From Acidobacteriota bacterium (GTDB lineage: Bacteria > Acidobacteriota > Holophagae > Holophagales > Holophagaceae), in the NCBI GenBank assembly GCA_016192145.1, contig JACPUT010000011.1:1-64000 (forward strand): a DNA stretch of 64,000 nt. Reading direction: 5' to 3'. Under the pieces are notes generated by a model. It did not search any database. It was not told the origin of the DNA and saw only the letters and a program-made list of their open reading frames with translations. The translations under genes and the position numbers were made by a program. Below, piece by piece: positions 1 through 64,000 of this stretch. Within the stretch, counting starts at the first letter, position 1. The number at the start of each line of letters is the position of its first letter.

Positions 1-109
1 ATCGGTTTCCATTTTCGAGAAAACCGAGCTGGGAAGCGCCTTTGCATCGGTCAGCGAGGGGGTCCTGGAGGCCAACATCCCTAAACAACTGACAATGCTT
101 GAGATTTAA
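1..109 (+). CDS. 3' end of an unidentified gene (partial)
   Basis: An open frame enters from the left edge and stops at TAA 107-109, giving 35 visible residues that end in ANIPKQLTMLEI. The fragment is mildly hydrophobic and has no motif I recognise, so no function is assigned. A perfect hairpin repeat follows 13 bases after the stop, as expected at a transcript end, and the next gene is convergent. The frame is too short for certainty, but its position in front of a terminator-like dyad supports it as real. Confidence 0.5.
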   Translation, partial: SVSIFEKTELGSAFASVSEGVLEANIPKQLTMLEI

Positions 110-122
110 CCGGACACTAGTG

Positions 123-188
123 GTGATGAACAGTGATGAACAGTGATGGTGTGTCGAGGCACCATCACTGTTCATCACTGTTCATCAC
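123..188. repeat. Intergenic perfect dyad of TGATGAACAG units
   Basis: Arms 123-151 and 160-188 are perfectly complementary over 29 bases around the loop TGTCGAGG. Each arm is built from direct repeats of a TGATGAACAG-type unit. It lies between two convergent genes, so it could act as a bidirectional terminator, although there is no T-run. The same unit recurs in the dyad at 7078-7133. Confidence 0.9.
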
Positions 189-229
189 TGGTTTACTTAT
201 TTGCAGTCCTTGAGATCCAGATCTCTGGC

Positions 230-1405
230 TCAGACCCGCTCCACCGCCATGGCGATGGCGTTGCCGCCGCCCAGGCACAGTGCCGCGATGCCGCGCTTCT
301 TGCCGTGCCGCTCCAGGGCGTGGAGCAGCGTGGCCATGACGCGGGCGCCGCTGGCGCCGATGGGGTGGCCCAGGGCCACGGCGCCGCCGTGGACGTTGAC
401 GCGGTCCGCGGGGAGCTTCAATTCATTGATGGTGGCCACCAGCTGCACGGCGAAGGCCTCGTTGATCTCCCAGAGGTCCACGTCGTTGACGCTCCAGCCC
501 ACCTTGGCGAGCAGCTTCTGGGTGGCGGGAACGGGGGCCATGGTCACCCACTCGGGATCCAGGCCCGCCGTGACGGAGCCGAGGATGCGCGCCTGGATGG
601 GCAGGTTGTGGGCCCTGGCGTAGCTCTCCGTGGTGACGAGGGCGGCGGCGGCGCCGTCGTTGACGCTGGGGGCGTTGCCGGCGGTGACGGTGCCGTCCTT
701 CTTGAAGGCGGGCTTGAGCTTGGCCAGCGCCTCCAGGCTGGTCTCGGCGCGGGGCCCCTCGTCGGTGTCCACCACCACGTCGCCCTTCCTGCCGCTCACG
801 GTGATGGGGGCGATCTCGGCCTTGAAGGCGCCTTCCGCGATGGCCTTCAGGGCCTTCTGGTGGGAGGCGAGGCTCCAGGCGTCCTGCATCTCCCGGGTGA
901 CGCCGTACTTCTCGGCGACGAGCTCGCCGGTGGTGCCCATGGCCTGATCCGTCATGGCGCAGTGGAGGCCGTCGAACATCATCGAGTCGATGGCCTGGGC
1001 ATGGCCCATGCGGGCGCCCGCCCGGAGCTTGGGCATGAGGTAGGGGGCGTTGGACATGCTCTCCATGCCGCCCGCCAGGATCACGTCGTGGTCGCCGAGC
1101 AGCACGCCCTGGGCGGCCAGCTGGATGGCCTTGAGGCCGGAACCGCAGACCTTGTTGATGGTGAGGGCCGAAGTGCTTGAGGGCAGCCCGCCGCGCAGGG
1201 CCGCCTGCCGGGCCGGGGCCTGGCCCACTCCCGCGGGGAGCACGTTGCCGATGATCGCTTCCGTGGGAGCGGCGCCGGGAACGGCGGCCAGCAGCTGCCG
1301 GATCACCTGGGCGGCCAGATCCGGCGCGGCCAGGGAGGCGAGCCCCCCCTGGAACTTCCCGATGGGGCTGCGGAGGCACTTTACGATGACGGCGTGTTCG
1401 GACAT
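230..1405 (-). CDS. Acetyl-CoA C-acetyltransferase (thiolase)
   Basis: This 391-residue protein is full length for a type II (degradative or biosynthetic) thiolase, which interconverts two acetyl-CoA and acetoacetyl-CoA in the cytosol. The nucleophilic Cys87 lies in the motif [10 protein letters not shown]. The C-terminal catalytic signature has His347 in [12 protein letters not shown] and Cys377 in CLGGGNA. NEAFAV at 315-320 is also typical. The start is ATG at 1405. It is transcribed alone, with dyad repeats on both sides. A CoA-transferase A subunit at 43405-44103 could work in the same ketone-body or short-chain acid metabolism, but that link is inferred. Exact chain-length preference cannot be read from sequence. 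Confidence 0.95.
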
Positions 1406-1429
1406 GGGGGCCCCATTCTAGAGGGAATC

Positions 1430-1505
1430 ACCACCAAGACACCAAGGAAAGGCAATGACCTGGTTTCCATTGTTCCTTTTCTTGGTGTCTTGGTGTCTTG
1501 GTGGT
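1430..1505. repeat. Intergenic dyad of CCAAGACA/TGTCTTGG units
   Basis: Left arm 1430-1446 (ACCACCAAGACACCAAG) is the exact complement of right arm 1489-1505. Partly matching bases lie between them, and an extra TTGGTGTC unit precedes the right arm. The right arm ends inside the TAA stop codon (1505-1507) of divIVA. The element lies between divIVA and the thiolase start, so it may terminate divIVA transcription. Confidence 0.8.
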
Positions 1506-2041
1506 TATCGCTTTTTCGATTTCGGAAGTTCGTCGAGGCTGCTCAGGTCCAGCGCCTCGAGGTTCAGCGTGGGCGCGGGCTGGGTGTAGAGCTCAGGCGC
1601 CTCGCTCTGGATGTGGCGGCGGAAGCGATCGAGCAGGGCGTCCACGTCCTGGAGGAGCCGGAGGCGATCCATGCGGAGGTTGCGGAGCTGCACTTCCAAC
1701 TCCACCACCTGTTGCTGGGCGTCGCGCATGATCTCCTCGGCCTTGAACTGGGCCTCGCGGAGGAGGAGGTCCTTCTCCCGGGTGGCGGACTCCAGCAGGT
1801 CCTCCTTGGTGCGCTGGGCCTGGAGCAGGGTCTCCCGGAATATGCGGTCCTGATCCTGGTACTGGCGGAGGCGCTCCCGGTTGTCGAGCACCTCCTCCTT
1901 GAGCTTGTTGTTCTCCGCCTGGATCTCCTCCCACTCGGCGGCCAGCTCATGGAGGAAGGCCCGCACTTCACCTTCGTCCAGCCCACCGAAGGACTTCTTT
2001 TCGAATTCGCGCCGTTGGATATCGAGGGGGGTGTACTTCAC
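1505..2041 (-). CDS. divIVA: DivIVA-domain coiled-coil protein
   Basis: 178 residues starting KYTPLDIQRREFEKKSFGG, the classic membrane-binding N-terminal DivIVA motif. A long heptad-rich coiled coil follows (about residues 25-145), then an acidic tail. DivIVA proteins gather at curved membrane at poles and septa and recruit cell-division or envelope-growth partners. I chose GTG at 2041 because the DivIVA motif begins there and it overlaps the yggT stop (GTGA). Longer in-frame extensions only read yggT in another frame. Cotranscription with yggT is a familiar arrangement near division genes. The stop codon is shared with an intergenic repeat. Confidence 0.9.
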   Translation of the reverse strand: MKYTPLDIQRREFEKKSFGGLDEGEVRAFLHELAAEWEEIQAENNKLKEEVLDNRERLRQYQDQDRIFRETLLQAQRTKEDLLESATREKDLLLREAQFKAEEIMRDAQQQVVELEVQLRNLRMDRLRLLQDVDALLDRFRRHIQSEAPELYTQPAPTLNLEALDLSSLDELPKSKKR

Positions 2042-2304
2042 AGCGGTCCAATCCCGGCCGCGCGGCCGAAAAAGCCCTTGATGAATGACAGGAGGAGGAA
2101 GGCGATCATCCCGGCGAAGCTGATCCCGCCAATGGAAGGCACCAACGCCTCGATGGGGCGCATGAAGGGGTCCACGATGGCGTGGATGAGCTTCACGAAG
2201 GGGTTTCGGGGGTCGGGGTGGAACCAGCTCATGATGGCCCACGCGAAGATGGCGACCTGGGCGAGGCTGAGGGCGTAATAGGCAAGCAGGAAGATGTAGG
2301 GCAT
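2038..2304 (-). CDS. yggT: YggT family membrane protein
   Basis: 88 residues with two hydrophobic segments (about 3-27 and 58-80) separated by the characteristic stretch SWFHPDPRNPFVKLIHAIVDP, followed by MRPIEALVPSIGGISF. This is the compact YggT/YlmG fold of the inner membrane, linked in other bacteria to cell division or osmotic protection and often encoded beside divIVA or sepF. Here its TGA overlaps the GTG of divIVA by four bases, so the pair is translationally coupled. The upstream space to bshA (about 100 bases) holds the divergent promoters. Confidence 0.88.
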   Translation of the reverse strand: MPYIFLLAYYALSLAQVAIFAWAIMSWFHPDPRNPFVKLIHAIVDPFMRPIEALVPSIGGISFAGMIAFLLLSFIKGFFGRAAGIGPL

Positions 2305-2403
2305 GAGCGCTCCGCCCCTATCATAGCTCTCCCGGCCACTTACCCATCAGTGCCTACTGGAACATCCGCTGGACTGCGGTTATCCCTGTCCTAAGGAGCC
2401 GTC

Positions 2404-3513
2404 ATGCGCATCGGGATCAGCTGCTATTCCACCTTCGGCGGGTCGGGCGTGGTGGCCACGGAGGTGGGCAAGGCCCTGGCAGCCCGGGGGCACGAGGTCC
2501 ACCTCCTGAGCCCCACCGTCCCTCCGCGGCTGTTGGGCTTCGAGGACCGGATCTTCTTCCATGAGGTGACGGCCTCGCCCTATCCCCTCTTCGAGGCGGC
2601 CCCCTTCAGCATCGCCCTGGCCTCGAAAATGGCCGACGTGGCCCAGCACCACAACCTCGAGATCATGCACGCCCACTACGCCATCCCCCACGCCAGCGCC
2701 GCCCTGCTGGCCCGCATGGCCGTGGGCGACCAGCTCAAGGTGGTCACGACCCTTCACGGGACGGATATCACCGTGGTGGGCGCGGACCCCAGCTACCTGC
2801 CCATGGTGAAGCTCGCCATCCGGGCCTCGGATGGCGTCACCGCCGTCAGCGAGTACCTCCGCGAGGAGACCTACCGCACTTTCCAGGTGCAGCGGCCCAT
2901 CGAGGTGATCCCCAACTTCGTGGAACCCCCCACCACCGAACGGCCGGAATGCCGCCAGTGGCTGGCGCCGGAGGGCGCGGCGGTGCTCACGCACATCTCC
3001 AACTTCCGCCCCGTGAAAAACGTGATGGACGTGATGCGGGTGTTCGAGCGGGTCCGCCAGCAGATCCCCGCCCGGCTCGTGATGGTGGGGGACGGCCCCG
3101 ATCGCGTGGAGGCGGAGAACTACGCCCGGGCGCATGGCTTCGCCGACGAGGTGCGCTTCACGGGCAAGCAGCTGGACATCTCCTCGGTGCTGGACTGTTC
3201 CGACGTCTTCCTCCTGCCCAGCGCCACGGAGAGCTTCGGCCTAGCCGCCCTGGAGGCCATGGCCCACCGGGTGCCCGTGGTGGCCACCCGGGTGGGCGGC
3301 CTGCCCGAGGTCTTCCGGGATGGCGTGGATGGCTTCCTCTGCCCCTTGGGCGACGTGGAAGCCATGACCCAGGCCAGTCTCAAGCTCCTGAAGGATCCCG
3401 TCCTCCGCGCCGCCTTCGGCGAGAGCGCCCGCACCCGGGCCCTCACCACCTTCGCCGAGGGGCCCATCGTGGATCAGTACGAGGCTTTGTATCGGCGGGT
3501 GCTCGGGGCCTGA
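2404..3513 (+). CDS. bshA: N-acetyl-alpha-D-glucosaminyl L-malate synthase
   Basis: 369 residues, a GT-B glycosyltransferase of family 4. The N-terminus [20 protein letters not shown] and the segment HAHYAIPHA are typical of BshA, which joins GlcNAc from UDP-GlcNAc to L-malate in the first step of bacillithiol synthesis. The C-terminal donor-binding domain has [15 protein letters not shown] and the glycosyltransferase signature [16 protein letters not shown]. The start is ATG at 2404, six bases after AAGGAG. BshB and BshC are not in the window. A general family-4 glycosyltransferase is the alternative, but the N-terminus favours BshA. Confidence 0.9.
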
Positions 3514-3521
3514 ACCGCCCC

Positions 3522-3550
3522 TGGAAAACGGCCCCATCCCCCGCTAGAAT
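3522..3550 (+). promoter_or_regulatory. Probable sigma-70 promoter of tRNA-Gln
   Basis: TGGAAA (3522-3527) as a -35 box and TAGAAT (3545-3550) as a -10 box are separated by 17 bases. The tRNA begins 12 bases after the -10 box. The -10 match is good (5/6) and the -35 match moderate (4/6). Confidence 0.5.
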
Positions 3551-3561
3551 CAAGATTCCCC

Positions 3562-3636
3562 TGGGGAGTAGCCAAGTGGTAAGGCAGCAGGTTTTGATCC
3601 TGCGTATCGAGGGTTCGAATCCTTCCTCCCCAACCA
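3562..3636 (+). tRNA. tRNA-Gln (anticodon TTG)
   Basis: A complete cloverleaf: acceptor TGGGGAG/CTCCCCA, D-stem GCC/GGC, anticodon stem GCAGG/CCTGC with loop TTTTGAT (anticodon TTG), TTCGAAT T-loop, discriminator A and encoded CCA. The U1-A72 pair is typical of glutamine tRNAs. A stable hairpin follows. Confidence 0.96.
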
Positions 3637-3642
3637 GTCCAG

Positions 3643-3670
3643 AGGCCCGACCCATCGTCGGGCCTTGGGT
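3643..3670 (+). terminator. Hairpin terminator after tRNA-Gln
   Basis: AGGCCCGAC (3643-3651) pairs perfectly with GTCGGGCCT (3657-3665) around a five-base loop. The following T content is modest (TTGGGTT), so termination is likely but not textbook. Confidence 0.6.
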
Positions 3671-3700
3671 TAGGTGACGGGCGCTCCCCTCTGCAGGATC

Positions 3701-5332
3701 TCAACGTCGAGCGTCAAGGGTCCTCAGCATGGGAACAAGGGCCGTCATGTCGATATCGATCAGTGCGGGGCCGTCATGGGCCAAGGCACGGGAAAAGGAG
3801 GCCGTGAATTCGAGGGAGCTCGCGGCTTTCAGGCCTAATACACCCATGCCTTCAGCGACCTTGGCGAAGTCAGGGGTCATCAGGTCGACGCCGGTGGTGC
3901 GCCCTTCGAAATGCGCGCTTTGGATACCGCGTAGCACACCATAGCCGCGGTCGTTGAAAAGGCACACGATCACCGGGAGCTTGTACTGGGCCGCGGACGC
4001 CAATTCGCCGATGGACAACATGAATCCCCCATCGCCCTGGATGACGACGGTTTTCCGTCCAGTGCCCACGGCAGCACCCATGGCGAGGGGAAGGCCCGGC
4101 CCGATGGCCATCGAAGTCGTTCCGATAAAGGTGTTCGGTCGCAGGATCGGCAGCAGCCTATTGCCCCACAGATAGGCGGACACGGTGGCATCGGACACGA
4201 AGTTGCCATCCCTTGGCAACTGGGCCCGAAGGTTGTCCATGATGGCCGCGTAGTCAGGACCGATCTGTTCTCGGATCTGGGATCGCACTTCCTCCCGGGC
4301 CACTTGGCAGCGCTTCAGGTAGGCCCCATCGCCGACGGGACCCTTCAGCCGTTCAAGGAGGCCACGCAAGCTGGCGCGCGCATCAGCCCGGACGGCGACC
4401 TCCGCAGGGTAGTTCAGCCCGATCACCCCTGGATCCACATCGATATGCACCAATTTCCCTGGCAGCTCCATCGACCAATTCCGGGTCATGGAAGCCTGGA
4501 AGCGCGTTCCGACGGCGATGAGGACATCGGCTTCTCCCAGGGCGGTTTTCAGGGCCTGGAAGCCCATCAGGGGGCCCATCGCGAGTGGATGATCTTCTGG
4601 AATGGCCCCGCGGCCGTTGAGGCTGGTGAACACCGGCGCGTTCAACGCTTCGGCAAGCTGCTGAAGTTCCAGGGAGGCGCCAGCCGTGAGCACACCACCG
4701 CCTGCCCAAACCACCCGCTTGCCGCCCTCCGCGATGATCCGGGCCGCGTGATCGAGCGAGGCGCCATCCGCCACCGGCACGGGCAGCGGGGCAAAGGCGA
4801 CGGCCGGTTCCTCGCTGATCCCATACTGAAGATCAATCGGGATCTCCACCGCCGCGGGCTGGGGGCGGCCCGTCATCGCATCCCGCCCGGCGTTGATCAC
4901 CGCGGAGGTGATTTCGTCGACTCGACGCGGACTTTCCACCCGGCGGCACACGGACCGCAGCATCTCGAGCTGCTTTTCGGCCTCATGCATCTCCCCTTTG
5001 CCCTTGCCGTAGAATTGTGAATTGATTTGCCCGGTCAGCATGAGCACGCGCGAGGACGCGAATCCGGCCTCGTACAAGCCTGGCACCGCATTGGCGGCAC
5101 CGGGGCCAGTGGAGGTGATCGCCACGCCGAGCTTGCCGGTCATCCGGGCATAGCCATCGGCGGCATGCACCGCGCCCTGCTCGTGCCGGAGGTAGATGGG
5201 CTGGATGCCTCCCCGGCGCAGGATCGCGTCGTAAATGGGGATGTTGTGCGCGCTGGGAATGCCGAACACATGGGTGACATCGAGCGCGCGCAACGCCTGG
5301 TGAATCAGATCGCCGCCCGTCACGGTCACCAT
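3701..5332 (-). CDS. ThDP-dependent acetolactate synthase-like enzyme
   Basis: 543 residues from ATG 5332, chosen because AGGAGG sits four bases upstream; nine further residues are possible. It has the three domains of the acetohydroxyacid synthase/benzoylformate decarboxylase superfamily: an N-terminal Pyr domain with the catalytic Glu in YLRHEQGAVHAADGYAR, a central Rossmann domain, and a C-terminal PP domain with GDGGFMLSIGEL and FNDRGYG (the GDG...N Mg-ThDP motif). Proteins of this branch are annotated variously as acetolactate synthase large subunit or 5-guanidino-2-oxopentanoate decarboxylase. The substrate cannot be fixed here. There is no small regulatory subunit nearby, which argues against the main branched-chain enzyme. 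It stands alone between tRNA-Gln and a divergent GNAT gene. Confidence 0.85.
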   Translation of the reverse strand: MVTVTGGDLIHQALRALDVTHVFGIPSAHNIPIYDAILRRGGIQPIYLRHEQGAVHAADGYARMTGKLGVAITSTGPGAANAVPGLYEAGFASSRVLMLTGQINSQFYGKGKGEMHEAEKQLEMLRSVCRRVESPRRVDEITSAVINAGRDAMTGRPQPAAVEIPIDLQYGISEEPAVAFAPLPVPVADGASLDHAARIIAEGGKRVVWAGGGVLTAGASLELQQLAEALNAPVFTSLNGRGAIPEDHPLAMGPLMGFQALKTALGEADVLIAVGTRFQASMTRNWSMELPGKLVHIDVDPGVIGLNYPAEVAVRADARASLRGLLERLKGPVGDGAYLKRCQVAREEVRSQIREQIGPDYAAIMDNLRAQLPRDGNFVSDATVSAYLWGNRLLPILRPNTFIGTTSMAIGPGLPLAMGAAVGTGRKTVVIQGDGGFMLSIGELASAAQYKLPVIVCLFNDRGYGVLRGIQSAHFEGRTTGVDLMTPDFAKVAEGMGVLGLKAASSLEFTASFSRALAHDGPALIDIDMTALVPMLRTLDARR

Positions 5333-5583
5333 GGTTCCTCCTGCATTCATTGGGAGCATCTATCGGGCGTCACGGGTGGATCCTTCGGTGCTGCCACCCG
5401 CGGGTTGATCATAGGGCAAATCCATGAATCGTTCGTATTGCTAAAGATAGTGTCCACGTGGGGCGCAATCGCGGGGCCCGGAGTGAAGGCGGATCATTCG
5501 AAGCGGTTCGGGCTCGGATACCCTGGCGTCCATCATCCGCCCGGCGGATCCGGCACCCTACAACCAGGACCTATGAAAGCCCC
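5333..5583. other. Divergent intergenic region, 251 bases
   Basis: The space between the divergent ThDP-enzyme and GNAT genes. It contains the AGGAGG ribosome site of the former at its left end. A TATGAT-like -10 box can be read on the minus strand around 5410-5415, but no well-spaced -35 partner is visible. No gene or repeat was found. Confidence 0.35.
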
Positions 5584-6564
5584 ATGAGCTCAGAGCTGAC
5601 TGTCCGTCCCTTGGCTGAAGCCGATTTCGAGGCTTGGCTCCGCTTGGTTGCTTTGGCTCCGAGCGGGAGCGTATATGCCAGGCCTGATTATTTGTCCGCA
5701 CTTTGCCAGGCGACCGACGCCGGGTTCAGGATCATCGGCGTGTTCAAAGGAATGGAATTGCTCGGCGGCATGCCGCTGTATGAAGTCGAATCGCCCGCGG
5801 GGACAGTGGCGTCGCATCGATTGCTGCTCTACTACCACAGTCCCGTGATCCGGGATTACACCACGCACTACCCGTCGGAGCGGACATCGCGCCAGTTGGC
5901 GATCGTTCAGAGTCTCTTGACGTTTCTCGAAGGGCTGCCGCTGATCCAACTGCGGTTGCATATCCGGCATCCGATCTCGGACGTTCGGCCGTTTCTCAAG
6001 GCCGGATGGACCGTCCGGCCCCACTTCAGCTACATCGTACCGATTGAGGATCTCCCGACGGCGTGGGGGAAAATTGAACAGAACCTTCGACGTCTGATCG
6101 ATAGGGCCGAATCCAACGGCATCGTGATGACCCAGGATGATGATTTCGACAGCTTCTATCGGTTGCATCTGGATACCCACAAGCGGAAGGGCGCGCCCCT
6201 CTATCTCCCCCGGGAAGCCTTTGAGCGATTCTATCGGTCGTTGCGGGAGAAGAACCTCGGACAACTCTTCCATGCCCGTTCGGCGGATGGGGAGGCGATC
6301 GCCTCACAACTGGTGCTGTTGGGGCCAAACCCTGTTTGCCATGTCGTGGGTGCCGCGGCCGATGCCGAACGCCTTTCCCTTGGCAGCACGCCTTACCTGC
6401 GTTGGAAGTCATTCCAGGTTCTATCGAAGTTGGGATACAAGGGGGTCGACCTGACCGACGCGGCCTTGAACGACGTCACCCGTTTCAAGAGCCAACTCGG
6501 GGGAGATCTGGTCACGAACTGGATTGTGGTGCGCCCCGAAGCCTCAAAATCCCCGAAGTCCTGA
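5584..6564 (+). CDS. GNAT acyltransferase, FemAB/BioF2-like
   Basis: 326 residues starting MSSELTVRPLAEADFEAW. The protein has two GNAT-like halves, as in the acetyltransferase_6 (FemAB/CelD-like) family: a first part with VYARPDYLSAL and GGMPLYEVES, and a second with KRKGAPLYLPREAFERFYRSL, GEAIASQLVLLG and GSTPYLRWKSFQVL. Such proteins transfer acyl or aminoacyl groups, often in exopolysaccharide or cell-wall modification. No polysaccharide genes adjoin it, so the substrate is unknown. Codon use is visibly less GC-rich than in its neighbours, which with its isolated position suggests transfer. ATG 5584 was chosen because the family motif starts directly after it. The 42 in-frame codons upstream look non-coding. 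Confidence 0.8.
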   Translation: MSSELTVRPLAEADFEAWLRLVALAPSGSVYARPDYLSALCQATDAGFRIIGVFKGMELLGGMPLYEVESPAGTVASHRLLLYYHSPVIRDYTTHYPSERTSRQLAIVQSLLTFLEGLPLIQLRLHIRHPISDVRPFLKAGWTVRPHFSYIVPIEDLPTAWGKIEQNLRRLIDRAESNGIVMTQDDDFDSFYRLHLDTHKRKGAPLYLPREAFERFYRSLREKNLGQLFHARSADGEAIASQLVLLGPNPVCHVVGAAADAERLSLGSTPYLRWKSFQVLSKLGYKGVDLTDAALNDVTRFKSQLGGDLVTNWIVVRPEASKSPKS

Positions 6565-6633
6565 ACCCCGGCTCCTGCCATCGGGAGCCCCGCTCGGAGG
6601 AGGGCGGCCCGCTGCAAACCCGCCCGCGAATCG

Positions 6634-6993
6634 CTAGGGATTCGTCTTGGGCGTGAAGCCGAACTCCTCGACGTTGAGGAGGTCCGGACGAACCTGTCCC
6701 ACCTCGCCCTTTTCGGGGCGGCTGATGGCCTTGGCGCCGGTGGCGGCCTCGTAGGCCAGCAGCACCTTCTCCTCGATGAACTCCCGGGTGGGCGTGTCCA
6801 GGGGGAAGCAGATGTCCACGAATCGGCCATCCCGCTTGCGGCGGCTGGGCATTGAGACGAAGTAGCCGTCCTCGCCCTCCACCACGCGGATATCCCCCAC
6901 GAGGAAGCAGCCGTCGAGCACGATGCTGGCGAAGGCCCGCAGCTTCTCATCGTGCTCCACCTTCTTGATCTGGACGTCGGTGATGTTCAACAT
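6634..6993 (-). CDS. spoVG: SpoVG family regulator
   Basis: 119 residues that match SpoVG throughout: NITDVQIKKVEHDEKLRAFAS, DGCFLVGDIRVVEGEDGYFVSMPSRRK and DICFPLDTPTREFIEEKVL. SpoVG is a small nucleic-acid-binding protein that in other bacteria controls septation, envelope and virulence genes at the RNA or DNA level. This copy has a longer C-terminal tail (about 25 residues, ending GFTPKTNP). It is a single gene between a hairpin at about 6570-6590, shared with the convergent GNAT gene, and the pgeF gene upstream. Confidence 0.92.
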   Translation of the reverse strand: MLNITDVQIKKVEHDEKLRAFASIVLDGCFLVGDIRVVEGEDGYFVSMPSRRKRDGRFVDICFPLDTPTREFIEEKVLLAYEAATGAKAISRPEKGEVGQVRPDLLNVEEFGFTPKTNP

Positions 6994-7077
6994 CCGTCCA
7001 TTCTACCGGAGCCGGGAGGAAGCGCCGCCGAGCAGGATTCCGGCGGCTGCAAACTCAGCGGGTAAAACAAAAGAAGC

Positions 7078-7133
7078 CGGTGATGAACAGTGATAAAGGC
7101 ATGAATGCCGTGGGCCATCACTGTTCATCACCG
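7078..7133. repeat. Intergenic dyad of TGATGAACAG type, supplies the pgeF stop
   Basis: Arms 7078-7094 (CGGTGATGAACAGTGAT) and 7117-7133 are perfectly complementary over 17 bases. The 22-base loop contains a smaller GGCAT/ATGCC stem. The unit is the same as in the dyad at 123-188. The right arm lies inside the 3' end of pgeF: the last codons and the TGA stop (7118-7120) are repeat sequence. Confidence 0.88.
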
Positions 7134-7795
7134 TTCATTACTGGCCTTCTTTCATCGGCCAACCGGATCCAGCCCCACTGCCGGGCCTTCACATCGCCCC
7201 GGCGGTAGGACCAGAGCAGGTCCGGTTGGCAGACGGTGCAGAGGTTCACGCTGCCGTCCTTGAGGGGGTCCAGGCCCAGTTGCCGGGCTTGGGAGCGGAT
7301 CAGGCCGGGGAGATCGAGATGGGGCTTCCCGACGGGGCCGGTGCGCACGAGGCCCTCGTGCCAGGCGGGATCGGCCTGGAAGGCGGCCACGACCTCCGGG
7401 CCCACCTCGAAGTGGCAGGGCTGGATGCATGGGCCCAGGGCCCAGGTGAGGTCGGCGGGATCACCACCCAGGGCGCGGTACCGCATGACCCCCACTTCGA
7501 GGATGCGGGCCACGGCGCCCTTCCAGCCTGCATGCAGGGCCGCCACGAAGGCCTTCCCGCCGGGCAGGGGGCCCGCCAGGAGGATGGGGGTGCAGTCGGC
7601 CACCCGCACGCCGATGGCGACACCGGGCGTCGTGGTCCAGATGCCATCGCCTTCCACCACGGCCTCGGTGGCCTCCACCACGCCGCAGCCGTGCACCTGG
7701 GAGAGGCGCACGGGGGGCAGGGCCTCGGGGGAGTCGAAGCGGGTGGAGAAGCCCCATTCGAGCGGCACGGAGGGGGTCACCTGGGGAATGAGCAT
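7118..7795 (-). CDS. pgeF: YfiH/LACC1 family multicopper-like protein (PgeF)
   Basis: 225 residues of the YfiH/DUF152 family. Members were called polyphenol oxidase or laccase; later work ascribes purine-nucleoside phosphorylase/adenosine deaminase activity, and in E. coli removal of misincorporated serine from peptidoglycan precursors. Conserved metal or active-site residues appear in SQVHGCGVV, VADCTPILL and LHAGWKGAVARI, with CVQPCHFEVG-like LGPCIQPCHFEVG further on. The start is ATG 7795, one base after the ubiA stop. The C-terminal seven residues (VMNGDEQ) are encoded by an intergenic repeat, so the original C-terminus was probably altered. It is last in a run with ubiA and qor. Confidence 0.88.
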   Translation of the reverse strand: MLIPQVTPSVPLEWGFSTRFDSPEALPPVRLSQVHGCGVVEATEAVVEGDGIWTTTPGVAIGVRVADCTPILLAGPLPGGKAFVAALHAGWKGAVARILEVGVMRYRALGGDPADLTWALGPCIQPCHFEVGPEVVAAFQADPAWHEGLVRTGPVGKPHLDLPGLIRSQARQLGLDPLKDGSVNLCTVCQPDLLWSYRRGDVKARQWGWIRLADERRPVMNGDEQ

Positions 7796-7796
7796 C

Positions 7797-8708
7797 TCAG
7801 TGCTTGGGCCAGAGGAGGATGAGGGCGCTGACATCCGTCACCGCCCAGGCGGCGAGGCCACGGTACATGCCCGCCTCGGCCTTTTCCGGGTTCCAGGTCT
7901 TCCAGGTCATGCGCCAGGGGATCAGGAGGCCCAGCCAGGCGCCGAGGCTCAGGAGCAGGGGCAGCGGGCCCACGTGGGCCTTGAGGCAGGCCTGGGCGAA
8001 CCAGAGGTGGGCGGCGAGGGTGGCGAGGATGGCGTAGGTGAGGCTGCGGCCCACGCCCATGCGGATCACGAGGGTCTGATCGCCGCGGCGGGTGTCCTCC
8101 TCCACCTGGTAGATCTGCGTGAGGGGGTAGAGGGCGGCGAAGAGGAGCGCGAAGCCCACGCAAAGGTCGATCAGCACGGGCGTGAGGCCCCGGCCCGTGG
8201 CCACCCAGCCGGCCATGGGCGTGAAGAAGCCGAAGCCCAGGCAGTTGATGAGGAGGTCCCAGCCAGCCCGGGCCTTGAGGCGGATGGGGGGCACGGAGTA
8301 GACGATGCTCATGAGGACGCAGGTCATCACGATCTCGAAGAAGTACTTGCCGCCGGGCTTCAGCTTCAGGAACAGGGCGCTCCCGGCGAGGCTGGCGAAG
8401 AGCAGCGCGTAGCCGAAGAGGGCCAGGCGCTTGGGCGGCTTGGGCGGGTTGCGCAGGTAGCCAATGTCCCCCTCGTCCTGGTCGAAGGCGCTGTTCAGGG
8501 CCAGGGTGCCGCCGTTCAGGAGCACCACGAAGATGGCCCAGGCGGCGAAGGTGTTGCCGGGCAGGGGCCAGCCCATGGCCAGCAGGGTGCCGAGCAGCAT
8601 GTGGGCGGTCATGATGGGCCATTCCAGCGGCCGCAGGTGCAGCAGGTAGGCCATGGCCGTGGGGCCGAGGATCCGTTGGAAGACGTTGCGCAGGGCGAAG
8701 CGGCTCAT
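7797..8708 (-). CDS. UbiA family prenyltransferase
   Basis: 303 residues, mostly membrane-embedded with about eight or nine hydrophobic helices. The first Asp-rich motif reads NSAFDQDEGDIGYLRNPPKPPKR and the second DTRRGDQ, matching the prenyl-diphosphate/Mg sites of UbiA enzymes. Such proteins attach prenyl chains to aromatic rings (quinone or chlorophyll synthesis) or to other acceptors; the acceptor cannot be told here. ATG 8708 overlaps the TGA of the upstream oxidoreductase (ATGA), so longer upstream starts are discarded. Clustering with a quinone-oxidoreductase-like gene fits a quinone role, but only loosely. Confidence 0.85.
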   Translation of the reverse strand: MSRFALRNVFQRILGPTAMAYLLHLRPLEWPIMTAHMLLGTLLAMGWPLPGNTFAAWAIFVVLLNGGTLALNSAFDQDEGDIGYLRNPPKPPKRLALFGYALLFASLAGSALFLKLKPGGKYFFEIVMTCVLMSIVYSVPPIRLKARAGWDLLINCLGFGFFTPMAGWVATGRGLTPVLIDLCVGFALLFAALYPLTQIYQVEEDTRRGDQTLVIRMGVGRSLTYAILATLAAHLWFAQACLKAHVGPLPLLLSLGAWLGLLIPWRMTWKTWNPEKAEAGMYRGLAAWAVTDVSALILLWPKH

Positions 8709-9697
8709 GGGATCAGGAGGACCTTTCCGGTGGTGGTACGGGATTCCAGGAGGCGGTGGGCTTCGGCGCCCTCGGCGAGGGGCACGCGCGCGGCGATGCT
8801 CACCTTGAGCAGGCCCCGGCCGACCCAGTCGAAGAGTTCCCCGGCGCGCTGCCGCCGATCTTCGGGGGTACGGAGGACATTCCACAGGTCGCCCCCGGTG
8901 AGGCTCTTGCTGGTGTCCATGAGGTAGCGTGGATCCACGGGCACGGGATCGCCTCCGGCCATGCCGAAGAAGACCACGTGCCCACCGGTGCGCGCGGCCT
9001 CCAGGCTCCGCTGGAGGGTGGAGCCGACGCTGTCGTAGACCACGTCCACCCCTTCACTGAGGATCATGCCGGCGTCGTCCACGTCGCAGCAGAAGTCGCG
9101 CGCCGCCTGGGACCATTCTTCCCCGAAGAGGACGACTTCCTTGGCGCCTGCATCGAGCACGGCCTGGGCCTTGGATTCCCTGGAGACGATGCCGAGCACC
9201 TGCGCGCCCAGCAGCGTGGCCATCTGCACCAGCAGCAGGCCCACCCCGCCCGCGGCTGCATGCACGAGGACGCTCTCGTCCTGCTCGACCGGGTGGCTGT
9301 CCCGCACCAGGTACTGGGCCGTGAGGCCCTGGAGCAGCAACGCGGCGGCGGTCTCGAAGGAGACCTCCTCGGGCAGGGGGATGAGCTTGCCCTCGGGCAC
9401 CACCACCAGCTCGGCGTGGGCGTGGGGGCAATCGGCGAAGGCGACGCGATCGCCGATCTGGAATCCGGTGACGCCCTCACCCAGGGATTCGATCTCGCCG
9501 GCGGCTTCATATCCTGCGATCCAGGGGGCAGTCCCCTCCAGGTGGTAGCGGCCCTGGCGGCGGTAGCAATCGGCGAAGTTCATCCCGATGGCGCGGGTGC
9601 GGATGCGCACCTCGCCAGCCCCGGGGATGGGATCGGGCACCTCACGGAATTCGAGCACTTCGGGGGCGCCGAAGCGACTGAACGTCAAGGCCTTCAT
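8705..9697 (-). CDS. Quinone oxidoreductase-like MDR protein
   Basis: 330 residues of the zinc-independent medium-chain dehydrogenase/reductase family. The N-terminal GroES-like domain starts MKALTFSRFGAPEVLEFRE with NFADCYRRQG. The Rossmann domain has HAAAGGVGLLLVQMATLLGA (NADPH binding). Zinc-ligand cysteines of alcohol dehydrogenases are not arranged as in ADH. An unusual insertion, ARDFCCDVDDAGMILSEG, precedes VDVVYDSVG. It likely reduces quinones or enones with NADPH in the cytosol. It is cotranscribed with ubiA downstream (ATGA overlap) and the DUF116 gene upstream (10-base gap). Confidence 0.85.
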   Translation of the reverse strand: MKALTFSRFGAPEVLEFREVPDPIPGAGEVRIRTRAIGMNFADCYRRQGRYHLEGTAPWIAGYEAAGEIESLGEGVTGFQIGDRVAFADCPHAHAELVVVPEGKLIPLPEEVSFETAAALLLQGLTAQYLVRDSHPVEQDESVLVHAAAGGVGLLLVQMATLLGAQVLGIVSRESKAQAVLDAGAKEVVLFGEEWSQAARDFCCDVDDAGMILSEGVDVVYDSVGSTLQRSLEAARTGGHVVFFGMAGGDPVPVDPRYLMDTSKSLTGGDLWNVLRTPEDRRQRAGELFDWVGRGLLKVSIAARVPLAEGAEAHRLLESRTTTGKVLLIP

Positions 9698-9707
9698 GGG
9701 AACGCTC

Positions 9708-10463
9708 CTAGGCCGAAGCCTCGCGGCTCACGGGTTCAAGCCTGGGCTTGGGCTCCACCAGCGCCTCCATGGCGGCCGTGAGCAGGGGCACGCTGAACTG
9801 GGTATCCACGCACATGCCATGGGGAAGGGAGAGGGGCATCACGTAGGCGGGCACGTCGGCCACCTTCACCATCCCCTTGAGCAGGCGGTCCGTGCAGCTC
9901 ACGGCCACGATCAGATCGGGGCGGTAGGCGCGGGCCTCGCGGTAGGCCTTGTGGCTGCGGTTGGTGATGCGGCTCTCCCAGCGGTGCTCCAGCGTGGCGT
10001 GCAGGAAGTCCTCCACGGGGCAGAGGCCGCACTCGTAGCAGGCGGAGAGATCATCGAAGATCGGGGCCTTGCAGCGGGCCAGTTGGATGCAGTGGGGCAG
10101 GAGGATCAGGGCCTTGCGGGCCTTGCGGTGCATCATGGCCTCCCGCACGCGGGCGTTGTGAAAGCCGCAGAAGGCGAGGATCCAGGCGTCTTCCATCCCC
10201 AATCGCCGGGCCAGGGGCCGGAATGCCTTCACCCAGCGGGCATCCCAGCGGATGAAGCTGGGGCGCGCGCGGAGGTAGGCTTCCCCCCGCTGGAAGGTGG
10301 TCCAGACGAGGGTGAGCCCGATGACCCCGGCCAGCACCCACCAGCCGCGATGGGCGTGATCCAGCAGGGCCAGGGCGAAGGCGAGGATCGCCGCCACGAG
10401 GGGCAGGCCCCGCCGGACCCAGAGGAACAGGGCGTAGCGCTCGGGGGGGAGGGTGGGGGTCAT
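9708..10463 (-). CDS. DUF116 family membrane-anchored cysteine-rich protein
   Basis: 251 residues. Two hydrophobic helices near the N-terminus (about 15-55) are followed by a cytosolic domain typical of DUF116, with LLPHCIQLARCKAP and the cysteine cluster ACYECGLCPVEDF. A further conserved Cys lies in VAVSCTDRLLKG and another in GMCVD. The cysteines could hold an iron-sulfur cluster or zinc. The family has no settled function; some members sit beside lipoate or SAM enzymes. The start is ATG 10463. It is followed closely by qor and ubiA and separated from mlaD by a repeat-rich gap. Confidence 0.8.
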   Translation of the reverse strand: MTPTLPPERYALFLWVRRGLPLVAAILAFALALLDHAHRGWWVLAGVIGLTLVWTTFQRGEAYLRARPSFIRWDARWVKAFRPLARRLGMEDAWILAFCGFHNARVREAMMHRKARKALILLPHCIQLARCKAPIFDDLSACYECGLCPVEDFLHATLEHRWESRITNRSHKAYREARAYRPDLIVAVSCTDRLLKGMVKVADVPAYVMPLSLPHGMCVDTQFSVPLLTAAMEALVEPKPRLEPVSREASA

Positions 10464-10473
10464 GGGGGGTGTG

Positions 10474-10578
10474 TTGACAGGATCTACAGGTTGAAAGGCT
10501 GATAAACAGGATAAGAGCAGGATGGATCGGCAAGCCGCATCTTGTTCATCGGCCTTATATCTTGTTCATCCTGTTGAT
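10474..10578. repeat. Imperfect intergenic dyad with AACAGGAT/ATCCTGTT units
   Basis: On the left are repeated ACAGGAT/AGCAGGAT units (10476-10527). On the right are their complements ATCTTGTTCATC and ATCTTGTTCATCCTGTT (10549-10575), giving a degenerate hairpin between mlaD and the DUF116 gene. It resembles the cleaner dyad at 56138-56195. Confidence 0.6.
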
Positions 10579-12042
10579 TTACTTGCCGCCCGCCGCCAGT
10601 CCGATCAGTTTCTTGAGGTCGTCGTCCTTCCAGCGGATGCCGCCGCCGAACGTGAAGGTGCGCAGGTCCTTGTTGGCCAGATCCTGCAAACCGGCCTGGA
10701 CGTACATGCCCTTCCAGAACTGGTAGGTGGTGCTGAAACGCACGCGGGGGTTCGGCTTGTCGTCGCGCTTGGTGAAGTCATAGGCCAGCACCCCGAAGCG
10801 GAAGCGATCCTCGAAGGTGCGGAACTCCAAGCCCGCGCCGCCCTTGTTCTCCACGATGCCGGCGCTGAACACGGCCGGGCCGTAGCGCTTGGCGAACTGG
10901 GCGGAGAAGGTGAAGGACTTATCCACCGTCACGGTGCGGTTGCTCTCCAGCACGGTGACGGGAAGTCCCGTGACGGGATCCAGTTTGGTGACCGTGCGCG
11001 TGCCCTCGGAGATCTTGCCATCGGGGGTGGAGGCCAGCTCGATGGCGTACCAGTAGTCGGGACGGGGGGCCAGCTCGATGCCGAGGCCGATGCGGCTGTC
11101 TTTCCGGTCCACCCACTGGGAACCGCCCATGTCCAGGCGCAGGTCCATGGCCTTGAAGCCGCCCAGCATGCTGTTCACGCTATCCACGGCCTCGTTGATC
11201 TTCTTGATGGTGGTGTCGTCGTTGAGCAGCTTGCCGACGGTGCCTTCGCCGCGATTGATCTTGTCGGTGAGGGTCTTGAGGTTCTCGGCGGTGCCGTTGA
11301 AGCTCTGGGCCAGTTTGTGGGTATCGGCGATGAGGCCCTTCAGCTCGGGGCGGTTCTCGGCGAGGAGTTCGTTCAGCTGCTTGCCCACCTGCTCGAACTG
11401 GGCCGTGAGCTTGGGCAGGCGGTCCTTGAGGTCGCCGGTGATGGCTTCCACGTTGGCGGTGGTGGCGGCGATGGCGGGGCGGTTTTCCGCGGCCATGGCG
11501 CGGAGCTCGCCCGTGAGCTGGCGGACGTTGTCGACGATCTCATCGAGCTTCTGGCGGCCGTTTTCGCCGCCGATGCTCTGGTTCAGGGCGTAGGTGACGC
11601 CCTTCACGTCCTTGCCGATCTCGCCCAGGGTCTCCATGAGGTTGTCGAGGCCGATGCCCGTCTTGGAGGCGATGGCGGCGCCGGGATCCATGAGACCCGC
11701 GGATTCGTGGCCCTGGTCCAGCTCGATGTACTTCTCACCGAGGATGCCGATGGAGACGAGGGAGGCGGTGGCGTCCTTGTACACGGGCAAGTCAGGACGG
11801 ATGGCCAGCAACACCTTGGCCTTGCCGTGGTCGAGGGTGATCTTGCGGACGGTGCCCACCTTCACGCCGGCGATGCGCACTTGGCTCTGGGGGTTGAGTC
11901 CCGCCACCTGGCTGAAGAACGTTTCGAATTCGGGCTGTCCGCCGTTGCCGCCCAGCTGGATCTTCTCAACGCTGAAGATGAGGATTCCGATGACGGCGAT
12001 GGATCCGGCGAAGAAGGCCCCTACTTTGGTTTCTAGCTTCAT
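10579..12042 (-). CDS. mlaD: MCE/MlaD protein with C-terminal beta-rich domain
   Basis: 487 residues. An N-terminal membrane anchor (about 7-25) is followed by one MCE domain (35-115; GLNPQSQVRIAGVKVGTVRKI). A long helical region of tandem ENRPxL-type repeats follows (130-295), then about 185 residues of alternating strands rich in aromatic and glycine residues (300-480; RIGLGIELAPRPDYWYAI, YGPAVFSAGIVENKGG, RFSTTYQFWKGMYVQAGL). The last part resembles an outer-membrane barrel. MlaD hexamers carry phospholipid across the periplasm. Here the chain could itself reach the outer membrane. It follows mlaF by nine bases in an mlaE-mlaF-mlaD operon. No mlaA, mlaB or mlaC is present. Confidence 0.88.
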   Translation of the reverse strand: MKLETKVGAFFAGSIAVIGILIFSVEKIQLGGNGGQPEFETFFSQVAGLNPQSQVRIAGVKVGTVRKITLDHGKAKVLLAIRPDLPVYKDATASLVSIGILGEKYIELDQGHESAGLMDPGAAIASKTGIGLDNLMETLGEIGKDVKGVTYALNQSIGGENGRQKLDEIVDNVRQLTGELRAMAAENRPAIAATTANVEAITGDLKDRLPKLTAQFEQVGKQLNELLAENRPELKGLIADTHKLAQSFNGTAENLKTLTDKINRGEGTVGKLLNDDTTIKKINEAVDSVNSMLGGFKAMDLRLDMGGSQWVDRKDSRIGLGIELAPRPDYWYAIELASTPDGKISEGTRTVTKLDPVTGLPVTVLESNRTVTVDKSFTFSAQFAKRYGPAVFSAGIVENKGGAGLEFRTFEDRFRFGVLAYDFTKRDDKPNPRVRFSTTYQFWKGMYVQAGLQDLANKDLRTFTFGGGIRWKDDDLKKLIGLAAGGK

Positions 12043-12051
12043 GAGTCCTGC

Positions 12052-12864
12052 CTAAACATTCAAAGGGCTGTGGCTGACGGTGGATTGGGACCGCTTGGGA
12101 GGCGGGGGATCCAGCAGGAAGGGGCCATCGGCATCCCCCCTGAGGAACTGCTGCACGACGGCGTTGGGATTCACCTTGAAGGCCTCGGGCTTCTCGCAAG
12201 CGATGACCTCGCCGCGGAAGAGCAGGGCGATGCGATCGGCGATCTCGAAGGCGCTCTTGAGGTCGTGGGTGATGGTGATGGTGGTGACGCCGAGCTCGTG
12301 CTTGAGATCCAGGATCACGCGGCCGATGACGTCGGTCATCACGGGATCGAGGCCCGTGGTGGGCTCGTCGAAGAGGAGGATCTTGGGCTTGAGGGCGATG
12401 GCCCGGGCGAAGCCCACGCGGCGCTTCATGCCGCCGGAGAGCTCCGCGGGCTTGAGCTGGTCGGTGCCCTTCATCCCCACGAGGCCCAGGCATTCCTCCA
12501 CCCGGAACTGGATCTCCGCGGAGGTCATGGTGGTGTGGCGGCGAAGGGAGAAGGCCACGTTTTCGAAGACGGTCATGGAATCGAAGAGGGCGGCCATCTG
12601 GAAGCACATGCCGATGTGCTTGCGGACCTCGAAGAGCTCCTGCCAACTGAGCTGGTGGATGATCTTGCCCTCCACGGAGATGTGGCCCTGATCGGGCGTG
12701 AGGAGGCCCATGATCGTGCGCAGCAGCACCGTCTTGCCCGTGCCGGACCCGCCCAGCACGACGAGGCTCTCGCCTTCCTCCACGCTGAGGTTCACATCGC
12801 TGAGGACGACCTTGGGGCCGAAGGCCTTGGATACGTTGACGACGTCGATGAGCGGCACGGTCAC
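12052..12864 (-). CDS. mlaF: MlaF-type ABC transporter ATPase
   Basis: 270 residues, a single ABC ATPase: Walker A GGSGTGKT, Q-loop CFQMAALFDSMTV, signature LSGGMKRRVGFARAIAL, Walker B ILLFDEPTTGLD and the switch His in ITHDLKSA. This is the lipid-asymmetry (Mla/Mce) subgroup. The C-terminal extension is rich in proline and serine. It powers the MlaE permease. I took GTG 12864, which overlaps the mlaE stop as GTGA; GTG 12858 is the alternative. Both give the same fold beginning PLIDVVNVSKAFG. Confidence 0.93.
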   Translation of the reverse strand: MTVPLIDVVNVSKAFGPKVVLSDVNLSVEEGESLVVLGGSGTGKTVLLRTIMGLLTPDQGHISVEGKIIHQLSWQELFEVRKHIGMCFQMAALFDSMTVFENVAFSLRRHTTMTSAEIQFRVEECLGLVGMKGTDQLKPAELSGGMKRRVGFARAIALKPKILLFDEPTTGLDPVMTDVIGRVILDLKHELGVTTITITHDLKSAFEIADRIALLFRGEVIACEKPEAFKVNPNAVVQQFLRGDADGPFLLDPPPPKRSQSTVSHSPLNV

Positions 12865-13643
12865 ACCAGCAGCAGTTTGGTGAGGAAGAAGTCGGCGATG
12901 AGGATCCAGAGGCTGGACGTCACCACGCTGCTGGTGGGCGCGTTGCCCACGCCCTCCGCGCCGCCCCGGGTGCGGTAGCCCCGCCAGCAGCCCACCAGGG
13001 CGATGATCAGCCCGAACACGAGGGCCTTGGTGAGGGCGATGCGCACATCCTTGAACGCGAGCAGCTTGTAGAACTCGCTCTGGTAGACCACGGCGCTCTG
13101 GCCTTCGGCGCCCACGAGCAGGAGGTAGCCACCCCAATAGCCCACGTAGATGGACAGCCCCGTGAGCAGCGGCACCATCAGGGCCGCCGCGAGGAGACGG
13201 GGCACGAACAGGTAGTGGATGGGATCCGTGGCCAGGCACTCCAGCGCGTCGATCTGCTCGGTCACCTGCATGGTGCCCAGCTCGGCGGCCATGGCCGAGC
13301 CCACGCGACCCGCCAGCATGAGCCCCGTGATCACGGGCGCCAGTTCACGGACCACGGCCAGGCCCTCCACTTGGGAGGCGAGGCCCTCCGCCTGGAACTG
13401 CTTGAACCCGAAGGCCAGCTGCACGGCGAACACGGCGCTCACCGCCAGGGAGGTGAGCACCACCACGGGCACGGAGTTCACGCCCACGGCCAGGAACTGG
13501 CGCATGAGGTTCTCCCCATCGAAGGGGCGACGGAAGACGGCACGAAAGGTCCGGCCGGAGAGGACGGCGAAGTCCCCGGCCTGGTCCAGGGCGCCCAGGA
13601 TGCGGGAGCCCAGGGGATCAAGGAAGGTCTGGAGCATCCCCAC
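12861..13643 (-). CDS. mlaE: MlaE family lipid ABC permease
   Basis: 260 residues with five or six membrane helices and the diagnostic MlaE core RELAPVITGLMLAGRVGSAMAAELGTM followed by EQIDALECLATDP. It is the inner-membrane permease of the Mla phospholipid system and acts with MlaF and MlaD encoded just downstream. GTG 13643 has AAGG six bases upstream; ATG 13637 is possible. The gene starts 33 bases after the glmU stop on the same strand, so it may be read from a common transcript. Confidence 0.92.
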   Translation of the reverse strand: MGMLQTFLDPLGSRILGALDQAGDFAVLSGRTFRAVFRRPFDGENLMRQFLAVGVNSVPVVVLTSLAVSAVFAVQLAFGFKQFQAEGLASQVEGLAVVRELAPVITGLMLAGRVGSAMAAELGTMQVTEQIDALECLATDPIHYLFVPRLLAAALMVPLLTGLSIYVGYWGGYLLLVGAEGQSAVVYQSEFYKLLAFKDVRIALTKALVFGLIIALVGCWRGYRTRGGAEGVGNAPTSSVVTSSLWILIADFFLTKLLLV

Positions 13644-13675
13644 AGTCTACCTTGCCGACTGCGATTCTGGAGCTC

Positions 13676-15061
13676 TCAAGCCTTCTTCTGCCGGGCCCGG
13701 AGCCTGACAGCGGCGCCATCCTTGTTGTCCTGGGGCACTCGCGAGAGGGCCAACGCACCTGCGGGTACGTCCTTGGTGACGGTGGTGCCCGCGGCGATGA
13801 GGGCGTCATCACCCAGGGTCACCGGGGCCACGAGCTGGGTGTCGGACCCCACGAAGACGCGCTTGCCGATGGTCGTCTTGTGCTTGTTCACCCCGTCGTA
13901 GTTGCAGGTGATGACGCCGGCGCCGATGTTGGTGCCTTCGCCCACTTCCGCATCGCCGATGTAGGAGAGGTGGTTGGCCTTGGCCCCCGGGTGGAAGCGC
14001 GCCTTCTTGGTCTCCACGAAGTTCCCGATGTGCACGTGGTCGGCGAGGTCCGTGCCCTCCCGGAGCCGGGCGAAGGGGCCGACATGCGCGTTGGCGCCCA
14101 CGCTGGCCCTTTCGAGGATGGAATAGGGTCGGATCTCGGTGTGGTTTCCGATTTGGCTCTCCAGAATCACGCTGCCCTGTCCGAGCCGGGCCCCTTCGCC
14201 CACCGTGGTGTCGCCTTCAATTCGGACGCCGGGTTCCACTACCACGTCCCGGGCCAGCTCCACCCGGGGGCCCACGAGGGCGCTGTGGGGATCGAGGAAG
14301 GTGACACCCTCGCGCATCCAAAACTCGCGGATGGTCTCGGCCGCCAGGGCCTGCAGCCGGGCCTGATCCATGCGGGAGTTCATCCCGATCAGCTCGGCCT
14401 CGGGGCGCACCGCGATGGCGACGGGGCTGCTGGCGGCCACGGCCACCACGGCGTCGGTGAGGTAATACTCCTTTTGCGCGTTGTGGTTGCGGAGCTCCTG
14501 CAGGGCCGCGCGCAGCGGCTTCCAGGGAAGCGAATAGGCGCCTCCGTTCACGATCCGGATCTCCCGCTGTTCGGGGCTGGCGTCCTTCTCCTCCACGAGG
14601 CCCGTGAGGCGGCCGCGGCCATCCGTGAGGATGCGCCCGTAGCCCGTGGGGCGCTCCGGCTCCATGGCGAGGATGAGGCCCTCGGAAGATGCCAGTTCGG
14701 TGACGGCGCTGGCGGGCAGCAGCGGCACGTCGCCGCTGAGGATGAGCACCCGCTCGGCCTGGAGGCGATCCAGGGCGGCGGTGCAGGCCTTCACGGCATG
14801 GCCGGTGCCGAGGGGCTCACCCTGGGGCACGGCCTCCACGGGGCAGGGCAGGAGGCCCGCCGCGGCCCAGGTCTCCAGGGCCGCCATGACCTGCTCCTGC
14901 CCGTGGTGGACGACCACCACGGCGGCGCGCAGGTCCGAGGGCAGGGAGCGGAGCACCCAGAGGAGGGAGGGATCGCCGAGGATCGGGTGCAGCACCTTGG
15001 GCAGGGCCGACTTCATCCGGGTTCCCAGTCCTGCTGCCAGGACCACCGCGACTGTGGACAT
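13676..15061 (-). CDS. glmU: Bifunctional GlmU (GlcN-1-P acetyltransferase / uridyltransferase)
   Basis: 461 residues, standard length. The N-terminal uridyltransferase domain begins VAVVLAAGLGTRMKSALPKVLHP, with GTGHAVKA and SGDVPLL. The C-terminal left-handed beta-helix acetyltransferase has hexapeptide repeats and the active-site region FVETKKARFHPGAKANHLSYIGDAEVG (catalytic His in NHL). It makes UDP-GlcNAc for peptidoglycan, LPS and, here, bacillithiol. ATG 15061 is preceded by GGGGGAA, which decides it over upstream in-frame codons. It lies between the sensor gene upstream and mlaE downstream. Confidence 0.96.
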   Translation of the reverse strand: MSTVAVVLAAGLGTRMKSALPKVLHPILGDPSLLWVLRSLPSDLRAAVVVVHHGQEQVMAALETWAAAGLLPCPVEAVPQGEPLGTGHAVKACTAALDRLQAERVLILSGDVPLLPASAVTELASSEGLILAMEPERPTGYGRILTDGRGRLTGLVEEKDASPEQREIRIVNGGAYSLPWKPLRAALQELRNHNAQKEYYLTDAVVAVAASSPVAIAVRPEAELIGMNSRMDQARLQALAAETIREFWMREGVTFLDPHSALVGPRVELARDVVVEPGVRIEGDTTVGEGARLGQGSVILESQIGNHTEIRPYSILERASVGANAHVGPFARLREGTDLADHVHIGNFVETKKARFHPGAKANHLSYIGDAEVGEGTNIGAGVITCNYDGVNKHKTTIGKRVFVGSDTQLVAPVTLGDDALIAAGTTVTKDVPAGALALSRVPQDNKDGAAVRLRARQKKA

Positions 15062-15107
15062 GCTTCCCCCGTGACTTCTCGTATTCCTCCTAGTTTCGCA
15101 CAATCCC

Positions 15108-17087
15108 TCAGCTGGTTGGGGCGAGGAGTGCCAACAGGCTCTGGACGAATTCCTGGCTCGGGAAGGGCTTATCCAGGAAGCCCAGGCGGCGGAGCCCGAG
15201 GGAGCCGGGGTTCACGGGCAGGGCCTCCCCGTTGCCCAGCACGAGGGTGGGCAGCGGATCCCGCTGGAAGCTGCGGAGGGAGCGGTGGAATCGCATGAGT
15301 TGGGTGCTGCGTTCGAGGACGAGGAGATCGGGGATGGGCAGGTTGCGGCTGGCCTTGAGCATGTCCTTCAGTTCGGCGAAGGCCACCGCTTCGCCCCCCT
15401 GGCTGACCACGAGGGCCACCAGCGCATCCCGCACGCCGGGATCCTGATCCACGATCCAGGCGCGGCGCCCCACGAGGGGATCCACCTGGACCAGCACGGG
15501 ACCATCCACCACCGGCAGGTACACCATGGGCCAGAGCCCCCCTTGGGGGTCCTGGTCGAGCTCCAGCATGCCGCGGCCCGTGCGCACGGCTTCCTGCAGC
15601 CAGGCGCTACCCAGGAGCTCCGTTGGCGTGCGGCCGGGCGGGCCGTCCACCTCGACCCCGAGCACGGCCCAGGTGCGGCCTCCGAGGGTACGGGGCGCGA
15701 GGGTGAGCGTGAGGGTGCCCTTGGTGATGGCCTGGCGCGCGTGGAGCAGCAGGTGGGTGGCGATCTTCTTGAGGGCCTCGGGGCTGGTGCGCAGCAGGAC
15801 ATCCGGGCCCTGGTGGCCCACTTTGAAGTGGGGCGGGAGCATGCGCTGGAGCCAGGGGATCAGGGCGTCCATGGCGTCGAGGGCGGGCAGCTCCACCTCG
15901 GAATCCACCTGCTGGGGGCGCACTTTCTGGGCGGCCACGAGGATCCGTTCCGCGGCGGCGCGCGTGCCGGGCTCCAGGGTATGGGCGAGGATCTGCTCCG
16001 CCGCGGGCAGGATGGCGCCGAGGGTGTTGGCCATGCGGCTGGCGGCGCCCTGGGACTCCATCAGGACGGCGCCGCCCCTGGAGCCCCGGAGGGCCAGGGA
16101 GGCGGGTTCCGGCGAGGAGATCCACACGAGCGCGAGGTTGCGATCGAACGCGACGGCTTCGAGGGTGACGGGGGACCAGCCCCCCTCGGCATCCGCCAGG
16201 GTGCCTCCGGCCTTGCCGCAGCCGTGCTGGAGCAGCTGGGTCTGGAGGTCCTCCCAGACGGGCTGGCCCTCTCCCTGGACGAGCTGGTTCAGGCGGTAGC
16301 CGCGCAGCTGGTGGCGGGGCAGGCCCACACTGCGGGCCACGGGGCCGTTGGCCTCGAGCAACAGCCCTTTTTCGTTCACGAGGAGCATGCCCTGGCGCGC
16401 TTCCAAGGTGTAGGCGAGGGCGGGGCCCTCGGGCTTCTCGCCCCCCTCCAGCAGGGAGAGGGCCGTACGCAGGGCCTCGCCCCGCCCCTCCACCCAAGTG
16501 CCATTGGCCCGGAGCCACAGCAACTGCTGCAACGCGACCAGGCCGAGCAGGCAACCCGCCAGCGCGGCGGCCGGCCAGGGAAGGCGGGGCAGCTCGTCCG
16601 GCCAGGGTCGGAGCATGAGCGAACCCAAAGTCAGGGTGAGCCCGCCCACCAGGGGCATGCGGGCCTGCAGCCACCGACCACGGGTCAGCGCGTAGAACAG
16701 GTCGGAAAGAATGAGCCAGAGGAAGGCCTCGGCGATCGCGGTGATCCAGAAGGCCCACAGACTCTGGAGGGGGATGGCCAGCTGGGTCATGAGGAGCAGG
16801 CTGAAGATCGAGGCCCCGCCCACGCCCACGCCCAGCCTGCGCAGCCCCTGTCCGCCCTCTCGGTGGGCCTGCAGAAAGAGGGTGAAGCCGAAGAGGGCGC
16901 CCCCCATGTGGGCCGAGGGGAACGGTATTTTGACGAGGTAGGGCCAGGGCAGCGTGAGCAGCGAGAGGATGCCGCCCAGGAAGTAGCCATAGCTCAGGCC
17001 CACCCGCCCCTTGCGGCGGAAGATCCAGAACCCCATCCAGGGCGGAAGGGGGAGGAGGAGGGCGAGCAGGAGGCTGGAGGGGGTCAT
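15108..17087 (-). CDS. Membrane sensor with degenerate kinase and pseudo-receiver
   Basis: 659 residues. About seven or eight hydrophobic segments fill residues 5-195 and a PAS-like domain spans roughly 225-325. A region that aligns with histidine-kinase DHp/ATPase domains follows (340-525), and a receiver fold ends the protein (541-655). The key residues are gone: ANTL (353-356) replaces the phospho-His motif AHEL, the ATPase N-box is LLLHARQAI with His449 for Asn, and the receiver has Glu592 in PDLLVLERS in place of the phospho-accepting Asp. The acidic pair (547, 549) and Lys640 in FLDKPF remain. I infer a signalling protein that senses at the membrane without phosphotransfer. ATG 17087 overlaps the previous stop (ATGA). 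Confidence 0.8.
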   Translation of the reverse strand: MTPSSLLLALLLPLPPWMGFWIFRRKGRVGLSYGYFLGGILSLLTLPWPYLVKIPFPSAHMGGALFGFTLFLQAHREGGQGLRRLGVGVGGASIFSLLLMTQLAIPLQSLWAFWITAIAEAFLWLILSDLFYALTRGRWLQARMPLVGGLTLTLGSLMLRPWPDELPRLPWPAAALAGCLLGLVALQQLLWLRANGTWVEGRGEALRTALSLLEGGEKPEGPALAYTLEARQGMLLVNEKGLLLEANGPVARSVGLPRHQLRGYRLNQLVQGEGQPVWEDLQTQLLQHGCGKAGGTLADAEGGWSPVTLEAVAFDRNLALVWISSPEPASLALRGSRGGAVLMESQGAASRMANTLGAILPAAEQILAHTLEPGTRAAAERILVAAQKVRPQQVDSEVELPALDAMDALIPWLQRMLPPHFKVGHQGPDVLLRTSPEALKKIATHLLLHARQAITKGTLTLTLAPRTLGGRTWAVLGVEVDGPPGRTPTELLGSAWLQEAVRTGRGMLELDQDPQGGLWPMVYLPVVDGPVLVQVDPLVGRRAWIVDQDPGVRDALVALVVSQGGEAVAFAELKDMLKASRNLPIPDLLVLERSTQLMRFHRSLRSFQRDPLPTLVLGNGEALPVNPGSLGLRRLGFLDKPFPSQEFVQSLLALLAPTS

Positions 17088-17695
17088 CTCATCCGATCCA
17101 TCGGCGGGAAGGGGGCGATGCTTTCGGCCTGCCACATTCCCCGGACGGCGTTGAGGCACCAGAGGGTGCCTTCCCGCACGGCGGCCAGGTCGAAGGGGCG
17201 GACTTCCACCGAGAGCCGGCGGTCCCGGATCCAGTCGGGAAGGTCCAGGGCCTCGGCCAGGCTGGCCACGCGCCCACCCGCCGGCGGGATCCACAGCCCC
17301 CCCTCCCGCTCCAGGACCACGGCCGCGATGGCTGACTCCGCCACGCTGCCATCGGGCCAGAGGAGCAGGGCATCCTGGGCCCCGGCTTCGCGCGCGGCGG
17401 CAAGCACACCTTCATGCCAGGCGCCGTCGGCCCCCTTGACCCGGGGCTCCTGGGCGGGTGGCAACGGGTGGGACATGGGGAGGAGGAGGTAGGGGGAAGG
17501 GGTCGCCGGCAGCGATTCCCAAGTTGCCCACAGGCGGCCGCCCGGCACGTCGGAACGGATGCGCACCATGCCATCGGGGGCGAGTCGGAAATGCGCCTGC
17601 ATCGCCCGGAACGCTGGCTCCATCCAAGGGGCGCCGCTGCCGCCTGTGGCGAGGCGGGCGAGATGGGCTTCGGCATGGGTGAGCTGACCGCCCAC
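17084..17695 (-). CDS. Aminotransferase class IV (aminodeoxychorismate lyase-like)
   Basis: 203 residues from GTG 17695. HEGVLAAAREAGAQDALLLW, DGSVAESAIAAVVL and the C-terminal LWCLNAVRGM match fold-type IV PLP enzymes such as PabC (4-amino-4-deoxychorismate lyase, folate synthesis). The frame stays open upstream and encodes a family-like N-terminus (RPRTAARLVGGQLTHAEAHLARL) that begins before this GTG. No ATG, GTG or TTG lies further up, but CTG at 17779 has GAGG six bases before it and would give 231 residues. The usual PLP lysine is not obvious in the visible part, so activity is uncertain. It is coupled to the sensor gene by ATGA. Confidence 0.72.
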   Translation of the reverse strand: MGGQLTHAEAHLARLATGGSGAPWMEPAFRAMQAHFRLAPDGMVRIRSDVPGGRLWATWESLPATPSPYLLLPMSHPLPPAQEPRVKGADGAWHEGVLAAAREAGAQDALLLWPDGSVAESAIAAVVLEREGGLWIPPAGGRVASLAEALDLPDWIRDRRLSVEVRPFDLAAVREGTLWCLNAVRGMWQAESIAPFPPMDRMR

Positions 17696-17768
17696 GAGGC
17701 GGGCTGCGGTCCGGGGCCGGGGCTCCCCCGGTGGGGCGATGGCCGGACCGGGGCCGAAGGGCAGGGGA

Positions 17769-19058
17769 TCAGAGACCAGGGAGGACCTCGGCCCGCCACC
17801 CGGCGCCCTTGGCCCGGCCCGCCAACCGCACGGCGAGGGCCGTCGCCTCCAGGAAATTGGTGGGGTCGGCCACCCACTTCCCGGCCTTGTCGAAGGCCGT
17901 GCCGTGGTCGGGGCTCGTGCGGATGAAGGGAAGGCCCAGCGTGAGGTTCACGGCCCGGGCCGGCTCCAGCACCTTCATGGGGATCAGCCCCTGGTCGTGA
18001 TAGAGGGCGACCACGAGGTCGAACTCTCCTCGGGCCGCGCGATGGAAGAGGCTATCGGCGGACAGGGGCCCGAAGAAGCGAGGCGCGGGTTTGGAGATCG
18101 CGTGCAGGTCCTCGTGGCCGCCGGAGACGATCTCGATGTCCCGGACGCCACCGAAGCTCGCCGTGGAGGAGGGGAAGATCTGCCATCCGGGCGGGATGGG
18201 CCCCGTCTGGAAGGGGGAGGCCACCTGGGCGTAGGGGCCGGACGAGTCGCCATCGAAATTGAGGAAGGAGGCTTCAGCCTGGACCAGGGCGTCCTGGAGG
18301 AGCAGCTCCTCGCTCCCGAAGGCACCGTTCTCGCCCGCGTGGGGATTGAGGGCACAGAGGGCGACGCGGAGATCCTTCTTGCCGGTGAACTGGATGAAGC
18401 GGTCCGCCGCGAAACTGAGGGTTTCCGCCACCGAATCCGCATCCAGGTTTTCCACCACGGAGCGCAGGCTCTGGTGCACGGTGTGCAGCACCACCGAGAG
18501 CCGGGGGCTGACGAAGGCCATGCGCGTGATGGGCGAGCCCGATAATTGCTGAAGCAGCTCCGTGTGCCCCGGGATGTCATAGCCCGCCAGGTGGGCCGCG
18601 GATTTCGCGAGGGGGAGCGTGACCAGGGCATCGGCCTCCCCGCTCATGACGAGCCGGGTCGCCGTCTTCACGGCCTCCACGGCCGCCCGGCCCGAAGCGG
18701 CGCTTCCCTGGCCCAGGGTGAGGAGATCCTGGGTGATATCCGGAGTCGGATCCAGCCACAGGGCCTGGCCCGCCATGCGGGGTTCGTGGAAATCCCGGGA
18801 GGTGCTCGTCCACAGGCCATGGGCTTCGCCCCGGAAGCCCTCCGGGGCGGGCCCCTGGGGATGGCCCCAGCGCCAGTGGACCCGCTGGTCGGAGGTGCCA
18901 TCCAGGAGGTCCGCGCCAGCCTTGGCACCCACCACGACCACATCGGCCCAGACGTGCAGGGCGTGCAGGACGCCCAACAGGATCTCGGGCCCCACCCCGC
19001 AGGGATCGCCGAGCGAGATGGCGATCCTGGGGCGGCGGGGGGACGCGTTTCCTGTCAT
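17769..19058 (-). CDS. pdxA: PdxA-like 4-hydroxythreonine-4-phosphate dehydrogenase
   Basis: 429 residues, about 100 longer than typical PdxA, the NAD-dependent enzyme of the DXP-dependent pyridoxal phosphate pathway. Core motifs are complete: RIAISLGDPCGVGPEI, TLPLAKSAAHLAGYDIPGHTELL, CALNPHAGENGAFG, ALYHDQGLIPMKVLEPARAVN and TSPDHGTAFD, including the metal-binding histidines. Extra residues lie in two blocks, about 65-115 and 255-330 (FQTGPIPPGWQIFPSS is part of the second). Both are absent from usual family members, so a divergent substrate is possible. It starts three bases upstream-side of the hfq-like stop, clearly cotranscribed. Confidence 0.88.
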   Translation of the reverse strand: MTGNASPRRPRIAISLGDPCGVGPEILLGVLHALHVWADVVVVGAKAGADLLDGTSDQRVHWRWGHPQGPAPEGFRGEAHGLWTSTSRDFHEPRMAGQALWLDPTPDITQDLLTLGQGSAASGRAAVEAVKTATRLVMSGEADALVTLPLAKSAAHLAGYDIPGHTELLQQLSGSPITRMAFVSPRLSVVLHTVHQSLRSVVENLDADSVAETLSFAADRFIQFTGKKDLRVALCALNPHAGENGAFGSEELLLQDALVQAEASFLNFDGDSSGPYAQVASPFQTGPIPPGWQIFPSSTASFGGVRDIEIVSGGHEDLHAISKPAPRFFGPLSADSLFHRAARGEFDLVVALYHDQGLIPMKVLEPARAVNLTLGLPFIRTSPDHGTAFDKAGKWVADPTNFLEATALAVRLAGRAKGAGWRAEVLPGL

Positions 19059-19060
19059 GG

Positions 19061-19546
19061 CTATTCGAAGGGCTGCAGATCCAGATCGGGGACGCTGGGC
19101 TCGTCCTTCTTGGTGGGCCGCCCGCGCCGGATGCGGGGTTCTTCGTCCTGCTTGTAGATGTATTTGATGTTGTGCTTGGGCACCAGGAGGTTGGGCTCCT
19201 TGATGCGGTTGATCTTGAGGCAGTGCTTGTCATACCACTCGATGACGCCGCGCAGCTTCTCGTCGTTGTGCAGCACGATCACCATGGGCGTCTTCGTCTG
19301 CATCTGCTTGAGGTAGTAGAAGCTCTCGGCGTTGGTCTGCTCGGGCGGAGCGATCTTGCGACGGGGGCTGCCGAGACCCTGGGGCGCCGTGGCGGCGCTG
19401 AGATCCGTCACCGGGTTGGGCGCGCCGCCGGCGGTCACGGGGGAGGGCGTGGGGGTGATCACCTCGGTGCCTCCGCCCGGGCGCGGGCCGTGGCCCATGC
19501 GCTCCTTGATCTCGCTGAAGTTGGGACGGATGAGCTTGCGATTCAT
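19061..19546 (-). CDS. hfq: Hfq-like Sm-fold RNA chaperone with long N-terminal extension
   Basis: 161 residues. Residues 72-132 read as Hfq: SFYYLKQMQTKTPMVIVLHN (helix and Sm1 start), EKLRGVIEWYDKHCLKI and LLVPKHNIKYIYK, where KHNI corresponds to the YKHAI RNA-binding motif. An uncommon 70-residue proline/threonine-rich region precedes the Sm fold, and a basic then acidic tail follows (RIRRGRPTKK, DLDLQPFE). Hfq forms hexameric rings that pair small RNAs with mRNAs. ATG 19546 has AGGA seven bases upstream. It is first in an operon with pdxA and the pabC-like gene. Confidence 0.8.
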   Translation of the reverse strand: MNRKLIRPNFSEIKERMGHGPRPGGGTEVITPTPSPVTAGGAPNPVTDLSAATAPQGLGSPRRKIAPPEQTNAESFYYLKQMQTKTPMVIVLHNDEKLRGVIEWYDKHCLKINRIKEPNLLVPKHNIKYIYKQDEEPRIRRGRPTKKDEPSVPDLDLQPFE

Positions 19547-19687
19547 GGCGGATCCTGTGAGGACCTGGTCCGGCGGAATGGGGCTTTCAAGGTTCTTCGG
19601 CACCCGGTACCCGGGACTGGAGCTTGGGTCGGATCAAAGGCGGGTTGGGTTCCCCAGGATGCCACCGCGGAGAGGGATGCTCAATGC

Positions 19688-21331
19688 TCAAGCGAGGTCG
19701 GTGCAGGGGATATCGAGGGAGATCCGGGACCCCTGCCCAGGGGTGCTGTCCACGCGCATGGACCAGCCCATGCGCTGGGCCATCTGGAAGACCAGGCTCA
19801 TCCCAAGTCCCGCCCCTTCCTCGAAGCCGCTCTGGAAAGGGAGGAAGAGGCGCCGCTTGCGATCCTCGTCCATGCCGCAGCCGTTGTCCTCGACCCAGAG
19901 GGTGAGGCGGTCGCCCGATTGGGCCCACCCCAGGGAGACCTTCGGCTCCGAAACCGCGGCTACGGCCTTCCGGGCATTGGAGAGGAGGTTGGTGAGGATC
20001 CGATGGGCGGCGGTGGGATCGCCCGAAAAGGAGAGGGCCGGGGCTTGGCCAGGGATGAGGAGATGCAGCCCCTGCGCGCGCGGATCCATCTCCCAGCTGG
20101 CGGCCACGTCATCGATGAAGGCCGGCAGGGGGATCGCCTGCATCTGGGGGTCGCGGGGGCTGGCGAAGTCGAGGAAGTGGCCCACGATCTCGTTCACCCG
20201 CTCGGATTCCCGGGCCAGGATGCCGAGGATCCGCTCCTGGCTGGGCCCATCCTTCCCGGATCCCAGCAGCTGCACGCAGCCCATGATGGAAGCCAGGGGA
20301 TTCCTCAACTCGTGGGCCAGACCTGCGCTGAGCTGACCCACTGCGGCCAGGCGCTCCGCGGTGTGCGTGCGCTCCTCCAGGGTCTTCCACTCCGTGAGGT
20401 CCTGGAAGATGAGGATCGAGCCCCCTTGCCTCCCCTCGGGGCCCCGCAAGGGCGCAAGGTGGCCGCCCATGATGCGGTTGCCACCCGTCTCCTGGATGAC
20501 GAGCTCGAACCTCGGTTCGCCGTTGGGAGATTGGAGGGCGTCGGGGGAGAGGGGCAGGTACCGGGTGATCGGGGTACCCGGTTCCAGGCGTCGCAGGAGG
20601 ATCGACTCGGCGGCGGGATTGGCGGACGTGATGCGGGATTGGGCATCCAGGGTCACGAGCCCGGAGGACATGCTCTCCACCACCCGCAGGTGGAGCTCGG
20701 CCAGCTCGTCCGCCTCGGCTTCGCGCTGGTTGAGGTTCTGCCGGAGCGATTCCAAGTTCCGACGCAGGAACATCATCACCAGGGTGGCCGTGAAGATCTG
20801 CAGGGAGGCCATGGCCACCACCTGGATGCGATGGGCCCCTTCCAGACCCAATCCCGAGGCGCCGAAGGGAGGCAGCCAGCCGTTGGAAAACCCCACCACC
20901 AGGCCGGCGTGGAGCGAAGCGGAAAACAGGCCGACTCCGAGGATGTCCTGGGTCCCGACGTAGAAGGCCGAGGCCAGCACCGGGAACAGGTAGAAGGCCA
21001 CGAGGCGCTCCTGATCGGCACCGTGGTAGGCGACCACGAGGGTCACCAGGGCCACGTCCAGCAGCAGATTCCAGCGGACGGCGGTGATGCCCGGGGTGGC
21101 GAAGAGGCGGCCGTGGGCCTGGCGATGGAACTCCAGTTCGATCACGGATTCCAGGAAGAAGAAGACGAGCAGCGAAAAATAGAGCCATTCACCCTGGGCG
21201 GGGGTGGCCTCCCGGGGCAGCCAGACGTGCAGCAGCATCAGGCCGAGGGTGGCCGCCATGCGGAAGGCCAGGGGCAGGAATGGCGGTGCCGAGGCCGAGG
21301 GCGACATCCGGGCGAGGGTGCGTTGGAGCAT
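19688..21331 (-). CDS. PAS sensor histidine kinase (PilS/NtrB-like)
   Basis: 547 residues: about five or six membrane helices (22-190), a short coiled coil, a PAS domain (about 212-315), a HisKA domain with phospho-His340 in GLAHELRNPLASI, and a HATPase with LLSNARKAV, VEDNGCGMD and GAGLGMSLV. The order and the HELRNPL box resemble PilS- and NtrB-type kinases that signal to sigma-54 activators. No response regulator adjoins it, so it is an orphan in this window. It diverges from the fur-family gene, with only 25 bases between the two starts. Confidence 0.93.
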   Translation of the reverse strand: MLQRTLARMSPSASAPPFLPLAFRMAATLGLMLLHVWLPREATPAQGEWLYFSLLVFFFLESVIELEFHRQAHGRLFATPGITAVRWNLLLDVALVTLVVAYHGADQERLVAFYLFPVLASAFYVGTQDILGVGLFSASLHAGLVVGFSNGWLPPFGASGLGLEGAHRIQVVAMASLQIFTATLVMMFLRRNLESLRQNLNQREAEADELAELHLRVVESMSSGLVTLDAQSRITSANPAAESILLRRLEPGTPITRYLPLSPDALQSPNGEPRFELVIQETGGNRIMGGHLAPLRGPEGRQGGSILIFQDLTEWKTLEERTHTAERLAAVGQLSAGLAHELRNPLASIMGCVQLLGSGKDGPSQERILGILARESERVNEIVGHFLDFASPRDPQMQAIPLPAFIDDVAASWEMDPRAQGLHLLIPGQAPALSFSGDPTAAHRILTNLLSNARKAVAAVSEPKVSLGWAQSGDRLTLWVEDNGCGMDEDRKRRLFLPFQSGFEEGAGLGMSLVFQMAQRMGWSMRVDSTPGQGSRISLDIPCTDLA

Positions 21332-21356
21332 GGCGAAAGGATGGCAGAGTTAGGGG

Positions 21357-21788
21357 ATGAGACCTTCCGATCCCCCCCCCCTGCCTTCCCTCCGCGCCGC
21401 GGGGATGAGGCACACCCCCCAACGGCAGCACATCCTTGAAGTGCTCCAGCAAGGGGATCATCCCTTCACGGTGGAGGAAATCTGGGAGCGCATGCCGAAG
21501 GGGCGCTCGGGCATTCCCACCATTTATCGCAACCTGGAGCGGTTCATTGCCGAGGGCTGGGTGGAAAGCGTACTGGGCGAGGATCAGGTGATGCGTTTCG
21601 TGCGCTGTCACAGTCGCCACCACCACCATCACATCCAGTGCGAACGGTGCGGAAAGGTCGTGGAAGTGGATGGCTGCGCCCTTGGCAGTGGGTTGGAATC
21701 CATGGAGCGGCAGAGCGGGTTCAAGATCACCCGGCACAAGCTCATGCTCTTCGGGCTCTGCCCCATCTGTGCGGAAAAAGAGCGTTGA
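21357..21788 (+). CDS. Fur family transcriptional regulator
   Basis: 143 residues. The N-terminal winged helix has RHTPQRQHILEVLQQGDHPFTVEEIWERM and IPTIYRNLERFIAEGWV. The dimerisation domain carries a strikingly His-rich metal site, CHSRHHHHHIQCERCGKV, and a second CxxC, GLCPICAEKER, for structural zinc. It could be Fur, PerR or Zur; PerR often has this CxxC pair and sensing histidines, but the choice cannot be made here. Its stop overlaps the -35 box of the following tRNA promoter. The gene is preceded by a run of C (CCCCCCCC near 21371), notable for slippage. Confidence 0.93.
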   Translation: MRPSDPPPLPSLRAAGMRHTPQRQHILEVLQQGDHPFTVEEIWERMPKGRSGIPTIYRNLERFIAEGWVESVLGEDQVMRFVRCHSRHHHHHIQCERCGKVVEVDGCALGSGLESMERQSGFKITRHKLMLFGLCPICAEKER

Positions 21789-21812
21789 CGCGGATCCCTG
21801 TCGTGGTAGCAT
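21785..21812 (+). promoter_or_regulatory. Probable promoter of the tRNA-Gly/tRNA-Cys pair
   Basis: TTGACG (21785-21790) as -35 and TAGCAT (21807-21812) as -10, 16 bases apart. The tRNA starts 11 bases later. The -35 box contains the stop codon of the Fur-family gene. Confidence 0.55.
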
Positions 21813-21823
21813 TTAGGAACAAC

Positions 21824-21898
<75 letters not shown>

Positions 21899-21902
21899 CC
21901 GA

Positions 21903-21924
21903 TCGGGCCGCGCAAGCGGCCCGA
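21903..21924 (+). terminator. Hairpin between tRNA-Gly and tRNA-Cys
   Basis: TCGGGCCGC (21903-21911) pairs with GCGGCCCGA (21916-21924) around the GCAA loop. CTCGTTT follows. It may terminate part of the transcripts or serve as a processing stem. Confidence 0.5.
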
Positions 21925-21950
21925 CTCGTTTAAGCTGTTCTTTCACTCAA

Positions 21951-22025
21951 GGCGCCGTCGCCAAGTGGTAAGGCCCGGGACTGCAAATCCCGTATCCATC
22001 GGTTCGAATCCGATCGGCGCCTCCA
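21951..22025 (+). tRNA. tRNA-Cys (anticodon GCA), canonical
   Basis: Acceptor GGCGCCG/CGGCGCC, anticodon loop CTGCAAA (T33, anticodon GCA, A37), T-loop TTCGAAT, discriminator T and encoded CCA. A strong terminator follows six bases later. Confidence 0.96.
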
Positions 22026-22030
22026 AGCAA

Positions 22031-22052
22031 GCCCCCTCAAGGGGGCTTTTTT
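22031..22052 (+). terminator. Rho-independent terminator after tRNA-Cys
   Basis: GCCCCC...GGGGGC stem (22031-22046) followed directly by six T residues: a textbook intrinsic terminator that ends the tRNA-Gly/Cys transcript and isolates the next tRNA gene. Confidence 0.92.
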
Positions 22053-22130
22053 ATTTCCTCAAATGACGATACTTATCAATGACAAGGACCTGATGGGTCG
22101 AATCGTCATCCCGGGAGATGCTTAAATTTG

Positions 22131-22159
22131 TTGACCATGGATTGTTTAAAATCTACCCT
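22131..22159 (+). promoter_or_regulatory. Probable promoter of the aberrant tRNA-Cys
   Basis: TTGACC (22131-22136) and TACCCT (22154-22159) with a 17-base spacer; the tRNA begins 13 bases later. The -35 is strong (5/6) and the -10 weak (3/6). Its presence, after a terminator, suggests that the second tRNA-Cys is separately expressed. Confidence 0.5.
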
Positions 22160-22171
22160 CTGTCTTGACTT

Positions 22172-22244
22172 GGTGCCGTAGCCAAGTGGAAGGTCCCCGA
22201 CCGCAGATCGGGCGTCGTTGGTTCAACTCCAACCGGCACCTCCA
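22172..22244 (+). tRNA. Aberrant second tRNA-Cys-like gene (anticodon GCA, C33)
   Basis: All stems pair: acceptor GGTGCCG/CGGCACC, D-stem GCC/GGT (one G-U), anticodon stem CCCGA/TCGGG, T-stem GTTGG/CCAAC, discriminator T and CCA. The anticodon loop is CCGCAGA, so the anticodon is GCA but the universal U33 is C and position 37 is G. The D-loop (AAGTGGAA) is one base shorter than in the neighbouring tRNA-Cys. The body is otherwise close to that gene, so it probably arose by duplication. It may be a specialised or weakly decoding tRNA, or a decaying copy. Intact stems and a promoter argue against simple decay. Confidence 0.75.
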
Positions 22245-22310
22245 CTCCGTGAGCCCCCCGCTGAGGGGATCGCGAAGGTTGGAACGCGGCTGGGGGGCAG
22301 GGGGATGCGA

Positions 22311-23453
22311 TCAGGCCATGAGCCCGGTACGGTCGATCCATCCCCCCCCGAGGACTTCGCAATCCCGGTAGAACACCACGGCCTGGCCTGGGGCCGGTGC
22401 CCGCTGCGGCAGGGCGAAGCAGACCTTGGCCCGGCCATCGCCAAGCGGGATCACGAGGGCTTCGGCCTCGAGGCCACGGCTTCGGATGCGGGCTTCGCAA
22501 GCCAGTGGGCCTTCGAGATTGGAGGCCACCCAGGACATCTCCCGGGCTTCGACGTGCTCCGTCCAAAGCTCCGACTCGACTCCCGCCCAGACCGTATTGG
22601 AATCCCGATCCACGCGAACCACATAGAGCGGCTCAGAGTGGGCCACGCCGAGCCCCTTGCGCTGCCCGACCGTGTACCGCCAATAGCCTTCATGGCGTCC
22701 GATCTCCCGCCCATCCAGGAGCCGGATCGGTCCGGGCCCCGCCTCCGGTGCGCGCCCTTGATCTTCGAGGAAGCCGTCGTAGCGCTGGTCTCCGACGAAG
22801 CAGATCTCCTGGCTCTCGGCCTTTTCGGCGAGGTGGAGCCCGAGGGCGCGCCCGAGTTCCCGCACTTCGGGCTTGCTCAGGTGGCTCAAGGGGAAGAGTG
22901 TGCGGGCCAGCGTCGCTTGGGTGTGGTGGAAGAGGTAGTAGCTCTGGTCCTTGTTCAGGTCGGCGGCCTTCCGCAGATGCCAGCGATCGGCGGAGCGATG
23001 GATGGAGGCGTAGTGGCCCGTGGCCACGAAGGGGGCATCCAGGGCATTCGCGCGATCCATCAACGCATCGAACTTCAGGTGCTGATTGCAGCGGATGCAG
23101 GGACTTGGCGTCTCACCGGCTTCGTACCCCTGGATGAAGCCCTCGATCACGAAATCCTGGAAGCGCTGCTCGAAATCGAGCACGTAATGGGGGAACCCCT
23201 GCTCGAAGGCCACCCGGCGGGCATCCTGGAAGTCATCCAGGGTGCAGCAGCGCCCCTCGGCCCCGGAGCCGAGCCCCGTCTTGTCGAAGAGCTGCATGGA
23301 GATGCCGATGACTTCGTAGCCCGCCCGGTGGAGCAGGGCAGCCATCACCGAGGAATCGACGCCGCCGCTCATGGCCGCCACCACCCGATCCCCGGCTTTC
23401 AGGGTGGGATGGGCACGCAGGGGCTCCAGGGCCCGCTCGAGGATGGAGCTCAT
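22311..23453 (-). CDS. mnmA: tRNA-specific 2-thiouridylase
   Basis: 380 residues. The PP-loop SGGVDSSV binds ATP, and ETPSPCIRCNQHLKFDAL carries the first catalytic Cys in a CxxC arrangement. The second catalytic Cys lies in SQEICFVGDQRYDGFL, and the central domain has GYWRYTVGQRKGLGV. MnmA adds sulfur at U34 of Glu, Gln and Lys tRNAs. ATG 23453 overlaps the ferredoxin stop (ATGA), so the long in-frame extension upstream is rejected. Tight coupling to an iron-sulfur protein is notable because some MnmA enzymes hold an iron-sulfur cluster. An RCCTLDDF segment near residue 60 adds further cysteines. Confidence 0.94.
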   Translation of the reverse strand: MSSILERALEPLRAHPTLKAGDRVVAAMSGGVDSSVMAALLHRAGYEVIGISMQLFDKTGLGSGAEGRCCTLDDFQDARRVAFEQGFPHYVLDFEQRFQDFVIEGFIQGYEAGETPSPCIRCNQHLKFDALMDRANALDAPFVATGHYASIHRSADRWHLRKAADLNKDQSYYLFHHTQATLARTLFPLSHLSKPEVRELGRALGLHLAEKAESQEICFVGDQRYDGFLEDQGRAPEAGPGPIRLLDGREIGRHEGYWRYTVGQRKGLGVAHSEPLYVVRVDRDSNTVWAGVESELWTEHVEAREMSWVASNLEGPLACEARIRSRGLEAEALVIPLGDGRAKVCFALPQRAPAPGQAVVFYRDCEVLGGGWIDRTGLMA

Positions 23454-24316
23454 CGCGCCTTCCCGGATCGGAAGCTCAGGAGGGGATCCCGCTCTTTGTG
23501 GGACTGCACGGTGGCGCAGATATCCACGCACTCGCCGCAGTTGAAGCAGCCGCTGCCGAACCCCAGCTGCAGGTGCTTCTCCCGGGGATCGAGATCCACG
23601 AAGCAGGCCTTGAGGCAGGCCTGGCACCCCCCGCAGGCCTCGGTGGAGGCGGGCAGGAACCGGGGGCGGAGGATCGTCTTCGCCTCGGCCGTGGAGACCA
23701 CCATGGCCTGTCCCATGCCGTAGATGCACACATAGCGGCAGAAGTGGAACCGCACGAAGAAACCGCCCAAGAGCGCCACGGCCCAGTTCAGGGCCAGCCA
23801 GGCCCAGAGGGCCGTCTGCACGGTGCCGCCCTCGCCCCAGGCCATCCGCAGCGTGGCGAGGATCTTGGCGGGGCTCCAGAGGTAGGCCGCCATGCTGAGC
23901 GCCAAAGCCGCGGGCACCACGAGGATGGTGAGCACCGCGAGGAGCCGGAGCGCGATCCGATGCGCGGGGGACCGGCGCATCCAGCTGGCCACCCTCCGGT
24001 GGGTGCCCTTCCAGAGGGCCGTGCGGAGACCATCGAACAGCTCCACGGCCGTGCCATAGGGGCAGGCCCAGCCGCAGAAGACCCGGCCCTTCACGTAGGT
24101 GAGCCCCGCGATGCCCCAGACGAGGATGACGAAGGGGATGATCAGCCCCAGGGCGTGAGGCATCTGCAGAGGATAGGTGGTGCCGAAGTAGGTTACGGTC
24201 TGATCGCCGATGTCGATGCGCACCCAATCCAGCCACGGCTGGGCCATCCCCAGGGCGAGGGTGGCGAGCTGCGTGATGCGGCGGGGCAGGTGATAGGCGG
24301 GAGCGGGCGCGGCCAT
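23450..24316 (-). CDS. NapH-like membrane ferredoxin
   Basis: 288 residues with four or five membrane helices and four cysteine clusters: GRVFCGWACPYGTAVELFDG, FCRYVCIYGMGQ, ACGGCQACLKACFVDL and GCFNCGECVDICATV. This is the polyferredoxin design of NapH, CcoG/RdxA and NosR C-termini, which move electrons between quinol and periplasmic or cytosolic partners using 4Fe-4S clusters. No nitrate reductase, cytochrome oxidase or copper genes adjoin. The two last clusters form a bacterial 2[4Fe-4S] ferredoxin domain facing the cytosol. It is coupled to mnmA by a 4-base overlap and lies 34 bases after lptFG. Confidence 0.87.
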   Translation of the reverse strand: MAAPAPAYHLPRRITQLATLALGMAQPWLDWVRIDIGDQTVTYFGTTYPLQMPHALGLIIPFVILVWGIAGLTYVKGRVFCGWACPYGTAVELFDGLRTALWKGTHRRVASWMRRSPAHRIALRLLAVLTILVVPAALALSMAAYLWSPAKILATLRMAWGEGGTVQTALWAWLALNWAVALLGGFFVRFHFCRYVCIYGMGQAMVVSTAEAKTILRPRFLPASTEACGGCQACLKACFVDLDPREKHLQLGFGSGCFNCGECVDICATVQSHKERDPLLSFRSGKAR

Positions 24317-24350
24317 GACCTTTCAGTCTATCGGCCGGAGGGGCTGCGGA

Positions 24351-26549
24351 CTACGTCCGGAGTCGCCGCATCCGGAGCAGCCAGGTGCTGATGAGCAGGA
24401 GGCTGGGGGCCAGGGCCCCCCAGGCGGCTGGAATTTCCCCGGCCTTCGCCGCGCCCCCGAAGAGGGCCTGAAGCCCCAGGAAGAGCAGGCCCATCACGAG
24501 GGCGATTCCCAGGGCCTGGCCACGCCCATCCCGGGGGCCCGGGAAGGCGAAGGACAGGCTCGCCAGGACGAGGCAGGGGCCCGCCAGCCACCCCAGGAGC
24601 CGGTCCCAAAGCAGGTAAGCCTGCTCCGGGGCCGGGGCCCATTTCTGCCACTGGGCCAGCTCCGAGGTGGGTGCCTCCTCGGGGGAGGCCACGCTGCGCA
24701 AGCTCAGGGCCGGGAAGAGCTTCTCGGCGGGAGGTCCCTGCACCATCCGGGCTCCGCCCCAGGCGAGGGCCTCGCTATGGGCGGAGCCGAGCTTCCAATG
24801 CAGGAGGATGGGTGCCTCTCCGGGCTGTTTGAGGGGGAAGCCCCACCGCTCGGAGCCCTCCAGGCGCCAAAGGACGCCGGTGCTGCCGAGGTAGAGCCAG
24901 GGCTTGATCCGGCCGGACGTGGGGGGGCGATCGAGGATGCGCTGGTAGAGCTCCCGGGAGTGCCGGACGGCCACGGGGCCGATGGCCACGTTCAAGATGA
25001 AGGTCGCGGCCAGGACGGAACCCCAAGCCCAGCGACTGCTCCGGAGGAACTGCACCAGGCTCACGCCCCCGGCCCGAAGGGCCACCCACTCCTGGGAGGT
25101 GGCGGATTCCGACAGGGTGAGGACCCATCCCAAGAGGAAGGAAATGGGGCCCAGCGTGGGGAGCAGGGTGGGGAGGCTCCAAAGCCAATAGGTGAGGAAT
25201 ACGTGGAATCCGACGCGATGCTCGGAAAGGTCGCCGGCGAGATTCGAGTACTCGATGAGCAGGTTCAGCAGCAGGAGGCTGCCGATGGCGGCGCCCCACT
25301 GGCGCAGCCAGGCGGAGGCGGCCCAGCGGTCCAGCACGTTGCGCTCCACCCCCTGTCCGTGGATCCGGTCTTCCAGGTGCTCGATCCCGCTTCCCACGAC
25401 TCTGGAGAAGGGTTCGATCAAATTCCGGAAGGGCCGCAGCCACCGCTTCCAGCGATTGGCCCATCGGTTGGAGTGATGGGGTCGCAGACGCTTCCGGAGC
25501 AACCACCAACCCCAGGCCAGGAAGACCAGGGGTTGGTAGTAAAGGGTTGCCGGTGATTTAATTTTTTCGGCTAAGAATTTATTTTCAACGGTCTTGAGGA
25601 TTAAGTAGTAAACCGCGATAACTCCCAGGCTCTTCACGATCGCGCCGCCCTTATGGAACCGGGGGTGGCCGAAGCTGAGGGCGATCCCGAGGATCAGGAG
25701 GGCGGCCGAGGTGACCGGCAGGGTAAACCTGCGGCTCAGTTCGATGAGCGCTTCACGGCTGCCGTCCTTCCAGAGGTCCCGGGTTTCCCAGTGCCGGAAG
25801 TGGGTGACCTTCAGGATCCGAGCGGGAGCGGGAATGTGGTAGTCCAGGGACTGCTGGTCTTGGTGAAGGTGCAGAACGGACGAAGCCTCGGGACGGTAGA
25901 CGACCCCGCTCAAGTCAGCCATCGCCACGCGCAGATCCCAAGAGTTATCTGTGTTGTTTTTCAGCGAGTAAGTGAACTTTTTTGAAACGATGTGCTTGAT
26001 CCCGCCATCGGTGGTCTCCATGACGTGGAGCTGCCCCTGGGAGTCCGCCCATAGCCCCGTCTGGGGGCTTTGGAGCGGGTGCCAGGGGGCGCCCCCGGGC
26101 TTCAGGAAGCGGGCCTTGGCTTCCTGGATCATCCGTTCCCGCAGGTGGATCTGGAGTCGGCTCGAAGCGGGCACGGCCCAGTGGGCATTGAGGGTCGCGA
26201 GCGCGATCATCAGGCTGGCCAGGAGCGCGTAGGGCCGGATCCAGCCGTACCGGGTGACGCCCAATCCCTGAGCCGCCACCAGCTCGGACCCCTCCATCAG
26301 GTTCTGGGTGCCCAGCAGCCCGCCGAGCACCGCGGCCATGGGCAGCACCATGCCCAGGATCTCGGGCAGCGCCGATAGCAGCAGCGGGAACAACCAGCGG
26401 AGGGGCGCCCCCTGGCGGAAGATCTCCTTGGAGGTGAACACCATTTCCTGGGCCAGCAGCAGGCAGCCATAAAACAGCAGCGCCCCAAGCAGGGGGAGGC
26501 TCCAACGGCGGAGGAGATACCGGGTGAATAGGCTGGGTCTGAGGTTCAA
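24351..26549 (-). CDS. Single-chain LptF-LptG LPS export permease
   Basis: 732 residues made of two YjgP/YjgQ permease units. The first (1-355) starts LFTRYLLRRWSLPLLGALLF and has GMVLPMAAVLGGLLGTQNLMEGSELVA, a periplasmic jellyroll part (about 130-270) and C-terminal helices. After a basic linker (356-403) the second unit begins VERNVLDRWAASAWLRQWG and continues PTLGPISFLLGWVLTLSES, again with a periplasmic part and three helices to residue 730. LptF and LptG are normally separate 350-residue proteins that form the LPS-extracting permease with LptB and LptC. The start is TTG 26549, read just after an AT-rich stretch (ATAATGTATATTAT) that could contain the promoter. A short AT-rich patch around 25550-25600 departs from the usual codon use. 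Confidence 0.88.
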   Translation of the reverse strand: MNLRPSLFTRYLLRRWSLPLLGALLFYGCLLLAQEMVFTSKEIFRQGAPLRWLFPLLLSALPEILGMVLPMAAVLGGLLGTQNLMEGSELVAAQGLGVTRYGWIRPYALLASLMIALATLNAHWAVPASSRLQIHLRERMIQEAKARFLKPGGAPWHPLQSPQTGLWADSQGQLHVMETTDGGIKHIVSKKFTYSLKNNTDNSWDLRVAMADLSGVVYRPEASSVLHLHQDQQSLDYHIPAPARILKVTHFRHWETRDLWKDGSREALIELSRRFTLPVTSAALLILGIALSFGHPRFHKGGAIVKSLGVIAVYYLILKTVENKFLAEKIKSPATLYYQPLVFLAWGWWLLRKRLRPHHSNRWANRWKRWLRPFRNLIEPFSRVVGSGIEHLEDRIHGQGVERNVLDRWAASAWLRQWGAAIGSLLLLNLLIEYSNLAGDLSEHRVGFHVFLTYWLWSLPTLLPTLGPISFLLGWVLTLSESATSQEWVALRAGGVSLVQFLRSSRWAWGSVLAATFILNVAIGPVAVRHSRELYQRILDRPPTSGRIKPWLYLGSTGVLWRLEGSERWGFPLKQPGEAPILLHWKLGSAHSEALAWGGARMVQGPPAEKLFPALSLRSVASPEEAPTSELAQWQKWAPAPEQAYLLWDRLLGWLAGPCLVLASLSFAFPGPRDGRGQALGIALVMGLLFLGLQALFGGAAKAGEIPAAWGALAPSLLLISTWLLRMRRLRT

Positions 26550-26596
26550 GGTGACTTTCGATAATGTATATTATGTAACCTACCGGCTGGACGACC

Positions 26597-27619
26597 TCAA
26601 AGCACCTTGGCGGCCAAAAGGTCATGGATATGGATGATTCCCGCGGGAACCCCCCCCACTCCCTCGACGATCAGGAAGGTGATCTTCCGGGCTTCGATGA
26701 GGTTGGCCGCCTCCAGGGCCAAGGTCCCGGCGGGCACTTTGGCGGGATTCGGGCTCATCAGATCCGCGGCCCTCAGTTCCAGGGGGTTCTTCTGGACGGC
26801 TTGGGCTTTGGCGAGGCCGCGCCGGATATCGCCGTCCGTGATGACCCCTCCGAGCCCCGTTCCATCCCGGGTGACGGTGCACATGCCAAGGCGCCCCTCC
26901 GTCATGGCCTGGAGAACGTCCACCAAGGGGGTTGAGGCAGCGACCTGAGGCCATTTGACGTGCATCAGGTCATCTACTTTCAACAGCTTGGCGCCAAGAC
27001 TTCCAGCTGGATGATTGAGGGCGAAGCCTTCCCGAGTGAACCCCCGAGCCTTCATGAGGGAGGCCGCGAGCAGATCTCCCCACACCAGCTGCAGCGTGGT
27101 GCTGGCCATGGGCGCCAGGTCCAGGGGGCAGCCCTCGCCTTGGGGGAGCTGGTAATCAAAGCACCAACGGGCGGCCCTCCCGAGGCTGCTCTCGCGACGG
27201 CTGGTCAGCGCGGCGAGGGGAATGTTCAGCCGCAGCAGGCTGGGCAGGAGGCGGACGATTTCTTCGCTCTCACCGCTGTTGCTCAGGGCGACCACGGAGT
27301 CCTGTTCCGTGACCATGCCCAGGTCCCCATGCAGGGCTTCGGCCGGGTGCATGAAGAAGGAGGGACATCCCGTGCTCGCGAGGGTCGCGGCGATCTTCTG
27401 GGCGATGAGGCCGGATTTCCCCATCCCGGTCATCACCACGCGCCCGGGCCGCGAAAGCACGGTGGCGCACCAATCCCTCACCAGTTCCGGGTTCCAGGAA
27501 CTCGAGAGTTGCGTGAGGGCCTCCTGGGTGGCCTGGAGCACACCGTCGCCAGCCTCCTTCAGCTGGGCGGCATCGAGGGAGCCGAGCGCGTCGGCTGCAT
27601 TTTCATGGGACACGGGCAT
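26597..27619 (-). CDS. kdsD: D-arabinose 5-phosphate isomerase
   Basis: 340 residues: a SIS domain (about 40-180; VVMTGMGKSGLIAQKIAATLASTG, PAEALHGDLGMV, LSNSGESEEI) and two CBS repeats (about 210-335; DLMH..., DLMSPNPAKVPAG, GVITDGDIRRGL). It converts ribulose 5-phosphate to arabinose 5-phosphate for Kdo synthesis in lipid A core assembly. It lies upstream of lptFG on the same strand, and kdsB is elsewhere in the window. ATG 27619 is used; GTG 27613 has the better-spaced GGAG (eight bases). It diverges from the LonN gene. Confidence 0.94.
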   Translation of the reverse strand: MPVSHENAADALGSLDAAQLKEAGDGVLQATQEALTQLSSSWNPELVRDWCATVLSRPGRVVMTGMGKSGLIAQKIAATLASTGCPSFFMHPAEALHGDLGMVTEQDSVVALSNSGESEEIVRLLPSLLRLNIPLAALTSRRESSLGRAARWCFDYQLPQGEGCPLDLAPMASTTLQLVWGDLLAASLMKARGFTREGFALNHPAGSLGAKLLKVDDLMHVKWPQVAASTPLVDVLQAMTEGRLGMCTVTRDGTGLGGVITDGDIRRGLAKAQAVQKNPLELRAADLMSPNPAKVPAGTLALEAANLIEARKITFLIVEGVGGVPAGIIHIHDLLAAKVL

Positions 27620-27630
27620 TGCTCCGATGG

Positions 27631-28272
27631 ATGAGCTTCAGGGCCATGCTACCAGCCATCCTCCCCCTCTTCCCCTTGCCCCAGGTGCTGCTTTTCCCGC
27701 ACACCTTCCTGCCGCTGCACATTTTCGAGCCGCGGTACCGCCAGCTGGTGACGGAGATCCTGACGTCCCACCAGCACTTCATCCTGGCCTTGGCCCGGGA
27801 TCCCGTGACCACCGATCCAAACGACCATCCGGCGGTCTTCGAGGTGGGCAGCCTCGCCCGGATCGTGCGCGCGGAGCCGTTGGAGGACGGCCGCTGGAAC
27901 ATTCTGGTGGAAGGCATGGGAAGCCATCGCATCCTCGAAGAAGTTCCAGGCAAGCCCTATCGGCAGGCGAGGACGGAGGCCCTGCCCTTCAAGACGGAGG
28001 TCCCCTTCCGGGCCGGAGACCAGCAGCGTCTCTTCGCCGCGCTGCATTCCTACGCGGCGCGGTACGGGATCGAAGGGCAGCTGAAGGAGCTCCTGGATCT
28101 GCCCTTGAGCCTCGAAGCCCAGCTCTTCACCCTCAGCCTCGCCCTCGAGTTCGAGCCGGTGGAAAAACAGTTCCTGCTGGAGAGCGGCACCCTGCCCCAG
28201 CTGGGCGAGCGATTGAACCAGCTGCTGGACTTCGCCCTTTCGGACCGGGGTCTGCACGGCGAGATCCACTGA
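27631..28272 (+). CDS. Lon substrate-binding domain protein
   Basis: 213 residues from ATG 27631 (ATG 27646 also possible). LPLFPLPQVLLFPHTFLPLHIFEPRYRQL is the signature of the Lon N-terminal (LAN/PUA-like) domain. The rest (EGMGSHRILEEV; DLPLSLEAQLFTLSLALEFEPVEKQFLLE) covers the helical end of that domain, with no ATPase or protease part. Such stand-alone LonN proteins are widespread and may bind protein substrates; their role is not established. It diverges from kdsD with a very short gap, so the two probably share promoter space. Confidence 0.87.
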   Translation: MSFRAMLPAILPLFPLPQVLLFPHTFLPLHIFEPRYRQLVTEILTSHQHFILALARDPVTTDPNDHPAVFEVGSLARIVRAEPLEDGRWNILVEGMGSHRILEEVPGKPYRQARTEALPFKTEVPFRAGDQQRLFAALHSYAARYGIEGQLKELLDLPLSLEAQLFTLSLALEFEPVEKQFLLESGTLPQLGERLNQLLDFALSDRGLHGEIH

Positions 28273-28279
28273 GGCTGGA

Positions 28280-28380
28280 GACCGGAGGCTGGAGGCTGGA
28301 GGGGGCAGCCGACCCACAAGTTCCCTACGGCCTGGCCGGGTCGAAGTCCACCTCCGGTCTCCAGTCTCCAGCCTCCGGTC
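28280..28380. repeat. Intergenic dyad of CTGGAG/CTCCAG units
   Basis: Arms 28280-28301 and 28359-28380 are complementary over 22 bases with one mismatch, built from tandem GGCTGGAG-type units. A 57-base loop lies between. It separates the LonN gene from yigZ on the same strand and begins eight bases after the LonN stop. Confidence 0.8.
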
Positions 28381-28391
28381 TACGATGACTC

Positions 28392-29018
28392 ATGCGACGT
28401 CTCGTGGCTCCAGCCATCCATCGGCTCCGGGAGAAGGCCTCGGTCTTCCTCACCGAATTGCATCCGGCCCGGAATGGGATGGAGCGGGATGGGATCCTCG
28501 CCGCGTTGCGCAAGCGGGACTTCGATGCCACCCACCACTGCAGCGCCTGGCGGGAGGGCGTCCCCCTACGGGCCGCGGGGTCCGACGATGACGGGGAGCC
28601 CGGAGGGACGGCCGGGCCGCCCATGCTCCGGGTGTTGGAGGGGGCCGAGGTCTCCGACCTCCTCGCCGTGTGCATCCGCTGGTACGGCGGGACGAAACTG
28701 GGCACCGGGGGGCTCGTGAAGGCCTACACGGAAGGTGTGCAGGGCGCCCTGGCCGTGGCCGAGGCGGAGGGCTCCCTGATCGAGGTGATCCCCCTGCTCC
28801 ACGGCGTCATCAGCTGCGCCCCGGAGCAGGCCCACCTGCCCTTCCAGCTCCTGGGCGCCTTCCCGGGCGCGAAGGTCCTCGAGCAGACCTTCCATTCAGG
28901 GAGCGCCACCCTGCGGTTCGCCCTGGTTCCCGAGGAGGGCCCCCGCCTGGAGCACCTCTGGCGGGAGCGCAGCCGGGGGGGCGCGGTGACCTGGGAGGGG
29001 ACCTTCGCCGACCCCTGA
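28392..29018 (+). CDS. YigZ/IMPACT family protein
   Basis: 208 residues. The family signature is complete: DDDGEPGGTAGPPMLRVLEG followed by LLAVCIRWYGGTKLGTGGLVKAY in the N-terminal UPF0029 domain. A ferredoxin-like C-terminal domain (about 135-205) completes the usual YigZ architecture. The eukaryotic relative IMPACT regulates GCN2; bacterial roles are unsettled. The start is ATG 28392, just after a dyad repeat. Confidence 0.92.
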   Translation: MRRLVAPAIHRLREKASVFLTELHPARNGMERDGILAALRKRDFDATHHCSAWREGVPLRAAGSDDDGEPGGTAGPPMLRVLEGAEVSDLLAVCIRWYGGTKLGTGGLVKAYTEGVQGALAVAEAEGSLIEVIPLLHGVISCAPEQAHLPFQLLGAFPGAKVLEQTFHSGSATLRFALVPEEGPRLEHLWRERSRGGAVTWEGTFADP

Positions 29019-29080
29019 GCGCCGTTCACCGATCCCCGACATCCCTGGGTCTGGATGCCCCGTAGGTTGGATACCGGGAC

Positions 29081-29209
29081 ATGGAGTCCCCCCCAACCAC
29101 CTCCATGAGCGTGCCCTTCCTCTTCCTGCTGACCCTCCTCACCCTTCCCGGCCTTTACCCGATCTTCGGGGGCCACGCGGGAGCGGGTCGCAGCTCCGGA
29201 GTCCGATGA
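29081..29209 (+). CDS. Small hydrophobic peptide, coupled to LiaI-like gene
   Basis: A 42-codon frame whose TGA (29207-29209) overlaps the ATG of the next gene as ATGA. Residues about 10-28 (VPFLFLLTLLTLPGLYPIF) form one probable membrane helix. ATG 29105 would give a 34-residue version. No strong ribosome site is visible. The overlap and hydrophobic nature suggest a real leader-type or accessory membrane peptide of the LiaF/LytSR operon, but chance is not excluded. Confidence 0.4.
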   Translation: MESPPTTSMSVPFLFLLTLLTLPGLYPIFGGHAGAGRSSGVR

Positions 29210-29658
29210 TGACCTCCTCCGACGAAACCCACCTCCAGAGCCAATCGCGCGGTCGATTGGTGTTCGGGATCGGCCTGATCTGCTTCGGCCTGCTCTTCAT
29301 GGCCTACCGGCTGCACCTCCTCCCGCAGCATTTCCCCTATGAACTCATCCCGGTGGATGAGCCCTGGCGGCTCTGGCCCGTGATCCTGATCGTGCTGGGC
29401 CTTTCCAAGATCGCCGGCCATGGGCTGCTCCACGGCAAGGGGCATTTCCTCCTGGGCCTGGGCGTCCTCCTCCAGTTCGAGATGTTGGAGCATGGCGATC
29501 TCGTCTGGACATGGTGGCCCTTGCTGTTGGTATGGTGGGGCTTCCTCGTCATGCTCCGTGCCCTGCTCCGCCCTTCCAAGCCATCCCCAGTTCCCTCCGG
29601 GCCCAAGGGTCCCCAGGGAGAAGCGCCCGCTTCCGTGGAGCCCGACTCTCATGAGTGA
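29206..29658 (+). CDS. LiaI/LiaF-like transmembrane protein
   Basis: 150 residues: a polar N-terminus, then four hydrophobic segments (about 18-36, 57-69, 79-93, 103-117), then a proline-rich tail. The phrases LVFGIGLICFGLLFMAYRL and WPVILIVLGLSKI fit the LiaI-LiaF-like transmembrane region (DUF5668). Such domains belong to envelope-stress sensing proteins of the LiaF/bacitracin-response type. The stop overlaps the start of the next gene (eight bases shared), a sign of a tight operon. Confidence 0.75.
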   Translation: MMTSSDETHLQSQSRGRLVFGIGLICFGLLFMAYRLHLLPQHFPYELIPVDEPWRLWPVILIVLGLSKIAGHGLLHGKGHFLLGLGVLLQFEMLEHGDLVWTWWPLLLVWWGFLVMLRALLRPSKPSPVPSGPKGPQGEAPASVEPDSHE

Positions 29659-30361
29659 AACCAAACACGCCTCCACCAGTCCCCAGCTCATCCTGGGCGC
29701 CGGCATCGTGATCCTGGGATGCCTGCTGTTCCTCTCCAATCTCGGCTTCGTGGGCCATCACATCGTCATGAAGCTCTGGCCCCTCGTCCTGGTGGCCCTG
29801 GGCGCCGCCCGCCTGATCAACCGGCCGGAGGGGCGCTCGGTCGTGGGCGGATTCATCCTCTGCGGCCTCGGCGTCATCCTCCTGCTCCACAACTTCGACC
29901 TGGGCCGCATCGAGGATCTCATCGGGCCCATCATCGTCGTCGCGGTGGGCATCCTCCTCGTGAACCACGCGCTCCGCCGCCAGCGGGACGTGCCCCAGCA
30001 CCTCCAGGCCTCCGAGGATTTCCTCAGCGGTTCGGCCATCTTCGGCGGCGTGGAGCGGCGCCTGGCCACCCAGGACTTCCAGGGCGGCGAGCTGACCTCC
30101 ATGTTCGGCGGGTTCGAAGCGGACCTCAGCCGGGCGCAGATGAAGGGCAGCGCCCGCATCGACGTCTTCGTCCTCTTCGGAGGCGCTGAGCTAAGGGTTC
30201 CCGAAGGTTGGGATGTAAGTGTTCGGGCCACGGCGGCTTTGGGCGGAATCGAAGATAAGACCCATCACGGCCCCGCCGCCGTGGAAGGCCAGGAACCCCG
30301 GCCCCGCCTCGTGATCACCGGCCTCGTGCTCTTTGGTGGTTTGGAGATCAAGCCCGCGTGA
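29651..30361 (+). CDS. LiaF-like envelope stress protein
   Basis: 236 residues. Four N-terminal hydrophobic segments (about 10-110; LILGAGIVILGCLLFLSNLG, GGFILCGLGVILLLHNFDLG) are followed by a C-terminal LiaF/VraT-type beta domain: SAIFGGVERRL, GGELTSMFGGFEADLSRA, IDVFVLFGGAELRVPEGWDV, LFGGLEI. In Bacillus LiaF inhibits the LiaS kinase until the envelope is damaged. Here the downstream kinase is LytS-type, so the pairing is unusual. Coordinates are from ATG 29651. Its TGA overlaps the GTG of the kinase gene. Confidence 0.85.
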   Translation: MSETKHASTSPQLILGAGIVILGCLLFLSNLGFVGHHIVMKLWPLVLVALGAARLINRPEGRSVVGGFILCGLGVILLLHNFDLGRIEDLIGPIIVVAVGILLVNHALRRQRDVPQHLQASEDFLSGSAIFGGVERRLATQDFQGGELTSMFGGFEADLSRAQMKGSARIDVFVLFGGAELRVPEGWDVSVRATAALGGIEDKTHHGPAAVEGQEPRPRLVITGLVLFGGLEIKPA

Positions 30362-31437
30362 GGCATCCCATCCTGGCGCGACGCACCACGCTCGCTGCCT
30401 ACCTGCTCGCCTGGGTCCCCTTCGGGGGACTCATGGCCGTGCTGGGGCGGAGCCAGGGCTGGACCTGGACGGAGGCCCTGACGCTGGCCGTGGCCCAGAC
30501 CCTCTCAGCGGCCTTCCTCGTGCTCTCCGCCTGGTACCTGTGCCGGGCCCTGCCCCTGGAGCGGGTCCAATCCTCGGCGCGCTGGGTCGCCTGGTCCGTG
30601 GACGCGCTGCTCGTGGGGCTCGCCTGGGCCGGGTTGGCCACGCTGGAGGCCCGGGCCCTGGCGCTGATTCCGGATTTCCTGGACCTGCCCTCCAAGGTCG
30701 CGAAGGCCTTCCCCGTGCTCTGGGCCCTCGGGGCGCTCTTCCAGGCGGCGGGCATCGCGCTCCACTACCTCCTGCTTGCCTTGGAGCGGAGCCGGGATGC
30801 GGAGAAGGCCGGCCAGGCCCTCAAGGCCCTCGCCCAGGAGGCGGAGCTGAAGGCCCTGCGGGCCCAGATCAATCCCCACTTCCTGTTCAACAGCCTCAAC
30901 AGCATCAGCGCCCTCACGAGCCTGGACCCGGCCAAGGCCCGAACCATGTGCGTGCTGCTCTCCGATTTCCTGCGGATCACGCTGGGGCTGGGGGAACGCG
31001 CCTCGGTGAGCCTCACGGAGGAACTGGCCCTCCTGCGGACCTACCTGGAAATTGAAAAGGTCCGTTTCGGCAGGCGTCTGGAGGTGGCCTGGGATATCCA
31101 GGAGGCGGTCGCCGCCATCCACCTGCCGCCCCTCCTGCTCCAGCCCCTGGTGGAGAACGCCATCAAGCATGGCATCGCCCAGGTAGCGGAGGGCGGCGTG
31201 CTGGACATCCGGGCCTGGGCCGAGGATGGCCGCGCGCTCATCCAGGTGGAGAATCCCCGGGATCCCGATGAGCCCGTGCCGCCGGGCCTCGGGCTCGGCC
31301 TGCGGGCCGTCCGGGAACGCCTGAAGGGCCGCTTCGGCGAGCGGGCCCGCCTGGAGCTGGAATCCGGCCCGACCTTCCATCGCGTCCGCCTCAACATCCC
31401 CCTGCATGAATCCAAGGAGGCCCCTTGCGCGCCCTGA
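30358..31437 (+). CDS. LytS/YehU-type sensor histidine kinase
   Basis: 359 residues with four hydrophobic segments (12-30, 43-62, 85-105, 118-142), then the His_kinase domain with phospho-His174 in QINPHFLFNSLNSI and a HATPase with LLLQPLVENAIKHGI and LGLGLRAVRERL. It starts at GTG 30358, overlapping the LiaF-like stop, and its end overlaps the LytTR regulator. The kinase has few extracellular residues, so it probably senses through the two LiaF-like partners (inference). Confidence 0.93.
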   Translation: MRHPILARRTTLAAYLLAWVPFGGLMAVLGRSQGWTWTEALTLAVAQTLSAAFLVLSAWYLCRALPLERVQSSARWVAWSVDALLVGLAWAGLATLEARALALIPDFLDLPSKVAKAFPVLWALGALFQAAGIALHYLLLALERSRDAEKAGQALKALAQEAELKALRAQINPHFLFNSLNSISALTSLDPAKARTMCVLLSDFLRITLGLGERASVSLTEELALLRTYLEIEKVRFGRRLEVAWDIQEAVAAIHLPPLLLQPLVENAIKHGIAQVAEGGVLDIRAWAEDGRALIQVENPRDPDEPVPPGLGLGLRAVRERLKGRFGERARLELESGPTFHRVRLNIPLHESKEAPCAP

Positions 31438-32159
31438 TCGTAGACGACGAAGACCTCGGTCGGGCCGTGGTGCGGGAGCACCTCGGCGCCCATCCGGATA
31501 TCGAGGTGGTCGGGGAGGCCTCCAACGGATTCGAGGCCCTCAAGCTGGCCGGCGAGCTGAAGCCCGACCTGCTGTTCCTGGATATCCAAATGCCCAAGTT
31601 GGATGGATTCGAGGTGCTGGAACTCCTGGAGGGGGATCCCGCCGTGGTCTTCGTCACGGCCTTCGACCAGCACGCCCTCAAGGCCTTCGATGCCCACGCC
31701 GTCGATTACCTCCTGAAGCCCTTCTCCAAGGAGCGCTTCGATGCGGCGGTGGAGAAGGCCCGGGCCCAGCATACGGGCCGCAAGAGCCCCACCGCCCAGG
31801 CCCCTGCCCTCAGCGCCTCCGCCCACCCCCGGCTGGAGCGCATCGTCGTGAAGGATGGCGCCAAGGTCACGGTGGTGCCCCTCGATAAGTTGGATTATGT
31901 GCAGGCGCAGGATGACTACGTCCTCCTGCGATTTGAAGGGCGGAGCATCCTCAAGCAGCAAACCCTCTCTACCCTGGAGTCCCAGTTGCCGGGAGACCGT
32001 TTCATCCGCATCCACCGCAGTTACATCCTGAACCTCGAACGGTTGTCCAAGATCGAGCCCGATGGCAAGGACAGCCGCGATGCCCTGCTGCGGGACGGGA
32101 CCCGGCTCCCCATCAGCAAGCAGGGGTGGCAAAGGTTGAAGGAAAGCTGGGAAGGCTGA
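31425..32159 (+). CDS. LytTR-family response regulator
   Basis: 244 residues: a receiver with acidic pair D7-D8, phospho-acceptor D53 in LLFLDIQMP, Thr78 and Lys98 in DYLLKPF, then a Ser/Ala/Pro linker and a LytTR DNA-binding domain (about 140-240; LDYVQAQDDYVLLRF, FIRIHRSYILNLERL). The start is TTG 31425, four bases after AAGGAGG. It is the cognate regulator of the LytS-type kinase. Likely targets are envelope genes. It is convergent with birA, nine bases apart. Confidence 0.95.
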   Translation: MRALIVDDEDLGRAVVREHLGAHPDIEVVGEASNGFEALKLAGELKPDLLFLDIQMPKLDGFEVLELLEGDPAVVFVTAFDQHALKAFDAHAVDYLLKPFSKERFDAAVEKARAQHTGRKSPTAQAPALSASAHPRLERIVVKDGAKVTVVPLDKLDYVQAQDDYVLLRFEGRSILKQQTLSTLESQLPGDRFIRIHRSYILNLERLSKIEPDGKDSRDALLRDGTRLPISKQGWQRLKESWEG

Positions 32160-32167
32160 GGCGTACC

Positions 32168-32845
32168 TCAGTTGGACAACCCGCGGATATCCCCGGCGCT
32201 GATGCGCTGGATGCCTTCGGCCGTGGTGGCCTTCAGGCGCCCATCATCTTCCCAGCCCAGGCAGACGCCCTGCCCGCCCTCCCAGCGAAAGGGGTGGCCT
32301 TCGGCGGGCCAGCGGAAGGCTGGTGGCGAGATGGGCTCCAAGCGCTGCCACCGGTCGAGGATCGCCAAGGCGAGTTGGGTGCGGTCCAGGGCCTGGACCC
32401 CCAGATCGGCCAGACAGGCCGCCGGGAAGGCCCGACCCGGGAGCTCCGGGGCCGCCGCAAGGTTTACCCCCAATCCCAGGATCAGGCGGCTCCCCACCCG
32501 CTCGCCGATGATGCCCCCCAGCTTCACCAGGCGGCCATCTTTCCGGGCCACGAGATCATTGGGCCACTTGAGGCCAAGCTCGACCCCCGTGGGCGCGAGG
32601 GCCGCGATCACCCCATCCATGGCCCGCTGGAGGAGGATCCCGGGGGGGAGGTCGGGGGGTGCGAGGCTCACCGAGAGCCAGAGTCCCTGCCCCTCTCCGC
32701 TCTCCCACCGGTGCCCCTGCCGTCCCCTTCCCTCGGTCTGGGCATCGGCCATGACAGCGCAGGGGTGCAATTCCGGGTGGCGGCGCAGGAAGGTCTGGGT
32801 GGAATCCACCCGGGCCAGCCGGATGAGGGGGATGGGGCCCACCAT
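32168..32845 (-). CDS. birA: Biotin-[acetyl-CoA-carboxylase] ligase
   Basis: 225 residues, catalytic and C-terminal domains only, with no DNA-binding winged helix, so it modifies carboxylases but does not repress. Motifs: RVDSTQTFL, TEGRGRQGHRW (biotinyl-AMP loop), LKWPNDLV, KLGGIIGER and LGLGVNL. ATG 32845 is the natural start because before insertion of the element at 32848-33175 it overlapped the coaX stop as TAATG. The insertion has removed the coaX-derived ribosome site, and no clear Shine-Dalgarno remains directly before the ATG, so expression may be reduced or driven from within the element. Confidence 0.93.
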   Translation of the reverse strand: MVGPIPLIRLARVDSTQTFLRRHPELHPCAVMADAQTEGRGRQGHRWESGEGQGLWLSVSLAPPDLPPGILLQRAMDGVIAALAPTGVELGLKWPNDLVARKDGRLVKLGGIIGERVGSRLILGLGVNLAAAPELPGRAFPAACLADLGVQALDRTQLALAILDRWQRLEPISPPAFRWPAEGHPFRWEGGQGVCLGWEDDGRLKATTAEGIQRISAGDIRGLSN

Positions 32846-32847
32846 TA

Positions 32848-33175
32848 GGGCCTGTTCATGAATAAATTTGCCATTTGCGGGGGTCGTCGGCGGAGTAAGC
32901 CGGCGGCCGACCGAGGGTGTATCGGGAATACAGGGAGGGGAGGCTCCATCTCTGGGAGCCGAAGGCAACCAGGAGCGGCGCGCAGCGCCGCGTTCGATGG
33001 AGCCAACGCTGGATTACGACAGCCGCCGACCCTCGCCCGAAGGGTTGCCCCCTCTTCGCGCCCCCAGCCGCGTCGTGCCGCTTGCACGATGTCACCACAT
33101 CGCGCTGCGCGCCTCTCCTTGCTGGATGGCGCGAATAGGGGGCAACAAATGGCAAGTTTATTCATGAACAGGCCC
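32848..33175. mobile_element. MITE-like non-autonomous element, 328 bp
   Basis: Terminal inverted repeats of 30 bases begin GGGCCTGTTCATGAATAAA at both ends, with one mismatch (base 20). The element is flanked by the direct repeat TTA at 32845-32847 and 33176-33178. Removing the element and one TTA restores coaX and birA joined as TAATG. No transposase is present; apparent open frames on both strands begin and end in the repeats and look non-coding. The 3-bp T-A duplication recalls some IS5-family members, so an IS5-like transposase elsewhere may mobilise it (inference). The interior has a GGCGC/GCGCC stem. Confidence 0.9.
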
Positions 33176-33961
33176 TTAGCCCTGGTTCTTGAGCCAGAGG
33201 ATCCGGAGGCCCTCCAGGGTCAGATCCGGGGCGATGTGCTGGATGTACTTGCTGTGCTGGGCGATGACCCGGGCCAGGCCACCCGTGGCCACCACGGCCG
33301 CGCTGGGGTACTCCTCCCGGAGCCGCGCGAGGATGCCATCCACCTGGCCCACGTAGCCGTAGAACAGGCCCGACTGCATGGCCTGCACGGTGTTGCGGCC
33401 CACGAGCCGCTCGGGTTCGGTGATCTCGATGCGGGGCAGCCGGGAGGCGCGCTGGAAGAGCGCCTCGGCGCTGATCTTGAGGCCGGGGGTGATGAGGCCG
33501 CCCAGGTACTCCCGCTTCTCGTTCACCACATCAAAGGTGGTGGCCGTGCCGAAGTCCACGGCGATCAGGGGCGCCCCATAGGATTCGAGGCCCGCCACCG
33601 CGTTCACGAGGCGGTCGGCGCCCAGTTCGGCGGGGTTGTCGATGGCGATCTTGAGGCCGGTCTTGATGCCGGGCTCGATCCAGAAGGGGCTCACGTTGAA
33701 GTAGGCCTTGGCCCAGCCTTCCAGCACGGGATGGAGGGGGGGCACCACGGAGGAGATGACGAGGCGGGCGATCTCATGGGCTTCGATGTTCTTGTGGCGC
33801 AGCAGGGCCAGCGTGGAGAGGCCGTACTCGTCCACGGTGCGCTCCCGGCTCGTGGCGAGGCGCCAGGAACAGAGGAGGGGTGCCTTCGGCCCCTTGGACA
33901 GGTCGAAGATCCCCAGGACGATGTTCGTGTTGCCGACGTCCACGGCCAAGAGCAGGCTCAT
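33176..33961 (-). CDS. coaX: Type III pantothenate kinase
   Basis: 261 residues of the ASKHA-fold CoaX family, which phosphorylates pantothenate in the first step of coenzyme A synthesis. It has LLAVDVGNTNIVLGIFD (phosphate 1), RLVNAVAGLESYGAPLIAVDFGTATTFDVV, YLGGLITPGLKISAEALFQRASRLPRIE and VVATGGLA. The start is ATG 33961 with GGAGG four bases upstream. It was directly coupled to birA before the element inserted; the coaX stop codon TAA is one copy of the target duplication and coding sequence is intact. Confidence 0.96.
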   Translation of the reverse strand: MSLLLAVDVGNTNIVLGIFDLSKGPKAPLLCSWRLATSRERTVDEYGLSTLALLRHKNIEAHEIARLVISSVVPPLHPVLEGWAKAYFNVSPFWIEPGIKTGLKIAIDNPAELGADRLVNAVAGLESYGAPLIAVDFGTATTFDVVNEKREYLGGLITPGLKISAEALFQRASRLPRIEITEPERLVGRNTVQAMQSGLFYGYVGQVDGILARLREEYPSAAVVATGGLARVIAQHSKYIQHIAPDLTLEGLRILWLKNQG

Positions 33962-34058
33962 TGCGCCTCCAGCCTTCCAGCTTCACCTACCGCTGGGACG
34001 GTGTCTACGCACCCCTGCCCCATTCAACGGACCCGGGGTGCGTGCCGAAGAAGCCCCC

Positions 34059-34634
34059 ATGCAGAGTTCCGGCGGAGACTTTGATGTCACCCATCTCAGG
34101 GGTCGCGTGGCGGCACTGATCCGGGCCAGCGTGCTGGCCACGCTGACGGACGCCCAGAAAATGAAGCTGCGGGAGGCCCTTCCACCTGAGGCAAGGAGCT
34201 TCATGGCCCAGGCGCCGGAGGCCGAAGGCTGGGTTCCCACGTCCCTCCTGGCCCGGTTCCTGGCCGAGGCCCAGGCCCTCTCACAGGTGCGCACCGCTCG
34301 CAGCCGGGCCCAGATGCAGGCCGATGTCCTGCTAGAGGGGGTTCCCGCGTTGCAGGGGGCCGGACCGCGGGAGGTGGTCGCCCGCCTGCCCTGGTTCTAT
34401 TCGGAGGTCCACCAAGGAGGGCGGATCTCCCTCTCCGATGTGACCGAGGGGAAGGCGGTGGTCCATGTCCTGGCCCGCTACCCCTATCCCGACTGGTACA
34501 CCGAAGTGCTGCCCATGTGGCTCCGCCGGGCCCTGGAACGGGCGGGAGGAAAGGAAGTTCAGGTTCGGCATCACCCTCCGGTCCCTCCAGGCGAGCCCTG
34601 GCTCCATCACTACGACTTGAGTTGGAAGCCCTGA
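34059..34634 (+). CDS. Unidentified protein, 191 residues
   Basis: Starting MQSSGGDFDVTHLRGRVA. A helical N-terminal half (LTDAQKMKLREALPPEARSFM, TSLLARFLAEAQALSQV) leads to a mixed C-terminal half (LPWFYSEVHQGGRISLSDVTEGKAVVHVLARYPYPDWY, then HHYDLSWKP at the end). I do not recognise the family with confidence; the layout faintly recalls myxobacterial DUF2378-like or heme-NO-binding-like small proteins. ATG 34059 was chosen because further upstream the frame is antisense to coaX. It overlaps phzF tail to tail by 25 bases. Confidence 0.65.
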   Translation: MQSSGGDFDVTHLRGRVAALIRASVLATLTDAQKMKLREALPPEARSFMAQAPEAEGWVPTSLLARFLAEAQALSQVRTARSRAQMQADVLLEGVPALQGAGPREVVARLPWFYSEVHQGGRISLSDVTEGKAVVHVLARYPYPDWYTEVLPMWLRRALERAGGKEVQVRHHPPVPPGEPWLHHYDLSWKP

Positions 34635-35419
34635 CCTCCATCGAGCAGGAAGTGGCCCTCCAGCACCTTCACGGCGCGGCCGCCGATGCGGACCCGGTCA
34701 CCGATCAACCTGCAGGCCAGTTGCCCGCCGCGCGCCGAGGCCTGGAACGCCGTGAGCTCCGTGCGTCCCAACCGCTCGGCCCAGTAGGGGATGAGCGTGC
34801 AGTGGGCGCTGCCGGTGACGGGGTCCTCGGGTACCCCAGCCCCGGGGAAGAAACACCGGGAGACGAAATCCGTGGCGAGGCCGGGGGCCGTGGCCAGCAC
34901 CCCGAAAGCCTCCAGAGCCTTCAATCCCCCGAAGTCGGGACGGAGGGCGCGGATGGTGCCTTCATCCTCGTACACCGCCATCCAATCCCGGGCTTTGCGC
35001 ACTTCCAGGGGCCGGGCGCCCAGCACCGCGGCGATCCGGTCGCGGAGTTCCGGCGCGGGGGTTCCAGGCCGGCTGGGGAAGTCCAGCACCAGCAGGTCTC
35101 CCTCCCGATCCACGGCCAGGGGGCCGCTGCGGCTCTGGAAATCCACGTGATCGCCGGGCTCCAGCTCCGTGAGCAGCAGGAAGGCGCTGGCCAGGGTGGC
35201 GTGGCCGCAGAGGTCCACCTCCTCCTCGGGGGTGAACCAGCGGATGCGCCATCCCGCGGGTTCCCTCACCAGGAAGGCCGTTTCGGCGAGGTTGTTCTCC
35301 GCGGCGATGGCCTGCAGGGTCGAGTCCGGAAGCCAGGCTTTCAGGGGCATCACCGCGGCGGGATTGCCGGTGAAGGGGCGATCCGCGAAGGCATCGATCT
35401 GATGGATGGGCAGGCGCAT
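34610..35419 (-). CDS. PhzF family isomerase-like protein
   Basis: 269 residues with the two-lobed diaminopimelate-epimerase-like fold of PhzF: IHQIDAFADRPFTGNPAAVMPL, catalytic Glu in NNLAETAFLV, RWFTPEEEVDLCGHATLASA and GVPEDPVTGSAHCTLIPYWA. PhzF isomerises a phenazine precursor; most relatives, probably including this one, act on unknown metabolites. No phenazine genes are nearby. The 3' end overlaps the convergent unknown gene. Confidence 0.9.
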   Translation of the reverse strand: MRLPIHQIDAFADRPFTGNPAAVMPLKAWLPDSTLQAIAAENNLAETAFLVREPAGWRIRWFTPEEEVDLCGHATLASAFLLLTELEPGDHVDFQSRSGPLAVDREGDLLVLDFPSRPGTPAPELRDRIAAVLGARPLEVRKARDWMAVYEDEGTIRALRPDFGGLKALEAFGVLATAPGLATDFVSRCFFPGAGVPEDPVTGSAHCTLIPYWAERLGRTELTAFQASARGGQLACRLIGDRVRIGGRAVKVLEGHFLLDGGQGFQLKS

Positions 35420-35480
35420 GGCAACTCCTCAGGGAAGCATGCCCTGAGATGCGGCCGGTCGGATCGGATCTGACGAAGCG

Positions 35481-37451
35481 TCAGCTCTGGGCCGCTTCGA
35501 GCGCCCCTTGGGCTTCTTCCCAGGCGGTCATGGCGTAGGCCAGTTCCTCCTCGATGGATTTCTGAACGTTCAGCTTTTCGGTGAAGGGCTGCCAGTCGGA
35601 GGGATCCATCTCAGCCAATTCCTTCTGCACGGCGTCCATGCGGGCTTCCAGTTCAGCGACCTTGGCCTCGGCTTCGGAAACGTGGCGCTCCAGGCGCTTG
35701 ACCTGCTTCTGCCTTTCCTTGTCCACGGCCTTGGGCTTGGCGATCTCGGCGAGGAGTTCGGGCTTCTTCTCCGGGGCCTTCTCCGCCTTCGCAGGCTTCT
35801 TGGGTTCCTTCACGCCGTCGCCGGCCTCATCCTCGCTGCCGAGGTCGAGGTCCACCCAGGCCCGATGATCTTCGTAGCCGCCTTCGCGGGTCTCGGCCTT
35901 GCCCTCGTGGATGCGGAGCAAGTGATCCGCCACGCGGCCCAGGAGGTAGCGGTCGTGGGTCACGAGCATCACGGCGCCGGGGAAGGCGAGGATCGCGTCC
36001 TCCACGGCTTCCATGCTGGGGATGTCCATGTGGTTCGTCGGCTCGTCCAGCAGCAGCAGGTTCACGCCCTCTCGGATGAGGGTGGCCAGGCTGAGGCGGG
36101 CCCGCTCGCCTCCGCTCAGGGTGGTGACGGCCTTGTCGATGTCGTCGCCCCGGAACTGGAACTTGGCGAGGAACCCCAGCACGTCCTGCTTCACGGCCTG
36201 GGGATTCACCCCGTGGATCTGCTGGAAGACGTTGTTGCGCTTGTCCAAGTTGCGGTGGTGCTGATCGAAGTAGCCCACCTTCACCTGGGATCCCAGCCGC
36301 GCGCGCCCGGCGACGAAGGGGATCTCGCCCATGATCGCCTTGAGCAGCGTGGATTTGCCGGTGCCGTTGAGACCCACCACGCCCATCTTTTGGCCGCGCT
36401 TCAGCTGCAGTTGGTCGATCGGTCCCCAGAGTGCCTTCCCATCCCAGCCCACGGCGACCTCCTCGAGGACGAGGGCCACGTCGCCGCTGCGCAGGGTTTC
36501 CGGGAAGGAGAACTTCACCTTCCGGCGGTCTGACAGGGGCTTCTGGATGCGCTGGAGCTTGGAGAGGTGGGTGCGGCGGCCCCGGGCCTGCTTCGTGTTC
36601 TGGCCCGCGATGTTGCGGCGGATGTACTCTTCCTGCTTCTTGATGTAGTCCTGCTGGCGCTCGAAGTGGCGCTCCTGCAGCTCGAGCTCCTGCTCCTTCT
36701 TCTCCACGAACTCACTGTAGTTGCCTTCGTAGATCCGGCTCTTGCCCAGCTCGATCTCCAGGATGGATTCGGCGATCCGGTCGAGGAAATAGCGGTCATG
36801 GCTGATGACGACGACGGTGGCGTTCGTGTCTTGAAGGAACTCCTCCAACCACCTGAGCGAGGGCAGGTCGAGGTGGTTGGTGGGCTCGTCCAGCAGGAGC
36901 AGGTCTTCACCTTGGAGGATGGCCTTGGCGAGCATCACGCGGCTTTTCTGGCCGCCGCTGAGGCTCGCCACTTCCAGCTCGAACTGGGCCTGGCTGAATC
37001 CAAGCGACTGGAGGATGCTCTCCGCCCGGGCCCGAATGCTGAAGCCATCGAGGCGCTCGAAGGCCTCGGTAACCTTCTGGTACCGCTCCATCACGGCGTC
37101 CAGCTCCACGCCTGGCTCCGCCATGCGGTGTTCCAGCTCACGCATTTCGTGCTGCAGCTTCTCCACGTCGCCGAAGGCCGCGAGGGTCTCCTCCAGCACG
37201 GTGCCGCCCGTCTCCGGCACGAGATCCTGGGCGTAGTGGCCGTAGCGCACGCCCCGCTCGCGGGAAGGCTTCACCACGGTGCCGCTGTCCGGCTCCAGCT
37301 GGCCGAGGAGCAGCTTGAACACGGTGCTCTTGCCTGCGCCATTGCGGCCGATGACGCCCCAGACCTCGCCTTCCTCCAGGGCCCAGGTGACGTCCTTCAG
37401 GACCTCGTGGGGACCGAAGCGGAGGGACACATGGTTGAGGGAAGCGAGCAT
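35481..37451 (-). CDS. ABC-F family ATPase
   Basis: 656 residues with two ABC domains in one chain. Domain 1: GRNGAGKSTVFKLLLG, LSGGQKSRVMLAKAIL, LLLDEPTNHLD. Domain 2: GLNGTGKSTLLKAIMG, LSGGERARLSLATLI, LLLDEPTNHMD. They are joined by a charged interdomain linker (RHFERQQDYIKKQEEYIRR), and a C-terminal coiled coil (about 555-655) completes the protein as in Uup/ABCF2 types. There are no membrane helices. ABC-F proteins bind ribosomes at the E site to relieve stalling or regulate translation. It is a single gene downstream of tRNA-Ala and its terminator. Confidence 0.94.
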   Translation of the reverse strand: MLASLNHVSLRFGPHEVLKDVTWALEEGEVWGVIGRNGAGKSTVFKLLLGQLEPDSGTVVKPSRERGVRYGHYAQDLVPETGGTVLEETLAAFGDVEKLQHEMRELEHRMAEPGVELDAVMERYQKVTEAFERLDGFSIRARAESILQSLGFSQAQFELEVASLSGGQKSRVMLAKAILQGEDLLLLDEPTNHLDLPSLRWLEEFLQDTNATVVVISHDRYFLDRIAESILEIELGKSRIYEGNYSEFVEKKEQELELQERHFERQQDYIKKQEEYIRRNIAGQNTKQARGRRTHLSKLQRIQKPLSDRRKVKFSFPETLRSGDVALVLEEVAVGWDGKALWGPIDQLQLKRGQKMGVVGLNGTGKSTLLKAIMGEIPFVAGRARLGSQVKVGYFDQHHRNLDKRNNVFQQIHGVNPQAVKQDVLGFLAKFQFRGDDIDKAVTTLSGGERARLSLATLIREGVNLLLLDEPTNHMDIPSMEAVEDAILAFPGAVMLVTHDRYLLGRVADHLLRIHEGKAETREGGYEDHRAWVDLDLGSEDEAGDGVKEPKKPAKAEKAPEKKPELLAEIAKPKAVDKERQKQVKRLERHVSEAEAKVAELEARMDAVQKELAEMDPSDWQPFTEKLNVQKSIEEELAYAMTAWEEAQGALEAAQS

Positions 37452-37486
37452 CGTTCAAGCCTACCGAAGGAGCAACCGCGAAATGG

Positions 37487-37516
37487 AAAAGGGCCGCCTT
37501 GCGGCGGCCCTTTTTT

Positions 37517-37517
<1 letters not shown>
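37487..37517 (-). terminator. Intrinsic terminator of tRNA-Ala
   Basis: GGGCCGCC (37491-37498) pairs perfectly with GGCGGCCC (37503-37510). On the minus strand the four T residues after the stem (AAAA at 37487-37490 on plus) end tRNA-Ala transcription. On the plus strand a seven-T run follows, so the hairpin is bidirectional. Confidence 0.88.
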
Positions 37518-37592
<75 letters not shown>

Positions 37593-37642
37593 GGGGGAGT
37601 AGTTAGAATGCCATCCCTTCCCCGTTCATGCAAGCCCTAATT

Positions 37643-39286
37643 TCATCGGGGATGCAGCCGCAGCCTCGCTCCCAGCTGGACCTTGCTCCCCTTTAACCTG
37701 TTCCACCGACGGAGTTCATCCACGGTTACGCCATATTGCCGCGCGATGGAGAAGAGGGTCTCCCCTCGGGATACGGAATGGTAGGCCGGACGTTCGGGCG
37801 CTTCCGGGGGAGCGGCGGCGGGGGCGCTCGGCGCGGGCCTGGTGGTGGCTTCGTCGGAGGGGATGGCCGGCAAATTGGGAAGGGGACGATCCTCCATGGC
37901 CGGCCGGCTCTGGAGGTCCTTCTCATCGAGCCGCTGCATGGGTGGCGGAGGTACCTGGATCCGCCTACCGGGCTTGAACTGCTTGGCCGTGAGGTCGTTG
38001 GCCTCGAGCAGGTCCTGCGCCCCCACTTTGAACCGCTTGGCGACCTTGGCGGGGGTGTCGCCCTTCCGGATGACATAGGTCTTGAAGTCGAGCCGCTGGC
38101 TGCCCTTGAGGCCCGAGAGCGCCCGGTTGACCTGCATGGCCTTGCCAGGCGGCACCCGCAGGGCATAGCTCCCCGGAGGCGTCGAACCTCGCAGCAGCTC
38201 GGGGTTCAGGTCCTTCAAGGTGGAGACGTCGGTGCCGGAGAGGCGCGCGATGACCGTGAGGCTGGTGGCCTTTTCCACCTGCACGTTCTCGTAGACATAG
38301 GGCGGAAGCTGGGGCACGACGAGTCCGTATTTCTCGGGGTTGCGCCCCACGAGGACGGCCGCGCACATCTCGGGGATGTAGTTCTTGGTCTGGTTCCGCA
38401 GCCAGCGGCTGCGATAGAGATCCCAGAAGTTGCGGCTTCCCACGTTCAAGATGGCGCGTTCCGTGGTGAGCGGACCGGCGTTGTAGCCAATGAGGGCGAG
38501 GTACCAATCCCCGCTGATCTCATGGAGGCGGCGCAGGTATCGGGCGGCGGCGCGAGTGGCCTTCACCGGATCGCGGCGCTCCTCCACCCAGGCGCTGCCC
38601 TTGAGGCCGAAGATGCGGCCGGTGCTGCGCATGAACTGCCACATGCCCACGGCCTTGGCGTAGCTTCGGGCGTCGTTCTTGTAACCACTCTCGATGACCG
38701 CGAGGTAGGCAAGATCCTCGGGCACGCCTTCCTCGCTGAAGACCTGGCGCACCATGGGGAGGTACCGGCTGGCGCGGGAAAGGGATCCTTCCATGAACCC
38801 CTTCTTGGTGGTCGTGAACAGGTTCACCCAGGTGGCGACCTTGTCGTTGAGATCGATGGGGAAATCGTAGGTGACCCCCTCTTCCCCTTCCTTGACGCGA
38901 GCAAGTTCGGAGGCGAGTTCGGCGCCGCTGAGGGAGACCACTTCCTCCTCCGCTTTCATGCCCATGTCGGGTACTTCCTCGCCGAGTTGATCCGAGACCG
39001 TCTTGAGCCGCCCGAGGAGATTCTGGGTCTCGAGGCCCTTCAGCAATCCATCAGGCCAATCGGCGGTGAAGGCTTCCGCTTCATCCACCTGGGCGGCGGC
39101 GGCATCTTCGTCGCCGGATTCGAAGGCGCTCTCAGCCGCGGCGACGAGCTCCCGAAGTCTGGCGAGCCGGGCATCCTGGGGGGCGCCAGCGTGGGTAGGC
39201 GAAAAAAGGACGGCGGCGGGAGGGGCCTGTCGGGAGGACAGGACCATCCCGCCGCAGAGCAGGGCGGCGACGAGGGGTAACCGCAT
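37643..39286 (-). CDS. MltD-like lytic transglycosylase with LysM repeats
   Basis: 547 residues. A signal peptide (about 1-20; RLPLVAALLCGGMVLSS), an N-terminal helical region, then the SLT domain with catalytic Glu in LAYLAVIESGYKNDARSYAKAVGMWQFM and YNAGP at about 270. LysM-type modules follow, the clearest being KTYVIRKGDTPAKVAKRFKV and HSVSRGETLFSIARQYGV, with a proline-rich linker between. It cleaves peptidoglycan in the periplasm, binding glycan by LysM. ATG 39286 is used because the signal peptide begins there; a GTG 11 codons upstream overlaps gcvH. It is directly after gcvH on the same strand. Confidence 0.92.
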   Translation of the reverse strand: MRLPLVAALLCGGMVLSSRQAPPAAVLFSPTHAGAPQDARLARLRELVAAAESAFESGDEDAAAAQVDEAEAFTADWPDGLLKGLETQNLLGRLKTVSDQLGEEVPDMGMKAEEEVVSLSGAELASELARVKEGEEGVTYDFPIDLNDKVATWVNLFTTTKKGFMEGSLSRASRYLPMVRQVFSEEGVPEDLAYLAVIESGYKNDARSYAKAVGMWQFMRSTGRIFGLKGSAWVEERRDPVKATRAAARYLRRLHEISGDWYLALIGYNAGPLTTERAILNVGSRNFWDLYRSRWLRNQTKNYIPEMCAAVLVGRNPEKYGLVVPQLPPYVYENVQVEKATSLTVIARLSGTDVSTLKDLNPELLRGSTPPGSYALRVPPGKAMQVNRALSGLKGSQRLDFKTYVIRKGDTPAKVAKRFKVGAQDLLEANDLTAKQFKPGRRIQVPPPPMQRLDEKDLQSRPAMEDRPLPNLPAIPSDEATTRPAPSAPAAAPPEAPERPAYHSVSRGETLFSIARQYGVTVDELRRWNRLKGSKVQLGARLRLHPR

Positions 39287-39302
39287 GTCGAGGGGCCGAG
39301 GC

Positions 39303-39689
39303 CTAGTGGGCCTCGGCACTCACCAGTTTCTGGTAGGCCGCGGCGTCCATGAGGTCGCCAGCCAGATCGCCCACCAGCTTGATCTTGATCATCCAACCCT
39401 TGCCATAGGGATCCTCGTTCACGAACTCGGGGTGCGCTTCGAGATCCCCATTGGTCTCGAGCACTTCGCAGCCGGTGGGCATGTAGAGCTCGCTGACCGT
39501 CTTCACGGATTCCACGGTGCCGAACTCGTCGCCGTGGTTGTAGGTCTCGCCGATTTCGGGCATGTCCACGAACACCACGTCACCCAGGGCATCCTGCGCG
39601 TAGTGGGTGATGCCGACCACGGCCGTGCCGTCGGCGGCGACCTTCAGCCACTCGTGGTCCTTGGTGTACTTGAGATCGGCGGGGTACAT
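39303..39689 (-). CDS. gcvH: Glycine cleavage system H protein
   Basis: 128 residues, normal length. The lipoyl-lysine lies in GTVESVKTVSELYMP. Other family residues: YTKDHEWLKV, YAQDALGDVVFVDMPEIG and NEDPYGKGWMIKI. It shuttles the aminomethyl group between GcvP and GcvT. It follows gcvT by 37 bases. The decarboxylase GcvP is not in the window, so the system is only partly clustered. Confidence 0.97.
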   Translation of the reverse strand: MYPADLKYTKDHEWLKVAADGTAVVGITHYAQDALGDVVFVDMPEIGETYNHGDEFGTVESVKTVSELYMPTGCEVLETNGDLEAHPEFVNEDPYGKGWMIKIKLVGDLAGDLMDAAAYQKLVSAEAH

Positions 39690-39726
39690 GAAGCCTCCAG
39701 CTGGGATGGGAATTCAGTTTAATGGG

Positions 39727-40836
39727 CTACGAGCGCTTGTAGAAGGGCGTGGGGATGATCTCAGCCTCGGCGGCCCGGCCGCGGATGTCGATCTGGATGC
39801 GGTTGCCCACGTTTGACAAGGCGGTGGGGACGTAGGCCAGGCCGATGTTGGCACCCACCGTGGGGCTGGGGGCGGCGGACGTGACGAAGCCCACAATCGC
39901 CCCATCCTTCAGCACGGCCATGCCATCCCGGGCGATGTCGCGCTTCTCGAAGGTCTTGAAGCCCACGAGCTTGCGGGTGAGGCCCGCGGCCTTGGCGCTC
40001 TCCAGGGCCGCCTTCCCGAGGAAGTCGCCCTTGGCGAGCTTCACGATCCAGCCAAGACCCGCTTCCAGGGCGTGGATCTCGTCGGTGATCTCATGGCCGT
40101 AGAGGGCCATCTTGCACTCCATGCGGAGGGTGTTGCGGCAGCCCAGGCCCGCGGGGCTGAGCCCCTTGCCCTGCCCCGCGGCCATCACGAGGTTCCAGAG
40201 CTTCTCGGTGTCGCCGGCGGCGCAGTAGAGCTCGAAGCCATCCTCGCCGGTGTAGCCGGTGCGGCTGATGAGGCACTTGATCCCGGAGACTTCGCCGTGG
40301 GTGAAATAGTAGTATTTGATGGCCTTGAGATCCGTGGCGGTGAGGGGCTGCAGGATGCCTTCCGCCAGGGGTCCCTGGAGGGCGATCTGGCCCGTGGCGT
40401 CGCTCTCGTTGGTGACGGTGACGTTGAAGCCCTTGGCCTTGGCGGTGACCCAGGCGAAGTCCTTGTCGATGTTGCCGGCGTTCACCACCAGCAGGCATTC
40501 GGTGTCGGATTCGCGGTAGATGAGGAGGTCATCCACGAAGGTGCCCTGCTCCGTGAGGAAGCCCGTGTAATGGATCTGCCCGTCCACGAGGCTCATCACG
40601 GCGTTGGGGGTGAGCCAGTCGAGGAAGCGGAGGGTATCGGGGCCCTTCACGCGGAACTCGCCCATGTGGCTGACGTCGAAGAGGCCGGCCTTGGTGCGCA
40701 CCGCTTCGTGCTCGGCGAGGATGCCCGCGGGGTACTGCACGGGCATGTCCCATCCCCCGAAATCCACCATCTTGGCGTTCAAGCCGCGGTGGGCGGCGTT
40801 GAGGGGCGTCTTCTTGAGCTCGGCCGTGGCGGACAT
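39727..40836 (-). CDS. gcvT: Aminomethyltransferase (glycine cleavage T protein)
   Basis: 369 residues. N-terminal features KMVDFGGWDMPVQYPAGILAEHEAVRTKAGLFDVSHMGEFRV, split here by natural variation, and the folate-binding region with GYTGEDGFELYCA and GLGCRNTLRMECKMALYGHEI are complete. It transfers the methylene group to tetrahydrofolate. No glycine riboswitch is recognisable in the 87 bases upstream, which hold only the promoter region shared with nothing else (sfsA lies upstream on the same strand). Confidence 0.96.
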   Translation of the reverse strand: MSATAELKKTPLNAAHRGLNAKMVDFGGWDMPVQYPAGILAEHEAVRTKAGLFDVSHMGEFRVKGPDTLRFLDWLTPNAVMSLVDGQIHYTGFLTEQGTFVDDLLIYRESDTECLLVVNAGNIDKDFAWVTAKAKGFNVTVTNESDATGQIALQGPLAEGILQPLTATDLKAIKYYYFTHGEVSGIKCLISRTGYTGEDGFELYCAAGDTEKLWNLVMAAGQGKGLSPAGLGCRNTLRMECKMALYGHEITDEIHALEAGLGWIVKLAKGDFLGKAALESAKAAGLTRKLVGFKTFEKRDIARDGMAVLKDGAIVGFVTSAAPSPTVGANIGLAYVPTALSNVGNRIQIDIRGRAAEAEIIPTPFYKRS

Positions 40837-40923
40837 GTCGACTCCGGGTAGAACCCCCAGTCTAGCTTGGAAGGCGGCTCCCGTCTTGCCCTGGAAGGGC
40901 CCACCAAGGGGCTGTGAACGCCA

Positions 40924-41667
40924 TCACCGGCGAATCCAGGGCAGGAGGCCACCCAGATCCCAGCTCAGGGTCCACGTGCCTTCGGGATTCCGCTGGGCGT
41001 CCAGCCGGACCTGGAGGGGGAGGGTGTGGACTCCAGCCTCCGCGGCCCGGTCCAGCTCGGTGGCGTAGGCGGGATCGATGTCCCGGGCGGCGTCGAATCG
41101 ATCCACGTCGGTCCGATGGACGAAGAACGCGATGGCGGCCACCTGCCCTCGCGCCACCATCGCCTGCAATTCCCGCAGGTGCTTCGCGCCCCGTTCCGTG
41201 ACGGCATCGGGGAAGGTCGCCCAGGGCCCCTCCTTCAAAGTGGTGTTCTTCACCTCGATGTAGACCTCGCGGCCCTGCGCGTCCCGCGCGAACACATCGA
41301 TGCGGCTTCGCTCCGCCCCGTATTTCACTTCGGTCTTCACATCCCGAAGGCCTGGCAGCCCAGGGATCCGGCCCTGGCGAGCGGCTTCGGCCACCACGCG
41401 GTTGGGTATGCCCGTCTCCACGCCGACCCAGGCGCCGGAGCGCTCACAGGCCAGCCATGTCCACTTGAGCTTGCGATCGGGGTTGGCCGCGGGCTCCAGG
41501 AGCACGCGATCGCCTGGTTCCCAGCAGGTCTTCATGGAGCCGGTGTTGGTGGTGTGGGCGGTGACGACGGACCCATCGGGCAAGGTCACGTCGGCCAGGA
41601 ACCGCTTGTAACGCTGGAGGATCCGTCCTTCGACGAGATTGGACCGGGTGATCAGCGGCTGGGCCAT
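40924..41667 (-). CDS. sfsA: SfsA family nuclease-like protein
   Basis: 247 residues. N-terminal OB-like part (RYKRFLADVTLPDGSVVTAHTTNTGSM) and a PD-(D/E)xK-like core with RIDVFARDAQGREVYIEVKNTTL and FPDAVTERGAKHLREL, ending AFFVHRTDVDRF. SfsA was named for sugar-fermentation stimulation in E. coli and has DNA/RNA nuclease-like residues (D in RIDVF, ExK in EVK). ATG 41667 is taken; a TTG two codons upstream is possible. It overlaps the gmhB stop by 16 bases. Confidence 0.93.
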   Translation of the reverse strand: MAQPLITRSNLVEGRILQRYKRFLADVTLPDGSVVTAHTTNTGSMKTCWEPGDRVLLEPAANPDRKLKWTWLACERSGAWVGVETGIPNRVVAEAARQGRIPGLPGLRDVKTEVKYGAERSRIDVFARDAQGREVYIEVKNTTLKEGPWATFPDAVTERGAKHLRELQAMVARGQVAAIAFFVHRTDVDRFDAARDIDPAYATELDRAAEAGVHTLPLQVRLDAQRNPEGTWTLSWDLGGLLPWIRR

Positions 41668-42221
41668 GGCCAACCCGCGAGGATGTGGTCCACGGCATGG
41701 GTGAGGGAATCCGCTACGTGCTCGGCCTCGCCGGGGTCATGGGTGGCACCGTAACCCGTGCGCACCATGCAGGCCCGGCAGCCGGCCCGGTGCCCCGCCT
41801 GCACGTCGATGTCCTTGTCGCCGACCATCCAGGATCCGGCGAGGTCGAGCCCATGCTCCTCCGCGGCGCGCCGCAACATGCCGGGGTTCGGCTTGCGGTC
41901 GGCGTGATCGGCAACCGCGTAGTGCCCCTGCCCCTTCTCGTGATGGGGGGAGACGTAGACCGCGTCGATGTGGGCGTCCTCCATCGCCAATAACGTGCCC
42001 ATGCGGCTCATGACGGCGCTGAAATCCTGCCATCCGTAGTAACCCCGCCCGATGCCGCTCTGATTGGTGACCACCACGACGGGAATCCCCGCGGCGTTGA
42101 GCCGTGCCACGGCTTTGGCGGCGCCGGGGATGAGCACCAAGTCCTCCGGCTTGTGGAGGTAGTCCACCTCCTCGTTGAGGGTGCCATCGCGATCCAGGAA
42201 TACGGCCGGACGTAGGATCAA
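41652..42221 (-). CDS. gmhB: D-glycero-D-manno-heptose 1,7-bisphosphate phosphatase
   Basis: 189 residues of the HAD-IIIA family: nucleophile motif VFLDRDGTLNEEVDYLHKPED, then VVVTNQSGIGRGYYG, HADRKPNPGMLRRA and MVGDKDIDVQAGHRAG. It removes the C7 phosphate in the ADP-heptose pathway of LPS inner core. TTG 42221 is favoured: GGAG lies eight bases upstream and it overlaps the beta-propeller gene's stop as TTGA; GTG 42230 is the alternative. The usual four zinc-binding cysteines are not evident. Confidence 0.88.
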   Translation of the reverse strand: MILRPAVFLDRDGTLNEEVDYLHKPEDLVLIPGAAKAVARLNAAGIPVVVVTNQSGIGRGYYGWQDFSAVMSRMGTLLAMEDAHIDAVYVSPHHEKGQGHYAVADHADRKPNPGMLRRAAEEHGLDLAGSWMVGDKDIDVQAGHRAGCRACMVRTGYGATHDPGEAEHVADSLTHAVDHILAGWPWPSR

Positions 42222-43306
42222 GGCACCCACTCCGCCACGAACACGTTGAACTGGCGGGGGCCGTTCATCACCCTGCCGCTCACCCACAGGAGCTGCTTGC
42301 CGTCGGGGCTGAAGCAGGGGAAGGAGTTGAAGGTGCCGGTGTGGGTGATCTGCTCCAGGCCCGTGCCGTCCAGGTTCACGCGGAAGAGGTCGAAGGTGCG
42401 CCCCAGCCCATTGCGGTCATGGTGGTTGCTGGCGAAGACCACGCCCTTGCCATCGGGGGTGAAGATGGGCGCGAAGGCCGCGCCAGGCAGTTTGGTGAGC
42501 TGCTGCTTGTTCCCGCCATCCGCGTCCATCACCCAGATGTCCATCTGCATGGGTTCCACCAGGTGCTGCTTCAAGAGGTCCCTGTATTTCGCGGTGGCCG
42601 CCTCCCCCACGGGATAGTTGGTCCGCCAGGCGATCCTCTTGCCATCGGGACTGTAGACGGCTCCACCGTCGTAGCCCACCCCATCCGTCAGCCGCTGGAG
42701 GCTCTTTCCGTTGGAGCGAACCTTCCAGATGTCGATGTCCCCGCCGCGTTCGGAGGTGAACACGATCCAGGCCCCATCGGGGCTGCCCGTCGCTTCCGCG
42801 TCGTACCCCGGGGAGGCGGCGAAGGGTTTCATTCCGGAGCCATCGGCCTTGCCGGTGTATAGGTCGTATCCGGGGAAGACCGGCCAGCGGTAGGTGCCGG
42901 GGGTGAAGGGTGGCGCTTCGGGGCAGCCGGGGGCATCCCCGTGAGTCGAGGCGAAGATGATGTTCCCCCCCTTCATGAACCAGCCGCAGGTGACCCGGCC
43001 CTTCCCGGTGGAGACGCGCTTCTGGTCGCTGCCATCGGGGTTCATGGTGTAGAGCTGATCGCAGGGGTGGCCATCCCGGGTGCTCTGGAAGACGATCATC
43101 TTCCCATCGGGACTCCAGTAGGCCTCGGCGTTGGAGCCCACCTGGGTGAGCTGCCGGGGATTCCGGAGGTGGGTTTCCTTCGGATCCAGCAGCGGATTCG
43201 AGGCCGGGCTGGAGGGCTCAGGCCGCAGCTGGGCGACGAGGGGCGTCGAAAGCAATCCCGCGACCAGGAAATAGGAGGCCAGGAGGTTTCGGGCAGCTGG
43301 GTTCAT
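42218..43306 (-). CDS. Secreted TolB-like PD40 beta-propeller protein
   Basis: 362 residues with a signal peptide (about 1-25; LLASYFLVAGLLSTPLVAQ). At least six PD40/WD40-like blades are visible, with repeats such as AYWSPDGKMIVFQSTRDG, GSPDGAWIVFTSERGGD, VYSPDGKRIAWRTN, IFTPDGKGVVFASN and CFSPDGKQLLWVSGR. It is probably periplasmic. Pal, TolA or TolR genes are absent, so it is not the canonical TolB. It is coupled to gmhB downstream. Confidence 0.88.
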   Translation of the reverse strand: MNPAARNLLASYFLVAGLLSTPLVAQLRPEPSSPASNPLLDPKETHLRNPRQLTQVGSNAEAYWSPDGKMIVFQSTRDGHPCDQLYTMNPDGSDQKRVSTGKGRVTCGWFMKGGNIIFASTHGDAPGCPEAPPFTPGTYRWPVFPGYDLYTGKADGSGMKPFAASPGYDAEATGSPDGAWIVFTSERGGDIDIWKVRSNGKSLQRLTDGVGYDGGAVYSPDGKRIAWRTNYPVGEAATAKYRDLLKQHLVEPMQMDIWVMDADGGNKQQLTKLPGAAFAPIFTPDGKGVVFASNHHDRNGLGRTFDLFRVNLDGTGLEQITHTGTFNSFPCFSPDGKQLLWVSGRVMNGPRQFNVFVAEWVP

Positions 43307-43404
43307 GCCCCAACTATCCCAGAGTTCGGGGGCCTTGGCGCGGCTTGCGAAGTTGGTCGGGATGGGGCGGCGTGGCAGACTGTGGGGATTGAACGGGGAA
43401 CGTC

Positions 43405-44103
43405 ATGATCGACAAGCGGGTGGGCAGCGCCGAGGAAGCCTTGAAGGACGTGTTCGACGGAGCGCACCTGGCCGTCGGGGGCTTCGGCCTCTGCGGCATC
43501 CCGGAAAACCTCATCGCGGCCCTGGTGAAACGGGGCGTGAAGGGCCTGACCTGCTATTCCAACAATGCCGGCGTGGATGATTTCGGGCTGGGACTCCTGC
43601 TCCAGAACCGCCAGGTCAAGAAGATGGTCAGCTCCTACGTGGGCGAGAACGCAGAGTTCGAGCGCCAGTATCTGAGCGGAGAGCTGGAAGTCGAACTCGT
43701 TCCCCAGGGCACCTTGGCCGAGCGCATGCGCGCTGGCGGAGCGGGGATCCCGGCCTTCTACACCCCCACCGGGGCGGGCACGCTGGTGGCCGAAGGCAAG
43801 GACATTCGCACCTTCGATGGGAAGGAATGCATCCTCGAGGCGGGCATCCATGCCGATTTCTCGCTGGTGAAGGCCTGGAAAGCCGATCGGCTGGGCAATC
43901 TGATCTACCGGAAGACCGCCCGGAACTTCAACCCCATGGCGGCGACCTGCGGAAAGGTCTGCATCGCCGAGGTGGAGGAGATCGTGGAAGTGGGCGAGCT
44001 CGACCCGGACCAGGTCCACACTCCCGGCGTCTATGTGCAGCGCCTCATCCTGGCCCCTTCGTTGGAGAAGCGCATCGAGAAGGTCGTCACCCGCAAGGGG
44101 TGA
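43405..44103 (+). CDS. 3-oxoacid CoA-transferase subunit A, unpaired
   Basis: 232 residues of the family I CoA-transferase alpha subunit (ScoA/AtoD): [55 protein letters not shown], and [22 protein letters not shown]. The enzyme moves CoA between succinyl-CoA and acetoacetate or related acids. The catalytic Glu is in the B subunit, which normally follows directly; here the next gene is convergent and starts where this one stops (TGATCA shared). Thus the B subunit must be elsewhere or the enzyme is split. GGGGA lies six bases upstream of ATG 43405. Confidence 0.92.
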
Positions 44104-45855
44104 TCAGCCTTCGAGGGGCAGGTCCAGCCGCACCTTCGTCCGCCCGGGCATGCTTTCGAGGCTCATGACGCCCTCGTAGGCGCCCATGAGCTGGGCGCAA
44201 GCGGCGAGGCCCGGTGCCGGCAGGCGCCCTTCCATGGGCGCTGATTCGGAGAGACCCGAGAAAGGTTCAAAGGCCACCGCCTGCAGTTCCGGCGTGATGG
44301 CGACGCCGTCATCCTCAAAGGTGAGGGTGAGGTGCTTGCCATCCCCTTCGGTTCCGATCACGAGGCGGCGCGGGGGCGGCATCCCCTCCATGGCGTTCTG
44401 GATCAGGTAACCGATGACTTCGGTGAAATCGGAGGGCACTCCGAACAGCCGGGCGGAAGCGGCCTTGAGATTGAAGGTCACCTCCAAACCCACGGGCACC
44501 GATCCGAGCACCCTGAGGATTTCGAGCTCCTGGGGGAGGAGGGCATGGAGGTCGAGGTGCTCCGGCATGGCGGAACCTACCTGGCCCCCCCGGCGCAGGA
44601 CGGCCTTGATCAGGCTGACCACCCGAGTGCCGGCTTCGGGATTCCCGCCGGTCGCGAGGGCCTCCAGATCCGTGAGCATCTTGGGGGCCAGGGCATTGAG
44701 AAGGTCGCCCACCGCGACATTGCGGCTCCGCTGGCCCGCCGCATGCTGGGCTTTCTGAAGTTCTCCGAGGGAGGTTTCCACGCGTTCATAGCTCTCGGCC
44801 AGGGCCTGGTGGGCCTGGTTGAGGGTGGAGATGAGGCTGGCGTTGGAGGCGCTCACCTGGAGGATGCCACCGTAGAGGCCCATCAGCTCCCGCTCGTGGG
44901 CTTGGAAGGCGCCCGAGTCCCGCGCCGCGGCGAGGAGGCCCCACAGCCCGGGAACGCCCGTGCGGCTGGCCAGGGGCAGTACGAGCCCATGGGAACGGTG
45001 GGTCCACCACCCCAGCTCTAGGCCGAGGTCCCAAAGGGGGCTGTGATTCAGCTCTTCGTCGCCGAAGGCCTGATCCCAAGCCAGGCTTTGGAGGCGCCCC
45101 ACGATCGGATGGTCCACTCCCAACACGGGAAGGACGCGGGTTCCCTCGCTGTCCCAGGCCCTCCCCTCCATGTAGCCCCCGCTATCGTGGACGCGGTAGG
45201 CGGAGATGCGCTGCAGGCCGAGTTCCTGCTGGGCCTGATCCAGCACCCGCTCGAAGATCCGCTCGGGTTCATGCTCGCCCACCATGGCCTGGCTGAGGTT
45301 GAAGAGGCTGCTGAGGTTCCGGTTCCGGGCCTCCAACTCCCGCTGGGCTTCGGTGAGGCGGCGGTTGCTCTCCTGGGCCTCCTTGAGTTGGGCTTCCAGG
45401 TGTTCCACGACCTGTTGGGTGAATTGGCGGAGGGCGGCACCTTCCCTGCCCTGTTCGATGCGATCCCGCCGTCCGGCGAGGTAGCCCTTCACCTGCTCGA
45501 CGAAGTGGAAGGGATCGATGGGTTTGGAAATGAACCCGTCGCAGCCGGTGACGAGGGCGGTTTCCCGATCGCTGCGCATGGTCTTGGCCGTCAGGGCCAC
45601 GATGAGGGTGGTGTCCAGATCTCGCTGCTGCCGGAGCTTGGTGGCCACTTCGAAGCCGGAGAGCCCAGGCAGGTTGATGTCGAGCAGCACGAGGTCGGGC
45701 TTGATGTCCATGGCCATCTCGAAGCCGCGCATGCCCTCTTCGGCCCAGTGCATGTCGAACCCGGCTTGGCCCAGCAGCCGCTGGACGAGGCGCCAGTTCA
45801 TGGGGTTGTCCTCGATGCAGAGGATCCGGCCCAGGGAGCCCCCGCCCGCACTCAT
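44104..45855 (-). CDS. Receiver-GAF protein with degenerate kinase end
   Basis: 583 residues. A full receiver domain (1-125; acidic E15-D16, phospho-acceptor D59 in LVLLDINLPG, T89, K111) is followed by a coiled coil (130-185) and a GAF-like domain (about 190-345). A kinase-like end lies at about 365-580. The DHp region (GQRSRNVAVGDLLNAL) has no phospho-His; the ATPase keeps LIQNAMEG and FEDDGVAI but has lost a clear glycine-rich G2 box (RLPAPGLAACAQLMGA). It probably takes phosphate from the upstream kinase, with which it is coupled by ATGA, and acts by an altered output. Confidence 0.85.
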   Translation of the reverse strand: MSAGGGSLGRILCIEDNPMNWRLVQRLLGQAGFDMHWAEEGMRGFEMAMDIKPDLVLLDINLPGLSGFEVATKLRQQRDLDTTLIVALTAKTMRSDRETALVTGCDGFISKPIDPFHFVEQVKGYLAGRRDRIEQGREGAALRQFTQQVVEHLEAQLKEAQESNRRLTEAQRELEARNRNLSSLFNLSQAMVGEHEPERIFERVLDQAQQELGLQRISAYRVHDSGGYMEGRAWDSEGTRVLPVLGVDHPIVGRLQSLAWDQAFGDEELNHSPLWDLGLELGWWTHRSHGLVLPLASRTGVPGLWGLLAAARDSGAFQAHERELMGLYGGILQVSASNASLISTLNQAHQALAESYERVETSLGELQKAQHAAGQRSRNVAVGDLLNALAPKMLTDLEALATGGNPEAGTRVVSLIKAVLRRGGQVGSAMPEHLDLHALLPQELEILRVLGSVPVGLEVTFNLKAASARLFGVPSDFTEVIGYLIQNAMEGMPPPRRLVIGTEGDGKHLTLTFEDDGVAITPELQAVAFEPFSGLSESAPMEGRLPAPGLAACAQLMGAYEGVMSLESMPGRTKVRLDLPLEG

Positions 45856-47519
45856 GATCCCACCTCGTTGAGGAGGGGCATCTCCACGGTGAAGGTGCTT
45901 CCACGCCCCTTCTCACTTCGCACGGAGATATGTCCGTGCATGTAGCCCATGATCCGCTGGGAGATCGCGAGGCCCAGGCCCGTGCCGCCGAAGCGGCGGG
46001 TGATGCTGCCATCCACCTGCTGGAATGGCCTGAACAACCGGGCCATCTCGTCCTGCGTCATGCCGATGCCCGTGTCCTGGATGTGGACACGGAACGTATG
46101 GCCTTCGGTTTCCGCCTGGATCCGCACCTCTCCCGCCTCCGTGAACTTGACGGCATTCCCCACCAGGTTATTGAACACCTGCCGCATCCGCTCGGGATCG
46201 CCCAGCACGCGATAGGGGCCATCGGGCCGCTGATAGGCGAGCTTGATGGGGCGCTCCTTCACGAGGCCCTGGGCCATGCCACGCACCTCGTCGAGGATCT
46301 GGATGGGGTCCATCTCCACCAACTCCATCTCCATCTTTCCGGCCTCGATCTTGGAGAGGTCGAGGATCTGATCGATCAGGCCCAGGAGGGTGCGGCCGTT
46401 CTGGTAGATGATCTGGATGTCATCCCGCAACTCCTGGCCCAACTGCCCGTCCTGCAGCAGCATGCCTGAGAAACCGATGATGGAGTTCAGCGGGGTCCGA
46501 AGCTCGTGGCTCATGTTGGCGCGGAACTCATCCTTGAGGCGATCCACCTCTTGGAGCTTCTGATAGCTGGTGAGGAGGTTCTGGTTGAGGGTCTGGAGTT
46601 CCTGGGTCTTCTCCTCCACCTTTTCTTCCAGGGTCTCAGCCCAGGCCTTGAGCTCACCTCGGCTCTGCTCGAGGCCGCGGGTGCGCTCCTGCACCAGCTG
46701 CTCGAGGTTGGCCCGGATCTCCTCCAGCTCCCAGATGGTTTCCATGAGCTGCCGGGTGCGTTCCTGCACGCGGTACTCGAGGAGCCGGTTCTGCCGCTCG
46801 ATCTCGTCGCGGCTCACCTTGAGCCGATCGGTCATCAGCTGGAACGCCTTGGAGAGATCCTCCAGTTCGTCCCGGGTGCGGACTTCCACCGGGGGGCTCT
46901 CGAGGTTGCCGCTGGCCACGGCCTGAGCGGCCTGGGTGAGTTGCAGGACGGGGCGCAAATACCGGTTGGATAGGAAAGCGGCGACGAAGACTCCCAGGAC
47001 GAGGATCACGCCGCCGACGAGAAGGCTCGCGCGAATGTTCCGGGAGATGGCGGCCTCCGTATCCTCGGTGGAAAAGCCCATGGTGAGCACCCCCACCATG
47101 GAAGTCTGGGGATCCTCGTAGAAGATCGGCGCGGTCACGACCAGCAGCTCCCCCCGAGTCATCACCCGGGCCACCGTCAGCGGGACCTGGGGCCGTTCCT
47201 GGGCGAGCCAGCCGGGAACGTTGGGTGTGCTGTCGAGGGTCTTCCCGGCAGCATCGTAGACGGCGCTGAATTGGAAGGCAGGCACCTTCTGCTGGACCCC
47301 TTGGAGGATCTTGGCCACTTCGCGGGTGCGGCCGTGGGTGAGGTTCGGGCCGAGGGCATAGCTGGCCGTTTCGGCCACTTGGCGCGCGCTCAGCTTGGCC
47401 TGGTCCAGCACCAGCTCGCGGGTCCAGGTGGGGTAGATCACCACGTTGAAGAGGATGAATCCGAGCACAAGCAGGCTGATCACCAGAGTCAGCTTGGTTT
47501 TGATGGAGGCCCGGAACAT
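45852..47519 (-). CDS. HAMP sensor histidine kinase
   Basis: 555 residues. Two membrane helices (about 10-30 and 165-185) enclose a periplasmic sensor of about 135 residues (sCache-like). A HAMP domain (186-240), a long coiled coil (240-330), and HisKA with phospho-His338 in FRANMSHELRTPLNSI follow. The HATPase has NNLVGNAVKFTEAG, DTGIGMTQDEMARLFRPF and GGTGLGLAISQRI. It is a fully active-looking hybrid-class kinase without its own receiver. The partner is most likely the receiver-GAF protein downstream, joined by ATGA. The chemoreceptor gene lies 68 bases upstream. Confidence 0.94.
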   Translation of the reverse strand: MFRASIKTKLTLVISLLVLGFILFNVVIYPTWTRELVLDQAKLSARQVAETASYALGPNLTHGRTREVAKILQGVQQKVPAFQFSAVYDAAGKTLDSTPNVPGWLAQERPQVPLTVARVMTRGELLVVTAPIFYEDPQTSMVGVLTMGFSTEDTEAAISRNIRASLLVGGVILVLGVFVAAFLSNRYLRPVLQLTQAAQAVASGNLESPPVEVRTRDELEDLSKAFQLMTDRLKVSRDEIERQNRLLEYRVQERTRQLMETIWELEEIRANLEQLVQERTRGLEQSRGELKAWAETLEEKVEEKTQELQTLNQNLLTSYQKLQEVDRLKDEFRANMSHELRTPLNSIIGFSGMLLQDGQLGQELRDDIQIIYQNGRTLLGLIDQILDLSKIEAGKMEMELVEMDPIQILDEVRGMAQGLVKERPIKLAYQRPDGPYRVLGDPERMRQVFNNLVGNAVKFTEAGEVRIQAETEGHTFRVHIQDTGIGMTQDEMARLFRPFQQVDGSITRRFGGTGLGLAISQRIMGYMHGHISVRSEKGRGSTFTVEMPLLNEVGS

Positions 47520-47587
47520 CTGGACAGTCTAGCTAGAGGCGCGGGGTCGTGGGTCGGACTCTCTCGGGCACCCTGTCCGGGACGGGG

Positions 47588-50107
47588 TCACAGCTTGAAC
47601 CTGTTCACTTCCCGGTTCAGCAGGTTCACTTGGACGTTCAGCCGGTCCACGAACTCGGCGCTGGCCGCCACGGCTTCATCCCCCTGCTGGGCCATGCTCA
47701 GGATGCGATCCATGGTGCCCCGCAGGCTGAGGATGTGGTCCTCGTGGTGGGCCAGGATCTGGTGGAGGCTGGCGGCCAGGGCGCGCACGCGCTCCATGGC
47801 GCGGGCGATCTCGTCGCTCCCGATGCTCTGCTCCTGGGTGGAGTCCCGGACCACGCTGGTGGCCTCGCGCACGTTCATGGCCAGGGAAAGGATGTAGTTG
47901 CTCGTGGCCTGCTGCTCCTCCATGACCGTCCGGATGGTCTCGGCCTGGCCGTGGATGTTCCGGTTGGCCTCGTGGATGAGGCTGGCGTGGCCCGCCTGCT
48001 GGCGGGTCTCCGTGAGGATGAGCTCCACCACGCTGTCGTTCTCGCTGACGCTCTCGAGGATCGCCTGAAGGGTTCCCTCGCTCTGGGCCACTGAATCCGC
48101 CCCCTGCTGGACGGCGTCCAGGCCCCGCTCCACCTGCTCGTAGGCCGCCCGGATGGTGCTTTGGAGGTTCTCGATGATGCGCTGCACCTCGCGGGTGCTG
48201 CCAGAGGTGCGCTCGGAGAGCCCCTTGATCTCGTCGGCCACCACGGAGAAGCCCTTGTTCTGGCCTTCGTCCCCCTGGGAGGCCACGATGGCGGCGTTCA
48301 GGGCGAGCATGTTGGTCTGCTGCGTGAGGCCCTCGATGGTGTCCACGATCTTGGCCATCTCGGAGCCCATGAGGAGCAGGTTCCGGGTGGTGCCCTGGAA
48401 GTCCTGCACGACCCCCTCGATGATGCGCATCTTCTCCTGGTTCCGGCCGGCCAGCTCCATGCCTCGCGCCGCGTTCTCCAGCACCTTCTTGGCGTAGCGG
48501 CGGGCGATCTTCACGCTGTCATCGATGGCGGATGTGCTCTGCTCCAGGCTCTCGGCGAACTCCCGGGTGTGCTCGGCCTGCGCCACAAGCTGATCCGTGT
48601 TCTTGCTGACGCTCTTGATGGCCGTGTCGAAGTCCCGGATGGCGCTGGTGATGCCGTCCACCACGAGCATGAGGCTGTCCATGCTCTTGTTGATCTGCTG
48701 GATGCTGGCGGCCATCTCGATGATGGTGGCGTTGGTGCTCTCCGCGCTGAGGCTCAGTTCCATGGAGGAGGCGCTGATGCTCACGGAAGTCTCGCTCAGC
48801 TCGTGCACCCCGGCGTTGAACCCCTCGATGAGCTCCCGCTGGCCCTGGGTGGCCCTGCGCACCCCGAGCGCGGAGCCTTGGATGGCGCTGGCGGCGTGGC
48901 CCAGGTCCCGGCTGGCCCCGCGGATGGAGACCACCATGCTCTGGAGGCTCTGCACCATGCGGTCGAAGCCGGCGGAGAGGTTCTCCACCTCGTCGTCGCA
49001 GTAGATGGGCCGGATGCGGTCGATGCGCCCCTCGCCCACCCGGTCGGTGTTGTGCGTGAGGAGCTGCAGGGGATTCTGGATGTCCTTGAGGATCACGGCC
49101 ATCAGCCAGATGAAGAAGGCGATCCCGAGGGCGAGGATGAGCAGGTTGGGGCTGAGGGAACGCCAGATGGCCCCTGCGTAGGCCGATTCGGGGACCTGGG
49201 CCACGAGCTCGGCGCCATCGGGCAAGGTGCTCCGCACGATGATGTCGCCGGGCCCTCCGCTGGGCGGCACCGAACCGAGCACCTTCTGGCCTTCGCCTAT
49301 GGGCAGGATCAGGTAGACGGAGCCGCCCGCGGCGGGCCGGAGGGTCCTGAGAAACGCCTCCTGGTCATCCACCGGCACGTGCATGTCCCGCACCAGGGTG
49401 GTCGCCTCCACGAAGTTGCGGGCTTCATTGCGGACGTAGCCCTCCACGCTGCGGCGAAGGCTGGCCTGGAGGGTGAGGCCGGAAAACAGGCCGGTGATGA
49501 TCAGAGTGCCCGCCATGTTGGCCAGCACGCCGATTCCCACCTTGGTGCGGAGGCTCACCCGCAGGCGGCCCTGGTGCTCCCGGAATCCGGGAAGGGCCGC
49601 CAGCCAGGCGAAGAGCGGCACCATGTTCAATTTGGTGAGGAAGTACTGGGTGATGGCCCCCATCCCCACGAGGGTCATGAAGAGCAGGAACACGATGAGG
49701 CTGTTCCAGGCGCCCTGCCCCAACCCGAGCCTCAGCCCTAGGTACGAGAGCACGGAGAGGCTCACGCCCGCGAAGGCCGACATGAGTGAACTGGTCTGGG
49801 GGAAGCGGGTGAGGGAGGAATAGAGCTCCGGCCCCAGTTCTCCCCGGGTCTGGAGCATTTTCATCAGCTTCGCCACATGGGCCCGGCCAACCACCACGAG
49901 CGCGGTGGTCCCGAGGGCGAACCCGCCGAAGACCCATGGCGAGTTGCCGATGCCCGGCAACGCGGCCAGGTAGAAGAGCAGCAGGGCCACGGAACCGAGG
50001 ATGACCCATACCGCGGTCACGCCTGCGAGGAGCCGCGCGCCCATCGGGGCGGTCACGGCCGTCAATGCCTCAACGGGGAGAGAGGAGGTGGAAGCAGGCT
50101 GCGCCAT
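47588..50107 (-). CDS. Six-helix methyl-accepting chemotaxis protein
   Basis: 839 residues. Four membrane helices (about 25-157) precede a second pair (190-213, 320-342) flanking a periplasmic sensor of about 105 residues; a HAMP (343-395) and a long signalling coiled coil follow. The hairpin tip (592-628) reads GLTQQTNMLALNAAIVASQGDEGQNKGFSVVADEIKGL; the usual AAIEAARAGE is AAIVASQGDE, so a methylation-site-type Glu is replaced and a few residues are changed. It likely signals to the CheW/CheA encoded upstream. The ATG lies inside the 3' end of rsmD (38-base overlap), so it is read from the che transcript. Confidence 0.9.
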   Translation of the reverse strand: MAQPASTSSLPVEALTAVTAPMGARLLAGVTAVWVILGSVALLLFYLAALPGIGNSPWVFGGFALGTTALVVVGRAHVAKLMKMLQTRGELGPELYSSLTRFPQTSSLMSAFAGVSLSVLSYLGLRLGLGQGAWNSLIVFLLFMTLVGMGAITQYFLTKLNMVPLFAWLAALPGFREHQGRLRVSLRTKVGIGVLANMAGTLIITGLFSGLTLQASLRRSVEGYVRNEARNFVEATTLVRDMHVPVDDQEAFLRTLRPAAGGSVYLILPIGEGQKVLGSVPPSGGPGDIIVRSTLPDGAELVAQVPESAYAGAIWRSLSPNLLILALGIAFFIWLMAVILKDIQNPLQLLTHNTDRVGEGRIDRIRPIYCDDEVENLSAGFDRMVQSLQSMVVSIRGASRDLGHAASAIQGSALGVRRATQGQRELIEGFNAGVHELSETSVSISASSMELSLSAESTNATIIEMAASIQQINKSMDSLMLVVDGITSAIRDFDTAIKSVSKNTDQLVAQAEHTREFAESLEQSTSAIDDSVKIARRYAKKVLENAARGMELAGRNQEKMRIIEGVVQDFQGTTRNLLLMGSEMAKIVDTIEGLTQQTNMLALNAAIVASQGDEGQNKGFSVVADEIKGLSERTSGSTREVQRIIENLQSTIRAAYEQVERGLDAVQQGADSVAQSEGTLQAILESVSENDSVVELILTETRQQAGHASLIHEANRNIHGQAETIRTVMEEQQATSNYILSLAMNVREATSVVRDSTQEQSIGSDEIARAMERVRALAASLHQILAHHEDHILSLRGTMDRILSMAQQGDEAVAASAEFVDRLNVQVNLLNREVNRFKL

Positions 50108-50600
50108 ATGGACGCGTTTCGACGAGTTCGAGCCCCGGCTGTAATTCCAGAGCCGTGGCCCGGTCGGTTTCCACCACTGCGAGCCCGTCGGGCCGCACCC
50201 AGCCCTTCAGACGGGGGGCGACGCGGCTCCACAGGGTCTGGGCCTGGGCATAGGGGGGATCCAGGAAAACGATCGCCTGGGGGGCGAAATCCCCGCTTTC
50301 CAGGTGCGTGATGTCCTTCCGGAGGGCAACCACCCCCGTGCCCCTGAGGTTGGATTGCAGGGCGCTCCAGCCGGGCTCACCGGATTCCACGCACGTGACG
50401 GGGGCGTAGCCCCGGGACCAGGCCTCCAGGCCCACGGCACCCGTGCCCGCGCAGAGATCCAGGAAGGGCCCTTGGGGCCAGCGCTGGAGGATGCTGAACA
50501 GGGCTTCCCGGGCCCGATCCGAGGTGGGACGGACCCTCAGGTCGTCTCCGGGAGGAGCCAGGAGCTTCCGCCCTTTGATCGAGCCCGCGATGATTCTCAT
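50070..50600 (-). CDS. rsmD: 16S rRNA (guanine966-N2)-methyltransferase
   Basis: 176 residues. MRIIAGSIKGRKLLAPPG at the start, the SAM-binding LDLCAGTGAVGLEAWSRG and the catalytic VFLDPPYAQ (DPPY) motif are all typical of RsmD, which methylates G966 in the 30S head. It is within the signalling run but is a housekeeping gene; its 3' end overlaps the chemoreceptor start by 38 bases. coaD, its usual neighbour, is absent. Confidence 0.94.
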   Translation of the reverse strand: MRIIAGSIKGRKLLAPPGDDLRVRPTSDRAREALFSILQRWPQGPFLDLCAGTGAVGLEAWSRGYAPVTCVESGEPGWSALQSNLRGTGVVALRKDITHLESGDFAPQAIVFLDPPYAQAQTLWSRVAPRLKGWVRPDGLAVVETDRATALELQPGLELVETRPYGAACFHLLSPR

Positions 50601-50657
50601 GAAGCCCTTTTGTTTCAGCTATTAATGCTCACCGGCCGGGATGTCCCGGCGTGCCCA

Positions 50658-51659
50658 TCAGTACGCCCACCGCAGCAGGGCCCCACCCCAGGTGAAGCCG
50701 GCCCCGAAGGCCGCCAGGATCACGTTGTCGCCCTTGGCCATGCGCCCCTGCTCGAAGGCCTGGTGGAGGGCGGTGGGAATCGTCGCGGCCGTGGTGTTGG
50801 CGTACCGGTCGATATTCACCATCATCCGGTCATCGGGGAGTTCCAAGCGCTTTGCCGCGGCCTCCATGATCCGGTTGTTGGCCTGGTGGGGCACGAAGAG
50901 CTTGAGATCCTCGGGGGCCACGCCGTTGCGATCCAGCATGAGGCGGGCGTATTCGGCCATGCGGGGAACGGCGTTCTTGAACACGTCCTTGCCGTGCTGC
51001 ACGACGTAGTGTTCCTTGTGGGCGATGGTCTCCGCGGTGGGGGGGCGCTTGGAGCCGCCCGCGGGCATGTAAAGGAAGCAGCCGCCGCCGCCATCCACCC
51101 GGTGTTCGAAGTCGATGATGCCGAGGCCCTCTTCCACGCGCTCCAGGATCACGGCTCCGGCCCCATCCCCGAAGAGTACGGAGGTGGTGCGGTCCTCCAT
51201 GTTCAGGATGGAGCTCATCACGTCCACGCCGACGACGGCCACCCGCTGGTGGGTGCCGCTGGCCACGAGGGAGGCCCCGGTGGTGAGGGCGTAGAGGAAG
51301 CCGGAACAGGCGGCGCTGACATCAAAGCCGTAGGCATTGGTGGCCCCGATGCCGTGCTGCACGAGGCAGGCGGTGGCCGGGAAGACGTGATCGGGGGTCA
51401 CGGTGGCGACGAGGATCGCGTCCAGATCATCCGGTCCGATGCCCCGCCGCCCCAGAGCCATCTTCAGGGCGGGAATCGCCAGTTCGGAGGCGCCGGTGCC
51501 CGGATCGACCCACCGGCGCTCGGAAATGCCCGTGCGGGTGCGGATCCACTCGTCATTCGTTTCCATGGTCTTGGAGAGGTCGTCGTTGGTCACGACGCGC
51601 TCGGGGTAGTGCTGCCCGGTGGCAGTGATACCGACGGGAATGGCCAGACGACGGGTCAA
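50658..51659 (-). CDS. fabH: Beta-ketoacyl-ACP synthase III
   Basis: 333 residues. The Cys-His-Asn triad is in DVSAACSGFLYAL, FVPHQANNRIM and NIDRYANTTAATIP; NDEWIRTRTGISERR near residue 35 and GFTWGGALLRW at the end are typical. It condenses acetyl-CoA or a branched starter with malonyl-ACP to begin fatty acid synthesis. TTG 51659 has GGAGG five bases upstream, better than the TTG four codons earlier. It sits 29 bases after cheW, an unusual place; plsX and fabD are not nearby. Confidence 0.93.
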   Translation of the reverse strand: MTRRLAIPVGITATGQHYPERVVTNDDLSKTMETNDEWIRTRTGISERRWVDPGTGASELAIPALKMALGRRGIGPDDLDAILVATVTPDHVFPATACLVQHGIGATNAYGFDVSAACSGFLYALTTGASLVASGTHQRVAVVGVDVMSSILNMEDRTTSVLFGDGAGAVILERVEEGLGIIDFEHRVDGGGGCFLYMPAGGSKRPPTAETIAHKEHYVVQHGKDVFKNAVPRMAEYARLMLDRNGVAPEDLKLFVPHQANNRIMEAAAKRLELPDDRMMVNIDRYANTTAATIPTALHQAFEQGRMAKGDNVILAAFGAGFTWGGALLRWAY

Positions 51660-51688
51660 ATCGACCTCCAATTGAAGCTTCCGCCGCC

Positions 51689-52111
51689 TCAGCGACGCAA
51701 ACTTCGATTGTGCAGGAGGGCCAGCAGCTTTTCCACATCGAGGACGCCATGGCTATGGCCGGATAAGCGTCGCCTATGCCCCAGCATGGGATTCCAGGGA
51801 TCTCCCCGCTTGAGCCCCACCTCCGCAGCGCCTTCCACTTCCCGTACTTCCAAGATCCGGGTCAGGGGAATCCCCAGCCGGCGCTTGAGCACGGCCACGA
51901 AGGGGCACTCCGCCTCGCCAGCCCCGTAGGGCGTCCAGTCCAGGATCGGAAGGGGCTCCCCGTGGTGCGCCATGATGCCCGCCAGGCCAGGCAGCTCCGA
52001 GGGAAAGGGCATCAGGTATTCCAGGGGGACGACTTCCCCCACATCCCCCGCATGGATCCAAAGTTCCCGGTCACCCACCGAGGCCCGGAGCAGGAGCTTG
52101 GACTCAGCCAT
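51689..52111 (-). CDS. cheW: CheW-like adaptor
   Basis: 140 residues with the CheW beta fold: LLLRASVGDRELWIHAGDVGEVVPLEYL, GLAGIMAHHGEPLPILDWT, VAVLKRRLGIPLTRILEVREV. It couples receptors to CheA. It is somewhat short, with a basic end (LHNRSLRR). It overlaps the CheA stop by eight bases. Confidence 0.87.
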   Translation of the reverse strand: MAESKLLLRASVGDRELWIHAGDVGEVVPLEYLMPFPSELPGLAGIMAHHGEPLPILDWTPYGAGEAECPFVAVLKRRLGIPLTRILEVREVEGAAEVGLKRGDPWNPMLGHRRRLSGHSHGVLDVEKLLALLHNRSLRR

Positions 52112-54122
52112 GGGTCACCCGCTTCACGAGGCTTTCCATGCCCAGGCCCACGAGGGCATCGGGATCCAGGCCCCAGAGCACTCCGCCTTCCGTGAAGTTC
52201 ACCCCGAGGACACCCGCGGGTTGCGCATGTTCCGGCAATCCGCGAAGGAGGACCTCCCCGCGTTCCAGGATGGAATCCACGCCCAGGGCCAGTTCCACCC
52301 CCGAGGCGGCGGAGGCCGCCTGCACGGCCACCACCACCAGGGTGCGCTGGCCGTTGGGTGGATCCGGACGGCCCATGCAGGCCTGCAGGGATTCGAAGGT
52401 CAGCTCCCGGCCCAGGACCGTGACCCGCTCGCCGCCCCGGAGGGCCTTGGGCTGGGTCTGGACGCGGACCACGCTGGTGAGGGGGATGCCGTAGAGCACG
52501 CCCCCTGCCCGGACCTTCAAGCAGGCGAGGATGGCCTTGGCCATGGGGAAGCTCAGGCGGATGAGGCTGCCCCGCTTCCATTCGCTGCTCAGGTGGACTT
52601 CCCCGCCCAGCCCTTCGATTTCCTCGCGGACGGCGTCCATGCCCACGCCGCGGCCGCTGATGGCGCCGGCCTCGTCCCGGGTGGTGAAGCCAGCCTCGAA
52701 CACCATCCGGTGGAGGCGCTCCGGAGTGGGCGATTCCTCGTCCCGGATCAGGCCGAGGGCGCGGCCCTTCTCCTCGATGCGGGCCAAGTCGAAGCCCCGG
52801 CCGTCGTCCCGGATATCGAAGCGCAGCACCCGCCCCTTCTGGGTGGCCGAGATGCGCAGCATGCCCTGTTCGGACTTCCCCTGGCCGCGGCGTTCCTCCG
52901 GGGACTCCAGGCCATGGTCGAAGGCGTTGCGGATGAGGTGGATGAAGGGTTCCACCAACTTGCCCACGAGGGCCCGCTCCAACTCCAGGTCCCCTCCCGT
53001 GAAAGTGAGCTTCACGGGCTTGGCCAGTTCCCGCGAGAGGGCCTTGATCATGGGTTCAAGCCGCTGGAAAAAGGTCTCCACCTTCGCCATCCGCATCTGG
53101 AGGAGGGTCTGCTGCAGGCCCAGCAGGCGGGCCTCCATGGCGGCCAGCAGGGGGACGGCCTCCTCGGCCTCCCGGCGCCGGGCCCAGTTCGCGAGTTCGT
53201 CCCGGAGCTGGATGACCTCTTCCAGTTCGGCCTCCAGGCCCACCACCGTCGCCGCCGGCAGCCTGAGGATTTCCACTTCCGCGCCTACGGGGCCGGGGGC
53301 CTCCTCCGCCGCGGCCGGAGCGATGGATTCCGCCTGGGGGGCCGGGGCGCTGGCCTGGAGGGCCCGGGGAACGCGGGTGGGATCGCCGACCAGCTTGAGG
53401 GAACGGAGCGTGCCCCCGGGCAGATCCAGCGCCGCCAGATCCAGGCTCTTGGCCGCCACGAGGATCAGGAAGCCCAGCAACTCCGGGGCATCCGGCAGGT
53501 CCACGGGAAGGGTGGAGATGATCTCCCCCTGCACGTTCATGGCCGAAGTCACCCGCCGGAGGTGCTCGTCGAAGAGATCGAAGGCCAGGCCCAATTCCAG
53601 ACCGTGGATGGGGATCTCGTCCTGGAGGGCCACGGTCACCCGGGCTCGCTCCTCCTCGGCCAAGGCCTTCCGTTGGGGCTCGGGCAGATCGAGCATGTGG
53701 CTCAAGTCCACGCGCCCCTCGCTGCCCAGGCGGCCCAGGGCTTCCAGCTCGCCCAGTTGCTTCCGGACCTTGAACAGGTAGTCGTCGGGCTCCGGACGGC
53801 CCTTCCGCAGGTCCCGGAATCCGGCTTCCAAGGCCAGGAGCCCCGCCTCGAGTGTTTCCACGAGACTGTCCGTGGAGCGGAGCTTGCCCTTCCGGATGAG
53901 GTCGAAGAGGTCCTCCATCCGGTGGGCGCCCCGGGCGAAGGCCGAGTACCCCATCATGCCGGCCATCCCCTTGAGGGTGTGGGTGGCCCGGAAAAGGGAG
54001 GCGATGGCCTGCTGGACCTGGTGGGGGGCCTTGCTCGTCTTCAATGCCTCGATCTGCACGCGGGCCTGGGAGAACAGGTCCTCCCATTCAGCCCAGATCT
54101 CGTCGAGATTTTGATCGGTCAA
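52104..54122 (-). CDS. cheA: CheA family histidine kinase
   Basis: 672 residues. The HPt domain has phospho-His48 in RATHTLKGMAGMMGY. A central region (about 130-330) with a poorly conserved, P2-like and Pro/Ala linker precedes a dimerisation helix pair, a P4 ATPase (FIHLIRNAFDHGLESPEER, IRDDGRGFDLARI, SGRGVGMDAV) and a C-terminal CheW-like P5 domain. TTG 54122 with GGAG five bases upstream was chosen. It is first in the run cheA-cheW-fabH-rsmD-mcp; cheY, cheB and cheR are not seen, so the output is unknown (motility, pili or another function). Confidence 0.9.
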   Translation of the reverse strand: MTDQNLDEIWAEWEDLFSQARVQIEALKTSKAPHQVQQAIASLFRATHTLKGMAGMMGYSAFARGAHRMEDLFDLIRKGKLRSTDSLVETLEAGLLALEAGFRDLRKGRPEPDDYLFKVRKQLGELEALGRLGSEGRVDLSHMLDLPEPQRKALAEEERARVTVALQDEIPIHGLELGLAFDLFDEHLRRVTSAMNVQGEIISTLPVDLPDAPELLGFLILVAAKSLDLAALDLPGGTLRSLKLVGDPTRVPRALQASAPAPQAESIAPAAAEEAPGPVGAEVEILRLPAATVVGLEAELEEVIQLRDELANWARRREAEEAVPLLAAMEARLLGLQQTLLQMRMAKVETFFQRLEPMIKALSRELAKPVKLTFTGGDLELERALVGKLVEPFIHLIRNAFDHGLESPEERRGQGKSEQGMLRISATQKGRVLRFDIRDDGRGFDLARIEEKGRALGLIRDEESPTPERLHRMVFEAGFTTRDEAGAISGRGVGMDAVREEIEGLGGEVHLSSEWKRGSLIRLSFPMAKAILACLKVRAGGVLYGIPLTSVVRVQTQPKALRGGERVTVLGRELTFESLQACMGRPDPPNGQRTLVVVAVQAASAASGVELALGVDSILERGEVLLRGLPEHAQPAGVLGVNFTEGGVLWGLDPDALVGLGMESLVKRVTHG

Positions 54123-54213
54123 GCGCGCTCCGTCCGGATCCCATCGGCAGATCGTCCCCGGGGCCAAATCCTGTGCATGGCCCGGTCCCAAGGAGCGATG
54201 CGATAGTAATGGG

Positions 54214-55005
54214 ATGCGAACTCTGGCCGTCCTACCCTCCCGCTTCTCCGCCACCCGGTTCCCCGGCAAGCCCCTGGCCCTGATCGCCGGCAAACCCATG
54301 ATCCGGTGGGTCTATGAGGCCGCCCGCAAAGCGGAAGGGGTGGATCGCGTGGTGGTGGCCACCGATGACGACCGCATCGCGGCCGAGGTCCAGGGATTCG
54401 GCGGCGAGGCCGTCATGACGGACAGCGCCCTGCCCTCCGGCACGGACCGCACCGCCGCGGCCCTGGCGGCCCTGGAAGCTCAAGGGGATCACTTCGAGTG
54501 CGTGCTCAACATCCAGGGCGATGAACCCGCCATGCACCCCGAGACCGTGGCCAGCGTCGTGGCCCTCATGCGGGACAACCCCGACCTGCCCATGGGCACC
54601 GCCGCCTGCCCCTTCGCCAACGCCGATGAGCTCTTCAACCCCAACGCCGTGAAGGTGGTGGTGGATGATCGCCTCCGGGCCCTCTACTTCAGCCGCAGCC
54701 CCATCCCCTACATCCGCAATGGCAAGATCTTCGAACCCGATTTCCGCCCCTGGATAGCCCCCGAGCAACTGGCCCTCTTCCAACGGCACCTGGGCCTTTA
54801 TGCCTACCGTCCGGCCACCCTGCGGGCCTTCACCGCCCTTCCTCCCCACCCGCTGGAATTAACCGAGATGCTGGAACAGCTCCGAGCCCTGGCGGCGGGT
54901 ATCCCCATCGGCGTGGCGAGGACCCCCCACTTGAGCCTGGGCGTGGACGTTCCTTCGGATGTGGAAGCCGCGGAAGCGCTGCTTCGGTCACGCGGCTGGG
55001 CTTGA
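54214..55005 (+). CDS. kdsB: CMP-Kdo synthetase
   Basis: 263 residues. LPSRFSATRFPGKPLALIAGKPMI (nucleotide-binding start), ATDDDRIAAEV, SGTDRTAAAL, NIQGDEPAM and HLGLYAYRP are the KdsB family motifs. It activates Kdo as CMP-Kdo for lipid A core assembly. It diverges from cheA, with 91 bases between the starts. kdsD is elsewhere in the window; kdsA and kdsC are absent. Confidence 0.95.
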   Translation: MRTLAVLPSRFSATRFPGKPLALIAGKPMIRWVYEAARKAEGVDRVVVATDDDRIAAEVQGFGGEAVMTDSALPSGTDRTAAALAALEAQGDHFECVLNIQGDEPAMHPETVASVVALMRDNPDLPMGTAACPFANADELFNPNAVKVVVDDRLRALYFSRSPIPYIRNGKIFEPDFRPWIAPEQLALFQRHLGLYAYRPATLRAFTALPPHPLELTEMLEQLRALAAGIPIGVARTPHLSLGVDVPSDVEAAEALLRSRGWA

Positions 55006-55050
55006 TACCATCAGAGGTTTAAGGTCTTTGATCCCCTGACTGGAGTCCCC

Positions 55051-55092
55051 GTGTCCCACCACAAAGTGATCATCTTCTCGGTATCCCGCTGA
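55051..55092 (+). pseudogene. 13-codon upstream ORF, duplicate of the trxB 5' end
   Basis: GTG 55051 has GGAG five bases upstream and encodes MSHHKVIIFSVSR before TGA 55090. Bases 55054-55074 are repeated at 55163-55183, inside the true trxB start, with only two changes. The frame therefore looks like the original trxB start cut off by insertion or duplication of a 109-bp segment. It might still be translated and affect trxB expression. Confidence 0.7.
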
Positions 55093-55108
55093 CGCGGGAT
55101 ACGCGAGA
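55076..55108 (+). promoter_or_regulatory. Stable hairpin in the trxB leader
   Basis: TCTCGGTATCCCGC (55076-55089) pairs with GCGGGATACGCGAGA (55094-55108) with one bulged base and a TGAC loop. No T-run follows, so it is not a clear terminator; it could affect ribosome loading or RNA stability. The upstream ORF stops within the loop. Confidence 0.7.
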
Positions 55109-55153
55109 CATCAAACCCGGTTCTTTCTCATTCCCGCAGACATTGAGGCTTCG

Positions 55154-56128
55154 ATGAGCATCTCCCACCATAAAGTGATCATTATTGGCACCGGCCCCGC
55201 CGGCTACACCGCCGCCCTCTACACGAGCCGCGCGAACCTGGCCCCCCTGGTCTTCGAAGGCGCCCAACCCGGCGGCCAGCTGACCATCACCACGGAGGTG
55301 GAGAACTTCCCCGGCTTCCGGCACGGCGTCCAGGGCCCCCAGCTCATGGAGGAGATGCGGGAGCAGGTCCTCAAGTTCGGAGCGATCATCAAGAGCGAAA
55401 CGGTGCTGAAGGCGGACCTGCAGGTGCGCCCCTTCCAAATCACCACGGACAAGGGCGAGTACACGGCCGACGCCATCATCATTGCCACGGGCGCCTCCGC
55501 CAAGTGGATGGGCATTCAAAAGGACGAGGCCCTCTCCCGCACGGGCGGCGGCGTCAGCGCCTGCGCCACCTGCGACGGTTTCTTCTTCCGCGGCAAGGAG
55601 ATCGCCGTGGTGGGCGGCGGCGATACGGCGCTCGAGGAAGCCACCTACCTCACCAAGTTCGCCTCCAAGGTGAACCTCATCCACCGCCGGGATCAGTTCC
55701 GCGCCTCCAAGCCGATGCAGGAACGCGCCATGAAGAACGAGAAGATCCAGATCCACTACAACCTGGTGGTGGAGGACATCCTCACCACGGTGACCGAGAC
55801 CCCCATGGGCGAGAAGGTGGAGAAGATCCACGGCCTCAAGCTCAAGAGCACCGTGGACGGGGCCGGTTCCGAGATGCCCGTGCAGGGCCTCTTCGTGGCC
55901 ATCGGCCACCAGCCCAACACGGGCCTCTTCGCCGGCCAGCTTCCCACCGACGACAACGGCTACCTCGTGGTGGAGAAGGGTTCCACCCAGACCCCCGTGG
56001 AGGGTGTGTTCGCCGCGGGCGACGTGCAGGATCACGTCTACCGCCAGGCCATCACCGCCGCGGGCAGCGGCTGCATGGCGGCCATCGACGCCGAGCGTTG
56101 GCTGGCCAGCAAGGGCCTGGCTGAGTGA
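55154..56128 (+). CDS. trxB: Thioredoxin reductase
   Basis: 324 residues. FAD-binding IIGTGPAGYTAALYTSRANL, the redox-active CATCDG, NADPH-binding VVGGGDTALEEATYL and the FAD-binding C-terminus GVFAAGDVQDHVYRQAITAAGSG. It reduces thioredoxin; in bacillithiol users such enzymes may also serve other disulfides, which is speculation. ATG 55154 has GAGG five bases upstream. The leader contains a duplicated copy of the gene start plus a hairpin. Confidence 0.95.
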   Translation: MSISHHKVIIIGTGPAGYTAALYTSRANLAPLVFEGAQPGGQLTITTEVENFPGFRHGVQGPQLMEEMREQVLKFGAIIKSETVLKADLQVRPFQITTDKGEYTADAIIIATGASAKWMGIQKDEALSRTGGGVSACATCDGFFFRGKEIAVVGGGDTALEEATYLTKFASKVNLIHRRDQFRASKPMQERAMKNEKIQIHYNLVVEDILTTVTETPMGEKVEKIHGLKLKSTVDGAGSEMPVQGLFVAIGHQPNTGLFAGQLPTDDNGYLVVEKGSTQTPVEGVFAAGDVQDHVYRQAITAAGSGCMAAIDAERWLASKGLAE

Positions 56129-56137
56129 ATTCCAACC

Positions 56138-56195
56138 GGATGGATCGGATGAACAGGATGGATGGGGTTTTCCATCCTGTTCATCCCGTCCATCC
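56138..56195. repeat. Intergenic dyad of GATGAACAGGATGG type
   Basis: Arms 56138-56161 and 56172-56195 are complementary over 24 bases with two mismatches; the loop is short (GGGGTTTTT-like, ten bases). It lies between trxB and alr on the same strand, a possible transcription barrier. Confidence 0.82.
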
Positions 56196-56208
56196 TGTTT
56201 AATAGCTC

Positions 56209-57348
56209 ATGGTTTCAGATCAGGTTCTAACGCCCCTCGTGCCCCAGCCTGAGGGCCGTGCCCTCCGGGCCGAGGTGGATCTGGGCCGCATTCAACGGAA
56301 CGCGGATCGGCTGAAGAGGGCCTCCGGTGGCAAGGGCCTCTGGGCCGTGCTGAAGGCCAACGCCTACGGCCACGGCTCCCTGCCCGTGGCCCGGGCCCTG
56401 ACGGGGCTGGTTCATGGGTTCGCCATCTCGAGTCTCGAAGAAGCCATGGAGCTGCGGGATGGGGGCATCACCGCGGAGATCCTCGTGCTGGGGGGGCTTC
56501 GGGCCGAAGCCCTGCCCCGGGCCTCGGTCCTGGGCCTCACGGTGGCGATCGTTGGCCCCGAGAGCTTGGATGCCTATGGCCGGATCCTCCCGGATCACCC
56601 GGTGAAGCTCCAGCTCAAGGTGGACACGGGCATGGGGCGCTTCGGCCTGCTTCCCTCCGAACTCTCGGAATGCCTTCCCACACTCCGACGGCTCGCCCCC
56701 TGGATCGGAGGCGCCATGGCCCACTTCGCCACCGCCGATGATCCGGATCGCGGCTTCGCCGACCGCCAGCGGGCCACCTTTGAAGGTTCGCTGCAAGTCC
56801 TCACGGATGCCGGCATCCAAGTCACGGAGCGTCACCACGGGAACAGCGACGCGCTTCTGCGGGGGCTTCTGGCGGGGGACACCCACGTCCGCCCAGGGCT
56901 CGCCCTCTATGGCCTCACCTGCGTTCCGGAGGGTCGCGCCCTGGGGCTGGAGCCCGCGCTGAGCCTCGTGGCCGAGGTGGTTCGCGTGAAGGATGTCCCC
57001 GCCGGCACCACCGTGGGATATGGGCGGACCTTCGTGGCGCCGCATCCCCTGCGGATCGCCACCCTGGCCTGCGGGTACGCCGATGGGTACCGGCGCGATC
57101 TGGGCAACCGGGCCGTGGTGGGCCATCGGGGGCGCACCTTCCCCGTCGTGGGGCGGGTTTCGATGGATTACCTCACCGTGGCCCTGCCCCGGGAGGTGGA
57201 GGTCGATCCCGGGGATCCCATGGTTTTGTTCAGCCCCGAGGCGGAGGCCCCCCACTCCATCGAGCGCCTCGCCTTGGCGCTCGGCACCATTCCCTATGAG
57301 CTCACCTGTGGGCTCCACCGCCGCATCTCCCGTCGATACCTCAGCTAG
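56209..57348 (+). CDS. alr: Alanine racemase
   Basis: 379 residues. The PLP lysine is in AVLKANAYGHG, and the second-base tyrosine region reads VGRVSMDYLTV. Other features: LKVDTGMGRFGLLP, RHHGNSDALLRG, VRPGLALYGL and GTTVGYGRTF. It makes D-alanine for peptidoglycan. The protein carries an additional N-terminal stretch of about 15 residues. ATG 56209 directly follows the dyad repeat. Confidence 0.94.
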   Translation: MVSDQVLTPLVPQPEGRALRAEVDLGRIQRNADRLKRASGGKGLWAVLKANAYGHGSLPVARALTGLVHGFAISSLEEAMELRDGGITAEILVLGGLRAEALPRASVLGLTVAIVGPESLDAYGRILPDHPVKLQLKVDTGMGRFGLLPSELSECLPTLRRLAPWIGGAMAHFATADDPDRGFADRQRATFEGSLQVLTDAGIQVTERHHGNSDALLRGLLAGDTHVRPGLALYGLTCVPEGRALGLEPALSLVAEVVRVKDVPAGTTVGYGRTFVAPHPLRIATLACGYADGYRRDLGNRAVVGHRGRTFPVVGRVSMDYLTVALPREVEVDPGDPMVLFSPEAEAPHSIERLALALGTIPYELTCGLHRRISRRYLS

Positions 57349-57405
57349 AAGCGGCGTTTTTCACATCGAACCTCTGATACCCTGGGCCTTTCCCACCCAG
57401 GTGCC

Positions 57406-58734
57406 ATGAACCTCCTCGTCGCCACGCAGCACGCCGACCTCGTGGAACGCCTGCGCATGGCTTTCGAAGGCCAGGGGCATCGGGTCATCCACGTGCCCGA
57501 CACCCTGCACGCCCTGGCGGACGAAGCCTGGAACCAGGCCCAGCTGATCCTCGTGGATGCCGTGGGGGATCCCCTCGACGGCTACCGCTTCTGCCGATTG
57601 CTGCGCGGCGAGGTACGGGATCTCTTCCGCAACCTCCCCATCCTCCTCCTCGCGGAGCTCGAGCCGAATCCCGCCGCCATCCGATCCTGCGGCGCGGATG
57701 GCTGGCTCCGCCCCGAAGCGCCGATCCAGGAGTTGCTGGAGACGCTGGGGCCGGTCATGGATTCCTCCCTCGAGGGCGAATCCGGCCATGACGTCGGCGT
57801 GCTCGGGGTGGGGCTGAGCCCCGCCATGGGCCGCAAGCTGGCGGCCCTGCTGGGGCACTTTCACCTGAGCCTCCAGCTCGCGACGGCCGAAGAGGCGGGT
57901 CGGAAGCTGGGCGCGCTGAAGCCCTCCCTGCTCCTTCTGGGCACCGATGCGACCGGGGAGAAGCCCATCCACCTCATGGAGGCGCTCAAGGGCTACGGCC
58001 CCCTGCCGCCGGTGTTGGTGCTCGGCCGGGTGCCGGACGAGGCCCACCAGCGGCGGCTCCTCCTTTCGGGGATCCATGACTGGTTGGGGTTGCCCATCAC
58101 CGGTCCCCGGTTGCTGCACGCGTGCCGCCGGGCGCTGGAGTGGTCCCGGGCCCGCAGGCTCAGGTCGGAATATGAAGGGCTCATGCAGGGGCTCCGGGAA
58201 CAACGCACGATGCTGGAGATCGAAGCCGAGGCATTGCGCACGGAGGTCCTCACGGATCCCCTCACGGGTCTCCTCAACCGCCGGGCCTTCGACCAGAACC
58301 TTGAACACCACCTGAACCAGTGGGCCCGGCATAAACGCCCCTTCGTGCTGGTGCTGGGAGATGTGGACCACTTCAAGCTCGTGAATGACCGTTTCGGCCA
58401 CTCCGTGGGCGACGAGGTGCTCAAGGGCATCGCCGCCCGCGTGCGCAGCGGCCTGCGCCGATCCGATCTCGCCTTCCGCATCGGCGGCGAGGAGTTCGCC
58501 GTGATCCTGCCGGAAACCTCCATCGCCGCGGGCTCGGAAGTGGCCGAGAAGCTCCGCCGGCGAGTGGATGAGGAGCCGCTCACCTTGTTGGATGGACGCA
58601 CGGTCATCTCCTCCATCAGCCTGGGCGCGGGTTATCCCGGGGCCGAGTCAGCCCGTGAGTTGGTGGATCGCGTCGATAGCGCCCTCTACCGGGCCAAGCA
58701 GTCCGGCCGGAATCAGGTGGCCCTCGCCGGGTGA
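57406..58734 (+). CDS. Diguanylate cyclase with two degenerate receiver domains
   Basis: 442 residues. Two receiver-like domains (1-118 and 128-245) precede a coiled coil and a GGDEF domain (about 275-440). Receiver 1 has D51 in LILVDAVGDP but lacks the acidic pair (TQH) and the Lys (RPEAP at 102). Receiver 2 lacks both. The cyclase keeps GGEEF at 360-364 and the RxxD inhibitory site at 351-354 (RRSD), and DPLTGLLNRRAF, GDVDHFKLVND, so it probably makes cyclic di-GMP with feedback control. It is a single gene between alr and convergent lptD. Confidence 0.92.
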   Translation: MNLLVATQHADLVERLRMAFEGQGHRVIHVPDTLHALADEAWNQAQLILVDAVGDPLDGYRFCRLLRGEVRDLFRNLPILLLAELEPNPAAIRSCGADGWLRPEAPIQELLETLGPVMDSSLEGESGHDVGVLGVGLSPAMGRKLAALLGHFHLSLQLATAEEAGRKLGALKPSLLLLGTDATGEKPIHLMEALKGYGPLPPVLVLGRVPDEAHQRRLLLSGIHDWLGLPITGPRLLHACRRALEWSRARRLRSEYEGLMQGLREQRTMLEIEAEALRTEVLTDPLTGLLNRRAFDQNLEHHLNQWARHKRPFVLVLGDVDHFKLVNDRFGHSVGDEVLKGIAARVRSGLRRSDLAFRIGGEEFAVILPETSIAAGSEVAEKLRRRVDEEPLTLLDGRTVISSISLGAGYPGAESARELVDRVDSALYRAKQSGRNQVALAG

Positions 58735-58756
58735 CGGCGGAGGGCGTACCAGGTGA

Positions 58757-61054
58757 TTAGAACTTGACCAGCTCGCCCAGGGTCTTGAGGCTGATCACCA
58801 GTTCAAGGCGATCCTGGCGGCGGCCCGCCAAGGGCACGCCGGGCAGTTGGATGTGGGTGTAACGCAGTGTATAGGCCACGCAAGGCTCCACGTAGGCGAG
58901 GCCCACCTGGGAGGACGTCACGTATTTGTTGCGCCAGTCATAGCTGACGGCGAACTCCAGTCGGACACGGTCGTCCCAGAACCGCTGGAGGCCACCGATC
59001 TGGATGCCCCGCTGCCGGACGAGGAAGCGATTCAGGCTCGTGGCGAACAGGCTCAAGCTCAACCGGCTGTCCCGGCCCGTGGCCACGTCGGCGCTGAGGC
59101 TCTGGTCGGTTCCGCCCTCCGTGAGATCCGAGGACCGGTGGAAGGAGAGGCGCAGCTTGTCATTGGGTTCCGCGTCCACGTCGCTGTCGAGGCTGGCCCA
59201 CCCCTGCTTGACCCGGCCATCGGCCAGGAGGACGGGCTTCACGTAGTACCGGGTGCTGATCTTCCACCGCATGAGGTCCGCGAAGGCATCGAGCCGCTTG
59301 GACCGCCCGAAGAAATGCTGCTTGAAACCCACTTCGACACTCTGCTCGCCGCTGGCGCTGTCGTTCACGCCGGGCCGGGCATCCAGGGCATCGAAGCGGG
59401 GCACGCGCGCGGCATCGCTGAAGGGCCCCGTGGTGGTGTATCCGAAGAAGGGCTCCACGATGTGCTTCAACTCCCCCTTGTACCCGAAGAGGCTGAAGTT
59501 CTCGAAGACGCGCCCCAACTGGGGTCCGGAGAACCGGATGTGACCGCTGGCCAGGAGGCGCCGGGTGCCATCCCCCTTCACCCGGAAGGGGTCGAAGGCC
59601 GTGCTGGCGTTGGGATCCAAGGCGCCGCCCGAGACGGGGGAGAACACGGCGCTCTCCAGGGTGGCGCCGTACTGGGTGCCGCGGCCCAGCACTTCGGTAT
59701 CCACGCGGAAGGGGCCGACCTGGCCCAACCGGCCATAGAAGCGGAGGTGGGCGTCGCTGCGCGTCCAGGGGTAGGTCACCCCGGGCACCGTGTCGGTGCC
59801 CTCGATCTTGTAGACGAAGCGTCCCGTGCTGAGCCCGCCATCGAGGTAGAACCCGCCGATGGCGATGGGGTAGAGGCGCAGCTGGGCGGTCGGCAGGGAT
59901 TGGCGCCGCAAGGAGGCCGGGAAATCCGGGCTGTAGAAAGGGTCCCCCTGATCCTTGCTGAGGAAGAAGCTCCGGTTCTCGCCGAGATTCAACGAGAGGC
60001 TGCCCCACGTGAAGGCGCGGCCCAGGTACACGGAGGAATCGTAGATGGGCACGCCCAGGCCTCCCACGCCGCGGCCGAAATCCACATCCACGAGGTTGTC
60101 GGAGGACTGATTCACATCGGCCGTGAGCCACCAGCCGTCTTCCCGCTGCCAGACCTCCTTGAGTTGGTATCGATAGCGCCGCTCGTCCAGGCTGCGCTGG
60201 TGGAGGCTTTGCCCGGAAATGCTGCCGGAGTGGGTGGTATCGGGGCGCCACCTCACCTCGCCGCCGCTGAGGAGGCCCTCCCTGCTGAACCAGATGGGGG
60301 CGAGGGTGGCATCGGCTTTGTCGCCGAGGGTCTGGAACCAGTTCAATCCCAGCCCGGGACCGAGGGCGCCACCGAAGCGGAGATCGGGTGGGAGCAGGCC
60401 GGAGCTCCGTTCGGCCTTGGCGGGGTAGAAGCCCCAGGGCAGGTAGATGTGGGTGGGCACGCCGTGGACGAGGACGCGCAGGTTCCGGAACGTGGCGAAG
60501 TGATCAAGGTCCACGTCCATCTTCGATAGCAGGGCCGTCCAGCCAGGCCTTTCCTCAGAGCACGGGGATAGCTCCACCGCGTCGAAGGCCCAGGTGCGCA
60601 GGCCCTTGAAGGTGACCCGGTCGGCCCGGAGGGTCCAACTCGGGGGGAGCTCCATGCGCAGGCCTCGAGCCTCGCCATCGCGGTTCCGCCAATCCATCTC
60701 GAGGAAAGCGCAATGGAGGCGCAGGTCCGGGGCCTCCAGCCGGATGTGACCTTCGGCCCGGATCACCTTCCGGGCGCGGTCGTAGGTGATCTTGTCCGCC
60801 AGGAGCATCAACCCTGATGATTCGATCTTCCCCTTTTCCATGGTCAGGATATCGCCCACGGCGGTGGAGTTCTCCGCCCGGTAGGCGAAGGGCACCAGCG
60901 ACTCCGGGCCTTCATCCAGATCCCAGGGGCGCAGCGGCAGGAGCATCGCCGGGTCCGGTGCTTCCAACGGGATGGGAGCCGGGATGGCCGGCAGCCCCTG
61001 CGCGAGTGCCGGCAGGCCCGCGAGGATCCAGGCGGCCTGAGGCCGGACGTTCAT
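58757..61054 (-). CDS. lptD: LptD-like LPS assembly outer-membrane protein
   Basis: 765 residues. A signal peptide (about 1-20) and an OstA/LptA-like N-terminal part (about 60-170; ILTMEKGKIESSGLMLLADKITYDRARKVIRAEGHIRLEAPDLRL) precede the LptD barrel (200-765) with VHGVPTHIYLPWGFYPAK and many alternating strands, ending LVKF with terminal Phe. LptD inserts LPS into the outer leaflet with LptE. Only one or two cysteines are visible (HCAFLEM, SPCSEER), so the E. coli disulfide pattern is absent. It fits with the LptFG permease in the window. Confidence 0.9.
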   Translation of the reverse strand: MNVRPQAAWILAGLPALAQGLPAIPAPIPLEAPDPAMLLPLRPWDLDEGPESLVPFAYRAENSTAVGDILTMEKGKIESSGLMLLADKITYDRARKVIRAEGHIRLEAPDLRLHCAFLEMDWRNRDGEARGLRMELPPSWTLRADRVTFKGLRTWAFDAVELSPCSEERPGWTALLSKMDVDLDHFATFRNLRVLVHGVPTHIYLPWGFYPAKAERSSGLLPPDLRFGGALGPGLGLNWFQTLGDKADATLAPIWFSREGLLSGGEVRWRPDTTHSGSISGQSLHQRSLDERRYRYQLKEVWQREDGWWLTADVNQSSDNLVDVDFGRGVGGLGVPIYDSSVYLGRAFTWGSLSLNLGENRSFFLSKDQGDPFYSPDFPASLRRQSLPTAQLRLYPIAIGGFYLDGGLSTGRFVYKIEGTDTVPGVTYPWTRSDAHLRFYGRLGQVGPFRVDTEVLGRGTQYGATLESAVFSPVSGGALDPNASTAFDPFRVKGDGTRRLLASGHIRFSGPQLGRVFENFSLFGYKGELKHIVEPFFGYTTTGPFSDAARVPRFDALDARPGVNDSASGEQSVEVGFKQHFFGRSKRLDAFADLMRWKISTRYYVKPVLLADGRVKQGWASLDSDVDAEPNDKLRLSFHRSSDLTEGGTDQSLSADVATGRDSRLSLSLFATSLNRFLVRQRGIQIGGLQRFWDDRVRLEFAVSYDWRNKYVTSSQVGLAYVEPCVAYTLRYTHIQLPGVPLAGRRQDRLELVISLKTLGELVKF

Positions 61055-61064
61055 GAACAGTCCC

Positions 61065-61793
61065 TCAGTGCTGGTGGGGCGCTAGGCGGGCGCTCACCAG
61101 GAAGAGGGCCAGCCCCGAGAGCAGGGCCAGGGTGCTGCGCATTCCGGTTTCCTTCTGGACTTCGGGCAGCAGGTCCGAACTGGCCACGTAGAGGGCGAGG
61201 CCCGCGCTCAGGCCAAGCACCGGTCCGATGGGGGCATGGAAGAGCCCCAGGCCGGAAGCCCCGATGAGCGAGGCCATCGCCAGCACCCCCGCTGCCCCGA
61301 TGGCGGCCCGGGCACTGAACCCCCGTGCGAGGAAGATGGAGGCGATGGTAGCGCCCTCGGGCACCCGATGCAGCAGGATGCCCAGGAACATCAAGGTGCC
61401 GAGGCCGCTGTGGGTGCTCATGGCGGCTGCGAGCGCCATGCCATCCATGAGGCTGTGCAGGCTCAGGCCGACGAGGGCCAGGATGCCGCCCAGGGGGCCG
61501 CCATCGGTGTGGGTTTCCTCGCCGTAGTGGAAGTGCAACGTGATGCCGTGCTCCAGCACGTGGACCAGGAGGTAGCCTCCCAGCACCCACCAGGCGTTCA
61601 TCTCCCCGCCCTTCTGTTCCATGGCCTCGGGGATCATTCGGACGAGGGTGAAGGAGAGCAGGTATCCGGCCGCGAGGCCGGAGATGAGCCGCATGACCGA
61701 GGCTTTGCCCTGGAGGAGGCGCACCACCGCCAACCCCCCCACCAACGTGGCGAGGGAGGCGGCGGGGGCGAGCCAAGCGAGGGACAGCGCCAC
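61065..61793 (-). CDS. ZIP family metal transporter
   Basis: 242 residues with about eight helices. The metal-site helices have SLHSLMDGMALAAAM and LLHRVPEGATIAS; a His-rich loop (HGITLHFHYGEETH) lies before them. ZIP proteins import zinc, iron or manganese. GTG 61793 begins seven bases after the RNase E/G stop on the same strand. It is coupled with neither LPS genes nor the Fur-family regulator in the window. Confidence 0.9.
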   Translation of the reverse strand: MALSLAWLAPAASLATLVGGLAVVRLLQGKASVMRLISGLAAGYLLSFTLVRMIPEAMEQKGGEMNAWWVLGGYLLVHVLEHGITLHFHYGEETHTDGGPLGGILALVGLSLHSLMDGMALAAAMSTHSGLGTLMFLGILLHRVPEGATIASIFLARGFSARAAIGAAGVLAMASLIGASGLGLFHAPIGPVLGLSAGLALYVASSDLLPEVQKETGMRSTLALLSGLALFLVSARLAPHQH

Positions 61794-61799
61794 GGGGGG

Positions 61800-64000
61800 T
61801 TAGGCCTTCACCTTGGCCTTGGCGGCGGGCTTCTTGGCCTTGGGGGCGGTAGCGGCCTCAGCGGCCTTGGCCTTGGCGGGAGCCTTCTTAGCCTTGGCTG
61901 CGGGTGCTTCGACGGACTCCGCCTTCACCGCCTTCTTGGGTTTGGCGACGGCCTCAACCGGCTCGGCCTTCGCGGCCTTCTTGGTCTTCGGAGCCGGCTT
62001 GGGGGCGGGCTCTGCCACTTCGACAGGCTTGGCCGCGCCCAGCTTCTTGGGGCGGGCGGCGGGAGTCAGGAGGCTGGCCAGCACATCGCCCGTGAGCTTG
62101 GGGGGCTCGGGGGCGGGCGTGGGCTCGGCCTTGGGCCGAGGCGCGGGCTTCGCAGCGGCGATCTGGGGTTCAGCAGGTGCGGCGGCGTGTTCCGTGGCCG
62201 CGCCTTCGGTGCCTTCACCTCGATCCCGCTCACCACCCCGACGACGGCGGCGCCGGCGCTTGCGCTTAGTGCCATCGCCCTTGGTCTCCTCTTCGGAGCC
62301 CTCGGCGCCTTCGTCGCCTTCCTCTTCCGACTCATCGTCCTCGGGCTTGGCGCTCTCGAAGAGGGCGCGGAGGCGCTCGCGTTCGTCGAGGGCGGCCTTC
62401 TGGGCATCCCGGCGGTCGTACTTGAAGTCCTTGGGCTTTTCCGCCGGGCGATCCTCGTTCAGCGCCTTGTCGAAGGAGATGGGGCTGTCGCCACCCAGGA
62501 CGACGGTTTCCTCATCCTTGTGCCGCTCGCGGGGCGCGGGCTTGGCGGGCTTGTCGGCGGGCTTCTCCCGGTCCTCCTCGTGGCGTTCGATCTCCGCGGC
62601 CATTTCGCCGTAGGGCGTGGACCAGTCGGCGATGACGAGCACGTGGATGTCGTTGCGCTCTTCGAGCTCGGCGATGTCGCGGCGCTTGCCGTTCAGCACG
62701 GAGCTGGCGATGTCGGGGTGCAGCTTGATGCGCAGCTCCTTCACGTCACCCCGGGCGGCGATGCCCTTGATGCGCCGGAGGACGGAGAGGACGAGGGCCT
62801 CGATGGTCTTCACCTTTCCCGTGCCCTGGCAGGTGGGGCAGCCCTCGTGGTTCACGTGCTGCAGGCTGGGCCGGATGCGCTGGCGCGTCATCACCAGCAC
62901 GCCGAAGCGGTTGATCTTCCCCACTTCCATGCGGGCCTTGTCCTGCTTGAGGTGCTCCACGAGGCGATCTTGAACCGCCTTGATGTGGCTCTCCTTGCGC
63001 ATGTCGATGAAGTCGATGGCCACGAGGCCGGCGAGATCGCGCAGGCGGAGCTGGCGGGCCACTTCCTCCGCGGCCTCCAGGTTCGTCTTGTAAGCGGTGT
63101 CCTCCTGGTTGTCACCGGAGGTTTTCCCACTGTTCACGTCGATGGCCACGAGGGCCTCGGTCTGGTCCAGCACCAGGGCGCCGCCGGAGGGCAGGTTCAC
63201 CTTGCGGGCGTAGACCCGGTCGATCTGCTCTTCCGTCTGATGGCGGGAGAAGATGGGCTTCTTGCCGATGTAGTGCTTCAGCACGGGCAGGTACTGGGGC
63301 ATCGTGCGTTTCACGAAGCTCTGGGCCGTGTGGAAGGTGTCGAGGTCGTCGATGCTCACTTCCTCCACGTCGGGGGTGAAAGCGTCGCGGAGGGTGCGGA
63401 CGACCACGTCGTCCTCCTGCCAAACGAGGCCGGCGCCCATCCGGTGCTTGTACCGGTGCTGGACCTCCTTGTAGCTGTCCAGGAGGTACTCGAGGTCGCG
63501 CTGGAAATCCTCCTTGGTGACGCCCAGGGAGGCGGTGCGGACGATCACCCCGATGTTGTCGGGGATCTCCAGGGAGTCGATGAGCTGCTTGAAGTGGCGG
63601 CGCTCCTCGGTGCCCTCGATCTTGCGGCTGATGCCGTTCACGGGATTGCCGGGGGTGACCACCAGGTAGCGGCCGGCCAGGCTGATCTGGGCCGTCATCA
63701 TGGCGCCCTTGGAGCCCAGTTCCTCGCGAACGGCCTGGACCATGATCTCCTGATCGCGGTGGAGCAGATCCTGGATGCGGCCTCGGCGGCCATCGCCGCT
63801 GACCATGTCCCGGGGCAGTTCGCCCAGGGGCAGGAAGCCGTTCTTCTGGCCCCCGTAGTGGATGAAAGCAGCCTGGAGGCTCTGATCCACGCGGATCACC
63901 TTGGCCTTGTAGATATTGCCCTTGATCTTCTCGTTGTGGACGAACTCCACGTCGTAATCAAAGAGGGTTCCGTCGATCAGCGTGGCGATCCGGATTTCCT
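61800..64000 (-). CDS. Ribonuclease E/G, 5' end beyond the window
   Basis: The frame runs out of the right edge; 732 residues are visible, starting EIRIATLIDGTLFDYDVEFVH. They contain the S1 domain (GNIYKAKVIRVDQSLQAAFI), the DNase I-like catalytic Asp residues in VAIDVNSGK and VAIDFIDMRKESH, and the zinc-link GCPTCQGTGKV. After about residue 480 the chain becomes a low-complexity tail: acidic, then an Arg run (KRKRRRRRRRGG), then about 150 residues of Ala/Lys/Pro repeats. The tail may bind RNA or partner proteins as in RNase E. The gene would begin just beyond the window. Confidence 0.93.
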   Translation of the reverse strand, partial: EIRIATLIDGTLFDYDVEFVHNEKIKGNIYKAKVIRVDQSLQAAFIHYGGQKNGFLPLGELPRDMVSGDGRRGRIQDLLHRDQEIMVQAVREELGSKGAMMTAQISLAGRYLVVTPGNPVNGISRKIEGTEERRHFKQLIDSLEIPDNIGVIVRTASLGVTKEDFQRDLEYLLDSYKEVQHRYKHRMGAGLVWQEDDVVVRTLRDAFTPDVEEVSIDDLDTFHTAQSFVKRTMPQYLPVLKHYIGKKPIFSRHQTEEQIDRVYARKVNLPSGGALVLDQTEALVAIDVNSGKTSGDNQEDTAYKTNLEAAEEVARQLRLRDLAGLVAIDFIDMRKESHIKAVQDRLVEHLKQDKARMEVGKINRFGVLVMTRQRIRPSLQHVNHEGCPTCQGTGKVKTIEALVLSVLRRIKGIAARGDVKELRIKLHPDIASSVLNGKRRDIAELEERNDIHVLVIADWSTPYGEMAAEIERHEEDREKPADKPAKPAPRERHKDEETVVLGGDSPISFDKALNEDRPAEKPKDFKYDRRDAQKAALDERERLRALFESAKPEDDESEEEGDEGAEGSEEETKGDGTKRKRRRRRRRGGERDRGEGTEGAATEHAAAPAEPQIAAAKPAPRPKAEPTPAPEPPKLTGDVLASLLTPAARPKKLGAAKPVEVAEPAPKPAPKTKKAAKAEPVEAVAKPKKAVKAESVEAPAAKAKKAPAKAKAAEAATAPKAKKPAAKAKVKA

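Follow-up and report, generated by a model that had tools for sequence, protein, structure and literature searches.

Bacterial MITEs are usually viewed as deletion remnants of one IS and as confined to a species or genus. The targets of the IS5 subgroup are TA, TNA and YTAR. TA is seldom found in the codons of GC-rich genomes, except that the stop codons TAA and TAG necessarily contain it. Among the described systems closest to the element discussed here, the repeat unit of pneumococcus (RUP) is a highly conserved 107-bp MITE, reported from a single species, for which mobilisation by IS630-Spn1 has been proposed (PMC2229807). In the CIR elements of Caulobacter and Brucella the motif GANTC is conserved, and their description includes no pairing of one end with the other (PMC2229807). 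We report that a 328-bp non-coding mobile element, located between coaX and birA and within the stop codon of coaX in a Holophagaceae genome, is a MITE-like element with IS5-type ends, which is unusual in having a conserved, covarying and strand-symmetric core and in its range over two phyla.

The element occupies positions 32848-33175 of the window (i.e., the whole stretch of 64,000 nucleotides that was analysed) and is on the plus strand in the orientation of our covariance model R1 (see below). Both neighbouring genes are encoded on the minus strand; coaX (33176-33961) was identified as a type III pantothenate kinase gene (PF03309, 1.5e-72) and birA (32168-32845) as the gene for a biotin protein ligase of 225 amino acids (PF03099, 2.4e-10). 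The inverted repeat arms, 32847-32877 and 33146-33176, are 31 nt long and 97% complementary. The left terminal inverted repeat was assigned to 32848-32877 (plus strand), its outer approximately 18 nt being of the IS5 type (GGGCCTGTT...), and the right one, based on the inverted-repeat search and end comparison, to 33146-33175 (minus strand). A TTA target duplication is present at 32845-32847 and 33176-33178, where the right-hand copy is the complement of the coaX stop codon TAA and corresponds to the terminus of the coaX reading frame. Hence, the 30-base terminal inverted repeats with one mismatch and the TTA at both borders, which the original prediction had read from the sequence, were recovered (30-31 nt, one mismatch). 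On the minus strand coaX ends with ...GGC TAA, and rejoining the flanks in silico generates TAATG at the birA start, in agreement with the proposed overlap of the coaX stop and the birA start in the empty site. The claim that the element lacks a transposase also stands: no transposase gene is present in the 328 bp, and the reading frames inside are short, about 100 amino acids, with the palindrome being readable on both strands. Upstream of birA, CAGGCCCTAATG from the element end replaces CAGGGCTAATG of the empty site. The suggestion that birA thereby lacks an obvious ribosome site holds only in part, since the AGG in front of the gene is weak but a similar AGG lies at about the same distance with and without the element.

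The coaX gene was searched for across 71 Holophagaceae genomes and the best 30 loci, including the own locus, were read. In 26 of the 29 loci from relatives coaX and birA abut or overlap (birA start -22 to +28 nt from the coaX stop), in line with the joined genes that had been anticipated for relatives. These 26 relatives without the element rule out a fixed spacer in every homologous locus; taken together with the presence of multiple copies and a fold z score near -11 (see below), they reduce an ordinary spacer common to all relatives with inverted repeats arising by chance, for which we found no supporting point, to a practically negligible probability. The TTA duplication was read from the window alone because the sequences of the relatives differ at the junction. 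The remaining three loci have other insertions at the coaX-birA junction, +279 nt (L056, genome G019), +143 nt (L060, G029) and +157 nt (L070, G044), and insertions have thus occurred repeatedly at this place. CACGAAG- or CACGGAG-type repeats are visible in two of these three. Empty sites were also searched for using the joined flanks of the copies in the own genome, covering the first 8 of 18 flanks (2721 of 6120 bases). One copy (L089, G000:C7 about 535955) is located between nuoC and nuoD in the operon for respiratory complex I, as assigned by eye from the translated flanks, and this junction is uninterrupted in three relatives.

A DNA search identified related copies in the own genome (G000) with 72-87% identity. 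Among ten aligned full copies the outer approximately 25 bases vary from copy to copy, yet the two arms of each copy match one another. With the R1 model (238 positions, the outer 16 bases trimmed on each side) 18 full-length copies were detected in this genome, as expected for a multi-copy element. The match to the window element (32864-33159, 223 bits, E 3.2e-52) is the only R1 match within the window; a third end-like site at 61049-61064, with neither a partner nor a model match, was taken as a chance occurrence and not as a further copy. Copies were found in 54 of the 71 Holophagaceae genomes, representing 9 of 11 genera, and in 45 of 247 Acidobacteriota genomes (23 of 140 genera). The R1 model gave no copy in G001, a 76% complete genome of the same genus, and the distribution is therefore patchy. 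Genome G014 carries more than 20 copies, many of which are near-identical. Some copies adjoin tRNA genes, two in the own genome (L100 and L102, tRNA-like flanks by eye) and one elsewhere (L170, where the tRNA was matched by Rfam).

An exact scan for the core motif returned Geothrix species, Holophagaceae MAGs, Thalassospira sp. HJ, a Rhodobiaceae, a Hyphomicrobiales MAG and others. Full-length R1 matches were confirmed in the Thalassospira, Rhodobiaceae and Hyphomicrobiales records and in two further proteobacterial records (MAG taxonomy as in the depositors' record titles), and the element family thus spans more than one phylum. Six such genomes have 62, 38, 41, 9, 1 and 42 R1 matches, part of which represent one copy counted on both strands. 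No Rfam 15 family matches the element at or near the gathering score, and we found no description of the family in the open-access literature; a published name in Alphaproteobacteria is possible in the subscription literature.

Comparison of the aligned copies and the DNA search further revealed that the window copy is composite. A second repeat, CTCCATC...GATGGAG, forms a 59-bp hairpin nested at approximately 32944-33002 (plus strand); it is absent from the nine other aligned copies of the own genome, while other genomes have it singly or as tandem units, with positions 94-158 of the query matching on their own. The element proper is therefore approximately 270 bp, and the 328-bp unit, correctly bounded by inverted repeats and TTA in the original prediction, consists of this element plus the nested hairpin repeat. 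The earlier reading as an IS5-like non-autonomous unit stood, with both the nested repeat and the covarying multi-phylum family having gone unseen. The family of this nested hairpin repeat of approximately 60 nt occurs alone in many Holophagaceae genomes, and G042 has a row of near-60-nt units (L185, G042:C46:109000-112500). Other nested repeats exist as well: copy L005 holds a different one, and in G014, where many pairs of 18-base ends are 271 bp apart, copies of 313-448 bp hold other hairpins and one pair of ends is separated by 1876 bp.

With respect to target sites, the flanks of the copies mostly conform to YTA-element-TAR, and insertions favour TA. Among 84 copies most have TA flanks with no uniform length of a direct duplication, and an exact duplication is clear for the window copy (TTA) but unclear for the majority of the others. 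When genes beside the copies were called by a simple GC-frame score, 31 of 64 adjacent gene 3' ends were positioned ≤3 nt from the element border. Given the targeting of TA, its presence in stop codons and these gene ends near the borders, the coaX stop appears to be a usual target of the family.

The terminal repeats of the window element continue inwards such that almost its entire length folds. Relative to shuffled sequences the fold has z = -10.8 on the plus and -11.4 on the minus strand, i.e. a palindromic structure far beyond chance. In the RNAalifold consensus, arm A of the core, including the nested repeat, covers 32877-33036, a central hairpin tip CCGAAGG with nearly invariant CC/GG pairs covers 33037-33043, and arm B, an inverted copy of arm A at the level of the motif, covers 33044-33146 (all plus strand; the arms were also supported by pair counts and arm B in addition by the inverted-repeat pair). 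For the ten aligned full copies the consensus comprises 98 pairs, 63 of which show two-sided changes. In a larger alignment of 63 copies, which was fitted to the model and hence favours the structure, 93.7% of the pair cells are standard pairs vs 67.1% in shuffles, two-sided changes occur at 73 of 81 base pairs (0 of 500 shuffles as high), and the covariation score is 0.647 vs 0.173 for shuffled alignments and 0.06-0.11 for slid structures drawn from the same rows. The mean identity among the 53 copies that are <90% identical is 58%, and loop motifs are conserved among diverged copies. The motif of arm A, CAAGGA - hairpin - GACGC, recurs in inverted orientation as arm B; a loose CAAGG...GACGC pattern in arm A plus the reverse complement of arm B is present in 46 of 87 copies, compared with 0 of 1740 shuffles. 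Since, in addition, R1 matches the reverse strand of many copies, both strands can form much the same structure.

Covariation could also arise without selection if, through template switching during replication, one arm was rewritten from the sequence of its partner (quasi-palindrome correction) while the copies diverged. Perfect outer stems of 26-32 bases in diverged copies (e.g. L088, L089 and L092) and few G-T intermediates would be in keeping with such a process. Copying would, however, yield two-sided changes at once, while copies that are at least 97% alike differ mostly one-sidedly, with 10% of the changed pairs being two-sided, and the two-sided share climbs with divergence (10, 14, 38, 64, 77 and 82%, the last value for copies <65% alike; the copy pairs are mutually dependent and the series represents a trend, not a test). 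This trend is at odds with instant arm-to-arm copying and fits single mutations in individual copies with compensation in lineages that keep spreading; moreover, the loop motifs are conserved too. We therefore consider template switching to be an improbable source of the covariation.

Alternatively, the core may function as a structured RNA or as a regulatory element, e.g. a bidirectional terminator, an insulator or an mRNA-stability element between genes, with the IS5-like ends explaining its spread only. The strong covariation, the conserved loop motifs, a fold present in two phyla and the placement of copies at gene ends would all suit such a role, as would a slight excess of G-T over A-C among recent changes (42 vs 28 distinct column types). 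Over all cells, however, G-T and A-C mismatches are nearly equal (98 vs 109), and the orientation of the copies shows no clear bias relative to transcription of the flanking genes (31 opposite, 21 same). Neither a terminator-like nor a sigma-70-like site was found in the window copy, the family is present patchily even inside a genus, and it has no Rfam counterpart. On balance such an RNA or regulatory function seems rather unlikely.

Our preferred reading is that the window element is probably one copy of an old non-autonomous mobile family moved in trans by IS5-type transposases. Transposases with PF13340 (DUF4096, IS5-type) are present in 21 of the 71 Holophagaceae genomes, and the definable ends of these elements mostly read GRG... 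preceded by YTA, e.g. ctaGGGCCTGTTTTCAAAGT in G053. Twelve of 87 element copies match IS5-type ends at 16-17 of 18 positions, compared with never >13 for shuffles in which the first three bases were fixed; these matches join element copies and IS of different genomes, none being within one genome. Close pairs identified by eye are element L173 (GGGCCTGTTTTCAAAGTGGG) with the G053 IS, and element L170 (GAGGGTGTCTGCAAATTC) with the G107 IS. The window copy has GGGCCTGTT in common with an IS of G102 and matches IS5 ends over about the first 9 bases only; its 19-base end has no other occurrence in the own genome. Thus, the ends suggest that mobilisation by IS5-type transposases is likely for the family, and we infer it for the window copy. 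A full-length IS with the same ends had been named as a further expectation, and in relatives the ends of IS5-type elements are indeed of this kind and likewise flanked by CTA/TTA, but we found no IS carrying the 30-base ends of the window copy. Together with the multiple copies and the empty sites, the relatives' IS5-type ends support the classification as an IS5-like non-autonomous unit.

The mobiliser itself is inferred, since the PF13340 profile search gave no transposase match in the own genome, nor did it in G014; the own genome could have had a transposase in the past and lost it since. Across genomes the association between presence of the element and presence of PF13340 is not positive. 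G006 has about 54 PF13340 matches, many near-identical, and no element copy, i.e. an IS5 expansion without passenger. Among the paired 18-base ends of G014 no autonomous partner was found; the 1876-bp pair (L175:1001-2876, G014:C16), considered as a candidate, is an element interrupted near one end by an IS110-like gene (IS110-family transposase assigned by eye).

According to the proposed mechanism, the outer approximately 18 bp of each arm would constitute the transposase site, similar in kind to those that IS5/DUF4096 elements use, and the targets TA, TTA and CTAG would in GC-rich genomes often be stop codons, hence the place in the coaX stop. Between the ends, a conserved two-arm core of approximately 240 nt would adopt nearly the same branched fold from either strand, and this fold may be kept since it is helpful for spreading or for tolerance next to genes. 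Individual copies would decay one-sidedly, with full pairing maintained only in spreading lineages. A more tentative possibility, which we do not favour, is that the core is a selected bidirectional nucleic-acid device (RNA or extruded DNA), a transposon parasite that has a conserved structure of its own, moves between genomes wearing whatever IS5-type ends are available and is common to Acidobacteriota and Alphaproteobacteria. One elaborate fold kept across two phyla while the ends vary points to selection acting on the inner part of a non-coding mobile element, and the family allows a concrete test of whether structure aids movement or tolerance of such elements. Furthermore, a class of operon junctions that are interrupted could be explained by insertions directed to the TA of stop codons in GC-rich genomes.

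Compared with known systems, the element resembles RUP in being short, non-coding, multi-copy and intergenic with IS-like terminal inverted repeats and TA in the target (PMC2229807), and differs in its size (approximately 270 bp), its IS5-type ends that vary among copies, its covarying two-arm core and its presence in more than one phylum. With CIR it shares a distribution as alphaproteobacterial intergenic repeats, 5'-TA termini and a two-arm RNA fold (PMC2229807); unlike CIR it has an end-to-end stem and lacks a conserved GANTC motif, which occurs in 22 of 87 copies, at 0.33 per copy vs 0.66 expected, and separately in 8 of 19 alphaproteobacterial copies. Correia/NEMIS and ERIC are likewise long non-coding repeats that base-pair and have terminal TA, but they have other sequences and are described as a long stem-loop without arms (PMC2229807). 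GTAG/CGTC-tagged REPs and BIMEs are also palindromic units in inverted pairs, with CGTC families being common in Alphaproteobacteria; REPs, however, span 20-40 bp, their stems are short (8-9 bp in CGTC families) and they have no terminal repeats of the IS type (PMC3733652). As in IS5-family MITEs, the ends are of the GRG type, the targets are TA/TNA/YTAR and there is no transposase gene, whereas the interior does not evidently derive from an IS by deletion (we saw no remnant of a transposase) and a single conserved core is combined with many different ends. The element has terminal inverted repeats (as do the other full copies that were inspected), multiple copies with empty sites and no transposase gene of its own, which are general features of a MITE, and it shows covariation supporting a consensus fold, a feature of structured RNA families.
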